DNA of 47,486 nucleotides. It comes from a virus. How positions within the stretch are numbered: position 1 is the stretch's first letter; the number at the start of each line of letters is the position of its first letter. This document shows positions 1-47,486 of the stretch, piece after piece. The translations under genes and the position numbers were made by a program. The notes beneath the pieces were generated by a model. It worked only from the letters and a program-made list of their open reading frames with translations, had not been told where the DNA came from and searched no databases. Location of the stretch: the IMG/VR virus record IMGVR_UViG_3300042904_000264, positions 1 through 47,486 of that record. The stretch is one strand, 5' to 3'.

Positions 1-157
1 TAGCATTAACTTTAAAAAACCTCTTTGTTATTTTTCTCAAACGCTTCATAAAATTGAAAACCGTCATAAGCATTATCAGGTAATGCATTATAAACGAGCC
101 CACTCTTATCAAACATGCGCGCGAAAAACTGATGGAAGTCGGCATGGTTTATCTGAT
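1..157. repeat. Terminal direct repeat, copy 1 (match at 47331-47486)
   Basis: Bases 1-157 match bases 47331-47486 except for one extra T in the run at 31-35. This is what an assembler yields from a circular or circularly permuted molecule, and it implies a unit of about 47.33 kb. The repeat lies inside a coding region, which argues against a biological fixed terminal repeat. Confidence 0.9.
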
Positions 158-263
158 CAACAGGTGTACCGTTTCCTGATCCATCATCATCACGAATGTT
201 TCCATACGGGTATTCTCCGTCTGGACCATCAGTGTTTGTCTTTGTCTTTAATTCTATAGCCAT
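1..263 (-). CDS. Tail fibre-like protein, N-terminal part (continues at the other end of the window)
   Basis: Starts at the ATG at 263 and reads MAIELKTKTNTDGP..., then joins in sequence to the protein at 46687-47486, because bases 1-157 repeat the window's last 156. In this copy a run of five T (31-35) replaces the four T of the other copy (47361-47364). The frame shifts after the residues AFEK and stops at base 12. With the four-T version the whole protein is about 301 residues. It directly follows the gp48-like baseplate gene, the usual place for a fibre or fibre-attachment protein. The frameshift is most simply an assembly or homopolymer error at the contig end. Role inferred from position and the Gly/Ser/Thr-rich beta-type composition of the C-terminal part. 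Confidence 0.65.
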
Positions 264-265
264 AA

Positions 266-979
266 TTATGTGTAATTGATAAGTAAAAAACCTACATCCT
301 GAACTTGTTTTATTCTTAAAATCAGTTGCCTAAACTCATCCTTCCTAGTGGTTGGAACGTTAGCATAAGACCCGATCGGATTTCCTCCAATAAAGAATGT
401 GCACTTAAGGGTACCTCCAAGATCGAAGTGATAATCTCTTTCCTCTTCGATGTGGTTTACTATTTTGTTTGCGTAGTAACCACCGTATTTGAACAGGCCG
501 TAATTCTTCTGACCATATTGAACTTTAGATTTAAGGTTGCTCAATCCAGTTACCTGCTCAGGTGTTTTCGTGAAATATCCGGTAGGGTAAAGTGGAAACC
601 TATTCTCATACACATATACATTGAATCCGGCTGATTGCAGCTGCTCTTCAAGATGTAAATAGTGGCCTTTCTCCGGAGTGTTACCAGGATAATTTAACTT
701 CCTTTGGATGGCCAGCTTTCGAACGGATAAAGTATTCGCAGAACCATCCACCATACCGAGCCTGCGTTCCCAATCTGTAGCATCGTCAGCTGTAAAGTTT
801 GCATTGTCCGGAAGTATGCTGTTGTGAATTGCAAGTGCATCCTGATAAGCTTGTGCCTCACTCACAGCTAAACCACGATGGAAGGCTTCGAGATATCCAT
901 TCAATGGCATCTTAAACGCTCTACCTGTTGGGTAAAGTTGTTTTGTGAGGGCTAATATTTTATCAGAAATACTAGACAT
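266..979 (-). CDS. Mu gp48-like (YmfQ/DUF2313) tail protein
   Basis: A 237-residue protein beginning MSSISDKILALTKQLYPTG. The N-terminal pattern (LYPTGRAF, then a helical segment and DWERRLG around residues 68-74) is typical of the Mu gp48/YmfQ family, which joins the baseplate wedge to the fibres. It overlaps the stop of the upstream baseplate J gene by a few bases and is followed by the fibre gene at 263, the same order as gp47-gp48-gp49 in Mu. Length agrees with the family. Function is from family and position. Confidence 0.75.
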   Translation of the reverse strand: MSSISDKILALTKQLYPTGRAFKMPLNGYLEAFHRGLAVSEAQAYQDALAIHNSILPDNANFTADDATDWERRLGMVDGSANTLSVRKLAIQRKLNYPGNTPEKGHYLHLEEQLQSAGFNVYVYENRFPLYPTGYFTKTPEQVTGLSNLKSKVQYGQKNYGLFKYGGYYANKIVNHIEEERDYHFDLGGTLKCTFFIGGNPIGSYANVPTTRKDEFRQLILRIKQVQDVGFLLINYT

Positions 980-2156
980 AAGTAACCGTATTTAAATTTG
1001 GAATGTAACCATCTGTAAATGTGAAGGTGGATTTACTCACACCATCAACTGTGAAAGATACTGTCGTAAAAACTGCACCTGGAATAGCTGACACTATTAT
1101 TCCGATCAACTTATTTGTATCGAGAATATCATTCTTATCGCTAAGAATATCAGCTCCGGACACAAATGGCCTAATTTCAGATATTGCGGCTGTGAACGCT
1201 GAGAGAAGTAATGTTTTTTGAGCGGCTGTAACACCAGTAAATCCAGTTATTGTAATCCCAATTTCCTTAACTGTAATTGGAAGAAAGTTTACTACAACCT
1301 GTAAAGGCCTGCGACCTCTTTCATTTAATGCGAGAGTCGTATCCGGATTAAACTCCACAACATCTTCAACATCATCCAAAATTGACTGTGATGGTGTGCC
1401 TTTTCCATCAGTAGAATCGGCAATCGTGGCTTCAACATAAAGATCAATCTCACATGGTGAGCCGCTTTTAGCATAGGGATATACCTGCTCAACACCCTGA
1501 GCATCTTGTGACCATAACCTATAGTCCGTTGCAGCACCTCCCTGAGGTTCCATTCTGTAGGAATTAAGTACCTCCTCTCGGTATTCCTCAGTGTCCTCAG
1601 CTGCTAAAGGTTGAACCACTATAGCTGAAACATATACACTCGCAGGACCGCTATTAACTAAAGCTATAGGTGCCGTTGGACTTAATGTGTTAAGCACATC
1701 AAGTTTTGAATCAGTACCTGGTGTTAAGGCGCGGACTGTTATAGTATCGGTTGATCCTGCAAGAGTGTGAGAACTGTCAAGAATAAATAAATAGCCGGGG
1801 CTCGCAGAAGTATCATCACTTTTAAATAAGGTCTGACCAGGTATAGTTGCACCCAGTGTTCCAGTTACAGTTAATGTATATTGACCGGCAACTGCAGCAA
1901 ACGGGTTTCTTCCAATCTTAACGCGACCAAACCTTTCCAATGTTCCACCCATGCTCTCTGGTTCTGCAGTATCCACAAAAATGTTTTTCTGTAAGTTGGC
2001 AATGGCTAAATAATAGAGCTTTAATTTCGCAGCCTGAACACTGGCCGTAGCCCTAAGAAATACTTTACCGATAAGAGAAATGGATACTCCCATTTCCGCT
2101 TCCAGATCAGCTTTTATTGAGGTGTATAAATCGTTAAGTGTTGGAATGGTTATCAT
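972..2156 (-). CDS. Baseplate J-like protein (Mu gp47-like)
   Basis: A 394-residue protein forming the baseplate wedge ring. The N-terminus is helical (PTLNDLYTSIKADLEAEMG). The middle holds the signature block AAEDTEEYREEVLNSY (about residues 182-197) followed by GGAATDYRLWSQ, characteristic of the gpJ/gp47 family, in which this part contacts the gp46/gp25-like subunit. The C-terminal half is beta-rich. It overlaps the preceding gp46-like gene by four bases, indicating translational coupling within the tail operon. Confidence 0.9.
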   Translation of the reverse strand: MITIPTLNDLYTSIKADLEAEMGVSISLIGKVFLRATASVQAAKLKLYYLAIANLQKNIFVDTAEPESMGGTLERFGRVKIGRNPFAAVAGQYTLTVTGTLGATIPGQTLFKSDDTSASPGYLFILDSSHTLAGSTDTITVRALTPGTDSKLDVLNTLSPTAPIALVNSGPASVYVSAIVVQPLAAEDTEEYREEVLNSYRMEPQGGAATDYRLWSQDAQGVEQVYPYAKSGSPCEIDLYVEATIADSTDGKGTPSQSILDDVEDVVEFNPDTTLALNERGRRPLQVVVNFLPITVKEIGITITGFTGVTAAQKTLLLSAFTAAISEIRPFVSGADILSDKNDILDTNKLIGIIVSAIPGAVFTTVSFTVDGVSKSTFTFTDGYIPNLNTVTYV

Positions 2157-2641
2157 AGGTAAAAATCATTATTGAAGTCTGCGATAAAGAAGTCACCGTC
2201 TGCTTTCTTTTTAAAATTGATGATGATTATTTTCTCACCCTTCGCCTCAAAGACGACGCGGATGCTTACATTAATTCGATCAGTTGCCACAATGGAAACC
2301 TTAACCTCAACAGTTGCTCCAAAATCTTCAAGAAATTCAAGATCTTTTTTTATTGCATTCTCAATTGTTACACGACCGGCACTGGTAAGTGGAGTGTTGT
2401 TTAACGTTCGCTCGGTTTCCGAATTGAATTGAGCAGATGGTGTATCACGAAATAATAAGCGATTTCCCCACCAATCAAAAGACTGAACGGGAACCTCTGC
2501 TTCCGTGGATTGTTCCACGTTACCACCGAACATGGCCAAATAGATCATGTTCTCTAAACCAAATACCAAAGCAAGATCACTGCCCTTTATTTGAACATCC
2601 CCACCATTTAAGGTTTCTATGACAGCTACATCGAAACTCAT
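2153..2641 (-). CDS. Mu gp46-like baseplate wedge protein
   Basis: A 162-residue protein between the tape measure and baseplate J genes. It contains the FDWWGNRLLF motif (about residues 55-64), which matches the conserved WWG element of Mu gp46-type proteins. The C-terminal half (TPLTSAGRVTIENAIKKDLEFL) looks like the gp25/gp46 fold, which pairs with gp47. It overlaps its neighbours on both sides by about four bases. Call based on motif plus context. Confidence 0.7.
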   Translation of the reverse strand: MSFDVAVIETLNGGDVQIKGSDLALVFGLENMIYLAMFGGNVEQSTEAEVPVQSFDWWGNRLLFRDTPSAQFNSETERTLNNTPLTSAGRVTIENAIKKDLEFLEDFGATVEVKVSIVATDRINVSIRVVFEAKGEKIIIINFKKKADGDFFIADFNNDFYL

Positions 2642-4578
2642 CTGTGCATTGTTGATCCTCCTGTGGAAGGAATAACACTCACCTGTTTTTTATCTCCTTT
2701 AACTTCGGTAACGGATCCTGGAGGAGTGTTAACGGTGATCTCAGCTTTCGCTTTATTATCCATCCACTTCGGATTAAATAATTCTTTGTTTCCTGTTTGG
2801 GTGTACTCCAACTGATTTGCCATGTCAGCAGTTTTTGCACTATTACTTAATGCAGCAAGTCGAGCCTGTATGTCACTGTTTTTAGAGGCCAGTTCCATAA
2901 TCTTATCTTTATCAGCTCCAAAAACTCCCTTCGCTTTCTCCTGTTCAATGAGTAAATTGTTATCAGCTAGTCGCTTTTCAAATAGTTTTTTCTCTGCCAT
3001 GGCCGCGCGCGCGACAGCCTGTTCACGGCTTAATCCTTGCTCTTGATATTTTTTGGATAACTCGTTTACTCTTGTGATCTCATTGTTGAATGAATTTTGC
3101 TTTTCTTTCTGCACTCTTTTTTCTACCTCATCCAATCCTTTAACTAAAGCATATACGCTGGCTACTAAAGTTCCAACAGCAAGAGCGGTAGCAACAAAAG
3201 GATTCATAGACATGGCAAAATTGAGTGCTCTCTGAGCAATAGTACTTGCTGTGGTTGCTGCTGTGTATGAACGCATCGCTGCAGAGTTTCCTTGTATTGC
3301 AAATAGTAAAGTCCCAGATCTGCTAGCTGCTAAACCAGCTGCTATATTCCAAGCAGTAAGTGCAACTTTGCTACCTATAATTAATGCCTTCCATGCTGTA
3401 AAAACTACAATAACATCAAGACCTACTGACACTATTGTATCAAGATTATCAGTAACAAACGCAAGAGCTTTCTTTACTTTTACCATACCTGCAGCTGCTT
3501 TATCGCTTCCGGTTAACATGTTAATCCACGCAGCCTTTAACTCATTGAGTTTTTCTTCCAACGTATCAGATCTGGTTGCAGCGGCTTTCTGCGCTTCGCT
3601 TGTACCTGTAACGCTATCAGTAAATTTTTTGAAGGTCTCAATGTTGCTTAAGAGAATCTTACCAGTAGCGATGTTTTCGGCTCCGAACATTTTTAAGATC
3701 GCAGCATCTTTTTCTTTCGCGGTTTTTAGCTTGTCAATTTTTGCCCGGGCTTCCTCCAAAGCATCATTGATCTGGAACTGCCCAGACTTATATCCGACAC
3801 CAGCCTGTTGAAGCTTAAGAACAGATCCTCTTAGTTTTGTTCCGGCCTCTGCCCCGAAGACTGAAAACTTACCCAGTGTTTGAACTAAACCTACCGATTG
3901 TTCAAGAGTAATGTTAGCGCCTTTAGCAACTGAACCGAAATTCACGAAAGCTTCAGATGTCTGAACAATAGATGAGGCACCGACATTGGCACCAGCTGCG
4001 AGTACATTAATGGTACGATCAGCCTGATCAGCCGCGAAATTGAATTGGTTCATTATACCAATTAGGCTTTCAGCTGATGGTCCCAATTCATCACCGGATG
4101 CTTTGGATAAAGTGATCACTGCTTTCGTTACGGACCCAATTGCCTGTGGAGTTTTAGCAAAGTCAGCATTCAATCCTGCAATTTTCTCAAAGGCCTCAGC
4201 GGTATCGATTGAAGATTTCTTTGTATCCTTAGCCACCTGGTTGATCATTTGCTGGAAAGGAGCGAACTCCTTATCCGTTCCTCCAACAATGGTCCTGAAG
4301 GAGGCTACTGCTTTCTCATATTCCATTATGGATTTGGCTGAGAAGGTAGCACCTCCAATAACAGCAGTTGCCACAGCTGCAGCACTTGCCATTCCCAATA
4401 ATTGCTTCTGAGTTTCGGATACTGCTGGTGTGAGTTTTTTAAACCAGCGCTCCTGCCTTGCAATACCTGAAGATGATACACCAATAAAGTTGTTCATGCT
4501 CGCGGTCATTTTTCTGACCGGAGCAGTTAACTTATCTACTGCTGTGAAGATACTTGGTATGACAAATTGTGCAGCCAC
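2638..4578 (-). CDS. Tail tape measure protein
   Basis: A 646-residue protein, the longest gene between chaperone and baseplate as expected for a tape measure. The N-terminal half resembles TP901/Mu-type tape measures (TAVDKLTAPVRKM; AFEKIAGLNADF; LSKASGDELGPSAESLIGIMNQF). Two hydrophobic stretches lie in the middle, near residues 385-420 and 450-475, followed by a charged coiled coil. It is translated from a GTG at 4578 two bases after the stop of the frameshifted chaperone product. Its length implies a fairly short tail. Confidence 0.9.
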   Translation of the reverse strand: MAAQFVIPSIFTAVDKLTAPVRKMTASMNNFIGVSSSGIARQERWFKKLTPAVSETQKQLLGMASAAAVATAVIGGATFSAKSIMEYEKAVASFRTIVGGTDKEFAPFQQMINQVAKDTKKSSIDTAEAFEKIAGLNADFAKTPQAIGSVTKAVITLSKASGDELGPSAESLIGIMNQFNFAADQADRTINVLAAGANVGASSIVQTSEAFVNFGSVAKGANITLEQSVGLVQTLGKFSVFGAEAGTKLRGSVLKLQQAGVGYKSGQFQINDALEEARAKIDKLKTAKEKDAAILKMFGAENIATGKILLSNIETFKKFTDSVTGTSEAQKAAATRSDTLEEKLNELKAAWINMLTGSDKAAAGMVKVKKALAFVTDNLDTIVSVGLDVIVVFTAWKALIIGSKVALTAWNIAAGLAASRSGTLLFAIQGNSAAMRSYTAATTASTIAQRALNFAMSMNPFVATALAVGTLVASVYALVKGLDEVEKRVQKEKQNSFNNEITRVNELSKKYQEQGLSREQAVARAAMAEKKLFEKRLADNNLLIEQEKAKGVFGADKDKIMELASKNSDIQARLAALSNSAKTADMANQLEYTQTGNKELFNPKWMDNKAKAEITVNTPPGSVTEVKGDKKQVSVIPSTGGSTMHR

Positions 4579-4579
4579 T

Positions 4580-5139
4580 TTATTTTTTAGGTGGGGTGTT
4601 TATCTCTCTCACATCATCGTACCAATACTCCAACCCCTTGTAGTCTTGATCATCAATAAAAAAGCCGCCTATAACTTCTGGCGGCCAATGAAATTCCCTG
4701 ACAACACTCTTAATCATGTTGTCGATACTGGTTTGATTTACATAAAAAAAATTGCCACCTTCTTTACCATGTTATAATCCTCAGTATCGAGGGCTTTAAT
4801 TACATTTTTAGGCTGGCCGGTCAAAACAGATCCATAAGCAGTGATCATTCCGTAGATATCATCTGACTTAACGCCAGACATCGCTGCCTGAATTTGAGCT
4901 GCACTGATTCGAGGTGAAAATAAAAGTTCAGTTGTGCTCACATCACCCTTTATTGGAAATAAAAGTTTGTACTTTATTACTTTTGAATCAGCCTCTATAA
5001 CAAAGGCACCTTCCTCAACAGCATCAGTTAATTCATTGATGGCTTCCTTCTTTTCATCCCTGCGTTTTTCCTTAACGTTTTTGAAATCCAACCAAGCTGC
5101 AATTTCCTTTTCCGCGATATCTCTAGATACTGCTCCCAT
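4580..5139 (-). CDS. Tail assembly chaperone, predicted -1 frameshift product (about 186 aa)
   Basis: The 133-residue chaperone frame ends GCA ATT TTT TTT ATG TAA. The run of eight T (minus strand, 4751-4744) offers a T TTT TTT slippery site just before the stop. Slipping back one base gives TAT GTA AAT CAA... and a 54-codon open extension, YVNQTSIDNM...FHWPPEVIGGFFID...EYWYDD...PPKK, ending with TAA at 4580-4582, immediately before the tape measure start. A long/short chaperone pair made by -1 slippage upstream of the tape measure is a widespread arrangement in tailed phages. The alternative is a separate 45-residue gene starting at the ATG at 4717. Confidence 0.7.
4738..5139 (-). CDS. Tail assembly chaperone, short form
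   Basis: A 133-residue protein, MGAVSRDIAEKEIAAWLDFKNVKEKRRDEKKEAINELTDAV..., encoded between the tail tube and tape measure genes. Size, position and the frameshift-competent 3' end fit the Mu gp41/lambda gpG role: binding the tape measure and guiding tube polymerisation, without being part of the virion. No catalytic motif is visible. It follows the tube gene with a one-base gap. Confidence 0.75.
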   Translation of the reverse strand: MGAVSRDIAEKEIAAWLDFKNVKEKRRDEKKEAINELTDAVEEGAFVIEADSKVIKYKLLFPIKGDVSTTELLFSPRISAAQIQAAMSGVKSDDIYGMITAYGSVLTGQPKNVIKALDTEDYNMVKKVAIFFM

Positions 5140-5140
5140 A

Positions 5141-5551
5141 TTATCCTACAATTTTTTTAAGATCGTTACTGCCTGCAATTTTCAAATTGAATGTAGCGGT
5201 GTTAGCATTCCCCTGGATATCTCCAACAGGAGAGCCGGTACCTTTCCACACAGTCCCATTAATGTGAGAGATGGTGAATGTGGCCTCAACAGGATCACCT
5301 GCTAAATCACGCATCTGTTTCACCTCATCAGCTGAGTTCATATCCCACGACATGGTGCCTTCAAAGGACCAGCGAACACGATTTAATTGTCTGATGGATT
5401 GACCACCGGTTGTGATCATGTTAGCATCATCGTTGCCTCGGATACCACCCTCATCAAAGGTTGAATCCTCATTTGATTTAGGTTTAAGGACACCACTTCC
5501 TTTTGTTGGATGGTTCCAGGTTATCTCGGTAATATCTCCACCTACTGGCAT
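5141..5551 (-). CDS. Tail tube protein
   Basis: A 136-residue, mostly beta protein: MPVGGDITEITWNHPTKGSGVLKPKSNED..., with RVRWSFEGTMSWDMNS in the middle. It directly follows the sheath gene, as in Mu (L then M) and P2 (FI then FII). Size and composition match contractile-tail tube proteins, whose hexamers stack to form the inner tube. Assigned from order and composition, with moderate sequence recognition. Confidence 0.75.
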   Translation of the reverse strand: MPVGGDITEITWNHPTKGSGVLKPKSNEDSTFDEGGIRGNDDANMITTGGQSIRQLNRVRWSFEGTMSWDMNSADEVKQMRDLAGDPVEATFTISHINGTVWKGTGSPVGDIQGNANTATFNLKIAGSNDLKKIVG

Positions 5552-5565
5552 GTTTTATAATTTTT

Positions 5566-7086
5566 TTAGTTTAATGTTCCGAAATTAAAGCCGGCTTCTG
5601 CGGTCGTACTTGAAATCCTCGCCACTCCGCTGCGCTTGTACCTGAAGAATGTTTCCAACCTGTCAGGGTTTGATGTTCCAATTCCAACTTCAAGAGAATC
5701 CTGCATGAACTCAGGCTGTACAATGATCGCCCTGTTAGCAAGATCATCTGCATACTGAGACAGTATTGCAATCCACTGTTTTGGTTTAATCACATTGGTT
5801 GCTGATACCGTATCATCATTAGACGCAATCACATGATCAACCACGTTTGTTTGTTCAAGTAGGTAGTAGCCATAGCGAACATTCAAATCGATGTTGTATA
5901 GATTACGTACATAGCGATACTGAGGTGGATTCTCTCCAAGCTTATGATAAGTTGTTACGAAATCCTGAACAACATACTGCCCACCTACAAGGTCAACAGT
6001 TGAACATCCTTTTTTCACAAACTCATCGCGGTTATCATAGTCAGCCATAGAACCGATATCTGTCGGTGTTGGCATGTCAGGATATGCACGACCAATGACA
6101 TCAAGATGCGGAGTATTCTGTGCGTTCACAGCTTGTAACACTGTCATGTTAGCGGCTGCTTCCATTGGCAATCCATCAGACTCCGGTGCCGGAGCGATAG
6201 CAATGGTAACATTATTTAAGCGCGCATCAGTAATCGATGTTGGGTCATCAGCTGTTGAGCCGGTAATTGCAACAAAAGGTTTCATCACAATACCTGTGAA
6301 ACGACCGGTTGGATTTGTTGGATCGGGAATACCATTGAAATTTTCAAGAGCACTCATGATTGTAGAGACAGTTCCATAACTGTTCACTACAATAGTAACC
6401 CATTCATTTCCGATCGCATTAAGAGCTGCAGAAATTGAAGGAGTGCCAGATCCAGACTGAATGCTATTAACTGTATACGTTATACCAAGTGCGTTATCAC
6501 CAGTATCTATTTCAACAGAAATGTCATTTGCGGTTAAGCCTTTCCACTTACTGGTAAGAACTGCTTCGTAATCATAATCAACTGCGCTCACAGGTGAACC
6601 AAGGATGTTGTTTACAGCATCTGTAATTTTCGCGGTAATGTCAGCAGTAGTATCACCTTCCAAGATGTTAATAGCATAGAAGTCACCATCCATACCATCG
6701 CGGCCAGCTACTTTCACATAGTGTGTACCATTTCCTGTAGCGGTTCCTGATGGAACAACAGTTAAAACTTTTGCAGTGGCTCCAACAGCTGCTTCCTGGA
6801 CTGAGTAAATCACAGGGATTCCACCAACGCCATCACTCTGTTTTGGGTGCAGGATACGTGCAATTAAATAAGCCGGTGAACCATATCCATAAGCGTCACC
6901 AACTTCTTGGGCGCTTGTATATTGGGTTGGATCTGTATCTAAAGTGGCTTGATTTGCCGTGTTCGCTTCACATAAAACAAGGATACGCTGTGGAAGGTTA
7001 GGGGTTACTGTTTGGAAATTGCCCTTTGTGAGTTTATAACCTACAACACGGGAAATTCTTTCTAAACCTACTGCATCTGATGACAT
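5566..7086 (-). CDS. Contractile tail sheath protein (Mu gpL-like)
   Basis: A 506-residue protein with the organisation of Mu gpL sheaths: an N-terminal segment (GLERISRVVGYKLTKGNF), a variable beta-rich central insertion, and a C-terminal part with MADYDNRDEFVKKGCSTVDL, YVVQDFVTTYH and a final RYKRSGVARISSTTAEAGFNF. It shows that the tail is contractile. It is the first gene of the late tail segment; a 220-bp gap separates it from the divergent glycosyltransferase island, and that gap holds the 26-bp palindrome at 7128-7153. Confidence 0.92.
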   Translation of the reverse strand: MSSDAVGLERISRVVGYKLTKGNFQTVTPNLPQRILVLCEANTANQATLDTDPTQYTSAQEVGDAYGYGSPAYLIARILHPKQSDGVGGIPVIYSVQEAAVGATAKVLTVVPSGTATGNGTHYVKVAGRDGMDGDFYAINILEGDTTADITAKITDAVNNILGSPVSAVDYDYEAVLTSKWKGLTANDISVEIDTGDNALGITYTVNSIQSGSGTPSISAALNAIGNEWVTIVVNSYGTVSTIMSALENFNGIPDPTNPTGRFTGIVMKPFVAITGSTADDPTSITDARLNNVTIAIAPAPESDGLPMEAAANMTVLQAVNAQNTPHLDVIGRAYPDMPTPTDIGSMADYDNRDEFVKKGCSTVDLVGGQYVVQDFVTTYHKLGENPPQYRYVRNLYNIDLNVRYGYYLLEQTNVVDHVIASNDDTVSATNVIKPKQWIAILSQYADDLANRAIIVQPEFMQDSLEVGIGTSNPDRLETFFRYKRSGVARISSTTAEAGFNFGTLN

Positions 7087-7127
7087 GAAATATTTTTTTG
7101 TAAAAATAGATTTGAGTTATTCCGACA

Positions 7128-7153
7128 TAAAAAAAGTTCCGTTGATAACGGAA
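7128..7153 (-). promoter_or_regulatory. 26-bp palindrome plus A-tract, copy 1 (identical copy at 40965-40990)
   Basis: The 17-base element TTCCGTTGATAACGGAA (7137-7153) is a perfect 7-base inverted repeat with a three-base centre, preceded by seven A and a G. Read on the minus strand it is a hairpin followed by a run of seven T, the layout of an intrinsic terminator or attenuator, placed just before the sheath gene. The identical 26 bases recur before the head protease gene, beside a ribbon-helix-helix gene, so an operator role is equally possible. Confidence 0.6.
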
Positions 7154-7181
7154 TAAAATTTAAGAAGCTTAACACAGTACA

Positions 7182-7189
7182 TATGTTTG
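7182..7189 (+). promoter_or_regulatory. Possible -7 promoter box for the glycosyltransferase island
   Basis: TATGTTTG matches the Bacteroidota -7 consensus TAnnTTTG, upstream of the first island gene and on its strand. No TTG is seen at the expected spacing of about 19-20 bases upstream, so the call is weak. The gap 7154-7306 shows no other clear signal. Confidence 0.3.
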
Positions 7190-7306
7190 TTTCGCTATAT
7201 CACTTAACATGGTATTTAAGAAATCCCACAGCCTTACATTGTCCTCACGAATCAGTCATGAGTTCGGGTGGTATAGCCTTTGTTTGGTTGTGGGTACTTT
7301 TTTTAT

Positions 7307-7987
7307 ATGCGGGTAGGTGTCATTATTCCTTCGCGTGGTGACCGGCCACAACTTTTGGACAATTGCCTACGCATGTTGAAAAATCAAACCGTCCAACCAG
7401 AAATTATAGAACTTGTAAATCATCTTCCGGAAAGTAAAGAATGTGATATCACCAAAAGATACCGCGAAGGATATGATCGGTTGAGAAATAAAGCTATTGA
7501 TGTGATCGCGTTGATGGAGGACGATGATTATTACTCACCTCAGTATTTGGAATCAATGCTGGGTGTGTGGGAAAAAAAGAAACGTCCTGATCTTTTAGGT
7601 ACTGATTACACTATATACTACCACATAAAGTTGTTCTCTTATTTTATAATGCACCACATGGAGCGGGCCAGTGCCATGAACACCCTTATTAAACCCGACC
7701 TGAATTTCGAATGGTGTCCTGATAACGAACCTTACACAGATTTGCATTTATGGGATCTGGTGTCAAAAGGCAAATTGAATGGAGTGGTTTTTCACCCGAC
7801 TAAACACTATTCAATTGGAATAAAGCATGGTGTTGGTATGTGCGGAGGAAGATCACATACCGACCGATTGCACCGGTATCAAGGAAATCACAGTACTCAG
7901 GATTACAGTAAGGACTTTCTCAGAGAACATATGGATGCTGAGAGTTTTAATTTCTATTCAAATTATTTTAAAAATGAAGCCAAATAA
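7307..7987 (+). CDS. GT-A (family 2-like) glycosyltransferase, first gene of the island
   Basis: The protein MRVGVIIPSRGDRPQLLDNCL... has the typical N-terminal strand of family 2 glycosyltransferases and the acidic metal/nucleotide-sugar motif MEDDDYYSP at about residues 72-80. About 226 residues from the ATG at 7307; an upstream TTG at 7280 would add nine residues but is less likely. No membrane segment is seen, so a cytoplasmic enzyme is expected. It runs against the surrounding late genes. Its 3' end overlaps the next gene by 14 bases. Sugar donor and acceptor cannot be read from sequence. Confidence 0.8.
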   Translation: MRVGVIIPSRGDRPQLLDNCLRMLKNQTVQPEIIELVNHLPESKECDITKRYREGYDRLRNKAIDVIALMEDDDYYSPQYLESMLGVWEKKKRPDLLGTDYTIYYHIKLFSYFIMHHMERASAMNTLIKPDLNFEWCPDNEPYTDLHLWDLVSKGKLNGVVFHPTKHYSIGIKHGVGMCGGRSHTDRLHRYQGNHSTQDYSKDFLREHMDAESFNFYSNYFKNEAK

Positions 7988-8315
7988 AATAACTCCACAG
8001 GTTTATAAAACCTTAGTTGAAACTGCAGCGAAGTTGCCACCATTCCAACGAAAAGATAAAAATGGAAACCTCCTTTGGAGAGCTGCATCCAGATTCGTTA
8101 AAGGATCTGAGCTTACGCAAAAAGTTACAGCGGACGGTAAAGCAATTAAACCTGATGAAATGTATGTTCAACAAGGAAGACAGCCATTGTTAGTTAACCA
8201 CCAGGTTAATTTAATTGAGGTCTATATGAAGGATGGTCAGCCAGGAGTGGATGAATATGTGGACTTCTTTGCGAACATACATGAAGAAAGCAAAACTAAA
8301 AAAGAGAAAACATGA
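7974..8315 (+). CDS. Hypothetical protein of the glycosyltransferase island (113 aa)
   Basis: I start this gene at the ATG at 7974 (MKPNKITPQVYKTLVETAAKL...), which overlaps the preceding gene by 14 bases; the longer upstream frame is only the shadow of that gene. The protein is basic and soluble with no motif I recognise: DGKAIKPDEMYVQQGRQPLLVNH in the middle and a Lys-rich tail. It overlaps the next glycosyltransferase by four bases, so it is clearly part of the operon. A role as a partner of the transferases is only inference. Confidence 0.65.
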   Translation: MKPNKITPQVYKTLVETAAKLPPFQRKDKNGNLLWRAASRFVKGSELTQKVTADGKAIKPDEMYVQQGRQPLLVNHQVNLIEVYMKDGQPGVDEYVDFFANIHEESKTKKEKT

Positions 8316-8992
8316 TAATTACACTTTTACACCCATCGAGAAGTCGGCCACAAAAGTCGCGTGAAACATATGAGTATTGGATGTCACAGACATCAGGAAC
8401 GGTAGAAATTGAACACATCCTTTCGTTGGATTTTAGTGATCCTTTTAACGAAGATTATTCAATGGTTGAAAAAGAGGGAGAAAAAGAACATAAGCCGTTC
8501 GGTAAAAATTCACACACAATAATCGATCATAACGACTGTGTTGTGGAAGCGACAAATCAAGCTGCAAAATTGGCAAAAGGTGACATACTAATTTATCTTT
8601 CAGATGATTTTAAGTGTCCGAAGAATTGGGATTTATTACTGGTCGAAAAGTTTAAAGATTTGAACCGGCCGGCGCTCATTAAAGTTGATGATTGTCTGCA
8701 GAAGTTCCACGTACCGGTTCTTACAATTCCAATCATGAACTCCTTATTGTTTAAGAAACTTGGGTATTTCTGGCATCCTGGTTACAGATCAATGTTTGTG
8801 GATGAGGATTTGTTTTGGGTTTGTGAAACAAACGGATTTATGATCTATGCTCCGGACCTACAGTTTCCACACGAACATCCAGCAAATGGTAAGGCTCAAA
8901 GTGATGAAACTTACAAAAGAAGTTCAGCGAATTGGGATCAGGGTAAAGCGATGTTTGCTAAAAGAAAACAGGAAGGATTTAAACTACCATGA
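8312..8992 (+). CDS. Putative GT-A glycosyltransferase
   Basis: A 226-residue protein beginning MIITLLHPSRSRPQKSRETYEYW, with AKGDILIYLSDDFKCPKNWD (about residues 89-108) holding the acidic pair expected of a GT-A donor site, and FVDEDLFWVCETNGF further on. The pattern is like phage and bacterial family 2 transferases that begin with a strand and Arg-rich loop. No transmembrane segment. Overlaps both neighbours by about four bases. Substrate unknown. Confidence 0.7.
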   Translation: MIITLLHPSRSRPQKSRETYEYWMSQTSGTVEIEHILSLDFSDPFNEDYSMVEKEGEKEHKPFGKNSHTIIDHNDCVVEATNQAAKLAKGDILIYLSDDFKCPKNWDLLLVEKFKDLNRPALIKVDDCLQKFHVPVLTIPIMNSLLFKKLGYFWHPGYRSMFVDEDLFWVCETNGFMIYAPDLQFPHEHPANGKAQSDETYKRSSANWDQGKAMFAKRKQEGFKLP

Positions 8993-9570
8993 TTCTTTCA
9001 ATACTCATACCGACATTGCCAGACCGAGTTCATTTTTTTGCAGAACTGAGGGATTCAATTATCAACGATTGCCCACCTGAATTATTAGGGCAAATCGAAA
9101 TAGTTAGTGATCATCGACCGCGCGCTGGGTTGGAAGGTGGAGTCACTACCGGTGTCAAGCGAAACGATATGTTGATGAAAGCGAAGAGTGAATATGTGTG
9201 GCAAGTTGATGATGATGATAAGCTATTCCCATATGCGATATCTGAAGTGATAAATGCCTGTAAAACCGGTGCTGATGTAATCGGAATTAATGGTATCATG
9301 ACAACCGATGGATTGAATGAACAAGGGTGGGAGATACGTTTGGGTCATGCTTACAAAGCAGAGATACGGGACGGAAGAGAATATTATTTCCGGTTTCCGA
9401 ATCACATCACCCCTATGAAAAGAGAACACGCATTGAAAGTCAAATTCCCAAACAAAACAATATTTGAGGATTATGAATGGGCTTGTGCTCTTCGAGATCT
9501 AGGAGTTTTAAAAACACAAACCGTAATTGACAAACCAGTTTATCATTATAGAGTAAGATCAAAAAAATAA
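8989..9570 (+). CDS. Family 2-like glycosyltransferase
   Basis: A 193-residue protein, MILSILIPTLPDRVHFFAELRD..., with the GT2 opening strand, the GVKRNDMLMKAKSEYVWQVDDDDKLFP segment (DxD-like motif at about residues 73-77) and a C-terminal EDYEWACALRDLG block that fits the catalytic-base/acceptor region. Shorter than full GT2 proteins, so it is a minimal catalytic domain. It lies in a tightly spaced operon of such genes. Confidence 0.8.
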   Translation: MILSILIPTLPDRVHFFAELRDSIINDCPPELLGQIEIVSDHRPRAGLEGGVTTGVKRNDMLMKAKSEYVWQVDDDDKLFPYAISEVINACKTGADVIGINGIMTTDGLNEQGWEIRLGHAYKAEIRDGREYYFRFPNHITPMKREHALKVKFPNKTIFEDYEWACALRDLGVLKTQTVIDKPVYHYRVRSKK

Positions 9571-9574
9571 ACAT

Positions 9575-10186
9575 ATGTATTCACAAGGTAAAGAAGAGGA
9601 AGTTATTGTAAAATTCTTCAACGGGAGAAATGGAACTCTCCTTAGTATTGGAGAGAATGATGGAAAAACATTTTCAAATTCTCTGCGATTGATTGAATTA
9701 GGATGGGATGCTGTTCTGGTAGAACCTTCACCTGTTGCTTTTCAAAAGATGTTCGATCTGCACAAGGACAATAAAAAAGTGTGCATGGCCAGGGTTGCTA
9801 TAGGAATTGTTAATGGTAAAGGTGTTCTTCACGAATCAGGACATCATCTCCCGAATCAATCTGATGTGGCATTACTAAGTTCATTAAAGAAGGAAGAAAC
9901 CGTTAAGTGGAAGCGAGTGGACTTCAAAGAGCAGGATGTGGACGTTTTAGATTTCAAGACATTCCAAACCCTAGTGCCTAAAAAGAATTATGATTTCATA
10001 ACCATTGACGCAGAGGGAATGGATATCGAGATCCTTAAGCAAATCAACTTATCAAAAACGCATCTTCTTTGTATAGAGTATAATGAAAATGTGCAGGCGA
10101 AGGATGAAATAATAAAGTATTGCGCAGAGTTCGGAATGTGTAATCTTCTTTATCAATCCGGAGAAAATTTGATAATAAGCAGATGA
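9575..10186 (+). CDS. FkbM-type SAM-dependent methyltransferase
   Basis: A 203-residue protein with the FkbM layout: GTLLSIGENDGKTFSNS (SAM-binding motif I, about residues 21-37), WDAVLVEPSP (acidic ribose contact, about 47-56) and NYDFITIDAEGMDIEILKQI (motif IV, about 137-156). FkbM enzymes O-methylate sugars or small molecules, which fits its place between glycosyltransferases. It overlaps the next gene by four bases. Confidence 0.85.
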   Translation: MYSQGKEEEVIVKFFNGRNGTLLSIGENDGKTFSNSLRLIELGWDAVLVEPSPVAFQKMFDLHKDNKKVCMARVAIGIVNGKGVLHESGHHLPNQSDVALLSSLKKEETVKWKRVDFKEQDVDVLDFKTFQTLVPKKNYDFITIDAEGMDIEILKQINLSKTHLLCIEYNENVQAKDEIIKYCAEFGMCNLLYQSGENLIISR

Positions 10187-10389
10187 AGCGGATACTAAAA
10201 GGTATTGAGGTTAATAAGATCTTTAAAGTAATTGATAGCTGTTATACCAGTGAGCACTTACACACTACTTGGTTATGGATTATTGGAATGAACTTAGATC
10301 AGAATCAGACATTCAATGCGCTTAGCTTTTTAAAACACATCGAAAACAGAGAACGTAAATTAAAACTATATGAAACGACCATACTTTGA
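10183..10389 (+). CDS. Small hypothetical protein (68 aa)
   Basis: MKRILKGIEVNKIFKVIDSCYTSEHLHTTWLWIIGMN... overlaps the stop of the methyltransferase by four bases and overlaps the start of the next small gene by 20 bases, suggesting translation coupling. Mixed hydrophobic and charged residues; no clear membrane helix or motif. Function unknown. Confidence 0.55.
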   Translation: MKRILKGIEVNKIFKVIDSCYTSEHLHTTWLWIIGMNLDQNQTFNALSFLKHIENRERKLKLYETTIL

Positions 10390-10495
10390 CAACTGGCAAA
10401 GAGGACTTATAAAGTCCAATACCCTCACCGGAGCACTAGTGCTACTGAAGCTAAAGAAAGAAATCTTATTAAGAAACATATCAAGACTATTCTAA
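10370..10495 (+). CDS. Very small protein in the island (41 aa)
   Basis: An ATG at 10370 opens a 41-codon frame (MKRPYFDNWQRGLIKSNTL..., ending RNISRLF) whose TAA at 10493-10495 shares a base with the ATG of the next gene at 10495. The start/stop overlap and the same-strand packing suggest a real gene. Basic; no recognised family. Confidence 0.5.
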   Translation: MKRPYFDNWQRGLIKSNTLTGALVLLKLKKEILLRNISRLF

Positions 10496-11235
10496 TGAAC
10501 TCAAAAACCGTCATTTTAAATTTTGCGAATAACGTGGGGCGATATGCTCAAATGCAAAAGCGATTAATCCAGGCGCTGGATAAAGTAGGATACAAAGGAG
10601 ATTTGGGGTTCTTCCAACATGAAGAACATATTCACCATAACTGCCCTTACCATAAATCAGAAGATCCACAACACCATCAGGAAGGTAAGGTGGTTCCATA
10701 TGCTTTCAAAGCATGGGCTATAAATGAAGCCGTAAAAAAAGGATATGAAACAATCATATGGATGGATTCTGCCGTTTACCCTAGCAGGGATATAACTCCA
10801 TTCATTGATCACATCAATCAACACGGTTATATATTTTTTGATAACATCGGCTACTCTGTTGGTGATTACACCTCAGATGCTTGTTTAAATAAGCATGGAT
10901 GGAGCAGGGAAAAAGCCTTTGGTGCAAAGATGATCATGGCTTGTCTAATGGGATTCAATACAAAATCGCTTGACGCAAAGAAGTTTATACATCAATACTT
11001 TGAGGCTGCAAAGGATGGTATAAGTTATCAAGGGTCTTGGAATAATGCCAACGGTGAAGTAAGTGAAGATATGAGAGTGAAAGGTCACCGACATGATCAG
11101 TCGGTTGCGAGCATGATAATCCATGATATGAAGTTGACAATCACAAATGCACAGGATACTTTCTTCGCGTACACTTCACATAAAGGAATTTTAAAAATCG
11201 CGGACAGTGTTTGTCTGTGGTCAGAGGGAATTTAA
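10495..11235 (+). CDS. Putative glycosyltransferase-like protein
   Basis: A 246-residue protein. A Rossmann-like strand is followed by VPYAFKAWAINEAVKKGYETIIWMDSAVYPSRD (about residues 66-98), where WMDSAVYP resembles the donor-site DxD-type motif of GT-A transferases, and by GHRHDQSVASMIIHD (about 196-210), like the HDQ acceptor/catalytic segment of small galactosyl- or mannosyl-transferases. His-rich near residues 41-62. No membrane segment. Exact family uncertain. Confidence 0.6.
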   Translation: MNSKTVILNFANNVGRYAQMQKRLIQALDKVGYKGDLGFFQHEEHIHHNCPYHKSEDPQHHQEGKVVPYAFKAWAINEAVKKGYETIIWMDSAVYPSRDITPFIDHINQHGYIFFDNIGYSVGDYTSDACLNKHGWSREKAFGAKMIMACLMGFNTKSLDAKKFIHQYFEAAKDGISYQGSWNNANGEVSEDMRVKGHRHDQSVASMIIHDMKLTITNAQDTFFAYTSHKGILKIADSVCLWSEGI

Positions 11236-11247
11236 AATAAAAGAAAA

Positions 11248-11850
11248 ATGGGATATACAAGTTTCACACTCACTTTGGTAACTGAATTGTTGGCAAAGTT
11301 TAATCCTAAGTCGGTGATCGATTTAGGTGCACAGAATAATTATGCGCAACCAAAGTTGCCGGCACCATACATGAAAGAGTGGTATGAAGAACAGAAAATT
11401 GATTATCTGGCTATCGATATTAATAATGAGAATGGTGCTGCACCACTCGACTTAAGCAAACCATTACCCGTTGATTTTATTGAACGATGTGATATGTTAG
11501 TTGATGCCGGTACGAGTGAGCATGTGAGTGACGGCAAGGGTGGTCATGATATCAAGGCGATTTATAACTGCTGGAAAACTAAAAACGATCTCCTGAATAT
11601 AGGAGGCATAATGCTAAATGAAAATCCAAAGACGGGGAATTGGCCTGGGCATGGATGTAATTATTATACTCAGGACTTTTACATCAAGTTAGCAGAGTTG
11701 CAAGGTTATGAATTATTAAGTCTGCAGGAGAACGCTGCAATGGGTAACGTCACAGATGGATGGAATGTAACCTGTGTTCTAAGAAAGGTCAATGATCACA
11801 AGTTTATTTCTTTGGAAACTTTCAAGCTTTGTGGTATTAAGACATCGTGA
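11248..11850 (+). CDS. Putative SAM-dependent methyltransferase
   Basis: A 200-residue protein. FNPKSVIDLGAQNNY (about residues 18-32) is a SAM-binding motif I, followed by IDYLAIDINNENGAAPLDLSKPLP, CDMLVDAGTSEHVS and a later GGIMLNENPK segment: the alternating strand layout of class I methyltransferases. The GTSEHV element is common in small-molecule or sugar methyltransferases. It overlaps the following glycosyltransferase by four bases. Confidence 0.7.
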   Translation: MGYTSFTLTLVTELLAKFNPKSVIDLGAQNNYAQPKLPAPYMKEWYEEQKIDYLAIDINNENGAAPLDLSKPLPVDFIERCDMLVDAGTSEHVSDGKGGHDIKAIYNCWKTKNDLLNIGGIMLNENPKTGNWPGHGCNYYTQDFYIKLAELQGYELLSLQENAAMGNVTDGWNVTCVLRKVNDHKFISLETFKLCGIKTS

Positions 11851-12575
11851 AACTAGTAGCAATATATAATGTTTGGGACGGTGTAGAATTACTGCGCGGG
11901 TCCATGGAATGTCTGAAAGATCATGTGGATTTCTTCATTATAGTCCACCAGGATGTGTCAAATTTCGGTGAGAAGTATGACCCCCTTCCAGAGATTAATC
12001 TTGAAGGGGTAAATTATTTCCTAATAAAGTACACTCCGGAACGATTAGGTGGTGCAAATAACGAAAGAGCAAAACGCAATTTAGGTATTGAAGCTGCTAA
12101 GACTTATGGATTCACACACTTCATTCTTATGGATACTGATGAGTATTACCAGGACTTTGGTAAAGCGAAGGAATTATACATTCAATCTGGAGCTTCAGGA
12201 TCCGTATGTAAATTATTCACCTACTTTAAGGAGCCAACCCTTCGTTTTGAAACAGAGGATGGATATTATGTGCCATTTATTCACCAACTGAAGCCAAACA
12301 CTGAAGCTGGCCGAAAGGAATACCCATTCTATGTTGATCCTACCAGGCGAATAAATGAGGTTAATGTGGCGGAGTTACCAGCGCACATGCACCACTTCAG
12401 TTGGGTAAGAAAAGATATTGAGAGGAAGGCGAGAAATTCTAGCGCGAAAGCGAATCTGGAACGCGGAACCATGCTGCAGGATTACCACAATCCAGAAGTC
12501 AAGGAGGGGTTTTATGTGCGAGATTATGATAAGAAATTGATTCGTGTTCCAAACCAATTCAATATTTTATTGTAA
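11847..12575 (+). CDS. GT-A glycosyltransferase, last gene of the island
   Basis: A 242-residue protein with the family 2-like opening MKLVAIYNVWDGVELLRGSMECL and the donor motif THFILMDTDEYYQDFG (DTDE, about residues 95-98). The segment PAHMHHFSWVRKDIERKARNSSA near the C-terminus resembles the acceptor-side lid of sugar transferases. It ends convergent with, and overlapping by nine bases, the minus-strand gene at 12567, which closes the island. Confidence 0.75.
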   Translation: MKLVAIYNVWDGVELLRGSMECLKDHVDFFIIVHQDVSNFGEKYDPLPEINLEGVNYFLIKYTPERLGGANNERAKRNLGIEAAKTYGFTHFILMDTDEYYQDFGKAKELYIQSGASGSVCKLFTYFKEPTLRFETEDGYYVPFIHQLKPNTEAGRKEYPFYVDPTRRINEVNVAELPAHMHHFSWVRKDIERKARNSSAKANLERGTMLQDYHNPEVKEGFYVRDYDKKLIRVPNQFNILL

Positions 12576-12962
12576 TTCATTCCCAGTTAAAGCATAGTAA
12601 AGGTTCTGTAATTGATGGACAAACTTTATATTCGGAACATCCAAATCATAATAGGGGTCATCTCCAAAGCTACTAACAGCAAAGTGGCATTTTGTGCGCC
12701 ACGCGGTTAAGTCGTCAAAATATTTTATAGGATAAAGACCAAGAACACAGTCTTGATCTTGTTTAAACCCAAACTTAACGAGCCATTCTTCAGTTATAGA
12801 AATTGGTTCAAACCATTTGCCAGGATAGTGGTTGCTCACAGTAAATTTTTCCTCTTGAATTAGCGTAACAAGTCCCACACCGTGAAATTGGTTTAGGTGA
12901 TCTTTGTCAGGTTGAACATAATTTCCCAACCTCAACTCGTTTAACTTAATCATTGCTTCCAT
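12567..12962 (-). CDS. Conserved phage hypothetical protein (131 aa)
   Basis: The protein reads MEAMIKLNELRLGNYVQ... ITEEWLVKFGF ... IKFVHQLQNLYYALTGNEL. This layout (NELRxGN near the start, TEEWLxKFGF in the middle, VHQLQNLYxALTGxEL at the end) is frequent in Bacteroidota phages and prophages; its function is unknown to me. It lies directly downstream of the large terminase on the same strand. A start at the fourth codon is also possible. Confidence 0.75.
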   Translation of the reverse strand: MEAMIKLNELRLGNYVQPDKDHLNQFHGVGLVTLIQEEKFTVSNHYPGKWFEPISITEEWLVKFGFKQDQDCVLGLYPIKYFDDLTAWRTKCHFAVSSFGDDPYYDLDVPNIKFVHQLQNLYYALTGNELQ

Positions 12963-12971
12963 ATTTAAAAA

Positions 12972-15005
12972 TTATTTTCTTCTTAATACCATATTCACAT
13001 AGTCCTGCCATGTGTAATTCGGAATCTTCGCTAAACGACAAGCCATCGAGGTGAGTATATCCTTTAAAGCGAGGTTATACACGCGCACATCCCACATGTG
13101 ATTCTGGGCTGTTTGAGATTTCTTAACCCATCTGGCCGCAATACCTTCACCGTCTTTACGCGCTTCAATAACACGATGTTCTGATTCGAAGTGCTCAAAG
13201 TAATTACTAAAAAGATATTTACCTTCGGATGGTGTAGGGAAATTCATAAAGCCTGGCGGCTGCTTATCATCAACACCGTTATTCCATTTTAAAGTCATTA
13301 GACTTGAAAGAATATCTTTCACCTGACCAACTTCAACCAGATATAACTTTGATCTCTCTTTCCCGATTTTAAAAGTCGGTAGATCCTTACCGTATGGTAT
13401 ATACTTATCAACGTCTTTACCTTTCAGTCCCACAATTGTCGGTGTGTTTTTTTTATCGATGTATGGATACGCAAGATGAGAGTAGTGGCCAGTGTCAATT
13501 CCGGTCATGAGTATCTTCATTTTGCGGCCCGTATCTGTCATGTAAAAGGTATCAAGGATTTTATCAAGTTCGTTCCAAACAGAGTTAGGTTTATTGTGTT
13601 CATACGTCCACCTTTCACGATCTTCTTTGTGCTTTAGTGTAGATTCCCTTGGAATAAATGTACCAATGCTACCATGAACAACACTGTAACTCGATCCTGT
13701 TTCACTCCATGCTACAACCTCATAATCCAAGCGCGCATCATCTATAAATCCACGCGCCTCATTCCGGATAGTACCGTTCAAGTCACAAGCGCAGGTTAAC
13801 AAAACAATCTTACCATTACCATCCTGCTCCGAAATCTTCTCAGGTATAGTGCCGATCTCATAGTTTCGAACGTTCCTTTGTAAGTCTGAAGCTTCTGGTG
13901 CCTCACCTTGTTGCTCATAAGTCTCACCGAGAACTACGTTAACAAATGTTTGGTACTTTTTTTCTTTTCTTTTTTCACCTGCGGGGTTGGCCTGAATGTA
14001 CTGATTAACGTAGAACTCCCACGAATCCATACCAGGAGGTGCATATAAACTACTTATTTGATAGGAGTAATGATCTTTTTCTTTTGGAATGACGGTCGGA
14101 ACCCACATGCCATTGAGATTCATTTCGTATTTATGAGTGTCATTAAAGAACTGCGAGCACTTCTGACAGATATATCCGACACTTTCAGAGATCACGGATC
14201 CGTGATTATCAAGTTTCCATGTGATACCAGCTGATTCTTTTTCATCTATTGGAACTGACCACTTCAACACTATGGGTTGGTTGCAGCAAGGACAGGGTAC
14301 GTTGTAAAACCTCTGATCACCTAACTCAAATACTTCCTCAATGTTACTTTGCCCTTTAACTTGTGGAGATGATACCCAATATATTTTTTTCTTATGGGCA
14401 AAGGATGATGTTCTTTTCTGAACTAACTCACGTGTGGCACCGGCTTCTTTTGAACTGGAAGGCGCTGCATCATAATCATCCACAATCATAATCATAACAT
14501 CATGCTGCCTGAGTAAATTGTGATTTGTAACGCTTCCACTTTTAAAGTCACCACCAGCGAACTCTTTACTTTTGTTGGTGTCACCGGTCCTGCTGTTCTT
14601 CGCCCTTAAAATACTCGGACGAATTAAAGGTCGTAACCCACAATTATCAATCATATGATCGATCTTTACCACCGCAGCTTCTGAAAGATCACTATGACCA
14701 GTTAAAAACATGATATTGCCTGGATTCTGTGATATGGTATAACCAACCACAGGATTGAGAACCGCTGCAGTTCCACCGAGCTGCGCACCCTTCATGATGG
14801 AAATCTCTTTTGCAGGATGATCCTTGGCGGCACAATCCAAAGGCTCTCGCCAATAAGGTGTAAGGTTAAAGGAGAATGGGCCAGGAAAAGCAGATCCGCG
14901 TGGCATGATCATGTTTTGTTCGTACCATTCTGAAGGTTTGATATCGGACACATGTAAGCGCGTACCTTCAATGATATCTTCTAAAATGCTTTCGTAAATT
15001 TCCAT
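12972..15005 (-). CDS. terL: Terminase large subunit, GpA family
   Basis: A 677-residue packaging motor of the lambda gpA type. The N-terminal ATPase has a divergent Walker A, KGAQLGGTAAV (about residues 72-82), and Walker B MIMIVDDYDAAP (about 170-181). A zinc-binding pair of CxxC motifs follows (CPCCNQP near 238, CQKCSQF near 280). The C-terminal nuclease region contains MTGIDTGHYSHLAYPY (about 507-522). GpA-family terminases usually cut at cos sites, consistent with the Nu1-like gene just upstream and a lambda-like head. Confidence 0.93.
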   Translation of the reverse strand: MEIYESILEDIIEGTRLHVSDIKPSEWYEQNMIMPRGSAFPGPFSFNLTPYWREPLDCAAKDHPAKEISIMKGAQLGGTAAVLNPVVGYTISQNPGNIMFLTGHSDLSEAAVVKIDHMIDNCGLRPLIRPSILRAKNSRTGDTNKSKEFAGGDFKSGSVTNHNLLRQHDVMIMIVDDYDAAPSSSKEAGATRELVQKRTSSFAHKKKIYWVSSPQVKGQSNIEEVFELGDQRFYNVPCPCCNQPIVLKWSVPIDEKESAGITWKLDNHGSVISESVGYICQKCSQFFNDTHKYEMNLNGMWVPTVIPKEKDHYSYQISSLYAPPGMDSWEFYVNQYIQANPAGEKRKEKKYQTFVNVVLGETYEQQGEAPEASDLQRNVRNYEIGTIPEKISEQDGNGKIVLLTCACDLNGTIRNEARGFIDDARLDYEVVAWSETGSSYSVVHGSIGTFIPRESTLKHKEDRERWTYEHNKPNSVWNELDKILDTFYMTDTGRKMKILMTGIDTGHYSHLAYPYIDKKNTPTIVGLKGKDVDKYIPYGKDLPTFKIGKERSKLYLVEVGQVKDILSSLMTLKWNNGVDDKQPPGFMNFPTPSEGKYLFSNYFEHFESEHRVIEARKDGEGIAARWVKKSQTAQNHMWDVRVYNLALKDILTSMACRLAKIPNYTWQDYVNMVLRRK

Positions 15006-15006
15006 G

Positions 15007-15645
15007 CTAACCGTGTTCCCCTACAGCTTTACTCGCACTATACTCCTCAACAATGTTCTTAATTCCTTTTTTTGTGGCAGCGATCGCAGCATCGACAGAT
15101 TTATTTACAATAGAAACCAACTGCTTTCTAAGATCCGCTACCTCAACACTACTGAGTTGTTTTTTTTGAGATATAATTACTATCAAATTCTCACTGGCTT
15201 CGTTGTACGCAACCTTTATACTCTCTGAGTGCTGGATGAACAGAGGCTTTACAATCTCAGTGGGGATTAATTCGCCACGTAACTTTTCAATCTGAAGTTG
15301 CCGGTGTTCAGTGTCAGCAATTTTTTTATTCAGTTCAGCCTGTTTAAGTTCTTTGTCCAATTCGTAACCGGACAAATTACCATTGGAAGCAGGTGTTCTT
15401 TTGTTTTTTTTTGAAGAATCCTGTGTCGGTGATGCATCTTTTTTTTCTGGAACCTCAACTTTAAGTGGAATGACAACCCCGGTTTTTTCACGCCTCTTCT
15501 TTAAAAAGTCAGCGTTCTTCTCTTCAGAATCATCGATTTTATCATCTTTAGTCAGGGTAATTTTCTGCCGTTTAATGTAAACTGCCAGGGCATTTGTAGC
15601 CAGACCGCAGAGCTCCGCAAATTGTTTTTTAGTGTGTAATGCCAC
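15007..15645 (-). CDS. terS: Terminase small subunit (Nu1-like)
   Basis: A 212-residue protein one base upstream of terL. The N-terminus MALHTKKQFAELCGLATNALAVYIKRQKI (about residues 1-29) reads as a helix-turn-helix DNA-binding unit. A charged linker and long coiled-coil-forming helix follow (GYELDKELKQAELNKKIADTEHRQLQIEKLRGE), then a C-terminal helical part that probably binds TerL. The architecture matches Nu1-type small terminases. The palindromes at 15659-15767 upstream are candidate binding sites. Confidence 0.8.
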   Translation of the reverse strand: MALHTKKQFAELCGLATNALAVYIKRQKITLTKDDKIDDSEEKNADFLKKRREKTGVVIPLKVEVPEKKDASPTQDSSKKNKRTPASNGNLSGYELDKELKQAELNKKIADTEHRQLQIEKLRGELIPTEIVKPLFIQHSESIKVAYNEASENLIVIISQKKQLSSVEVADLRKQLVSIVNKSVDAAIAATKKGIKNIVEEYSASKAVGEHG

Positions 15646-15658
15646 GTTGAAGTTCTAT

Positions 15659-15767
15659 TTGTTGCAACAACGTAAATGCTATAAAATCAGTTATTTATAG
15701 TGTTGCCACGATAGAAGTATAAGCATTTTTAGATATTGTTGCAACAAAAATAGGTTTGTTGCAACAG
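15659..15767. repeat. TTGTTGCAACAA palindrome cluster upstream of terS (candidate cos/pac or operator)
   Basis: The perfect 12-base palindrome TTGTTGCAACAA occurs at 15659-15670 and 15736-15747, an 11/12 copy lies at 15756-15767, and a degraded copy (AGTGTTGCCACG) at 15699-15710. The last two full sites are centred exactly 20 bases apart, two helical turns. They flank a minus-strand -7 box (15745-15752). In lambda, the sites bound by the small terminase lie just upstream of its gene, so a packaging site is plausible. A regulator-binding cluster at the late promoter is the alternative. The rest of the 325-bp gap (15768-15970) shows no convincing gene. Confidence 0.6.
15745..15752 (-). promoter_or_regulatory. 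Candidate -7 box of the terS late promoter
   Basis: CAAAAATA on the plus strand reads TATTTTTG on the minus strand, matching TAnnTTTG. It overlaps the end of one TTGTTGCAACAA palindrome and sits next to another. No good TTG at the expected distance, so activation by a bound protein would be plausible. Leader to the terS ATG would be roughly 90 bases. Confidence 0.35.
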
Positions 15768-15970
15768 ATTTTAAGCTTGTTTTAAGCCATTACAGGGTGG
15801 CGTTTTTCATTGGAGAAATCAGATTAGCGAGGTTCTGAAAATGCGGCATAGGTCAAGGAAATGGCAACAGCCTCTGAAATATGTGTAATGAGGGACAAAA
15901 ACGCGGCTTCGCATATATTGCGTAGAACCAATATCGTTGGGGGAGTACCTTTGATGATCAATAAGTTATT

Positions 15971-16810
15971 TTATTTTAATCTATTCCTAGCTGCGGTTTG
16001 TTCCTCGTACCAAAATTTCTGCGTTACAAAGTCGAACGGCCAATCCTTTACAGCTTTGCGCTTGATATTGTTATCATTAGGGATATTTTTCATGAAGTTG
16101 TAAGCTGATAGCTGCTCTTTTATCCAATACTCTTGTGTTATATAGTCATCTGGCCATTTACTTGATGCGACTGCCTTGATTTGTTTAACTATTTCGTACT
16201 CCATGGCCAGTTCATTTGCCTCTAAGTCAGATTGTAGATCTTGGATTTCCTTGTCTCGTTCTCGTTCAATTCTCATGTCTGTGCATACTAAAACAGAAAA
16301 TTCTTCTCCAGTTTGACTGGTTTTTATTAGGTATTCAAACCTTTTATTTCCACTAACCCAATAGTATTTAACTCCATGAATACTATTTTCCCTCGGAGAT
16401 CCAAACGTATGGACAAGATTGGAGAAAATGTCCTTATTAAAATCTCTCATTGTGTCTTTCTGAATAATCTCACCCAACAATGGGTATTCTTCAGTCCTCC
16501 ATAATTTATTTTTATAAAAATGAAACCTGATTCCATCAATTAAATTGAAATGATCAGTTTCATTTCTTACTGCCAAAGAACTATCAGAAAGCAATGTGTA
16601 ATTGTGTTGTTTTATGAAGCCGTAAACCTGATCAACAGAATTACCAAATTTAAAAAAGCTGATGCTGTCGTAAGTTTTTCCGGTTGCCAAGCTTGAATCT
16701 TCTATTTCGCGTGCAGTTTTATGGTGCCATGACTTTTCAGTAAGGTCGTTTTTTTGAGTTTCACATGAGTTGAATAAAATAATGCAAGCGACAATCGATA
16801 ATATTCTCAT
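15971..16810 (-). CDS. Predicted lipoprotein with duplicated C-terminal motif (possible moron)
   Basis: A 279-residue protein whose N-terminus MRILSIVACIILFNSCETQ carries a lipobox with Cys16, so it should be an envelope lipoprotein. The C-terminus contains two related segments, AVASSKWPDDYITQEYWIKE (about 216-235) and AVKDWPFDFVTQKFWYEEQT (about 254-273). It lies between terS and the integrase, next to the probable prophage end, a common place for genes expressed from the prophage. A lysogenic-conversion or superinfection role is inference; the function is not recognised. Confidence 0.7.
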   Translation of the reverse strand: MRILSIVACIILFNSCETQKNDLTEKSWHHKTAREIEDSSLATGKTYDSISFFKFGNSVDQVYGFIKQHNYTLLSDSSLAVRNETDHFNLIDGIRFHFYKNKLWRTEEYPLLGEIIQKDTMRDFNKDIFSNLVHTFGSPRENSIHGVKYYWVSGNKRFEYLIKTSQTGEEFSVLVCTDMRIERERDKEIQDLQSDLEANELAMEYEIVKQIKAVASSKWPDDYITQEYWIKEQLSAYNFMKNIPNDNNIKRKAVKDWPFDFVTQKFWYEEQTAARNRLK

Positions 16811-16852
16811 AGATACATTTGAAAATCAAATATAAGAGAATATTTCAATTAA

Positions 16853-17773
16853 CTATACAGGCAGAAGACTTCCTAATTTTTCAAATTCCTTGCTTGTTCG
16901 GTTGGTTGTTTTCGCGATGTAATAAGTGTTTGTTGTGGATTCACTTTTATGACCAAGTTGGTTCATTATTGACCTAGTGCTCGCTCCATTCTGTTCCAAT
17001 AAAGTTGCATGTGTTTTTCGGCCAGTGTGAGTAGTAAGGTGTTTTTTTATGCCAGTTGCGAGAGCTACTTCCTTTAAAATTCTATTATACGTCTGGTTGG
17101 CAATCACAGGCATTTTATAATCGTACTTTTTAAATATTTCCATTGCCTCTGGAAAGATGTAAACATCATTCTTTGTGCCGTTTTTGGTTCTTTCTCCAGA
17201 TAACCACATCTTGCCATTTATCTCCACAATATCATAGGAGTAAATATCTGAATAGCTCAAACCCGTAAAGCACTGGTAAACGTACAAATCTGCTACTATT
17301 CGGTAAATGTCATTTGTGAAGTTGTAAATCATCAATTTCTTTATTTCATTCGGTTCAAGATAAACAATTCCTTTCGTTTTATCTCTCTTCGTTTCAACTG
17401 AATAAAGCGGATTGTTTATGATATATTCCATTTTAACAGCGTAATTCATTGCCCTCTTACACATTTCAATATGGCGCGCGCTATGTGAAGCACAACAAGT
17501 AGGTAAATTCTTATGTAACCAGAATTTAAGATCTTCCATCAACTTTGGCTTAATATCCTCTAAAGTCGCCTCCGATAGACCCTTTGAATGAAGGAATAAT
17601 GAGATATTACCATACAAGCTTTCGTGTTTGATAACAGTACTTTCTCGTAAACATTCCTCGATGGCTTTTCGATTGTTATACTCTCGTAGCATAGTTAAAA
17701 ATACTATCCCTTTCGGGGGTTCGGTCGGATTTCTCTTAAAGAAATTTAGTGCCCTTTTTAATGTATTTATCAT
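16853..17773 (-). CDS. int: Tyrosine recombinase integrase, Arg I absent
   Basis: A 306-residue integrase with a SAM-like core-binding domain (about residues 35-125) and a catalytic domain. Visible catalytic residues: Lys197 in RTKNGT, His249-x-x-Arg252 in HTGRK, His275 in LGHKS and the nucleophile Tyr284 in TNTYY. The usual first Arg of CFTGLRYSD is Ser173 (CFTGLSYSDI), the condition known for IntDOT of the Bacteroides element CTnDOT. It should integrate and excise the phage at attP. A strong hairpin at 17864-17889 separates it from repressor transcription. Confidence 0.9.
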   Translation of the reverse strand: MINTLKRALNFFKRNPTEPPKGIVFLTMLREYNNRKAIEECLRESTVIKHESLYGNISLFLHSKGLSEATLEDIKPKLMEDLKFWLHKNLPTCCASHSARHIEMCKRAMNYAVKMEYIINNPLYSVETKRDKTKGIVYLEPNEIKKLMIYNFTNDIYRIVADLYVYQCFTGLSYSDIYSYDIVEINGKMWLSGERTKNGTKNDVYIFPEAMEIFKKYDYKMPVIANQTYNRILKEVALATGIKKHLTTHTGRKTHATLLEQNGASTRSIMNQLGHKSESTTNTYYIAKTTNRTSKEFEKLGSLLPV

Positions 17774-17863
17774 AATTCAGATTACCTGAAAATTAACGGC
17801 AGAAATCAGGAAAGTGTGGAGGATTATCCCCATTGTTATAAACAAAGGAGTGTTTAAAATGAT

Positions 17864-17889
17864 AAAAGCCTTAGATAATTAAGGCTTTT
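17864..17889. terminator. Strong symmetrical hairpin between integrase and repressor
   Basis: A perfect 10-base inverted repeat, AAAAGCCTTA and TAAGGCTTTT, with a six-base loop. It has A-runs on one side and T-runs on the other on both strands, so it can act as a bidirectional intrinsic terminator. On the minus strand it would stop repressor transcripts before the integrase gene. Confidence 0.6.
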
Positions 17890-17896
17890 AGCGATT

Positions 17897-17969
17897 CGGT
17901 ATCAAGATCGTGCTCCCACCTGGACTAGAAACCTTGAGTTCTGTCTTTATGGTTCCGAATCTTGTACCG
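17897..17969. other. Candidate attP region with tRNA 3'-end-like sequence
   Basis: Plus-strand bases 17910-17930, GTGCTCCCACCTGGACTAGAA, read on the minus strand as a tRNA 3' end: a T-loop-like TTCTAGT, a CCAGG stem strand and TGGGAGCA as acceptor strand plus discriminator. The T-stem 5' strand does not pair properly, so it is not a whole tRNA; it looks like the identity block that phages carry to rebuild a tRNA on integration. It is flanked by imperfect inverted arms CGGTATCAAGAT (17897-17908) and ATCTTGTACCG (17959-17969). It lies next to int, where attP is expected. Confidence 0.4.
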
Positions 17970-17973
17970 TTTC

Positions 17974-17990
17974 GGCTTATAAAGCCTTTT
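17974..17990 (+). terminator. Weak hairpin with T-run
   Basis: GGCTT-ATA-AAGCC followed by TTTT. A short five-base stem, just downstream of the repressor gene's end. Could be a weak terminator or part of the attachment region; low certainty. Confidence 0.25.
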
Positions 17991-18008
17991 GGCGCTTAAA
18001 CACTCTGA

Positions 18009-18377
18009 TTATTGATCAGAGCCGGTTCGTTCAAGCACCAGGGGAAAAGACCCCTTCAGGGCTAACTTAAGCATTTCCCTTAAGTTATCAATCTCGGATT
18101 TCATTTGCGAAATCATAGCATCTTTCCATGGGTTAGAGGTCTGAGTGTCTTTTTGGGGCTCAAACATTTCCCCTATCCCTTTAGATAAGAATTGATAGTT
18201 GACGTTCAATCCCGTGCAAATTAGTTTAATAGTTGAAGAGGAGGGTTTTGTTGTCTCGCCATCCGCAATTCTTTTTAGGGTGGTGTACTCCATTCCGATA
18301 ATTCTGGATGCTTCCTTCGCGTCAATTCTTAAACTTTTCAACACGTCTTGAAGCCTTGTGTTTACTGTGCTTTTCAT
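18009..18377 (-). CDS. Cro/CI-type HTH repressor
   Basis: I start at the ATG at 18377 (MKSTVNTRLQDVLKSLRIDAKEASRIIGMEYTTLKRIADGET...), about 122 residues; the longer frame upstream would run through the promoter. Residues about 5-60 form a helix-turn-helix (AKEASRIIGMEYTTLKRI) followed by NYQFLSKGIGEMF, a pattern common in Bacteroidota phage repressors. The C-terminus is a coiled coil (MISQMKSEIDNLREMLKLALK), suited to oligomerisation. No LexA/CI protease domain is present. Transcribed divergently from the early genes across a gap with palindromic operators. Confidence 0.8.
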   Translation of the reverse strand: MKSTVNTRLQDVLKSLRIDAKEASRIIGMEYTTLKRIADGETTKPSSSTIKLICTGLNVNYQFLSKGIGEMFEPQKDTQTSNPWKDAMISQMKSEIDNLREMLKLALKGSFPLVLERTGSDQ

Positions 18378-18420
18378 GGTTTGTTTGTTTTTAATGTTAA
18401 TAATATTAGCTTGCATCTGC

Positions 18421-18451
18421 TTGCAAACGCAACAGTCTTGCAATACATTTG
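18421..18451 (+). promoter_or_regulatory. Early promoter (rightward) with half-operator
   Basis: TTGC at 18421 and TACATTTG at 18444-18451, spaced 19 bases, fit the Bacteroidota TTG/TAnnTTTG promoter. The -33 region is inside TTGCAAACGCAA (18421-18432), an inverted repeat of TTGC and GCAA, which resembles the centre of the main palindrome and may be a second repressor site. Expected start of transcription is near 18457, before the ATG at 18521. Confidence 0.6.
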
Positions 18452-18478
18452 TACCGTTGTCACATCAATTTGACAAAA

Positions 18479-18508
18479 CAAATATAGCAAATGTTTGCTA
18501 AACACAAA
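18479..18508 (-). promoter_or_regulatory. Repressor promoter (leftward)
   Basis: On the minus strand TTTG (18508-18505) and TATATTTG (18486-18479) are separated by 18 bases, a good TTG/TAnnTTTG promoter pointing at the repressor gene. The 16-base palindrome 18485-18500 lies between and over these boxes, so repressor binding there would shut off its own promoter. Confidence 0.6.
18485..18500. promoter_or_regulatory. Palindromic operator TAGCAAATGTTTGCTA
   Basis: A perfect inverted repeat (seven bases each side of TG) in the divergent control region. It overlaps the leftward promoter and lies between the rightward promoter and the first early ATG at 18521. Its GCAAA/TTTGC halves recur in looser form at 18421-18432. 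The natural candidate binder is the HTH repressor at 18009-18377. Confidence 0.7.
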
Positions 18509-18520
18509 ATTTTAACACAA

Positions 18521-18754
18521 ATGGCTAAAACGGCAATATTAAGCCCAACCGACCTGAGACTGAAGATCTCTAGACTTAAAGAGGGTGTTAAGGGGCGCAT
18601 CGATTACACCACACTGTATGAGTATGAATACGGAAAACAACCTGCAGATGTCATTAATAAAATAAGAATGGTGTGGAACCTACGTGATGTGGACGCTGAA
18701 ATTACTGCACGACTTGAAAAGATCATTAAGAAGTATAACAAACAAGCTGTATAA
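18521..18754 (+). CDS. First early gene, small protein (77 aa)
   Basis: The ATG at 18521 (MAKTAILSPTDLRLKISRLKEGVKGRIDYTTLYEYEYGK...) is preferred to the in-frame ATG at 18491, which lies inside the operator. Basic and helical, with a layout (helix, IDYTTLYEYEYGKQ, helix) that could be a compact HTH, so a Cro-like role is possible given its position opposite the repressor. Not firmly recognised. Confidence 0.7.
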   Translation: MAKTAILSPTDLRLKISRLKEGVKGRIDYTTLYEYEYGKQPADVINKIRMVWNLRDVDAEITARLEKIIKKYNKQAV

Positions 18755-18759
18755 AATTT

Positions 18760-19134
18760 ATGGGCTTAATACAACCGAAACCTTACAAGCAATTTGACCG
18801 CGCAACAGGTCAATGGAACATAGTAGTTCCACCTCCACAAGATTATAACAGGCCAGAAAAAAGATCTGGATTAGTAAAGGAGGTTTTGAAACCTAAAGGA
18901 AGAATTACAGGACGTACATACACTTACGTTGGTAAATCTGACCGATACAAAAAAGTAAGTAAGTACAAAGGATCAGAAGGGTTGGTATATAAAGCGAATT
19001 ACTGTGATGGTCACACAAACGTCACAGCTTACAAAACAGAAGAGGAAGCTGCACTCGCAGTTGATCAACACCTTATCAAGTTAGGTAAGGCTCCTATTAA
19101 TATTTTAAAACCGGCTGCAGCATGTCAGAAGTAA
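18760..19134 (+). CDS. AP2-like DNA-binding protein
   Basis: A 124-residue basic protein. The C-terminal half, SKYKGSEGLVYKANYCDGHTNVTAYKTEEEAALAVDQHLIKLGK..., follows the AP2 fold: three strands then a helix with the EEEAALAVD element and an ending like NILK in place of the usual ANLN. In phages AP2 domains often bind DNA near HNH nucleases or act as early regulators; no nuclease motif is visible here. The N-terminus is Pro-rich (VPPPQDYNRPEKR). Confidence 0.6.
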   Translation: MGLIQPKPYKQFDRATGQWNIVVPPPQDYNRPEKRSGLVKEVLKPKGRITGRTYTYVGKSDRYKKVSKYKGSEGLVYKANYCDGHTNVTAYKTEEEAALAVDQHLIKLGKAPINILKPAAACQK

Positions 19135-19265
19135 GCTTCAATGGTGGTTTACTCGCCTTCATAATCATCTCTGGATTATCAGCTGGTTTTTTCCTGATAG
19201 GAATTATCATGATAGTAACAAAATGGAAATCAAAAGAAGAAAGACACTGGCAAATTAAAGATTGA
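19122..19265 (+). CDS. Small membrane protein (47 aa)
   Basis: An ATG at 19122 overlaps the previous stop region and opens MSEVSFNGG, then a hydrophobic helix (LLAFIIISGLSAGFFLIGII), then a basic tail KWKSKEERHWQIKD. Its TGA (19263-19265) overlaps the next ATG at 19265. Single-pass inner-membrane protein expected; function unknown. Confidence 0.6.
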   Translation: MSEVSFNGGLLAFIIISGLSAGFFLIGIIMIVTKWKSKEERHWQIKD

Positions 19266-19585
19266 TGGCAAAGCATTTTTATAATACAGTTCCAGTTAAA
19301 GGTCAAACCGAAATGGCTCTTGAAGAGAGTAACAAAGGGTTAGAGGAAGCTATAATGTTATTCGTGTATGGAAGATTTCCAGGAGGAAGTTTTACTCCAT
19401 ACGAAGTACAGGAGAAGTTGCAGGAACGCGGATTATTCAGAAAGGAAAGCTCTATTCGAAGAGCCTTAACAAATCTTACTGATCCTGTTCTGTGGGGATT
19501 TCTTTTTCAAACCGGAGAAAAGAGAGTGAACACTAAATATAGTAACGTCCCAAATAACTGTTGGAAACAATACACATGGGCTTAA
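19265..19585 (+). CDS. Putative winged-helix protein (106 aa)
   Basis: Starts at the ATG at 19265 (MAKHFYNTVPVKG...). The middle, FTPYEVQEKLQERGLFRKESSIRRALTNLTD, reads as a helix-turn-helix with two recognition-like helices, and the C-terminus KRVNTKYSNVPNNCWKQYTW as the wing. Related small proteins are frequent in early regions of Bacteroidota phages. Transcriptional role inferred, not shown. Confidence 0.55.
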   Translation: MAKHFYNTVPVKGQTEMALEESNKGLEEAIMLFVYGRFPGGSFTPYEVQEKLQERGLFRKESSIRRALTNLTDPVLWGFLFQTGEKRVNTKYSNVPNNCWKQYTWA

Positions 19586-19668
19586 AGGAAATAATTCTGT
19601 GTCTGCTATTAGTGTGGGCACTTATTGAAAATATTAAAACACCAAGGTTCGATGATCACAAATCTTAA
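19576..19668 (+). CDS. Very small membrane peptide (30 aa)
   Basis: ATG at 19576, overlapping the previous gene by 10 bases: MGLKEIILCLLLVWALIENI followed by KTPRFDDHKS and TAA at 19668. One hydrophobic helix. It overlaps the next ATG at 19652. Packed position suggests it is translated; function unknown. Confidence 0.4.
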   Translation: MGLKEIILCLLLVWALIENIKTPRFDDHKS

Positions 19669-20071
19669 ACGGGTTCAATTTTCAGATTCATATCTGAGGA
19701 TGAATAGAGTTATGAAAAAACAAAACAGGGTAGGAACAGTTGTTGGGTTCAATTACAACGGAACTTTTGTAAAAGTTCTTTGGGATGGAAACGTAACTCC
19801 AGTGTCTTATCACGTTGAAAATTTAAGGGTGGCTGACATTGAAGAAAACAGATACAATTCATTCAGTTTTCCAACATATAAAGATCCAGCAACGCTGACA
19901 TCGGACGATTACGACTATCTGAGTGACTGGTTAAAACGTCTTAAGGAATATCAAAAATATTTAGGCATTGTAAGTATGAAGCAGGCTGAAAGAAGATGGC
20001 AAATGATCCAAACAACAAAAGAGATTGAGAGACTGGAGATAGTATTAATGGTTAACGAACAAGTAGCATGA
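19652..20071 (+). CDS. Hypothetical early protein (139 aa)
   Basis: Starting at the ATG at 19652 (MITNLKRVQFSDSYLRMNRVMKKQNRVGTVVGFNYNGTFVKVLWDG...). The GTVVGFNYNGTFVKVLWDG segment resembles a small beta-barrel of the KOW/Tudor-like type; the C-terminal half is helical (ERRWQMIQTTKEIERLEIVL). Overlaps the next gene by four bases. Function unknown. Confidence 0.6.
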   Translation: MITNLKRVQFSDSYLRMNRVMKKQNRVGTVVGFNYNGTFVKVLWDGNVTPVSYHVENLRVADIEENRYNSFSFPTYKDPATLTSDDYDYLSDWLKRLKEYQKYLGIVSMKQAERRWQMIQTTKEIERLEIVLMVNEQVA

Positions 20072-20514
20072 TCAAAGATCAACTCACTGTCCTTGGTGAC
20101 CTGTATGAGGATACCAAAGATCACCTCAACGCGATAGATGTTCGTGTTCATGATGAGAACAAACTATTTAAAGTGTTTCAAAACTTAAGGGATATCAGAG
20201 ATATCGCAGCTGTTAATGTTCCTAAAGGAAGGATTTACATCGCGGGTAAGATCGGAGGTTTACAGTACTCAGAGTACACATTAAAGTTTTCATTAGCAGA
20301 AATAGAACTCTTAAAGAGGGGGTTTGAGACCGTTAGTCCTTTAACTCTACCTCATCAGCACGAAAGAAGTTGGAAGTCCTATATGAAGGAAGATTTGGAA
20401 GCGCTTAAATCATGTGATCACTTGTTTGCTCTTTCAAATTGGGAAGACAGCCGTGGTGCCAGAATTGAAGTGTGGTTTGCTAAGAGGTATAACAAAACCA
20501 TCATTTATCAGTAA
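20068..20514 (+). CDS. DUF4406 / nucleoside 2-deoxyribosyltransferase-like protein
   Basis: A 148-residue protein whose C-terminal hundred residues begin GRIYIAGKIGGLQYSEY and include SPLTLPHQHERSWKSYMKEDLEALKSCDHLFALSNWEDSRGARIEVWFAK, the pattern of DUF4406, a Rossmann-like fold related to nucleoside deoxyribosyltransferases. Chemistry in phages is not established; nucleotide or NAD-type substrates are plausible. N-terminal helix region (about 1-50) is extra. Confidence 0.75.
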   Translation: MIKDQLTVLGDLYEDTKDHLNAIDVRVHDENKLFKVFQNLRDIRDIAAVNVPKGRIYIAGKIGGLQYSEYTLKFSLAEIELLKRGFETVSPLTLPHQHERSWKSYMKEDLEALKSCDHLFALSNWEDSRGARIEVWFAKRYNKTIIYQ

Positions 20515-21149
20515 TGGAAGTTAAACCAAAAAAGTGCCGTTACTCAAAGTGTGATAAGAAGTTTATCCCATTCAGATCGACAGATCCAACATGTCCGAAT
20601 GATACATGTAGAAGGGGATTTGAAGCGGAAAGGAAAAAACAGAAGGAATTAAAAGCAAAGTCTTACAACAAGCGAAAAGAGCAAATAGCAAACATGGCAA
20701 CATCACACCTCAAAGATACTCTGCAGCTGCGCATTAACCGCATCTCAAAGCTTCTGGACAGAGGGCATCCATGTATGGGTACAGGGAAAGATGATTACAC
20801 AACAACAGCTGGCCACTTCTTTTCAATTGGCGCTTATCCTGAATTAAGATATCACCTAATGAACATCTTTAACCAGGATGCGGATGATAACTCAAAAAAC
20901 GGAGGGAGGGGTAACAAGAATTACGAAGGTAGGTTGGTATCAACATTTGGATTACCTGTGTACGAAAGTATTCTGGCTTTAAAACGCAAAATAAAAAGCC
21001 TTCACATATCAGGATCAGAATTGAAAGATGCCTGCAGGATAGCTCATCAGATCATTAGGAAGCTGGAAAGTGAGAATAAGATGTACACCACATCAGAGCG
21101 CATTGAAAAAAGGTTAGAGTTCAACCAATTATTAGGAATATATAAATAA
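20514..21149 (+). CDS. NinG-like recombination/DNA-binding protein
   Basis: A 211-residue protein with NinG (Rap) features: an N-terminal zinc cluster CRYSKCDKKF...CPNDTCRRGF (about residues 8-34), a Lys-rich helix, and the signature TTAGHFFSIGAYPELRYHLMNIFNQD (about 97-122). In lambda NinG/Rap is a structure-specific nuclease that directs recombination to one branched intermediate. Length fits the family. Early operon position agrees. Confidence 0.85.
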   Translation: MEVKPKKCRYSKCDKKFIPFRSTDPTCPNDTCRRGFEAERKKQKELKAKSYNKRKEQIANMATSHLKDTLQLRINRISKLLDRGHPCMGTGKDDYTTTAGHFFSIGAYPELRYHLMNIFNQDADDNSKNGGRGNKNYEGRLVSTFGLPVYESILALKRKIKSLHISGSELKDACRIAHQIIRKLESENKMYTTSERIEKRLEFNQLLGIYK

Positions 21150-21154
21150 CAATC

Positions 21155-22111
21155 ATGGCTAAAAAGAAAACAGAAATTGAGATTAAAACACAGGCAGAGC
21201 TCGATGCTTTAGATGTAAATTTTAAAGGAAAGATCTTTATCACAGGCAATCTGGATAGGATTGACAAAGATTATCCGAACGCAGAAGTTCACATTAAAGA
21301 TGGTGCATACGTATGGGCGGTATGTGGTTCCGCGCAGATTCGTGACGTTTACGGTTCCGCGCAGATTAGTTACGTTTACGGTTCCGCGCAGATTAGTTAC
21401 GTTTCCGGTTCCGCGCAGATTAGTTACGTTTACGGTTCCGCGCAGATTAGTTACGTTTACGGTTCCGCGCAGATTCGTGACGTTTCCGGTTCCGCGCAGA
21501 TTCGTGACGTTTACGGTTCCGCGCAGATTAGTTACGTTTACGGTTCCGCGCAGATTAGTTACGTTTACGGTTCCGCGCAGATTAGTTACGTTTCCGGTTC
21601 CGCTAATGTGCTGTTTCTTGATGGGGATGCTAAGGTTTCCATCACCGGCAAAGGAAATAATATCGTTTCCTGCTATGAAGGCTGTAAACAAAACGTTTCA
21701 GCTCCTCCTACAACTACAATAGTAATGCTCGATCGCTTTAACGCGACATGGGATGCCTATGCCAACTTGTTTCCTATAAAAGTTGAGAATGGAATCGCTA
21801 CCATGTACAAAATGGTAAGAAAAATAAATGATAAGTACGTTTCCAACCATGATACCTCTTTCGAGTATGTGATCGGACAAATGGTTACAGAAAAGTGTGA
21901 TGCTAATACAAATGTAGAATGCTCTCACGGTATTCATGTCTCTCATAGAATATGGGCAATTCGTTTCGGTAGTGGATGGGACAACCCTGTACTTCTCGAA
22001 ATGGAAGTTGATATCACCAAAGTTGTAGTTCCTAAAAACTGTGATGGTAAGGTCCGTACATCAGAAGCTAAAGTTATTCGTGAAATTCCTTTTGAAGATT
22101 GGTATAAATAA
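21155..22111 (+). CDS. Nine-residue-repeat (beta-helix) protein with DUF7666-like C-terminus
   Basis: A 318-residue protein in three parts. Residues 1-57 are an acidic leader (KAELDAL-type; FKGKIFITGNL). Residues 58-147 are ten copies of GSAQI(SY/RD)V(Y/S), with a degenerate eleventh, GSANVLFLD; such regular G-x-A-x-V patterns form stacked beta-solenoids. Residues about 185-318 (YKMVRKINDKYVSN...NVECSHGIHVSH...IRFGSGWDNPVLLEMEV...CDGKVRTSEAKVIREI) resemble a domain found in many phage proteins (DUF7666-like). Function unknown. Confidence 0.75.
   Translation: MAKKKTEIEIKTQAELDALDVNFKGKIFITGNLDRIDKDYPNAEVHIKDGAYVWAVCGSAQIRDVYGSAQISYVYGSAQISYVSGSAQISYVYGSAQISYVYGSAQIRDVSGSAQIRDVYGSAQISYVYGSAQISYVYGSAQISYVSGSANVLFLDGDAKVSITGKGNNIVSCYEGCKQNVSAPPTTTIVMLDRFNATWDAYANLFPIKVENGIATMYKMVRKINDKYVSNHDTSFEYVIGQMVTEKCDANTNVECSHGIHVSHRIWAIRFGSGWDNPVLLEMEVDITKVVVPKNCDGKVRTSEAKVIREIPFEDWYK
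21326..21595 (+). repeat. Ten tandem 27-bp units inside the beta-helix gene
   Basis: Ten units of 27 bases, each starting GGTTCCGCGCAGATT, nearly identical at DNA level. They differ only in AGTTAC versus CGTGAC and in the last codon TAC versus TCC. Near-identity even at silent positions indicates recent expansion or gene-conversion-like homogenisation. Several frames are open through the array, but only the plus-strand frame of the host gene is meaningful. Confidence 0.95.
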
Positions 22112-22503
22112 TGAAACGTATATCTCCAAATAACATACAAGAGCTCGAACCTAACCAGGTGTTTGTGTTCGGCTCAAATAAAGAAGGTAAGCACTATGGA
22201 GGTGCAGCCAGATTAGCAGCTGAAAAGTTTGGTGCAATCATGGGTAATGGTCATGGCTTACAAGGTCAATCCTATGCTATTGATACCATGAGTGGATTAT
22301 CAGTGATCAAGGATGAAGTGCAAGCATTTATAAGCTTCGCTAAAGTAAATCCGTTTCAGGATTTTCTTATGACCGAAATCGGATGTGGAATAGCCGGCTA
22401 CACACCTCAGGATATTGCGCCACTTTTCCAATCTGCTCTATCCGTTGAAAATATCTTTTTACCAGAATCATTTTTAAAAATCTTAACAGAACAACATGCT
22501 TAA
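22111..22503 (+). CDS. Macro-domain-like phage protein
   Basis: A 130-residue protein with NQVFVFGSNKEGKHYGGAARLAAEKFGAIMGNGHGLQGQSYAI (about residues 17-59), then FLMTEIGCGIAGY (about 88-100) and a final helix. This matches a common phage family with macro-domain-like glycine loops, which bind ADP-ribose-type ligands in related proteins. A role in removing ADP-ribose marks or binding NAD-derived signals is inference. It overlaps the MazG-like gene by eight bases. Confidence 0.75.
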   Translation: MKRISPNNIQELEPNQVFVFGSNKEGKHYGGAARLAAEKFGAIMGNGHGLQGQSYAIDTMSGLSVIKDEVQAFISFAKVNPFQDFLMTEIGCGIAGYTPQDIAPLFQSALSVENIFLPESFLKILTEQHA

Positions 22504-22903
22504 CGAATTAGCTCAGGAAATATTTGAAAACGCAAAATCCAAAGGGTTTTACGAAGATGGTGCGGCCACTAATACCGGAGAAAGGCTGTGTCTTATACAC
22601 TCTGAAGTATCAGAAGCTTTAGAAGCTGACAGAAAGGGAAGATATGCTGATCTGAATGGATTCTATGAAAGAGAAAAGCAGATCGTTGAATCTTACAATT
22701 CTTCAAATTCTGAACTCGACAAAACAGACTTTCAAAATCTCTTCAAATCGAGAATTAAAGATTCTCATGAGGATGAGATCGCTGATGTGATTATCCGATG
22801 TCTTGATCACTGCGCCTTTAAAGGAATTGACATTGATGCTCATGTTAGGTTGAAAATGAAATTCAACTCATTCCGTGAATATAAACACGGAAAGAAATAT
22901 TAA
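22496..22903 (+). CDS. MazG-like nucleotide pyrophosphohydrolase
   Basis: A 135-residue all-helical protein with the MazG metal-binding arrangement: SEVSEALEADRKGRY (about residues 38-52) and EDEIADVIIRCLDHCAF (about 98-114). MazG-type enzymes hydrolyse nucleoside triphosphates to monophosphates; phage versions can alter nucleotide pools or alarmone levels. It overlaps the macro-like gene, suggesting joint expression. Confidence 0.8.
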   Translation: MLNELAQEIFENAKSKGFYEDGAATNTGERLCLIHSEVSEALEADRKGRYADLNGFYEREKQIVESYNSSNSELDKTDFQNLFKSRIKDSHEDEIADVIIRCLDHCAFKGIDIDAHVRLKMKFNSFREYKHGKKY

Positions 22904-22923
22904 CCAATAAAATCAGTTAACCT

Positions 22924-23178
22924 ATGAAAACAATTCTTACAACCGTAGCTGCCATTTTATTGGCGAGCTGCACACCAAAAGGTACCACGGTAACCTTACA
23001 TAGTCCAGATGACTTCACACTTCAAAAGTTCTTTTATGCGGATGGTGAATACGTGTACATAGCTAGACACAAAGAATGTCCACACATTTCCACGGTTACT
23101 TGGAAAACTTCTGAGGGAACAGCAAAACATAGGCATACAGTTACTCACGCTTCTGTCTGTATTGATACCACGAAATAA
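22924..23178 (+). CDS. Small predicted lipoprotein (84 aa)
   Basis: MKTILTTVAAILLASCTPKG carries a signal with lipobox and Cys16. The mature part is short with Cys and His residues (HKECPHISTVTW, KHRHTVTH). Exported; function unknown. A moron-type envelope role is possible. Confidence 0.65.
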   Translation: MKTILTTVAAILLASCTPKGTTVTLHSPDDFTLQKFFYADGEYVYIARHKECPHISTVTWKTSEGTAKHRHTVTHASVCIDTTK

Positions 23179-23185
23179 TACTCCA

Positions 23186-25378
23186 ATGACCGATTATAAG
23201 TCTTTTCTTGAAGGTAAAATTGTTGTAGCTGAAGATTTCGGGTTCGAGATTACGCCTGAGCACTTAACGGAGATGCTGCTTCCGCATCAGAAAGATATCG
23301 TAACCTGGTGCCTTAAAGGTGGAAGGCGCGCAATCTTCGCATCATTCGGACTTGGTAAAACGATCATGCAATTGGAGATCGCCAAACAGTGCATACGCGA
23401 AACAAATAAGCCTTTCCTTATCTGTATGCCACTCGGAGTAGTAGGTGAGTTCAAAGATGATAATGAGCTCCTTAAAACAGGTCACCAATTGGAATACATC
23501 ACCGACACAGATGAGTTGAGTGCGGTTGAGAATAAAATATATGTTACCAATTATGAACGTGTAAGAAAAGGTGACATTAATCCGGAAAGTTTTGGAGGTG
23601 TTTCTTTCGATGAGGCCAGCATATTACGGTCCTTAAAAACTGAAACTACTAACTACGTTCTGAAATACTTCAAGAAAGTAAAGTACAGATTTGTAGCGAC
23701 TGCAACACCTACACCGAATGATTTTATCGAGATCCTGAATTACGCCGACTACTTAGGTGTGATCGATCGTGGTCATGCTTTAACCAGGTTCTTTCAAAGA
23801 GATTCTCAACACGCCGGACATCTCAAACTTTACGAGAATAAAAAAGAGGAGTTCTGGAAGTGGGTGTCTACATGGGCGGTGTTTATCAATAAGCCCTCTG
23901 ATCTTGGTTATGATGATGCAGGATACAACCTTCCAAAGCTCAATTTTATGGAGATCGAGGTGGAAAATATTTCCACTGGTGAAATCAAAAATAAGAAAGG
24001 TGACCTAGTTCTTATAAAGGACACCACAAAAAGCTTGGTTGATGTAAGCCGAGAAAAATCCGAGAGCATTGATCTGCGTGTAGATAAATCCTTTGAAATT
24101 TTCACTCAAAAACACTCTTCAGAGAACGTTATACTTTGGAGTGATCTGGAATCTGAGCGCGTGGCTATTGAAAGAAAATTCAAAAATTACAACATAAAAA
24201 GTGTGTATGGCTCCCAAACCAATCAGGAAAAAGAAGAGCTACTTATTGGATTCAAGAAAGGTGAGTTCCAAATCCTGAACACAAAAGCGAAAATCGCAGG
24301 ATCCGGATGCAACTTTCAGCATCACTGTCACACGATGATATTCGTGGGTATCAATTACAAATTCAATGATTTCATTCAGGCCATTCACCGCGTACTTCGA
24401 TTTAAGCAGCTGCATGAAGTTAGCGTGTATGTGATCTTCACAAATAACGAGCATGAGGTTTTAAAGGCCTTAAAAGACAAGTGGAGAAAACATATCGAGC
24501 TTCAGACCGAAATGATCAATCTGGTACGTGAATATGGGCTTAACACTGATAAAATTAAAAGCGATATGAAGCGACAAATATTTAATAAAAGGCGCCAGGC
24601 TACAGTTGGTGGAGCGCAGGTATTCAATGAAGGGAAGATTACTGTCACTACAGATGTGGTTCGCGAGAATAACCAAACCTATCGGTTAACCTGGGGTGAG
24701 CAGCGCAAGGATGCTACCAAAATGGGAGTTGGATTACCCGAGTACATTCTTCTGTTCAGAAAGGCACCGAGCTCATCAGATAACGCCTATGCTGATACGC
24801 CCGTAATAAAGAAAATCAGTGACTATTTATTAAGTCTCTGGCAGCTGGATGCACACGCGTATTGGAAATCATCAGGAAACCGATTTTTAAGCGGTGAGGA
24901 GCTGGCAAAATCAGATATGAAGCAGGTGTTCAACGCATGGAAGAAATTCGACAAGGAAAACATCTACAGCTTCCAGGAGCATTTACGGGTGTGTCAGGAT
25001 CTTGATGATGCCGGTAAATTGAGTAAGCTATTTATGACCATTCCCCCAATAAGCTCCAATGATCTTGTATGGACCGATATAAATCGGATGAACACCCTGA
25101 ACGCCAACCAGACAAATCAGAAGAAAGAAAAGCACATCTGTCCTTTACAACTCGACATCATTGAGCGACTCATTTACCGGTTCACAAATGAAGGTGAGAT
25201 TGTGGATGATCCTTTCGGTGGTTTATTCTCTACAGCTTACAAGGCATTAGAGATGAAAAGAAAGGCAATATCAGCAGAGCTTAATCCTGACTACTACGAC
25301 GATGGGCTGTTCTATTTGAAGTCGATCGAATACAAAATCAGTGTCCCAACCTTATTTGATCTGGAGGAGGTAGCATAG
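23186..25378 (+). CDS. SF2 helicase fused to a DNA methyltransferase remnant lacking the catalytic segment
   Basis: Taken from the ATG at 23186 (730 aa); an upstream TTG at 23162 is in frame. N-terminal SF2 (SNF2-like) helicase: Walker A FGLGKT near 54-59, DEAS at 142-145, ATATPTP near 171, and the C-terminal lobe with KIAGSGCNFQ (369-378) and QAIHRVLRF (398-406). The second half matches the tail of an N-type DNA methyltransferase: VVRENNQTYRLTWGEQ, GLPEYILLFRK, WQLDAHAYWKSSGNRF, NANQTNQKKEKHICPLQ and DPFGG near 675. The stretch expected between helicase and VVRENNQTY, holding the catalytic (D/S/T)PP(Y/F)-type motif, is absent around residues 471-484, and motif I reads DPFGGLF. Helicase activity likely; methylation doubtful. 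Confidence 0.8.
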   Translation: MTDYKSFLEGKIVVAEDFGFEITPEHLTEMLLPHQKDIVTWCLKGGRRAIFASFGLGKTIMQLEIAKQCIRETNKPFLICMPLGVVGEFKDDNELLKTGHQLEYITDTDELSAVENKIYVTNYERVRKGDINPESFGGVSFDEASILRSLKTETTNYVLKYFKKVKYRFVATATPTPNDFIEILNYADYLGVIDRGHALTRFFQRDSQHAGHLKLYENKKEEFWKWVSTWAVFINKPSDLGYDDAGYNLPKLNFMEIEVENISTGEIKNKKGDLVLIKDTTKSLVDVSREKSESIDLRVDKSFEIFTQKHSSENVILWSDLESERVAIERKFKNYNIKSVYGSQTNQEKEELLIGFKKGEFQILNTKAKIAGSGCNFQHHCHTMIFVGINYKFNDFIQAIHRVLRFKQLHEVSVYVIFTNNEHEVLKALKDKWRKHIELQTEMINLVREYGLNTDKIKSDMKRQIFNKRRQATVGGAQVFNEGKITVTTDVVRENNQTYRLTWGEQRKDATKMGVGLPEYILLFRKAPSSSDNAYADTPVIKKISDYLLSLWQLDAHAYWKSSGNRFLSGEELAKSDMKQVFNAWKKFDKENIYSFQEHLRVCQDLDDAGKLSKLFMTIPPISSNDLVWTDINRMNTLNANQTNQKKEKHICPLQLDIIERLIYRFTNEGEIVDDPFGGLFSTAYKALEMKRKAISAELNPDYYDDGLFYLKSIEYKISVPTLFDLEEVA

Positions 25379-25379
25379 T

Positions 25380-26102
25380 ATGGCAAAAGAGTATTTTTCA
25401 CATGATCACCACGCGCGAAATGATCTTAAAATACGTGCACTTATCCTTAAGCATAAATGGAAAGGTTACGGCATTTATTGGGCATTAATCGAAATGCTAA
25501 ATGAGAATAATGGCTTCATTTTTTTATCAGAACTGAGCAATATCTGTCGCGATTTGAAAATAAATCGAACACTTTTTGATAGCATTCTGCAAGATTTCGA
25601 ACTGTTTTCAACTGATGGTGAAAGGTTTTGGAGTGATTCTGTACTGAAAAGATTAAAAATTAGAAATGATAAAAGTGTAAAAGCATCAGAATCAGCAAAT
25701 AAAAGATGGCATCCACATGCGAACGCATTGCGAGACGAAAGCGATAGCAATGCTTTAAATAAAAGTAAAGTAAATAAAAGTAAAGTAAAGGATATTAAAT
25801 TAAACGGAAGCATAAGCGAACAAACGTTTATGATCCGGATTGGAAATGAACTTTACACCCAAAAGCCATCCGAAATATTTCTGCAGCATTACCAGCTCGA
25901 ATTTGAAACAACCATGATGAACTCGCTGGCCGGATTAAAAAAAGACGCTGTTTTAAGCCTTTTGGACACCGAATATCCGGTTTATGACTTCAGGGACCGG
26001 AGCCACTTCATTAACACGCTAAAATCAATAGGAACGAAAATTAGAAACAAAAATCATGACACAAACCAACCAATTGCTCAAACCAGCTATGGACGCTTAT
26101 AG
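25380..26102 (+). CDS. DUF4373 (Lin1244/Lin1753-like) replication initiation protein
   Basis: A 240-residue protein. The N-terminal domain, YFSHDHHARNDLKIRALILKHKWKGYGIYWALIEMLNENNGF, is the DUF4373 winged-helix domain seen in phage and mobile-element replication proteins. The middle is a Lys/Ser-rich linker (ALNKSKVNKSKVKD) and the C-terminus a helical region that may bind the loader. It follows the helicase gene with a one-base gap and overlaps the AAA+ loader gene, the usual initiator-loader pair. Confidence 0.8.
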   Translation: MAKEYFSHDHHARNDLKIRALILKHKWKGYGIYWALIEMLNENNGFIFLSELSNICRDLKINRTLFDSILQDFELFSTDGERFWSDSVLKRLKIRNDKSVKASESANKRWHPHANALRDESDSNALNKSKVNKSKVKDIKLNGSISEQTFMIRIGNELYTQKPSEIFLQHYQLEFETTMMNSLAGLKKDAVLSLLDTEYPVYDFRDRSHFINTLKSIGTKIRNKNHDTNQPIAQTSYGRL

Positions 26103-26853
26103 CGAAATTGAATTAACAGAAGCGGAAAGAGAACAGGTTCTTCTTGCCGCGCGCCAAAGAAAATATGCCGAACAAAAACGGAAAGAATATGCCGCAAAAA
26201 TGAATCAGGCTCCACAATATCCAATTTTCACTTCCGATAAGTTGTTCGAAAATTTTGAAACGCTCACTAAAACACAAGGCTTCGTTCTGGATCCTTACAA
26301 CAAGGAGATCATTCAGAACCTGTGCCACTACTTCACGCATGATAAGCGTTGTACGTTAGATCTTAACAAAGGTTTAATGGTAATGGGACCTGTTGGATGC
26401 GGAAAGACAACCATCATGAACATGTTCCGATTGAATCAAACGAATAGCTACGCAGTTATTTCTTCAAGGGTTATTTCTTACGATTACGCTGAAAAAGGAC
26501 ACCAATCAATCGCACGTTACAACAGCTTAATTCCAACTTCTGATGAGTTTAAAACATACGGCCAAAAATTGATAGGTGTTTGCTTCGATGATCTCGGTAC
26601 CGAAGTGGATAAAAAGAACTATGGTAATCAACTGAATGTGATGGCTGACATTCTTCTCAACCGATATGAGAAGTTATGGGAGTATGATGAGAACGGAGAA
26701 AAGGTACCACATCTGGCCGCAAAAACACACGTAACAACAAACCTTAGTGCTGATCAAATAGAAGAAAGATATGGATCACGCGTGAGATCAAGACTACGTG
26801 AAATGTTTAACCAGGTCAATTTTGACATTCAAAGCCCAGACAGAAGGAAATAA
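26056..26853 (+). CDS. DnaC-like AAA+ helicase loader
   Basis: A 265-residue ATPase with Walker A MGPVGCGKTTIMNMF (about residues 110-124), Walker B GVCFDDLGTE (about 175-184), sensor-like HVTTNLS (about 230-236) and an arginine-finger region RYGSRVRSRLREMF (about 242-255). DnaC/DnaI-type proteins load the replicative helicase; no phage helicase of the DnaB type is encoded here, so it probably recruits the host's. The N-terminal start could instead be the ATG at 26089, which would reduce the overlap with the initiator gene. Confidence 0.85.
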   Translation: MTQTNQLLKPAMDAYSEIELTEAEREQVLLAARQRKYAEQKRKEYAAKMNQAPQYPIFTSDKLFENFETLTKTQGFVLDPYNKEIIQNLCHYFTHDKRCTLDLNKGLMVMGPVGCGKTTIMNMFRLNQTNSYAVISSRVISYDYAEKGHQSIARYNSLIPTSDEFKTYGQKLIGVCFDDLGTEVDKKNYGNQLNVMADILLNRYEKLWEYDENGEKVPHLAAKTHVTTNLSADQIEERYGSRVRSRLREMFNQVNFDIQSPDRRK

Positions 26854-26862
26854 AAATAATCA

Positions 26863-27047
26863 GGGGATGCTCGGCATAAAACACGACTGATGTCTTAGAG
26901 TGTGATGGCATGGCATATTAAGCATGGTGGAATCCCCGTAATGTAAAGACCATCATGTGGTATACAAACCGCACCGAGCATTAAATTGTGTAAGGCGGAA
27001 TGCTATAGCAAAGACTGACAGCACGGAAAGACGGCCCCGAAAGGGTA
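26863..27047 (+). ncRNA. Candidate structured RNA (or replication origin) between loader and SSB-like genes
   Basis: A 215-bp gap with no credible gene but many complementary segments and locally G/C-rich blocks in an AT-rich genome. ATGCTCGG (26867-26874) pairs perfectly with CCGAGCAT (26974-26981). GGGGAT (26863-26868) can pair with ATCCCC (26932-26937); the two pairings share two bases and cross, so they are alternatives or a pseudoknot. ACCA/TGGT form a small hairpin at 26949-26961, GCTATAGC is palindromic (27002-27009) and CCC-CGAAA-GGG forms a hairpin near 27036-27045. Could be a phage RNA, a leader element for the next gene, or an origin next to the initiator genes. Confidence 0.4.
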
Positions 27048-27068
27048 ACTATTATTTAAAAATTAAAA

Positions 27069-27332
27069 ATGGAATTAGCAGGACAATTAAAAGAAGTATT
27101 CGATACCTACGTGGTCAGCGAAAAATTTAAGAAAAGAGAATTTGTAGTAACAACCGGTTATGACACCCAATACCCACAGGACATCATTCTTCAAGTTGTG
27201 AATGAAAGATGTGATTCACTGGATAACCTTATCCCTGGCATGAAGGTTACTGTGCAATTCAACATCAGAGGAAGAAAGCACACCGATAGATATTTCAACA
27301 CACTCGAAGTTTGGAGGATCGAATTGAAATAA
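27069..27332 (+). CDS. DUF3127, SSB-like protein
   Basis: An 87-residue protein with the DUF3127 pattern: MELAGQLKEVFDTYVVSEKFKKREFVVTTGYDTQYPQDIILQVVNE...GMKVTVQFNIRGRKHTDRYFNTLEVWRI. This OB-fold-like family in Bacteroidota phages probably binds single-stranded DNA. Location directly after initiator and loader genes supports a replication role. Confidence 0.8.
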   Translation: MELAGQLKEVFDTYVVSEKFKKREFVVTTGYDTQYPQDIILQVVNERCDSLDNLIPGMKVTVQFNIRGRKHTDRYFNTLEVWRIELK

Positions 27333-27333
27333 C

Positions 27334-27654
27334 ATGATGGTACCATGTATTTGCATAGACGCTAAAAATAAACCCACAGAGATCCCAAACGGTATGTGGA
27401 TCTCTGAAGGGTTCGAATATCACATCACACACGTTTACTTCCTAACAAAGCAACAAATTCAAGGCGTTCTACTGCAGGAGGTAAAGTTAAAAGGGTGTAA
27501 GCCTTATGAAACGTATCGGTTAAATCGATTCGCATTCACACAAGAGGCATTAGAAAAACTAATTGAATTGATAAAGGCCTGTACCGAACTCAACCATATT
27601 GATGTGGCTAAACTGGTCGAAGAATGCCAACTTACAACAATTGAAAATCGATAA
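27334..27654 (+). CDS. Conserved phage hypothetical protein (106 aa)
   Basis: Begins with two ATGs (MMVPCICIDAKNKPTEIPNGMWISEGFEYHITHVYFLTKQQIQGVLLQEVKL...). The first part reads as a small beta-barrel (CIDAKNKPTEIP...W...G..Y.ITHV), a pattern frequent in Bacteroidota phage genomes; the C-terminus is helical and acidic. No known activity. Confidence 0.65.
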   Translation: MMVPCICIDAKNKPTEIPNGMWISEGFEYHITHVYFLTKQQIQGVLLQEVKLKGCKPYETYRLNRFAFTQEALEKLIELIKACTELNHIDVAKLVEECQLTTIENR

Positions 27655-27656
27655 TT

Positions 27657-27851
27657 ATGCCGGAAAAAAAAGTAAAAACAATAACGCCAATGGTCCCGAA
27701 TTTCATCAGGATTTCTGAAGTGAAGTCTCTTTCTGGTGGAGGGACAATTGATATTAAAGATTTCACAGATGAAGAGTTGCGCCAAATCGGAAAAGATTGG
27801 ACAGATGCTCTTATCAGAAATGCGAAGCAAAGGAGGCTTCAACTATCATGA
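27657..27851 (+). CDS. Small hypothetical protein (64 aa)
   Basis: MPEKKVKTITPMVPNFIRISEVKSL...GTIDIKDFTDEELRQIGKDWTDALIRNAKQRR. Basic ends and one amphipathic helix. Three bases after the previous gene; overlaps the next ATG (27848) by four bases. Function unknown. Confidence 0.55.
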   Translation: MPEKKVKTITPMVPNFIRISEVKSLSGGGTIDIKDFTDEELRQIGKDWTDALIRNAKQRRLQLS

Positions 27852-28045
27852 AAGGTTTAAGTACAAATGTTATCACTGGTCAAACTAAAGATCATTACAC
27901 ATGCAAAATGGATATCGAGAGACGTGTGAAGTTACCCATAGTACAAATCGCATCAGTTTCAATAACCTCAACGGATCATGTTCTTATAAAAAGGTTGGAA
28001 GCAGTGATTCACAGAGAAGTAAATAAGTTTAATAAAAATCAATAA
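27848..28045 (+). CDS. Small hypothetical protein (65 aa)
   Basis: Starting at the ATG at 27848 (MKGLSTNVITGQTKDHYTCKMDIERRVKLPIVQIASVSITSTDHVLIKRLEAVIHREVNKF). The frame is open further upstream, but the four-base overlap with the previous stop favours this start. No motif recognised. Confidence 0.5.
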   Translation: MKGLSTNVITGQTKDHYTCKMDIERRVKLPIVQIASVSITSTDHVLIKRLEAVIHREVNKFNKNQ

Positions 28046-28049
28046 TACA

Positions 28050-28358
28050 ATGACACAGAAAGACTATTTAAAATTAAGCCTGAATATTATCGTAACATTT
28101 ACAATGTGGATAATGATATCCTTTGTCCCTGATTATTTGCACGATCTATTTGGTGATTGGATATGTGATGGAAGTAGATTTATTGCCAACGATGGTGCAT
28201 ATGGTCACTATGAAGGATGTGACTACGCTAATGACGGAAATCACCTTCCAAAATTGCATTGGGGATTTAGACATTGGCTGTGGTGTATTATGGGAATTTC
28301 TTTGGTAATCGTTCAGGGATTCAGAATCGCAAACTTATTCAAAAATAAAAATGCTTAG
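28050..28358 (+). CDS. Small membrane protein with two helices (102 aa)
   Basis: MTQKDYLKLSLNIIVTFTMWIMISFVPDYLHDLFGDW... and WLWCIMGISLVIVQGFRIANLF give two membrane segments around residues 9-26 and 76-94. Between them is a loop rich in Asp, Asn, Gly and aromatic residues with two Cys. Inner-membrane protein; function unknown. Confidence 0.6.
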   Translation: MTQKDYLKLSLNIIVTFTMWIMISFVPDYLHDLFGDWICDGSRFIANDGAYGHYEGCDYANDGNHLPKLHWGFRHWLWCIMGISLVIVQGFRIANLFKNKNA

Positions 28359-29184
28359 ATTCTTTGACAGTCTAATAAGAGAAGGTAAAAGCTTAAAAGA
28401 ATTGGTAGGATGTGAAGAAAGTCAGGCTGTTTGTATTGAGTTTAGAAAACTCGGTCACGAGGCTTATTCGTGTGATATACAAGATTGTTCGGGAGGTCAT
28501 CCGGAATGGCACTTACAGATGGATGTTTTTGACGCAATAGAGAACAGAGCATATATAAACAATTCTGGTTTTTATGAATTTGATGATAGCAAAGAGTGGG
28601 ATTTAGGAATATTCCATCCGGTTTGCAGATACCTAGCAAATTCAGGAGTTAAGGAATTAGTTAGAGACGGGGTAAAAATAAATCCTGAACGCTGGGAAAA
28701 GTTGAAAGAGGCGATGAATTTTTTTAATAAGTTGAAAAATTGCGGTATTCCTAAAATAGCTTTAGAAAATCCAATACCTCACATTTACGCTCGGGTTGGA
28801 TTAGATGAAGAAAACAACCATACGTATTTCGGTAGCACTCCAGGAATTTTAGGCTATAACCAAATTGTGCAACCGTGGATGTTCGGACATAAAGAAATGA
28901 AAGCTACCTGCCTTTGGCTAAACGGATTGCCTAAGCTTATTCCTACAGATGTAGTGGGCCCGCCGCCAAAAGACAAAAAAGAGCGGAAGAAATGGGCAAA
29001 GGTTCATAGGATGCCACCCGGGCCAGAACGGGCCAAACTTAGAAGTAAAACCTATTCAGGAATAGCTAAAGCAATGGCAGAACAATGGGGAGGATCGGAA
29101 TTGAAAGGAAGGATATGCACGTTCAAACAGACAGACAACAAAATTAACGTTAACACTCAGTATGAATTAACCCTTAGTATATAA
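28351..29184 (+). CDS. C5-cytosine methyltransferase-like (Dcm-like) phage protein with altered motif IV
   Basis: A 277-residue protein: LVGCEESQAVCIEFRKLGHEAYSCDIQDCSGGHPEWH (SAM-binding side, about residues 18-54), then WDLGIFHPVCRYLANSGV (about 83-100), KIALENPIPHIYA, QPWMFGHKEMKATCLWLNGLP and SGIAKAMAEQWGG. The family normally has HPPC before YLANSGV; here it is HPVC (Cys92), so the Pro just before the presumed nucleophile is Val. Activity therefore uncertain. The start overlaps the upstream stop by eight bases. Confidence 0.75.
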   Translation: MLRFFDSLIREGKSLKELVGCEESQAVCIEFRKLGHEAYSCDIQDCSGGHPEWHLQMDVFDAIENRAYINNSGFYEFDDSKEWDLGIFHPVCRYLANSGVKELVRDGVKINPERWEKLKEAMNFFNKLKNCGIPKIALENPIPHIYARVGLDEENNHTYFGSTPGILGYNQIVQPWMFGHKEMKATCLWLNGLPKLIPTDVVGPPPKDKKERKKWAKVHRMPPGPERAKLRSKTYSGIAKAMAEQWGGSELKGRICTFKQTDNKINVNTQYELTLSI

Positions 29185-29215
29185 ACAACAAACAACAATC
29201 AATCTATTTTAAATT

Positions 29216-29689
29216 ATGGAAAAAAGAGAAAAAAAAGTAAGAAAATACAGAGCATTTGACCACGATACAGGAAAGATGCACTACTTCCACGATCAACACG
29301 AAATGGGGGTTTGTGAGGGTGATTGGATGATTGACTTTCAAGGTAATATCTGGGAGCGACACGGAGGAACGGGCGGCGATTTTATCGTTGAAAATGTTGA
29401 TCTTCTTGAATATACAGGGCATAAGGATAAATACGGAATATTAATTTTTGAAGGTGATATTGTAAAAATTCAAGTTCCTAAAGATGATAACATGGGATTT
29501 GATGAATTAAAAGGGAAATACATTGTTGAATGGGCGCAAGTTCTTTCCGGGTTCACTTTACAAACGGTAGATAATAAAATCGCTTATTCTCTTTACGATA
29601 CAGAAGATCACTTTCAGGTTATCGGAAACGTTTATGAGAATCCAGAGATTTTAAAAGACGTTACCGAATTACTTAACCCCCTTAAATAA
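29216..29689 (+). CDS. YopX-family protein
   Basis: A 157-residue protein with the YopX layout: RKYRAFDHDTGKMHYF at the start, VDLLEYTGHKDKYGILIFEGDIVKI in the middle (about residues 61-85), and DHFQVIGNVYENPEIL near the end. YopX proteins are common in phages of Gram-positive bacteria and Bacteroidota; role unknown. Confidence 0.85.
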   Translation: MEKREKKVRKYRAFDHDTGKMHYFHDQHEMGVCEGDWMIDFQGNIWERHGGTGGDFIVENVDLLEYTGHKDKYGILIFEGDIVKIQVPKDDNMGFDELKGKYIVEWAQVLSGFTLQTVDNKIAYSLYDTEDHFQVIGNVYENPEILKDVTELLNPLK

Positions 29690-29697
29690 AACAGTAT

Positions 29698-30030
29698 ATG
29701 AAAAACAAAATTAAAAATTGGATTTACAACACGGCAGTAAAAGTAATTGCCAAAAGAATTGTTCACAGCGAAAACCGCCTAACCCCAGAATACCTTTTAT
29801 CAAAAGGGTGGATAACGGAACGTGACGAAGTTAGGGATAAAACATTTTACGTTGAACCGAACATAAAAAAACGAGATAAAATATCCATTGATTTCGAGAA
29901 GCATTCATACCGTCTATGGCATGGCCCAGATCGCACATTTATTGCTTGTGAATCTTCGGTTGAGTGGTTTGAGATTTACTACTTAATGGCTCATTCAGAT
30001 AATGGTCGTTACAAATTAGCAGGAATTTAA
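29698..30030 (+). CDS. Hypothetical early protein (110 aa)
   Basis: MKNKIKNWIYNTAVKVIAKRIVHSENRLTPEYLLSKGWITE..., then ISIDFEKHSYRLWHGPDRTFIACESSVEWFEIYYLM. The LTPEYLLSKGW segment recurs in Bacteroidota phage proteins of unknown role. Its start region (ACAGTATATG) resembles that of the following gene. Confidence 0.6.
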   Translation: MKNKIKNWIYNTAVKVIAKRIVHSENRLTPEYLLSKGWITERDEVRDKTFYVEPNIKKRDKISIDFEKHSYRLWHGPDRTFIACESSVEWFEIYYLMAHSDNGRYKLAGI

Positions 30031-30040
30031 AACAGTATAT

Positions 30041-30472
30041 ATGGAAAAGAAGATTAAAGAAGCAACAGAATTTTTAAAAACCAAAGGCATCCATCCGATA
30101 GAGCCTATCTATTGGAATTTGGAAAACAGAGACATTTATTTGCACGAACTTCTTGCCGAGTTCAAATCCCTCTCCACCCCAGTATCAGAAGTGCCAACGG
30201 ATGAGGAGATAGGGAAAATGGCTGCCGAGTTTTATAAAGAAGCGAAGCCACCATTAGAAATTGTAAGAATACGGTATTTGATTGATAAGTGGTATTTTAT
30301 CGAAGGTTTCAAAAAAGCTTTATCCCTCCCTATAAAGAAAGAAGGGGAACTGGGCAAAGATTATAAATGCAGTATGTGTGATTTTAAATCACCTTTTTTA
30401 GTGTTAATGATGAGACATCAAACATCTGAATGTGTAAACAGGGCTAAATCTAAGGAGGAAGGGAAATGCTAA
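30041..30472 (+). CDS. Hypothetical protein with C-terminal zinc-finger-like motif (143 aa)
   Basis: The first two thirds are helical and acidic (TPVSEVPTDEEIGKMAAEFYKE). The C-terminus YKCSMCDFKSPFLVLMMRHQTSEC has a C-x2-C-x12-H-x4-C spacing suited to a small zinc finger. Overlaps the next gene by seven bases. Function unknown. Confidence 0.6.
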   Translation: MEKKIKEATEFLKTKGIHPIEPIYWNLENRDIYLHELLAEFKSLSTPVSEVPTDEEIGKMAAEFYKEAKPPLEIVRIRYLIDKWYFIEGFKKALSLPIKKEGELGKDYKCSMCDFKSPFLVLMMRHQTSECVNRAKSKEEGKC

Positions 30473-30654
30473 TACCCCACTACGGAGACGAACCGCCACC
30501 ATACAAAGATTATCGAAAAAAGACCTTTGATAAATTTACTAATAGAGCCTCAGAGCTTGTTATTGGTGTCAGGTCTTGTAGTTTGACCACTGGCGACAAA
30601 AAGGCGTTGCTAAAACTGATTTCAGAAATAATAAACACCCCCACAAACAAGTAA
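30466..30654 (+). CDS. Small hypothetical protein (62 aa)
   Basis: MLIPHYGDEPPPYKDYRKKTFDKFTNRASELVIGVRSCSLTTGDKKALLKLISEI. Overlaps the preceding gene by seven bases. No recognisable family. Confidence 0.5.
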   Translation: MLIPHYGDEPPPYKDYRKKTFDKFTNRASELVIGVRSCSLTTGDKKALLKLISEIINTPTNK

Positions 30655-30657
30655 GTA

Positions 30658-30783
30658 ATGGTAGCAAAATTTGAAAAATTTCAGAATAAGCGAGAGTTAG
30701 CGGAATGGGTAACGAAGCGTTTTCAATATTCCAAAAGTAATATCATTTGTATAGATGATTTAACAGTATGGTACTGGGGATAA
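30658..30783 (+). CDS. Very small protein (41 aa)
   Basis: ATG at 30658, MVAKFEKFQNKRELAEWVTKRF...IICIDDLTVWYWG, TAA at 30781-30783. Same strand, three bases after the previous stop and with a 20-base gap to the next gene. Coding potential inferred from packing only. Confidence 0.45.
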   Translation: MVAKFEKFQNKRELAEWVTKRFQYSKSNIICIDDLTVWYWG

Positions 30784-30803
30784 ATAACAAATAAGGTAGT
30801 ATT

Positions 30804-31085
30804 ATGACAAAAGAAGAAATATTATTAGGTAAGCCGTGTAAGAAAAGTTCAATCATTAACTCCACGCCTTATTATCATCAGAATATAGTGTTAAATGCAA
30901 TGCAACAATACGCTGACCAAGAAACCTCAGAACTCCGCTCCCGATTAGAAAGAATGGAGAAGGCTTTGGATCAGGTAAGATATTTATTAAAGTTCGTTGA
31001 TAAAGACGGAAATGTACTGAACGGTTTTGCTACCAGAGAAACAATAAAAGAACTAGAAGCCCTCTCAGAAAGGAGTAAAGGATGA
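30804..31085 (+). CDS. Hypothetical coiled-coil protein (93 aa)
   Basis: MTKEEILLGKPCKKSS...NIVLNAMQQYADQETSELRSRLERMEKALDQVRYLLKFVDKDGNVLNG. A central coiled coil at about residues 40-65. Overlaps the next gene by four bases. Function unknown. Confidence 0.6.
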   Translation: MTKEEILLGKPCKKSSIINSTPYYHQNIVLNAMQQYADQETSELRSRLERMEKALDQVRYLLKFVDKDGNVLNGFATRETIKELEALSERSKG

Positions 31086-31273
31086 GATCATTATTTTTTG
31101 CAATGGTAGCTTTTATGCTTTGTGCATTATACAACAGCTTTAGGTATGACACCCAAAAGTCAGAAAACGAAATTTTAAAGCACGAATCCCGCACCAAAGA
31201 CTCTTTATACAGAGAAGCTAATACTAGATTAATTAACCATAAGAATAAATGTAATTGTGTTTGTCTGGATTAA
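31082..31273 (+). CDS. Small membrane-anchored protein (63 aa)
   Basis: The N-terminal hydrophobic helix MRSLFFAMVAFMLCALYNSF is followed by a charged helix and a Cys-rich end NKCNCVCLD. Probably anchored in the inner membrane with an exported tail. Function unknown. Confidence 0.5.
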   Translation: MRSLFFAMVAFMLCALYNSFRYDTQKSENEILKHESRTKDSLYREANTRLINHKNKCNCVCLD

Positions 31274-31310
31274 GATCTAAAAAAATATTTCAAACTTTTT
31301 TGTTAAAATA

Positions 31311-31342
31311 TTTGGTATATCAAAAGTGATATATTACCTTTA
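31311..31342 (+). promoter_or_regulatory. Promoter and operator of the radC unit
   Basis: TTTG at 31311-31314 and TACCTTTA at 31335-31342, 20 bases apart, resemble the TTG/TAnnTTTG promoter. Between them lies a perfect inverted repeat TATATC-AAAAGT-GATATA (31316-31333). The palindrome fills the spacer, the typical place for a repressor. The small XRE protein at 32118-32366 in the same unit is a natural candidate binder. Confidence 0.55.
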
Positions 31343-31396
31343 TACCATCAAACAAAAAGAACTGGCGGCAACAGGGTAAATACGGCAGACAAAACA

Positions 31397-31855
31397 ATGA
31401 AAACAGAAGTATCACCGAACCTCGCAGAAGTAGAAATAATCTACAAGTCTAAGGTGAATGTAAATGACCGAATCAAAATTACAAGGTCAGCAGATGTTTA
31501 CGAAGCTCTTAAGAACATCTACAATCCAGAAACAGTCGAACATCATGAAGAGTTTGTGTTGTTATTACTTAACAGAGCTCTGCAAGTTTTAGGATGGGCG
31601 AAAATAAGTATGGGCGGCATCACCTCAACTATTGTCGACACTCGCATCGTGTTTCAATATGCCATCAAAGCTAATGCTACAGGCATCATGCTAAGCCACA
31701 ATCATCCAAGTGGAATTGTAACTCCTAGCGAGCAAGACAAGCAACTTACAAAGAAAATTTCTGAAATAGGCAAACTATTGGAAATTCAGGTGCTCGACCA
31801 CATAATTTTTACACCAGACGCTTATTACAGCTTTGCAGACGAAGGTGAGATATAA
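31397..31855 (+). CDS. radC: RadC-like JAB/MPN domain protein
   Basis: A 152-residue protein consisting of the JAB (MPN+) domain alone, without the helix-hairpin-helix part of chromosomal RadC. The metal site is intact: HNHPSG with His101 and His103, then Ser111 and Asp114 (HxH-x7-S-x2-D), and Glu51/Glu52 upstream. Such short RadC proteins are frequent on mobile elements; function is unsettled (DNA repair or metalloprotease-like). It has its own promoter and is followed by a terminator. Confidence 0.9.
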   Translation: MKTEVSPNLAEVEIIYKSKVNVNDRIKITRSADVYEALKNIYNPETVEHHEEFVLLLLNRALQVLGWAKISMGGITSTIVDTRIVFQYAIKANATGIMLSHNHPSGIVTPSEQDKQLTKKISEIGKLLEIQVLDHIIFTPDAYYSFADEGEI

Positions 31856-31856
31856 A

Positions 31857-31884
31857 CCAAAAGCCCCTCGAAAGGGGGGCTTTA
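31857..31884 (+). terminator. Intrinsic terminator after radC
   Basis: AAAGCCCC (31860-31867) pairs with GGGGCTTT (31876-31883) over a short loop and is followed by an AT-rich stretch (ATTTAAA). It follows the radC stop by a few bases. The next gene starts only about 20 bases later, so read-through must feed the XRE gene. Confidence 0.65.
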
Positions 31885-31896
31885 TTTAAATATAAA

Positions 31897-32115
31897 ATGG
31901 GAAAATCAGTTCAGATTGATGTTATATCCGGTGAGGATAATGGCATATACAAATGCAATCTCTATGCAGGTGGGCGCTGTGTAAGGGTGTTCATGCACCA
32001 GCATGATTATGAATTATTAATTCACGATGGATTTTTTATCCGAGATGGAAAGTCATTCGATAGCGCTGGAGTACTTAATACGTCGCGTACTTATGTCGAA
32101 CAAAAAACAAAATAA
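31897..32115 (+). CDS. Small hypothetical protein (72 aa)
   Basis: MGKSVQIDVISGEDNGIYKCNLYAGGRCVRVFMHQHDYELLIHDGFFIRDGKSFDSAGVL. Beta-rich and compact. Sits between radC and the XRE gene. Not recognised. Confidence 0.5.
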   Translation: MGKSVQIDVISGEDNGIYKCNLYAGGRCVRVFMHQHDYELLIHDGFFIRDGKSFDSAGVLNTSRTYVEQKTK

Positions 32116-32117
32116 TT

Positions 32118-32366
32118 ATGACTGAAAAGCAAATAGAAATATCGCGCAAAAATCTCTTGCAAGCGATAAGCGATCACATGATCGCAAACAATATCACACA
32201 GGAAGACGCAGCGGAAAAAAGCGGCTTCATTCAATCCAACATTAGCCGAATGCTGGCCGGCAAATTCTCGCCGAATCTTGATAACTTAATTATACTGTGC
32301 GATGCTATTGGAATGAAATTGGAGGTTAAGAGCATTCTGTACAAATCGAAAACTGACGAAGGCTAA
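32118..32366 (+). CDS. XRE-family HTH protein (82 aa)
   Basis: MTEKQIEISRKNLLQAISDHMIANNITQEDAAEKSGFIQSNISRMLAGKFSPNLDNLIILCDAIGMKLEVKSI is a standard XRE helix-turn-helix: TQEDAAEKSGFIQSNISRMLAG holds the two key helices (about residues 27-48). A local regulator, possibly of the palindromic radC promoter. Antitoxin-like in size, but no toxin gene is recognisable beside it. Confidence 0.75.
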   Translation: MTEKQIEISRKNLLQAISDHMIANNITQEDAAEKSGFIQSNISRMLAGKFSPNLDNLIILCDAIGMKLEVKSILYKSKTDEG

Positions 32367-32416
32367 TCACTGTTTTTTTACCGCGCGGAGACTGGAATAA
32401 ACCAAAAAAGGAAGTC

Positions 32417-32839
32417 TTAAGGTGTCACCACCACGAAGTAAATAAACAGAGCTTCAATTATAGCCACTGCAGTTACTCCAAATAATGCTTTCTTCCATCG
32501 GGTGTTCCATTTATTTTTTTTGTCGTATTTCTCCTGCAGATCAATTCTCAGCGCCTTTTGATACTTGGTTGAATCTCTCATTTGGTTGGTGATCGCTTCC
32601 TGAATTTGTAGACTGGATTTATATCCGGATATCTGCTGATTTCTTAAAGCCTCGATCTTATCACAATCACGCAGTTGCGCGCGGTAAATTGCGGTGTCGA
32701 TTTCCAAACCCTGTTTTATTACCAAGGCCTTCGCATAAAATTTGTACTGCTTATCAGTTAAGGTTATTTGCCCGATTGATACTATCGGAATAACGCTTAA
32801 GAGAAACATTGTCAAAACTTTCAATATGTTTCGTTCCAT
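32417..32839 (-). CDS. Predicted spanin-like or envelope protein (140 aa)
   Basis: An N-terminal signal (LTMFLLSVIPIVSIGQ), a helical coiled coil (IYRAQLRDCDKIEALRNQQISGYKSSLQIQEAITNQ) and a C-terminal membrane helix (ALFGVTAVAIIEALFIYFVVV). Its start lies inside the preceding lipoprotein gene by 86 bases in another frame, reminiscent of overlapping Rz/Rz1 pairs. Last gene of the late path. Function by context. Confidence 0.5.
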   Translation of the reverse strand: MERNILKVLTMFLLSVIPIVSIGQITLTDKQYKFYAKALVIKQGLEIDTAIYRAQLRDCDKIEALRNQQISGYKSSLQIQEAITNQMRDSTKYQKALRIDLQEKYDKKNKWNTRWKKALFGVTAVAIIEALFIYFVVVTP

Positions 32840-33074
32840 GGTTTACTTTTTTGTGATTCTTAATTAAGGCACTGTCATACCTCAACTGATTTTTTTTGAT
32901 GGTGATGATCTCCTGATCCTGGTAATAAATTACGGCACCGAGGCTGTCCAACTTCTTTGAAAAATTAACCTCAACTGTTTTTTGTTTACAACTGAAAAAA
33001 GCGACTGAGATAATAGCCAGAAGGATGACCAAGGCCCAGAACTTGCCATTCCACCTAAACCTTCTGTTCTCCAT
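32754..33074 (-). CDS. Predicted outer-membrane lipoprotein, possible spanin subunit (106 aa)
   Basis: I start at the ATG at 33074 (MENRRFRWNGKFWALVILLAIISVAFFSCKQK); an ATG at 33089 is also possible. A hydrophobic helix ends in a weak lipobox with Cys29. The rest is helical with a YYQDQEIITIKKNQLRYDSALIKN coiled coil and a conserved-looking end, SFDNVSLKRYSDSINRA. Overlaps genes on both sides. Bacteroidota spanins are poorly catalogued, so this is a tentative call. Confidence 0.5.
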   Translation of the reverse strand: MENRRFRWNGKFWALVILLAIISVAFFSCKQKTVEVNFSKKLDSLGAVIYYQDQEIITIKKNQLRYDSALIKNHKKVNHGTKHIESFDNVSLKRYSDSINRANNLN

Positions 33075-33357
33075 CAACGGGTGTATCATTTTGTTTGTCT
33101 TTAAAGATTTGTTTGGTCTGATATCCCGCATAAACCATCTGAGCGGTATATAATGCAATAGCAGCGATATAATCGATCTTATCTTCCTGCATTAACTTCC
33201 ATACTATTAAGTCCAGCATCACACACGCATTTACAAAGATGATCATGCGCTCGAAGCGTTTTGAACTATAATGTGATGGCTGATTGGAAAGAGTTTTATT
33301 GAGCTCTTTTAAATGCCAATTAAACCTCATCCATAGTTTTATAAAATAATTTTTCAT
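33055..33357 (-). CDS. Two-helix membrane protein, holin candidate (100 aa)
   Basis: A basic N-terminus, then hydrophobic segments FERMIIFVNACVMLDLIVWKLM (about residues 34-55) and YIAAIALYTAQMVYAGY (about 63-79), and a charged tail. Size, two segments and position between the transpeptidase-like lysis gene and the spanin-like pair fit a holin. Overlaps the next gene's start. Confidence 0.5.
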   Translation of the reverse strand: MKNYFIKLWMRFNWHLKELNKTLSNQPSHYSSKRFERMIIFVNACVMLDLIVWKLMQEDKIDYIAAIALYTAQMVYAGYQTKQIFKDKQNDTPVDGEQKV

Positions 33358-33719
33358 GTTGTTACCGGCATTACTGAAATGTCCAAATAATACTGAGGAT
33401 CTTTATACTCGCCCTTTTTGCTTTTTTCACCTCGGTTCAAATTAATCACGTAGCACTTACGTCCGTGAGGTTTGTCAATGTATAATTTATCTGCATAGCA
33501 TTTCATAACATATCCACCGAGCACTTTAGCAAATTCTTTTATCATTTTTTCAGAATCCTTTACCTTTTCCTGCCAGGGAATAGCAATCAAGTCTAAATCA
33601 CGATGTAAGCTTCCATGAAGTACAAGATTGTATCCATACTTCAAAGCAATCTTCTTTAAATCAAAGAAGCAAAGAGCATAAAGACTAGGTCGCGCGTGTA
33701 TTGGTTTTTCATCGTACAT
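33354..33719 (-). CDS. Conserved phage protein with nucleotidyltransferase-like motif (121 aa)
   Basis: ARPSLYALCFFDLKKIALKYGYNLVLHGSLHRDLDLIAIPW is a pattern common to a family found beside phage lysis genes. The HGSLHRDLDLI part (about residues 35-45) resembles the GS...DxD active site of minimal nucleotidyltransferases. Activity has not been assigned as far as I know. Overlaps its neighbours at both ends by a few bases. Confidence 0.7.
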   Translation of the reverse strand: MYDEKPIHARPSLYALCFFDLKKIALKYGYNLVLHGSLHRDLDLIAIPWQEKVKDSEKMIKEFAKVLGGYVMKCYADKLYIDKPHGRKCYVINLNRGEKSKKGEYKDPQYYLDISVMPVTT

Positions 33720-34303
33720 TACACCAAATCTGTTTCTTTAATTAAGGTATATGTGAACCGGTTACCGGTTGCTGTTTTGAACTTCTCACAGATGTTGACC
33801 ATCTCTTCTTTATTTGACCACACCGCATGAACCTGACAGCCGGCTGACCAGGCACCGATCTTTTCTGTTTTGGTGAGCTTGTTTGCTCCATGGATGTTAC
33901 ATCCAAAGTATCCCGAATCCTCGGTCCCTGAATTTCCTGCGGTACCATCAAGATCTTTATCCCTGATAACTGTGATTAGACCCGATTGAATTAGCGCACG
34001 GTGATCGGTCTTCCCCTGATGGAAGCCGACTGCATAAGCATTCTCATATTGCCCTGGCTTAATTACAGCACAGCCTTTCGGGTTTAAAAGTTGCTTTTGA
34101 TACTTCACACCTGGTTCTGTGGTGATCAGGTATGTTTTTAGAACCTCTTTACCGTTATCCGGATATACAATGCAAAGCACATCATTAAATACATCAGGAA
34201 CACTTAATGTGGTCCGGATGCCAATGATATTCGGACGGTCATTATACCACCTGTAATTGAGTTTACTTAATGTGGTTTTTAAAGTTTCAATACTTAAATT
34301 CAT
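33719..34303 (-). CDS. L,D-transpeptidase-like (YkuD-like) protein, probable lysis enzyme
   Basis: A 194-residue protein with FGCNIHGANKLTKTEKIGAWSAGCQV: His138 and Cys156 in an H-x14-S-x-G-C arrangement that fits the YkuD active site HX14-17[ST]xGC. No signal peptide or membrane anchor is visible, so a holin would be needed for release. No other muramidase, amidase or endopeptidase is recognisable in the genome, making this the best endolysin candidate. A peptidoglycan-modifying role is the alternative. Confidence 0.6.
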   Translation of the reverse strand: MNLSIETLKTTLSKLNYRWYNDRPNIIGIRTTLSVPDVFNDVLCIVYPDNGKEVLKTYLITTEPGVKYQKQLLNPKGCAVIKPGQYENAYAVGFHQGKTDHRALIQSGLITVIRDKDLDGTAGNSGTEDSGYFGCNIHGANKLTKTEKIGAWSAGCQVHAVWSNKEEMVNICEKFKTATGNRFTYTLIKETDLV

Positions 34304-34554
34304 TCTACTTCAATTTGAGGTTCTTTTGGAAGAGTAGCTTCAACCTTTGGGCGCGGATCATTGTTGTAATCAGGGCGGTTATCTTCAAGCCTTGCCAATC
34401 GGTATTCAAATAGTTTTTCCCTTCCAATTTGATACTCTTTGTACACTGAAAAATCCTGCTTTAAATCATACCACATGGTAAGAACCACCGATAGGAACCC
34501 TAGCAGCTTTATCATATCAGCTCCGGAAAACTTTATCTTATTAAAGTCTGTCAT
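34300..34554 (-). CDS. Small single-pass membrane protein (84 aa)
   Basis: One hydrophobic helix (GADMIKLLGFLSVVLTMWYDL, about residues 10-30), then a charged arm and a Pro/Glu-rich tail. It overlaps the transpeptidase-like gene by four bases. A holin, antiholin or anchoring role is possible. Not recognised by sequence. Confidence 0.5.
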   Translation of the reverse strand: MTDFNKIKFSGADMIKLLGFLSVVLTMWYDLKQDFSVYKEYQIGREKLFEYRLARLEDNRPDYNNDPRPKVEATLPKEPQIEVE

Positions 34555-35039
34555 GCCTCCTCTATGTTTTCTTCAAATTCATTTTTATTCTGAAATGCGA
34601 AACCATTCAAAGCTTTTACCATGAAAGGATCTATATCCTTTGGAAGGTCGAAAGGGCTAACTATGCACTTAACCTCAACCTCTTCATTTAAGAAAGGCTC
34701 CAGGATCTCTTCAAGTTTCTCTTTGATCTCTTCCTGCTTTTTTATGATTTCAACTTCACCATCGCGGTTGTAGGTATATTCTCCTTTTGCATTTAATACC
34801 AACTGGCCATCCTTTTCAAGCGCATGTTGAACGCGAAACGTTGACATTTCAAGCTTCAATTCAGCAGTGATTTTATTCTGCGCTTTATTTACCTGCTTAC
34901 TTAAGTTCTTATTGAAATCAATAAATTGACTGCAGAAGAATCCTAGCTTGGTTTTTGGGTTCATTGAAAAGTAACCGCTCGCAGCGTTGAGAGCTGTTAT
35001 AAATTCATCTCGAGATACCCGCTTTTTTGATACTTTCAT
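34551..35039 (-). CDS. Hypothetical late protein (162 aa)
   Basis: MKVSKKRVSRDEFITALNAASGYFSMNPKTKLGFFCSQFIDFNKNLSKQVNKAQNKITAEL..., largely helical, with a conserved-looking end DIDPFMVKALNGFAFQNK. Overlaps the next gene by four bases and follows the fibre gene. Could be a fibre chaperone or internal protein; not recognised. Confidence 0.55.
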   Translation of the reverse strand: MKVSKKRVSRDEFITALNAASGYFSMNPKTKLGFFCSQFIDFNKNLSKQVNKAQNKITAELKLEMSTFRVQHALEKDGQLVLNAKGEYTYNRDGEVEIIKKQEEIKEKLEEILEPFLNEEVEVKCIVSPFDLPKDIDPFMVKALNGFAFQNKNEFEENIEEA

Positions 35040-35045
35040 ATTTGT

Positions 35046-37040
35046 TTAAACCGTTTCGTATATAATTACACCACATACTGTTTTCGTTCCAGAAGTGGCC
35101 CATGAGTTACTTGTAAGCATTGAACCTTGAATGGTCATGGTGACACTGTTGGCCGTAGTAAATCCATTTGATGTGGATTTTGTACCGTTATTATCAATAG
35201 CTAAAACTGACACCTGATTCTCACCAACGTTATTAGCAGCCGCAAACGGAAGCGTGATAGTACAGGTATTAGCATTGGACGTTCCCGTAAAGAATACCTG
35301 TAGAATACATACCTTACCAACCTTTACATAACGTGAGTTCAAATAAGTGACAGATCCTGAATAGCCAGTTGCGGCTAATGAGCTCCCGTAGTTTGTCCAG
35401 GTAAGCGCCATATCACCGTTAACAATGGAACTCGTTAATGATAGTTTTGAATATGCTATTGCGGCCGAACCAGAAATGTCAGCGTTCACGATCGAGCCGG
35501 TTAAGCTTAATTTGGAATATGCAATCGAGCCGGCCAGCATTGCATTTGTCACCTTTAAAGGACCAATGGTAGTAACACCGGCATTATCAATTGTTACATC
35601 ACCGCTCATTGTCACAGCCGAAGCTACGTTTGATGCGTTACCAACAAGAATCTGAGCAGAGTTAAGAACGTTTGTGATCGGTGTATATCCTAAGTTAGTT
35701 TCTGCGATTGCCCAATTCGAAGCAGTGGTACCTGGAGAGTCAACAAGCGCGCGAACAGTATCACCTGCCACGACCGCTGAACCTCCTAAAGTACCAGCCA
35801 CTGAAATTGTCCAGATATCACCTTTTAGAATTGCTCCGGCCGTTCCGGATCCTCCTGATGAAGGAAAAGCATTTCCGGATGCATCATAAGTGCCTCGATC
35901 ATCCCATAAGCCCACAACGAGACTTTCAGCATACTGCTTTGTACAGATACCTAAAGCCACCGTAGGATCAGCGGACATTGTTAATGTGTTCGATAAAACA
36001 GCGGACCATGTAGCCACACCGTTACTATCAGATTGTAGAAACTTTCCGGTGCCTTGGTTTCCATCCGTGTAAACTATCCGGTTATCATCTCTTAATTTGA
36101 AATACGAAGTGAAGGCGCTATCGTAAACAGCAAAAGAATAAGTCGAACTGGTGGTGCCAGTACCGATCACTCCCATGGTTGCATTTACGGCCGCGCCCGG
36201 GAAAGTATTTCCAAAGAACCATTGACCTCCACTAATCACCTTGCCTCTAATTAAAGAGTTCGTATAAAATTCCGTAGAGTTGTTTGTCGGTCTTAAAAGG
36301 ATGGATGGCCCGCCGGCTTCAAGTCTTATCTGACCATCTTCAAAGACAGTCATGATATCAGTCTTCGCCAGACTTCCTAACTGGAAGATCTTTGTGGTAT
36401 TTAAAATCCCCCCAGAGTAAACATGTAACTTTGCATCCGGATTTGTTTGGAAAATACCAACGTTATTTCCAACCGGATTAAGAACAAGTGGTCCAGAATA
36501 AGCTTGAACCCACTTATAAGCGCCAGTCTGATAATAGCCAAGCATTAAATCCTGACCAACCGAAGGATCCTCATTTCCAGTGATGGTGATTCTACCTTCA
36601 GAAACTAAATATCCTGAAATGGCTGAGCTTGGATTTCCTAATAGAAGTTTATCGATCCGTGCAGTTGAAAATACATCCAGTGAGTAAGCAGCAACACCAG
36701 TACCTATCTTTAACTTGTCACCTGCAGTAACATTAATGTCTTTTCCGGACGTGCTATTTCCGGCATTGAGCACCTGAGTAAAAGTTGGAACTGTAGTTAT
36801 GGATGCGAAATTATCTTCTACCCATTTTTTATATGCGAAGGCTTTCGGATCTGTCAAAGTAACTAATGAACTGTAGCCGGCTTCAGCCTGAACCACCATG
36901 CCACCATCAACCACATTCAAATAAGAATTGATCATGTCAGTGGCAAGATCACGCACATATTGTGCTGTTGTTTGCCTCCCACCGCTAATAATTTTAGCAG
37001 TCATTAAGGTTATTAATGTCGCTTTATTACTAACCGCCAT
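35046..37040 (-). CDS. Large tail fibre / adsorption protein (664 aa)
   Basis: A low-charge, Gly/Ser/Thr/Asn-rich beta protein typical of fibres. N-terminal helical part (KATLITLMTAKIISGGRQTTAQYVRDLATDMIN), a middle with VGIFQTNPDAKLHVYS and LFGDNRIVYTD-like strands, and a C-terminal half with repeated IAYSKLSLTGSIVNADI / IAYSKLSLTSSIVNGDM units and a final jelly-roll-like region. It lies at the end of the head block, a second fibre gene beside that at 263/46687. Host binding inferred. Confidence 0.7.
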   Translation of the reverse strand: MAVSNKATLITLMTAKIISGGRQTTAQYVRDLATDMINSYLNVVDGGMVVQAEAGYSSLVTLTDPKAFAYKKWVEDNFASITTVPTFTQVLNAGNSTSGKDINVTAGDKLKIGTGVAAYSLDVFSTARIDKLLLGNPSSAISGYLVSEGRITITGNEDPSVGQDLMLGYYQTGAYKWVQAYSGPLVLNPVGNNVGIFQTNPDAKLHVYSGGILNTTKIFQLGSLAKTDIMTVFEDGQIRLEAGGPSILLRPTNNSTEFYTNSLIRGKVISGGQWFFGNTFPGAAVNATMGVIGTGTTSSTYSFAVYDSAFTSYFKLRDDNRIVYTDGNQGTGKFLQSDSNGVATWSAVLSNTLTMSADPTVALGICTKQYAESLVVGLWDDRGTYDASGNAFPSSGGSGTAGAILKGDIWTISVAGTLGGSAVVAGDTVRALVDSPGTTASNWAIAETNLGYTPITNVLNSAQILVGNASNVASAVTMSGDVTIDNAGVTTIGPLKVTNAMLAGSIAYSKLSLTGSIVNADISGSAAIAYSKLSLTSSIVNGDMALTWTNYGSSLAATGYSGSVTYLNSRYVKVGKVCILQVFFTGTSNANTCTITLPFAAANNVGENQVSVLAIDNNGTKSTSNGFTTANSVTMTIQGSMLTSNSWATSGTKTVCGVIIYETV

Positions 37041-37650
37041 AGCTTAGTCCCTCCCAGAAATATCCTAATGCAGTTTCATTCAAAAGCGCAGTTGTAATGT
37101 AGCTTTCGAGGTATTCTGCTATTTTTAATTTATTAACTTCATTTGCAGTAACACTGAAAGTCAAACGGCCCATCGCTGAGTTCTTTGCATCATCCTCAGT
37201 GTTCGCTCTTATATCGATGTTGGTCACACCGGTACGCATGATAAACGGTGTGGAGAAAGTAAAGTCCAGTTTTTTATAAACTGGATCTTCTAAAATAGAT
37301 CGGCACAGGCCAAGTAACTTATGAAGTTTTTTTGCCGATCGATAAGAGCCGGCCTGATCACCTGTAGTTTTTGAATTGGTATAGATATCAATGAAGAATT
37401 TATATTCTCCATCCACACTTCCCTGGTTCTTATTTCCGAAGGTGGCAGTCGGGAAAACAATATTTACTACGGATCCTTTAAGTTCAACTTTATCCAGGCC
37501 CGTTGATTCAATTAGAACATCCACCTCATCCAAGTCAGTATCATAACTCATCATCCACTGCGCGTCAATCTCTTCTCGGAGAATAACGCCAAGCTTCTCT
37601 CGAATTAATTCAAAGGCTTGTACTTCTATTTTCTGTGTTATCTTACTCAA
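37030..37650 (-). CDS. Tail completion / head-tail joining protein (206 aa)
   Basis: Contains VVNIVFPTATFGNKNQGSVDGEYKFFIDIYTNS and SAKKLHKLLGLCRSILEDPVYKKLDF, a layout seen in tail-terminator proteins (gpU or Mu gp37-like). Position just after the FII-like gene matches Z/U in lambda. Overlaps its neighbours by 8-11 bases. Moderate certainty. Confidence 0.55.
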   Translation of the reverse strand: MSKITQKIEVQAFELIREKLGVILREEIDAQWMMSYDTDLDEVDVLIESTGLDKVELKGSVVNIVFPTATFGNKNQGSVDGEYKFFIDIYTNSKTTGDQAGSYRSAKKLHKLLGLCRSILEDPVYKKLDFTFSTPFIMRTGVTNIDIRANTEDDAKNSAMGRLTFSVTANEVNKLKIAEYLESYITTALLNETALGYFWEGLSYGG

Positions 37651-38023
37651 AATCTTCTAGTATCACTACGATTAAACCCATCGTTTCGTCAGGGCGCCAG
37701 CTTTGCGCGATATAGTTTTTTACAAGTCCAGTGCTATCTTTTACATCAAATCGATGTTTAGAAAGATCAACCTCACCATCTGAATTTCTGATAGGATAAT
37801 TAGGATTTTCAGTCTGCAATACTTCTTCTGAAAAAGATACATGCGCATTCTTTGAGCTAACCGGATTTCCTTCTGTGTCGATGCTTAACCAGTGTTTTGT
37901 ATGCAGTCCGACAATGGTTGCTGTTTGAGAAGTTGGCGCGGTCAATGTCATTTCAATACCAAATCCATCAGTGTTTGAAGTGATATCCTTTATGTCTGCT
38001 CTTGCGCGCTCTATTAAACTCAT
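37643..38023 (-). CDS. Head-tail adaptor, FII-like (126 aa)
   Basis: MSLIERARADIKDITSNTDGFGIEMTLTAPTSQTATIVGLHTKHWLSIDTEGNPVSSKNAHVSFSEEVL and SWRPDETMGLIVVILE match the pattern of lambda FII-type joining proteins. A small beta protein, with position after the capsid genes. Overlaps the next gene by eight bases. Confidence 0.7.
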   Translation of the reverse strand: MSLIERARADIKDITSNTDGFGIEMTLTAPTSQTATIVGLHTKHWLSIDTEGNPVSSKNAHVSFSEEVLQTENPNYPIRNSDGEVDLSKHRFDVKDSTGLVKNYIAQSWRPDETMGLIVVILEDFE

Positions 38024-38087
38024 CTTAATAAAAAAGGGACTACATTATCATATAATCCCTTTTATTGTTAGAATGGTGAACTGTAAA

Positions 38088-38411
38088 TTATTGCAACCCT
38101 ATCCAAATTTTGTAAAGAACCTTTTTATTTGCATTCTCATCGAACTCTATTTCGATGCCAGATGCTTTCGCCTCTTGTAGTTTTTTTATGATCTCAGCTT
38201 TGCTTATTTGCTCTATCGAAGGTGGGAGTACTGGTGAAGGAGCAGGAGGTTCAATCTCATCCTCTTTTGTCACAGGCTCTAAAAACCCTTGTTCCACCAG
38301 CAACTTTGCATTGCCTCTTGGAAAATTCTCATCGGTGACAAAATCACCGAATGAGAATATTTTATTACCCAGGCCACCGACAGATAAGGCCTTAACCTTA
38401 TACTCAGCCAT
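38088..38411 (-). CDS. Head-completion protein with HeH/LEM-like C-terminus, FI position (107 aa)
   Basis: A small N-terminal domain (YKVKALSVGGLGNKIFSFGDFVTDENFPRGNAKLLVEQGFLEPV), a Pro-rich linker (PPAPSPVLPP), and a C-terminal helix-extension-helix-like part (ISKAEIIKKLQEAKASGIEIEFDENANKKVLYKIW). It occupies the place of lambda FI between capsid and FII. The HeH-like part could bind DNA or the terminase. One base overlap with the capsid gene. Confidence 0.6.
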   Translation of the reverse strand: MAEYKVKALSVGGLGNKIFSFGDFVTDENFPRGNAKLLVEQGFLEPVTKEDEIEPPAPSPVLPPSIEQISKAEIIKKLQEAKASGIEIEFDENANKKVLYKIWIGLQ

Positions 38412-39466
38412 TAAGCAACTACCTGAGCTGTGTAAATCTGATCAACTGCTACTGGAATACAAACACCTGCAGATTTAACTCCTAAGATGTGTGCAGTGGC
38501 GCGCTCATCGATAAAGTCATAAGTTAAGAACTTACCTTTTTTCGGAGCGATACCAGTACTTAACAACTGAGGAACTGCCGCATATGAAAGAACGTTAGAT
38601 GTCATTTCAGGCACCATAACAATCTTCTTAGTATCCATGTATTTCACCTTTGTTCCGGCCGCATTCTCATAGAAGTCAGGATATGTCCAGATGCGCATTG
38701 TGTATGCACCAACTGAAATCTGACCGTGATATGAACGACCTAGAGCGTCACGCTGTGCAGGAATTAAAGATTCAAGACCCCACTGAACCTGCAGAGCACG
38801 AGCCTTAACAATTGTATTGTTTTTATATGCCTGGAAGGCTGATTCCCCCATGATCACGTTAATAACGGATCCTTCGGATTTACCTGTTTCTTTCAGGTAT
38901 GCCGAACCAAGGAGAAGAACAGCATCAGGATCAACTGAACCACTGGTCCAGTAGCCAGTAGATGATGCATTAGCATCAATCAATGAAGTTGCATTACGTT
39001 TGAAATCAATATTTACACCTTTGTTCAAGGTTACAATACCGGTTAACAAAACATCCCACGCTTGTTTTTCATAAGCACGATCGATCTTATCCATACAAGC
39101 TTCGAGCTTTCCATTCGCACTGTCAAGGAAACGGCCAAAGTTCGCGGCTGAAATCTGAGGTTCTGCATATAGCGCATCGTAAAGATCGAGCTGCGTCATA
39201 TCGAAGTACTCGTTATAGTATGGAGGAAGAATGATCTTCTCAGTTGATTTATCCCAGGTGTTACGGTTACCTTCGGTACCGCGAGTTACATCAACCGCAA
39301 TTTTTTGCGCGTTGCGTTCAACCTCGATTGAAATCAGCTTTGTATCAGCTTCAACTTCTTTGAAAAATGAGCGGCCAAAAGCTTTAGGCTTCATGTTGTC
39401 CGCGTAACGTGCAACCAATTTCTTTGTGAAAAGATTTCTTGCGTCGGTTGTTGATATATTTGCCAT
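38411..39466 (-). CDS. Major capsid protein (lambda gpE-like, HK97 fold expected)
   Basis: A 351-residue protein in the gpE position after protease and decoration genes. Recognisable segments: LFTKKLVARYADNMKPKAFGRSFFKEVEADTKLISIEVERN, ITLPPYYNEYFDMTQLDLYDALY-like stretch (about residues 78-104), NVIMGESAFQAYKNN, RIWTYPDFYENAAG and YDFIDERATAHILGVKSAGVCIP. Forms the shell. Length fits the family. Confidence 0.9.
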   Translation of the reverse strand: MANISTTDARNLFTKKLVARYADNMKPKAFGRSFFKEVEADTKLISIEVERNAQKIAVDVTRGTEGNRNTWDKSTEKIILPPYYNEYFDMTQLDLYDALYAEPQISAANFGRFLDSANGKLEACMDKIDRAYEKQAWDVLLTGIVTLNKGVNIDFKRNATSLIDANASSTGYWTSGSVDPDAVLLLGSAYLKETGKSEGSVINVIMGESAFQAYKNNTIVKARALQVQWGLESLIPAQRDALGRSYHGQISVGAYTMRIWTYPDFYENAAGTKVKYMDTKKIVMVPEMTSNVLSYAAVPQLLSTGIAPKKGKFLTYDFIDERATAHILGVKSAGVCIPVAVDQIYTAQVVA

Positions 39467-39487
39467 TGTATGGTTTTTCTTTTAAGG

Positions 39488-39931
39488 TTATAGATTATCG
39501 TAACTTGAATTTGAAGTTGACGTTACGAGTTTAATACCAACTGTATCAGCTCCGATACGGTCACGTAGCCTGCGGCTAGAAACAGTAGTATCAAGATTAT
39601 CTGATCCCTGGAAGATGATCTTATCTTCTACAACATCTCCTGAAACGCAGATGTCAAGATCAACAAGATCGCCACCATCTACAGTTACATCCTCAGCAAG
39701 GATACCTGTCGGATACTGACTTCCATCGGAAGCTCCAGAAGCCAAAGGTTTGATGTAACCTGTGCCAGCTACGGTTCCCATCAGGGTTCCGGCCAAAAGC
39801 GTCACAGAGTCATATGCTGAGTTGTTATACGGGTAACTTTTATACCTGTTATTCCAAATGAATATTTTGGAAAGGTCGGTTGTGATTTCAGCCTGCTGGC
39901 CGGTATTTGATACTACGCTATTTGAGCTCAT
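39488..39931 (-). CDS. Head decoration protein (gpD-like)
   Basis: A 147-residue protein with VTLLAGTLMGTVAGTGYIKPLASGASDGSQYPTGILAEDVTVDGGDLVDLDICVSGDVVEDKIIF, the beta-barrel layout of lambda gpD-type cement proteins. It lies between protease and capsid genes, as C-D-E in lambda. It would trimerise on the expanded shell. Confidence 0.75.
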   Translation of the reverse strand: MSSNSVVSNTGQQAEITTDLSKIFIWNNRYKSYPYNNSAYDSVTLLAGTLMGTVAGTGYIKPLASGASDGSQYPTGILAEDVTVDGGDLVDLDICVSGDVVEDKIIFQGSDNLDTTVSSRRLRDRIGADTVGIKLVTSTSNSSYDNL

Positions 39932-39953
39932 GTAGTGGGTTTTTTAAAATGAA

Positions 39954-40928
39954 TTATTTTTTATTGCGAGCTTCGAGTTCTTTTTCAAACTCTTCAAGCT
40001 GTTTTTCTGTTTCGGATTTTGCAGAAGCCTCATCGGTTTTTGGTGTAATCGGTGCATCAGCCTCAACTTTTTTCAAAGCCTGCCCAGCGAATTTCTTCTC
40101 AGTAAATTCAATCATTTGTAATTGACTGATTTCTTTACCGCTTGCAATCCCTTCTTTCGCAGCCTTAGGATCGACATCAGCATAGTGAGCCCAAACCTCA
40201 GCGCGAGCTTTTTCTTTTGCAATACCGATTTTTTCACCGGCTTCGATAGCTGCGGCATAAGCTGCAGGATGTTCGTTTTTTAACTCTTCTAAAGTCATTT
40301 TATTTTGGGTTTTATTTTGATTTGTTTTTGCCGCGGGAACGAAGCCTGTTAGTCTCGCTGTTGCGACACTCATATCTGCTTCGATCTCAGCTTTCTTTTT
40401 CGGTGTTAAAGGAACAATGCGGTTTATTAAACCAACTTTCTTTGCCTCTTTTGCTGTTAGGGCAATCTCGATTCGATCATCCATTGAGAACATCTCATCA
40501 AGTGTGCAACCTTTCATTTCTTCAAGCATTTTAATATCCATCTTTGCTTCCATTGCTTTACGCAAATTGGCATTCATTCTGGATAAGCTTGTTTTCATTT
40601 CAGCTGTGAAGTATTCTGGATTGCTTTCTACCCACGAAGGATAACCAGCACGATGAAATCTGAAATCAGATACATCAGTTGCTTCAGCATCATCAGCGTA
40701 GCAAAACATGAAAGCGGCCATGGAATTAGCCTTTCCATCATTCTTCAGCAACTTCTTTCCCTTTAATTCAGAGAACTTGGTAATCATGCCCCAACCATAA
40801 GCTACCTCACCACCATCGGAATTTACTCTAAGAGTAATATCCTCGGTGCCTGATTCGTTAATTGCTTCGATGAATGCGCTGGCTGACCAGGAATAAATCG
40901 GACCATATAACAAAACTTCTTTCGGCAT
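39954..40928 (-). CDS. ClpP/S49-like head maturation protease with scaffold tail
   Basis: The protease domain has ITLRVNSDGGEVAYGWGM, the nucleophile in KANSMAAFM (Ser69 from this start) and the His in FRFHRAGYP (His92). After about residue 185 comes a charged, helical scaffold-like part (LEELKNEHPAAYAAAIEAG...LEEFEKELEARNKK), as in lambda gpC, where the C-terminus is the scaffold gpNu3. I take the ATG at 40928; a GTG at 40952 lies closer to the palindrome. Head segment's first gene on this strand after the RHH gap. Confidence 0.9.
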   Translation of the reverse strand: MPKEVLLYGPIYSWSASAFIEAINESGTEDITLRVNSDGGEVAYGWGMITKFSELKGKKLLKNDGKANSMAAFMFCYADDAEATDVSDFRFHRAGYPSWVESNPEYFTAEMKTSLSRMNANLRKAMEAKMDIKMLEEMKGCTLDEMFSMDDRIEIALTAKEAKKVGLINRIVPLTPKKKAEIEADMSVATARLTGFVPAAKTNQNKTQNKMTLEELKNEHPAAYAAAIEAGEKIGIAKEKARAEVWAHYADVDPKAAKEGIASGKEISQLQMIEFTEKKFAGQALKKVEADAPITPKTDEASAKSETEKQLEEFEKELEARNKK

Positions 40929-40964
40929 TTTCGTAACCAAAAATAGAGGCACAAAAAAAGTTTT

Positions 40965-40990
40965 TAAAAAAAGTTCCGTTGATAACGGAA
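40965..40990 (-). promoter_or_regulatory. 26-bp palindrome plus A-tract, copy 2 (identical copy at 7128-7153)
   Basis: TTCCGTTGATAACGGAA (40974-40990) with the preceding A-run, identical over 26 bases to the copy before the sheath gene. It lies in the divergent gap between the protease gene (minus) and the ribbon-helix-helix gene (plus, ATG at 41009). On the minus strand it is a hairpin followed by T7, so it may be an attenuator in the protease leader, or the operator of the adjacent regulator. Confidence 0.6.
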
Positions 40991-41008
40991 AATAATTATA
41001 CTTCTATC

Positions 41009-41203
41009 ATGGCGAGTGAAAAAAGAAATCCTGAGATCAGAATCGAAAATGTAAATAGGGAATTACACGATGATCTAATGTTTATAGCAAAAAAAATTAA
41101 CGGAGTAGGATTGGGAAGTTTTTTAAAACCAAAACTTCGAGAAATACGTGATAGCTACTCAGCTGAGATTAAACGTCTGAAGGCTTTGCCACCTGAGGAA
41201 TAA
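41009..41203 (+). CDS. Small ribbon-helix-helix-like regulator (64 aa)
   Basis: Starting at the ATG at 41009: MASEKRNPEIRIENVNRELHDDLMFIAKKINGVGLGSFLKPKLREIRDSYSAEIKRL. A beta strand with alternating residues (EIRIEN) followed by two helices (NRELHDDLMFIAKKI and SFLKPKLREIRDSY) fits the Arc/MetJ ribbon-helix-helix fold, a dimeric DNA-binding protein that recognises palindromes. It is the only plus-strand gene in the head block; its end overlaps the portal gene's end by 35 bases. The 26-bp palindrome begins 19 bases upstream of its ATG. Confidence 0.65.
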   Translation: MASEKRNPEIRIENVNRELHDDLMFIAKKINGVGLGSFLKPKLREIRDSYSAEIKRLKALPPEE

Positions 41204-42758
41204 GATTCAGTTTTTTTGCCTCTTCAAATTCAAGCGCAAACTGTTTCATATTCTCATCAGATTCTCCGCTGTTTAAATTCTCGGTTGCTGATTCAACCGT
41301 TGTTAATGGAATGTGATCTGCATTAGTTCCAAGCTTCCTACGTTCTGCTTCCACCTCTTTTAGCGGATCTATGTGCGGTACGGTTGCACCAACAAACCGA
41401 GCGCTTCTATAAGCTTCAAGAATTATATCATCACCCTTCGCGCGCGCTGATAAATACCCGGGCGCGCTGATCTTATTCTGAAGGATCTGGACTTCCAACC
41501 AGAAATTGTAAATGGGTTGATAGAATGCAAATGAAAATTCTTCTCTCAAAACATTCAGGGTGTGTTCCCAATCTTTTAATGCTGCTCGTGAAGCGGAGAA
41601 ATTAGAATCGTATTTTGATTTAGCGACATCGGGAGGAATACCCAGTGTAGCACAAACCATATCAATGTTAACTGTATAAAAGTCTTTAAAGTATAATTCA
41701 TTTTTACTTTCCAGTAATTTAAGTGTTGCTCCTTTAGGCATATTTACCACCTGTTTATTGGTGGTTACCGCTACCTTTTTTCGTAGTGGTTCTCCATCAT
41801 CAGTTTCTGGAATATCATCATCAGAACTAAAGCCGGAAGCATCTGCGATAGCTTCAGCGAACGGATTCTCTTCGGTTGATATTGCACCATGCTCAATAGA
41901 GAAAGCTATCTTTTGACGTTCTTCTGCACTTCCAACAGTTGCTTCCTTGTACCGCTCCATTTTTTTGATGGTTTCAAGAACTGCAGCGATGAGTGGAAGG
42001 CCACGAACATTATCCAGGCGATACTCCATTCCGTAAACTAAAAAAGCTTGCTGCAAACCGGATTCGGATCCTTTAGCCTCGATCTTGGTATATGAGTAGT
42101 CTTTGTTTCGAACATAGTACCTTACATGCTCACCCTGTGGTGTCATTTCAATCCCGTTGATAATCCTATTACCATTTGATAATTCTTGCGGATACCACTC
42201 CGTACCCATTAGGGGAGATTGAATGTGAGCACCATCGATCAACTGGACGTTAACGTTTTTTCCATCAAACCTCAGCACTACTAGAACGTCACCACCCAGA
42301 ATCGCATTTTTATGTGCCACCTTAGCGATCATATCAAGGCTCTTCATTTTTGCAAAATCAGCAACCTTAGATTTTTTGTATATGTTGAATCTCGCTTCGA
42401 CAGCCTCCGCGAACGTTTGAGATTTTAAGTTTATACCCTCTTGTTTAAGGAGATACTCGACAGGTTCAGACTGCAGTTTTAAACCCTTTCCAATTACCCA
42501 TGTTCCAAATCGCTTCATCACAATCTGGGTGATTTCGCTTTCATAGAACGATTGCCAAGATCTTAAACGTAAAGCATCATAATCTGGCCGGTAGTCTTTT
42601 ATTGGGCCGATTTCGCCGAGATTCTTTTCTCCATTGTAAGAAACAGTAAACAATGTCCTATAGCTGCCAATATCATATTCTGCTTTTGGAGCTGGTGCCG
42701 GTGTTTGCTTTTTACCAAATGATGATTTGAGAACATCCCAAAGTTTAGAGCCTGCCAT
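41169..42758 (-). CDS. Portal protein (lambda gpB-like)
   Basis: A 529-residue portal. Typical features: DYDALRLRSWQSFYESEITQIVMKRFGTWVIGKGLKLQ near the start, AILGGDVLVVLRFDG (about residues 153-167), NVRGLPLIAAVLETIKKMERYKEATVGSAEERQKIAFSIEHG, and MVCATLGIPPDVAKSKYDSNFSASRAALKDWEHTLNVLREEF (about 358-400). Forms the ring through which DNA enters. It overlaps the gpW-like gene by 14 bases. Confidence 0.92.
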   Translation of the reverse strand: MAGSKLWDVLKSSFGKKQTPAPAPKAEYDIGSYRTLFTVSYNGEKNLGEIGPIKDYRPDYDALRLRSWQSFYESEITQIVMKRFGTWVIGKGLKLQSEPVEYLLKQEGINLKSQTFAEAVEARFNIYKKSKVADFAKMKSLDMIAKVAHKNAILGGDVLVVLRFDGKNVNVQLIDGAHIQSPLMGTEWYPQELSNGNRIINGIEMTPQGEHVRYYVRNKDYSYTKIEAKGSESGLQQAFLVYGMEYRLDNVRGLPLIAAVLETIKKMERYKEATVGSAEERQKIAFSIEHGAISTEENPFAEAIADASGFSSDDDIPETDDGEPLRKKVAVTTNKQVVNMPKGATLKLLESKNELYFKDFYTVNIDMVCATLGIPPDVAKSKYDSNFSASRAALKDWEHTLNVLREEFSFAFYQPIYNFWLEVQILQNKISAPGYLSARAKGDDIILEAYRSARFVGATVPHIDPLKEVEAERRKLGTNADHIPLTTVESATENLNSGESDENMKQFALEFEEAKKLNLIPQVAKPSDV

Positions 42759-43074
42759 TTCTTTTTCGATTTAAATTTTTACTATCAACCAACCTCATCA
42801 ATCTTCCATTGTTAGTGTTATTGAGATCAGCCAGCATACACTTTTTCAGCTTCCGGAAACTTTCAATCGATGCCATCACAGCATCTGAGTTTTTGTAAAC
42901 GGTCCTTATTTTTGTTTGACCATCATCAAGAGAATACTCACTAATACTATCATTAGCCGCAGCTTTAAGCGCGGAACTAAACAGAGCGTTAATGATATTA
43001 TCAATTTTATTGATCTGTTCCCTTAATGTGGTCGCTGATTCAATGTAATGAACTGCGCTTTCGTATGTCACCAT
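42745..43074 (-). CDS. gpW-position head-tail connector (109 aa)
   Basis: A helical, 109-residue protein (YIESATTLREQINKIDNIINALFSSALKAA... SDAVMASIESFRKLKKCMLADLNNTNNGRLMRLVD) immediately upstream of the portal gene, where lambda gpW lies. Longer than the 68-residue gpW, so the call rests on position and size class. Confidence 0.55.
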   Translation of the reverse strand: MVTYESAVHYIESATTLREQINKIDNIINALFSSALKAAANDSISEYSLDDGQTKIRTVYKNSDAVMASIESFRKLKKCMLADLNNTNNGRLMRLVDSKNLNRKRNGRL

Positions 43075-43093
43075 GATAGAAGTATAATGATTT

Positions 43094-43621
43094 TTATCCT
43101 ATTGTTTTAATCTTGTCGTTCTTTGCGTTGTCAATATTCGACACGTTGATGTTTGTTGAAGGTGTTGTGGTTCCAGTTGAACCACTTACAGTACCTCCGG
43201 AATGTATATGCAAATTATACTCATTAATGTGATTATTGTAATCATCTTTGAGTTTGTTAAACTCGGTTTTCAGTTCATTGAATTTCACAGCCCAATTTGT
43301 GTCGCCACCGATCTCATAAGTACCATCATTCCTCAACCAAGTATAGAACTTTTCGTTTCCGTCCGCATCTGTTGAATAGTGTCGAAGCTCTCCAACCTTT
43401 GCCATTTGGTTTTTGTTCAGGTATCCGATGATTACGGCTTCACCCTTTGTGGCTGTCGGACCGTAGACCGCTATCCAATCCTTTGGAACATTCCCATCAG
43501 TGCCAAATGGCGCCGCTTCAATCGCTGTTTGAACGTCGGATAAGCCGAACCTACGAAACTTAAGCACTCTCTGTAGATAAGAGTTCACCTCATTGGATAA
43601 TATTTTAACCAGCGTAAGCAT
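43094..43621 (-). CDS. Baseplate spike, Mu gp45 / P2 gpV-like, with HxH tip motif
   Basis: A 175-residue protein with an OB-like N-terminus (MLTLVKILSNEVNSYLQRVLKFRRFGLSDVQTAIEAAPFG...VAVYGPTATKGEAVIIGYLN-type strands), a helical stalk (FNELKTEFNKLKDDYNNHINEYN), and the tip LHIHSGGTVSGSTGTTTPSTN. The HxH motif near residue 138 is the iron-binding apex of membrane-piercing spikes in Mu and P2. Pierces the outer membrane. Confidence 0.85.
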   Translation of the reverse strand: MLTLVKILSNEVNSYLQRVLKFRRFGLSDVQTAIEAAPFGTDGNVPKDWIAVYGPTATKGEAVIIGYLNKNQMAKVGELRHYSTDADGNEKFYTWLRNDGTYEIGGDTNWAVKFNELKTEFNKLKDDYNNHINEYNLHIHSGGTVSGSTGTTTPSTNINVSNIDNAKNDKIKTIG

Positions 43622-44745
43622 TATAGTCTTGGTAAATTTTCGTGAGGATTAACAAAAATATTCTTTGGCGTTTTTCCGTTATACACTTCTGGAAGCACAC
43701 ATGTCAAAACGCAGGTATTCTCCTTTTCATTTCCGTTGTAAGATACCTCATCGATGAAAAATTCAGTTGTGTTGTAAATGAAATTCTCGCGGCTTTTTAG
43801 AGTAATTATGTTATTCGGTTTTATCAGCTTATTATTTATATCCCAGCGATCGAGTGTAACTGATACTTTAATCGCGTCCTTTAACTCCGCTGCTAATACT
43901 TGTTTAGCAAAATCCTCAACCGTGATATCATCACCCGATGTCATTGTTACAACTTTTGGGCGGTAAACAAATGCCACAGGGCAATAAGGATTTCTGATAG
44001 TATACTCACCAGCATTCCCACCCTTAGAACTTGCCTGGGTTAAAACGGTAATATGTGAGTGAATAGATTGTCCATTGAAAGTCATGCTTATATTGGTGGC
44101 TGGTATTCCTTCATCTTCACCAACATGGAATAAAGGCTTCTGATTTGTTTTAGCTGCCGTCAATACAATATTACCAAACTCATCATGTGAGAGAACAATG
44201 TTTCTCTGTGTTGTGAGTTCGGTTAAATACGACTTAATATTCTGTGCTTCGCTGGCTGTTGATTTTTCTATTACAGTGTCAGCCTTTTCCTTAATCGATT
44301 TTGCCACACCGTTACTTTGACTAACTGCAGATTGATCAACAATAACTTTAAGATGGAACTTTGCTGCAATACGTTCGCATATTTCTTTTAAAGTCAGTTT
44401 ATCGGACTGCAGCGGATAAAGATCTGTTGGAATTTCACAGTCGGCAAATACACCACTCTTTGAATATCCCCCAAATGAAGCAAGTTGTTTTTGAGATTCT
44501 TTATTAAACCCTTGTGAAAGGATAAAGCCAGTGAGAAGTGTTTCTCCATTATGCTCTAATGTCGCTTCATGAAAATGGCTAACACATGCCAGTTCAGCAT
44601 GTAAAGGATCATTCGGATCAAAGTAAAAATTAAATCCAAAATTGGAAGCTATCTCACCATACTTTAAATTAAAGGTGAAGTTGTTGAAGTATGCTACATC
44701 AACAATTTTATTCGCTCCGTATCTATGGTTAATCTTTAAATTCAT
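43621..44745 (-). CDS. Baseplate hub protein, Mu gp44-like
   Basis: A 374-residue protein with the gp44/gpD-like hub layout: NNFTFNLKYGEIASNFGFNFYFDPNDP (about residues 21-47), TLEHNGETLLTGFILSQGFNKESQ, KLTLKEICERIAAKFHLKVIVDQS, KSYLTELTTQRNIVLSHDEFGNIVLT and a C-terminal YNGNEKENTCVLTCVLPEVY. It forms the trimeric hub carrying the spike. One-base overlap with the spike gene. Confidence 0.85.
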   Translation of the reverse strand: MNLKINHRYGANKIVDVAYFNNFTFNLKYGEIASNFGFNFYFDPNDPLHAELACVSHFHEATLEHNGETLLTGFILSQGFNKESQKQLASFGGYSKSGVFADCEIPTDLYPLQSDKLTLKEICERIAAKFHLKVIVDQSAVSQSNGVAKSIKEKADTVIEKSTASEAQNIKSYLTELTTQRNIVLSHDEFGNIVLTAAKTNQKPLFHVGEDEGIPATNISMTFNGQSIHSHITVLTQASSKGGNAGEYTIRNPYCPVAFVYRPKVVTMTSGDDITVEDFAKQVLAAELKDAIKVSVTLDRWDINNKLIKPNNIITLKSRENFIYNTTEFFIDEVSYNGNEKENTCVLTCVLPEVYNGKTPKNIFVNPHENLPRL

Positions 44746-45965
44746 TATATGTAGTACACGATTTTCCGGCCCTTCGGAATCTGAAGTAATTCTTTCAAAC
44801 CTAGATTATTATTATCTCTTAACTCTTCCATGTTCTTATCAGCTTCATCTAAACTATACAACCGGTGTGTTAACAGAATGAGGTTTGTGTCCTTTTCAAG
44901 TATTAATGTTCTCTCATTCTTACCATTCAACGCGATCAAATAAAGGTTTGAAATGGTCTGAACCAAAATATTATTTAGTCCAATAATAGCCTGGGCGTTC
45001 GGAATGAAGCTGGTTGTGTTTCCACCGTTTGGTGATTGAAGGCTGTCCAGATCTTCGATAAACTGATTGTAGTTTTCAAGCAACGTCTCGATCACAGATA
45101 AGGCGCTCTTGCTGTTAGTGTAGTCCCCAGATAAAGGAGTGATGGCTGCAAGGCACATCGATGATATCATAGTTCCTGCCTGTATCTGATAAATTTGTTT
45201 TGATGGAACTGCAGTTATATTGACAAGGGTTAACCTCAGCTTCTCGAACTGTTCCACCAAAGTTTTAATTCTGGTTTGTGCTTCTACTGTAAACTGTGCC
45301 GGCTTTGTAATTACAGTTGTGATAGCCTGCATTGCAAGTAATGGAGAAGCTGTCGCGGTGTTTATAAAGGAACTAGCTTGGTTGAACAGATTTGTATATT
45401 CAGAAACCTCCTCTGGAATTTCAATGATCGGAACACTTAAATTAAAGTTCTTTTCATTGGTTGCAGCCATTGAATTAACATCCGTGGTAGATGGCGTTGT
45501 GTCCAATGACAATGACAAATCTTCATCATTGATTTCCTTAAGTAGTTTTATCTGACCAACAGGGTCCGTTGAAACTTTTGGATTATCATCCTGAATAGTT
45601 TCAATTGCGGTACCCGTGATTTTTGTGGTGTTAAGTTCTGAGTTATCAAAATTAAGAGCAGGGATTTGAACGATAATAATTCCATAAAACGGATGATCAA
45701 TGCGCGTAGGTCTCTTACTGTTTAAAGATTTTCTAAAAGCATCAGCCTCATCCAGATGATTCTCACCTTGAAAATAAAACTCTAAGGGAAACTGTCTACC
45801 TTTAACCTCCCGTTTATCAACCTTAGTCCCTTTCACGTTTGGAAAATTAAACTCAGACACGTTCCATTCTATGGCCTGTTGAGCATTTCTCCAAAAAACG
45901 GTATACACTTTGCCGTCACCGGTAGTGATTTTATAATCCTGATTTAATTTATCTATCCAACTCAT
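44745..45965 (-). CDS. DNA circularisation-like tail protein (Mu gpN / gp43-like)
   Basis: A 406-residue protein whose N-terminal domain, WRNAQQAIEWNVSEFNFPNVKGTKVDKREVKGRQFPLEFYFQGENHLDEADAFRKSLNSKRPTRIDHPFYG (about residues 26-96), matches the DNA_circ_N family. In Mu this protein is a baseplate component joining tube and hub. The C-terminal part is helical. Overlaps the preceding gene by four bases. Confidence 0.85.
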   Translation of the reverse strand: MSWIDKLNQDYKITTGDGKVYTVFWRNAQQAIEWNVSEFNFPNVKGTKVDKREVKGRQFPLEFYFQGENHLDEADAFRKSLNSKRPTRIDHPFYGIIIVQIPALNFDNSELNTTKITGTAIETIQDDNPKVSTDPVGQIKLLKEINDEDLSLSLDTTPSTTDVNSMAATNEKNFNLSVPIIEIPEEVSEYTNLFNQASSFINTATASPLLAMQAITTVITKPAQFTVEAQTRIKTLVEQFEKLRLTLVNITAVPSKQIYQIQAGTMISSMCLAAITPLSGDYTNSKSALSVIETLLENYNQFIEDLDSLQSPNGGNTTSFIPNAQAIIGLNNILVQTISNLYLIALNGKNERTLILEKDTNLILLTHRLYSLDEADKNMEELRDNNNLGLKELLQIPKGRKIVYYI

Positions 45966-46687
45966 TTTAACCTTAAAATCTCTTTTTGTGCAGCCATCCT
46001 GTAATAATATTCAAGCTTCTCCGCTGACTTTAAGGAAGCCTTCATCATAAACTTTGTACCACTAACATTTACCGATCGATTTTTAAGGACCGTATACAGC
46101 GGTGTTTTATTTGTCACTGTGTTTCCACTCTTCAATCTTTTAATTGAATTAATCTTCCACAGAATACCATTCGAAAGAACGTGCCCACCCTTTCCAGCAT
46201 GGATGGCTGACTTCACAAATCGCTCCATCTTATTCTTGCCTTTCGCGTCGCGCGCGTGGGTGATGTTCTTTATCTCCGATAACCTGGCATTTGCCCTCAC
46301 CGGTTTGTTCGATTTATTTCCTTGCCTAGCAAACCTCAGCGGAATAAAGGTTTTATGTCCAATACTACCTCCACCTTCCTGCTCTTCCAGATCCTTTACT
46401 GCGTAGTTATTTCCACCCTTCAATCCTCCCTCTACAAATCCAACTGTTGATTTCATGGAGTTCATATCCCAGCCTTTAGCCATATCAACTCGGCTGTTTG
46501 CCTTAAAGAAATTCGGCTGACGTTTCTCAAATACAGTATCTGCACTTTGAGGCATAGTACTTTTCTTAACATCGAAAGCTGCACTATTCAAAGTGTTCCG
46601 GATAGCATTTGGTAAAGCGGATTTGTGTAGTTTTTCCAGCTTAACCGTATACTGCACGGCTGCGTCTGTATTTATATTGAGAACCAT
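45962..46687 (-). CDS. Minor tail protein, possibly gpZ-like (241 aa)
   Basis: A basic protein: ALPNAIRNTLNSAAFDVKKSTMPQSADTVFEKRQPNFFKANSRVDMA near the start and YTVLKNRSVNVSGTKFMMKASLKSAEKLEYYYRMAAQKEI at the end, an organisation reminiscent of lambda gpZ, a tail completion protein. The region between is Gly/Lys-rich. Position between fibre and gp43-like genes is unusual for gpZ. Tentative. Confidence 0.4.
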   Translation of the reverse strand: MVLNINTDAAVQYTVKLEKLHKSALPNAIRNTLNSAAFDVKKSTMPQSADTVFEKRQPNFFKANSRVDMAKGWDMNSMKSTVGFVEGGLKGGNNYAVKDLEEQEGGGSIGHKTFIPLRFARQGNKSNKPVRANARLSEIKNITHARDAKGKNKMERFVKSAIHAGKGGHVLSNGILWKINSIKRLKSGNTVTNKTPLYTVLKNRSVNVSGTKFMMKASLKSAEKLEYYYRMAAQKEILRLK

Positions 46688-47486
46688 TAGTAGTTCCTGA
46701 AGGATATAGATGATAAATCAATTTCAACATCGACAAAAGAACCGGTATACGATAACAGATTTACCGCTCCGGCTGGAGTAACTTGCACTGTGAAAAAGTT
46801 ATTGTTACCAAAGCTTGTAATGGATCCTGTGTTAATTGTAAAGTACACTGGGAATTTGGAATCATATGCTATTCTATACCCCGCTGGTAAGGAGAAAATA
46901 GTAATGTTGGTTCCGGATATCCCAGAAGTATACTTTATTAAGCCTTTCAACCTTACATTCCCAAACTGGTCTTTGTAGTATCCAACTGGATTCGTAACTC
47001 CAGAATTAGTCCAGCCACTGGCCATAGCAGGCGCTATCCACGCCTCACTTGAAATGAGTTTGTTCTTTACTACCCAGTTTGTATTGGGTTTATCCAGTAC
47101 TAAATCACACGAATCACCGGCCCTCAGTAGAGTTACAGATGTCGTACCATCAACAGTATCTGAACCTTGCCTGGTTAAAGCAACCTCGAAGTTCGTTTCA
47201 TTTTTGAATGATAAGATGTCACCATCTCTACTTGCGGATGCTGCAGGGATATCAATTACAATATTTCCACCCGCATTTATTTTGTGAAGCTGGTTCCAAA
47301 TTGTAGCCGTTAAAGTTGTAGATGCTGTAATAGCATTAACTTTAAAAAACCTCTTTGTTATTTTCTCAAACGCTTCATAAAATTGAAAACCGTCATAAGC
47401 ATTATCAGGTAATGCATTATAAACGAGCCCACTCTTATCAAACATGCGCGCGAAAAACTGATGGAAGTCGGCATGGTTTATCTGAT
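46687..47486 (-). CDS. Tail fibre-like protein, main part (partial at window end)
   Basis: The open frame runs off the window end at 47486. It includes FDKSGLVYNALPDNAYDGFQFYEAFEKITKRFFKVNAITASTTLTATIWNQLHKINAGG..., then a Ser/Thr/Gly beta-rich part with WTNSGVTNPVGYYKDQFGNVRLKGLIKYTSG, which resembles fibre C-termini, and ends SSISFRNY. With the 49 residues encoded at 263-117 the full protein is about 301 residues. It starts with the gp48-like gene's downstream neighbour and is read before the possible gpZ-like gene. Receptor binding is inferred. Confidence 0.65.
   Translation of the reverse strand, partial: QINHADFHQFFARMFDKSGLVYNALPDNAYDGFQFYEAFEKITKRFFKVNAITASTTLTATIWNQLHKINAGGNIVIDIPAASASRDGDILSFKNETNFEVALTRQGSDTVDGTTSVTLLRAGDSCDLVLDKPNTNWVVKNKLISSEAWIAPAMASGWTNSGVTNPVGYYKDQFGNVRLKGLIKYTSGISGTNITIFSLPAGYRIAYDSKFPVYFTINTGSITSFGNNNFFTVQVTPAGAVNLLSYTGSFVDVEIDLSSISFRNY
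47331..47486. repeat. Terminal direct repeat, copy 2
   Basis: Repeats bases 1-157 with one T fewer at 47361-47364. This copy keeps the fibre frame open and is therefore the more credible version of the sequence. Confidence 0.9.

Follow-up and report, generated by a model that had tools for sequence, protein, structure and literature searches.

The window analyzed here, that is, the whole stretch of 47,486 bp held in IMG/VR record IMGVR_UViG_3300042904_000264, carries the genes of a contractile-tailed phage, including those for the sheath, tube, tape measure, baseplate, portal, protease, MCP, and TerL. The ~156 bases at either end of the record are identical but for a small indel, which makes the record circular or terminally redundant; it is probably complete. 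It also encodes an integrase and a repressor, so the phage is probably temperate. Near-identical contigs are found in a MAG called 'Bacteroidetes bacterium' and in another IMG/VR entry; among 395 genomes of the MAG's phylum searched with the sheath and gene A (see below) as queries, the phage-bearing MAG was the sole match, and the putative link to a Bacteroidetes host comes from MAG binning alone.

Between the genes for TerL (12972-15005, minus strand; PHROG, 3e-140) and the tail sheath (5566-7086, minus strand; PHROG, 2e-81) lies an island at 7307-12575 on the plus strand, opposed to the late genes, in which nine genes, or ten if a 41-aa ORF is counted, encode five confirmed or likely glycosyltransferases (A to E), an FkbM methyltransferase, a probable second methyltransferase (MT), and three small proteins of unknown function. 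The nine-gene, plus-strand island within the late operon described in the first-pass annotation is thereby confirmed, together with its share of about 11% of the genome (5,269 bp, 11.1% of the record), and both GC skew and AT skew reverse sign across it. Gene A (7307..7987, 226 aa) is followed by a small gene of unknown function (7974..8315, 113 aa) with nine homologue matches, mostly near-copies, whose slot is held in some relatives by a glycosyltransferase with the capsid-gene domain described below. Gene B (8312..8992, 226 aa) is the first gene of a conserved module and is followed by gene C (8989..9570, 193 aa), the FkbM gene (9575..10186, 203 aa), a small gene of unknown function (10183..10389, 68 aa; 4-bp overlap, seven homologue matches), the 41-aa ORF (10370..10495), gene D (10495..11235, 246 aa), and MT (11248..11850, 200 aa); the module ends with gene E (11847..12575, 242 aa), and all are on the plus strand. 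The 41-aa ORF occupies the sole apparent gap of the island and overlaps the preceding gene by 20 bp and the following one by 1 bp. Seven of the nine junctions overlap (1-20 bp), the remaining two being gaps of 4 and 12 bp, an arrangement that supports the earlier reading of the island as what is probably one unit. The claim that no island protein of the window has a membrane segment also holds, as the 19-residue Kyte-Doolittle mean never reaches 1.2.

At the sheath end of the island, a terminator-like hairpin with a CTTTTTTT tail lies at 7137..7153 on the minus strand (fold z-score -1.9), a position that would suit the halting of late transcripts crossing the island antisense. A Bacteroidetes-type promoter before gene A was considered and rejected: an exact TAnnTTTG is present at 7107, but no correctly spaced TTTG accompanies it, and matches of the TAnnTTTG type are frequent.

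Genes A, B, and C give weak matches to Glycos_transf_2 (1e-3 to 1e-4), and gene A also matches a PHROG glycosyltransferase (3e-5). In the case of gene A, a Foldseek search with the AF2 model (pLDDT 96.6) retrieved SpsA (1qg8, TMq 0.58) and heparosan synthase, and residues E71 and D73 are unchanged across 43 sequences. The AF2 model of gene E (pLDDT 96.3) retrieved the peptide S-glycosyltransferases SunS and ThuS (5e-8) as well as phage GT17-like proteins, its nearest solved folds including the peptide glycosyltransferases SunS, ThuS, and COLGALT1; at the level of these models, the GT-A fold of both A and E is confirmed. Gene B, which is GT2-like, matches phage glycosyltransferase PHROG_14945 (2e-18), contains an invariant S-D-D, and also matches annotated Streptomyces phage glycosyltransferases. 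Gene C, a GT2 glycosyltransferase, matches PHROG_14775 (1e-24) and, by profile, TarS (5tze, 5e-9), has an invariant DxDD motif, and is related to Che8 gp108 (28% identity, E 1e-9) and LittleE gp15 (34%). An acidic donor-site motif combined with a GT-A fold is thus assigned to A and E by model, to C by profile, and to B by motif and weak family matches, in support of the initial proposal of several GT-A transferases.

Gene D gave no match in Pfam, PHROG, and PDB searches; D91, within a WxDS motif, is invariant in 21 sequences, and the module context makes this protein a probable glycosyltransferase-like enzyme. Its assignment to TOD1/MUCI70 was rejected (hhalign probability 5%). Among the island enzymes, the hhalign probability reaches 96% for A and C, and kinship between D and E (1.7%) or A and B (1.2%) was discarded. 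Of the two methyltransferases originally listed, FkbM is secure (Pfam PF05050, 5e-10, 40.2 bits against a gathering score of 22.7), and the second, MT, is probably a class-I SAM methyltransferase, judged by a motif I-like (D/E)LGAQN; in family searches the window protein was without match and one relative weakly matched Methyltransf_12 (0.0038). A tblastn search of A, D, and MT against annotated phages gave no match.

A search with TerL as query recovered relatives in which the sheath directly follows TerL and others in which an island lies in between. The sheath was then taken as query, so that loci were not selected on glycosyltransferases, and the best 80 loci were retained, yielding 49 non-redundant loci whose contig includes TerL; a locus was scored as an island when at least one of seven enzyme families was present. 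Among these, 21 sites are empty (spacing 16-162 bp), 24 contain glycosyltransferase islands 0.85-9.2 kb long, and four hold another insert, counts that are not population frequencies, since the seed alignment consisted mainly of island phages and loci beyond the top 80 were dropped. Dozens of diverged phages have the island at this one position, an agreement that excludes chance. Each island occupies a single strand, opposed to the late genes in 15 of the 24 and co-directional in nine; gene A is present in 23 and gene E in 17. On the sheath tree, whose backbone is weak, the empty/island state requires 4 changes versus 16.2 in shuffles, which argues for an old locus, passed on mostly by descent rather than by rapid hopping, and by this comparison the island is a stably kept feature of the lineage. 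The suggestion that it might be a replaceable cassette, for which the first-pass annotation had proposed a comparison with related prophages, therefore stands in part: empty sites (21/49), varying contents, and both orientations agree with it, whereas presence tracks the sheath tree, so that the site is variable in content yet stably inherited by lineage.

Gene order is strongly conserved across the 30 non-redundant islands recovered in all searches. Gene E is last in all 30 and, gene A aside, gene B is first in 28 of the 29 islands that contain it and strands are never mixed (0/30), while gene A itself is first in 18, last in four, and absent from eight. Since islands were found via homology to their members, sharing is inflated, though order is not. 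The whole B-C-FkbM-D-MT-E set, with its order kept, also occurs in phages whose TerL is a different one, for example L117, where the module adjoins TerL; in L113 the same order, without MT, is found among head and packaging genes. A further 66 proteins of the TerL-sheath islands include asparagine-synthase/glutaminase, hexapeptide transferases, TylF, other methyltransferases, PIG-L deacetylase, and WbqC, a set that reads as a sugar-tailoring kit. TM-like proteins account for 9/299 in islands versus 95/789 elsewhere, part of the nine being over-extended starts, and this rarity argues that no flippase, polymerase, or Gtr partner is present. A tyrosine integrase is encoded in 3 of about 19 long island records, which may be incomplete, and serine recombinases in none of them, a scarcity suggesting that the role of the island is not tied to lysogeny.

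A connection with the head genes comes from a domain of ~50 aa with which an island glycosyltransferase begins in ~17 relatives. It was first matched to the window protein at 38088..38411 on the minus strand (blastp 9e-10), a small head-operon protein encoded directly after MCP that carries the domain at its N-terminus and that, in most relatives, whether island-bearing or empty, lies between MCP and the head-closure gene. Among ~7,400 ORFs the domain occurs in two settings only, the post-MCP protein and island glycosyltransferases. It is absent from every enzyme of the window's own island, and the idea that it is specific to island phages proved wrong, as empty phages carry it too. A domain common to the head-operon protein and island enzymes fits a putative docking to the particle.

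Taken together, we interpret the island, with a probability of roughly 0.6, as a cassette for the cytoplasmic assembly of an O-methylated glycan whose acceptor is a virion protein. The cassette would be active in the host cytoplasm while particles are made, where the soluble GT-A enzymes (A, B, C, E, and probably D) would use host-made nucleotide sugars in sequence, the acceptors being a phage protein or the products of other island transferases. FkbM and the second methyltransferase would methylate the sugars, presumably on oxygen, and the outcome would be a decorated oligosaccharide on the virion, with an altered particle surface as the likely benefit. This interpretation is favored by the homology of gene C to transferases of the Che8 and LittleE clusters, the location among virion genes (24/49 TerL-sheath sites, and elsewhere in L117 and L113), the nine of 24 islands that are co-directional with TerL and sheath, the capsid-gene domain in ~17 relatives, the folds near gene E among peptide glycosyltransferases, the rarity of TM-like proteins and integrases, and the sugar-tailoring enzymes of other islands. 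An acceptor in the cytoplasm, for example a virion protein, as proposed at the outset, is likewise supported as likely by soluble enzymes and the lack of membrane parts. Against the virion-glycan interpretation stand the orientation of the window island, opposed to the late genes, and the integrase and repressor of this phage; genes of lysogenic conversion often run against the late genes. No genes for making nucleotide sugars were found, which also counts against it. In length and in C-terminal S/T/N content, the MCP, tail tube, and sheath of island-bearing phages were like those of empty ones, so this comparison identified no acceptor. As a tentative elaboration, the island may work as a glycan 'assembly line' built of modules, its opening genes (B, C) and closing gene (E) being fixed and the steps between them swappable, with some enzymes brought to the nascent capsid by a docking domain that the post-MCP protein also has.

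Lysogenic conversion, in which the island would be expressed from the prophage and alter a host surface glycan to block superinfection, appears unlikely. The integrase and repressor of the window phage, the antisense placement of the island and the terminator-like hairpin at its sheath end, as in many morons, the similarity of gene C to TarS and to TarP, which is prophage-encoded, and island interiors as variable as serotype loci would all suit such a role. However, membrane partners (GtrA, GtrC, a flippase, a polymerase) are missing, 9/24 islands follow the direction of the late genes, and most long island records lack both integrase types, tyrosine and serine; the host-surface acceptor first entertained is accordingly disfavored. 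A host target, whereby the cassette modifies a cytoplasmic or secreted host protein (e.g. of gliding or a pilus) or a soluble metabolite during takeover, is rather improbable: soluble enzymes are compatible with it and the MCP/tube/sheath comparison pointed to no acceptor, but the cassette consistently lies near virion genes, also in other types of phage, and island enzymes in relatives carry the capsid-gene domain, both of which speak against it. DNA hypermodification, with genome bases sugar-modified against restriction, is very improbable even though virus-encoded glycosyltransferases hypermodify DNA (Pyle 2024, as cited in PMC12619734) and several transferases per operon could assemble a chain of two or three sugars on a base, since none of 25 records, window included, has a gene of the thymidylate-synthase (PF00303) or hydroxymethylase families and the hydroxymethyl-pyrimidine pathway of T4-type DNA glucosylation, which also employs phage glycosyltransferases, was not found among the window's early genes, so that DNA, named earlier as a candidate acceptor, is disfavored.

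The virion glycan that we favor belongs to a kind already known. To our knowledge, glycans on phage particles have been reported mainly from mycobacteriophages. Where PMC12619734 and PMC11256854 cite Freeman 2023, such glycans are placed on capsid and tail-tube C-termini, with Che8 named; capsid glycans are among those reported for the Che8 group. Che8 gp108-110 are likewise adjacent glycosyltransferase genes, but this operon lies at the right genome end and comprises three glycosyltransferases with no methyltransferase listed, in contrast to the island, which sits between TerL and sheath, has conserved genes at its start and end, and includes FkbM and a second methyltransferase. The cluster of LittleE (cluster J, gp15-21) also sits within the virion gene block; it differs in having a kinase and no annotated methyltransferase, in lying between capsid and connectors, and in being co-directional. 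Together with those of Streptomyces phages, these clusters contradict the earlier statement that phage glycosyltransferases normally come singly, and in the island lineage clusters are the rule. Gtr modules (GtrA/GtrB/GtrC) are phage-borne accessory glycosyltransferases as well, but require a membrane flippase and a polytopic transferase, neither of which the island has. SunS, phage-encoded in SPbeta, and ThuS share about 12% identity with gene E, and no cysteine-peptide substrate gene was seen in the island. No description of the island architecture was found in the literature searched; the conserved, modular cassette architecture would be the new part.

The recurrent, ordered cassette suggests that these phages make a sugar decoration of their own, most probably for the virion itself. 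An ordered glycan cassette appears to be retained at a dedicated site, across deep divergence, in a large and uncultured lineage of phages with contractile tails, of which one member is binned with Bacteroidetes. As an enzyme set of fixed gene order, the cassette is open to reconstruction, and the capsid-gene domain is a candidate means by which soluble enzymes find the capsid. The purpose of the glycan, whether in adsorption, particle stability, or protection from enzymes, now becomes testable, with island-free sister phages that have the same head and tail serving as natural controls.

The late genes of the phage (1-7086 and 32417-47445) follow an unusual order around the circle, running from TerS and TerL through sheath, tube, tape measure, baseplate, hub, portal, protease and MCP to lysis. 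The early operon includes a DUF4406, nucleoside 2-deoxyribosyltransferase-like gene (20068-20514). Between the MCP and head-closure genes lies a small protein gene (38088-38411) that is conserved throughout the lineage; its product combines an undescribed N-terminal domain of ~50 aa with a variable, acidic or HeH-like tail, and has no match in Pfam and a weak one in PHROG (PHROG_6286).

Adjoining TerL, a small conserved late-strand gene (12567-12962; PHROG_10066) overlaps with its stop the end of gene E, the last glycosyltransferase gene of the island, and some relatives also have a PHROG_10066 gene between island and TerL. One relative (L013, 3224-5731) whose TerL and sheath genes flank an island is on a contig binned as Phycisphaerales, which bears on the host range of the lineage.

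The B-C-FkbM-D-(MT)-E module of established and probable glycosyltransferase and methyltransferase genes transfers from one phage type to another, since the phages at L113 and L117 differ from this phage in terminase or structural genes yet have the same module. Very large phages have part of the island system in common with this lineage, as genes A and E, both for glycosyltransferases, lie near each other in contigs of 482 kb (L084), 161 kb (L092) and 374 kb (L094).
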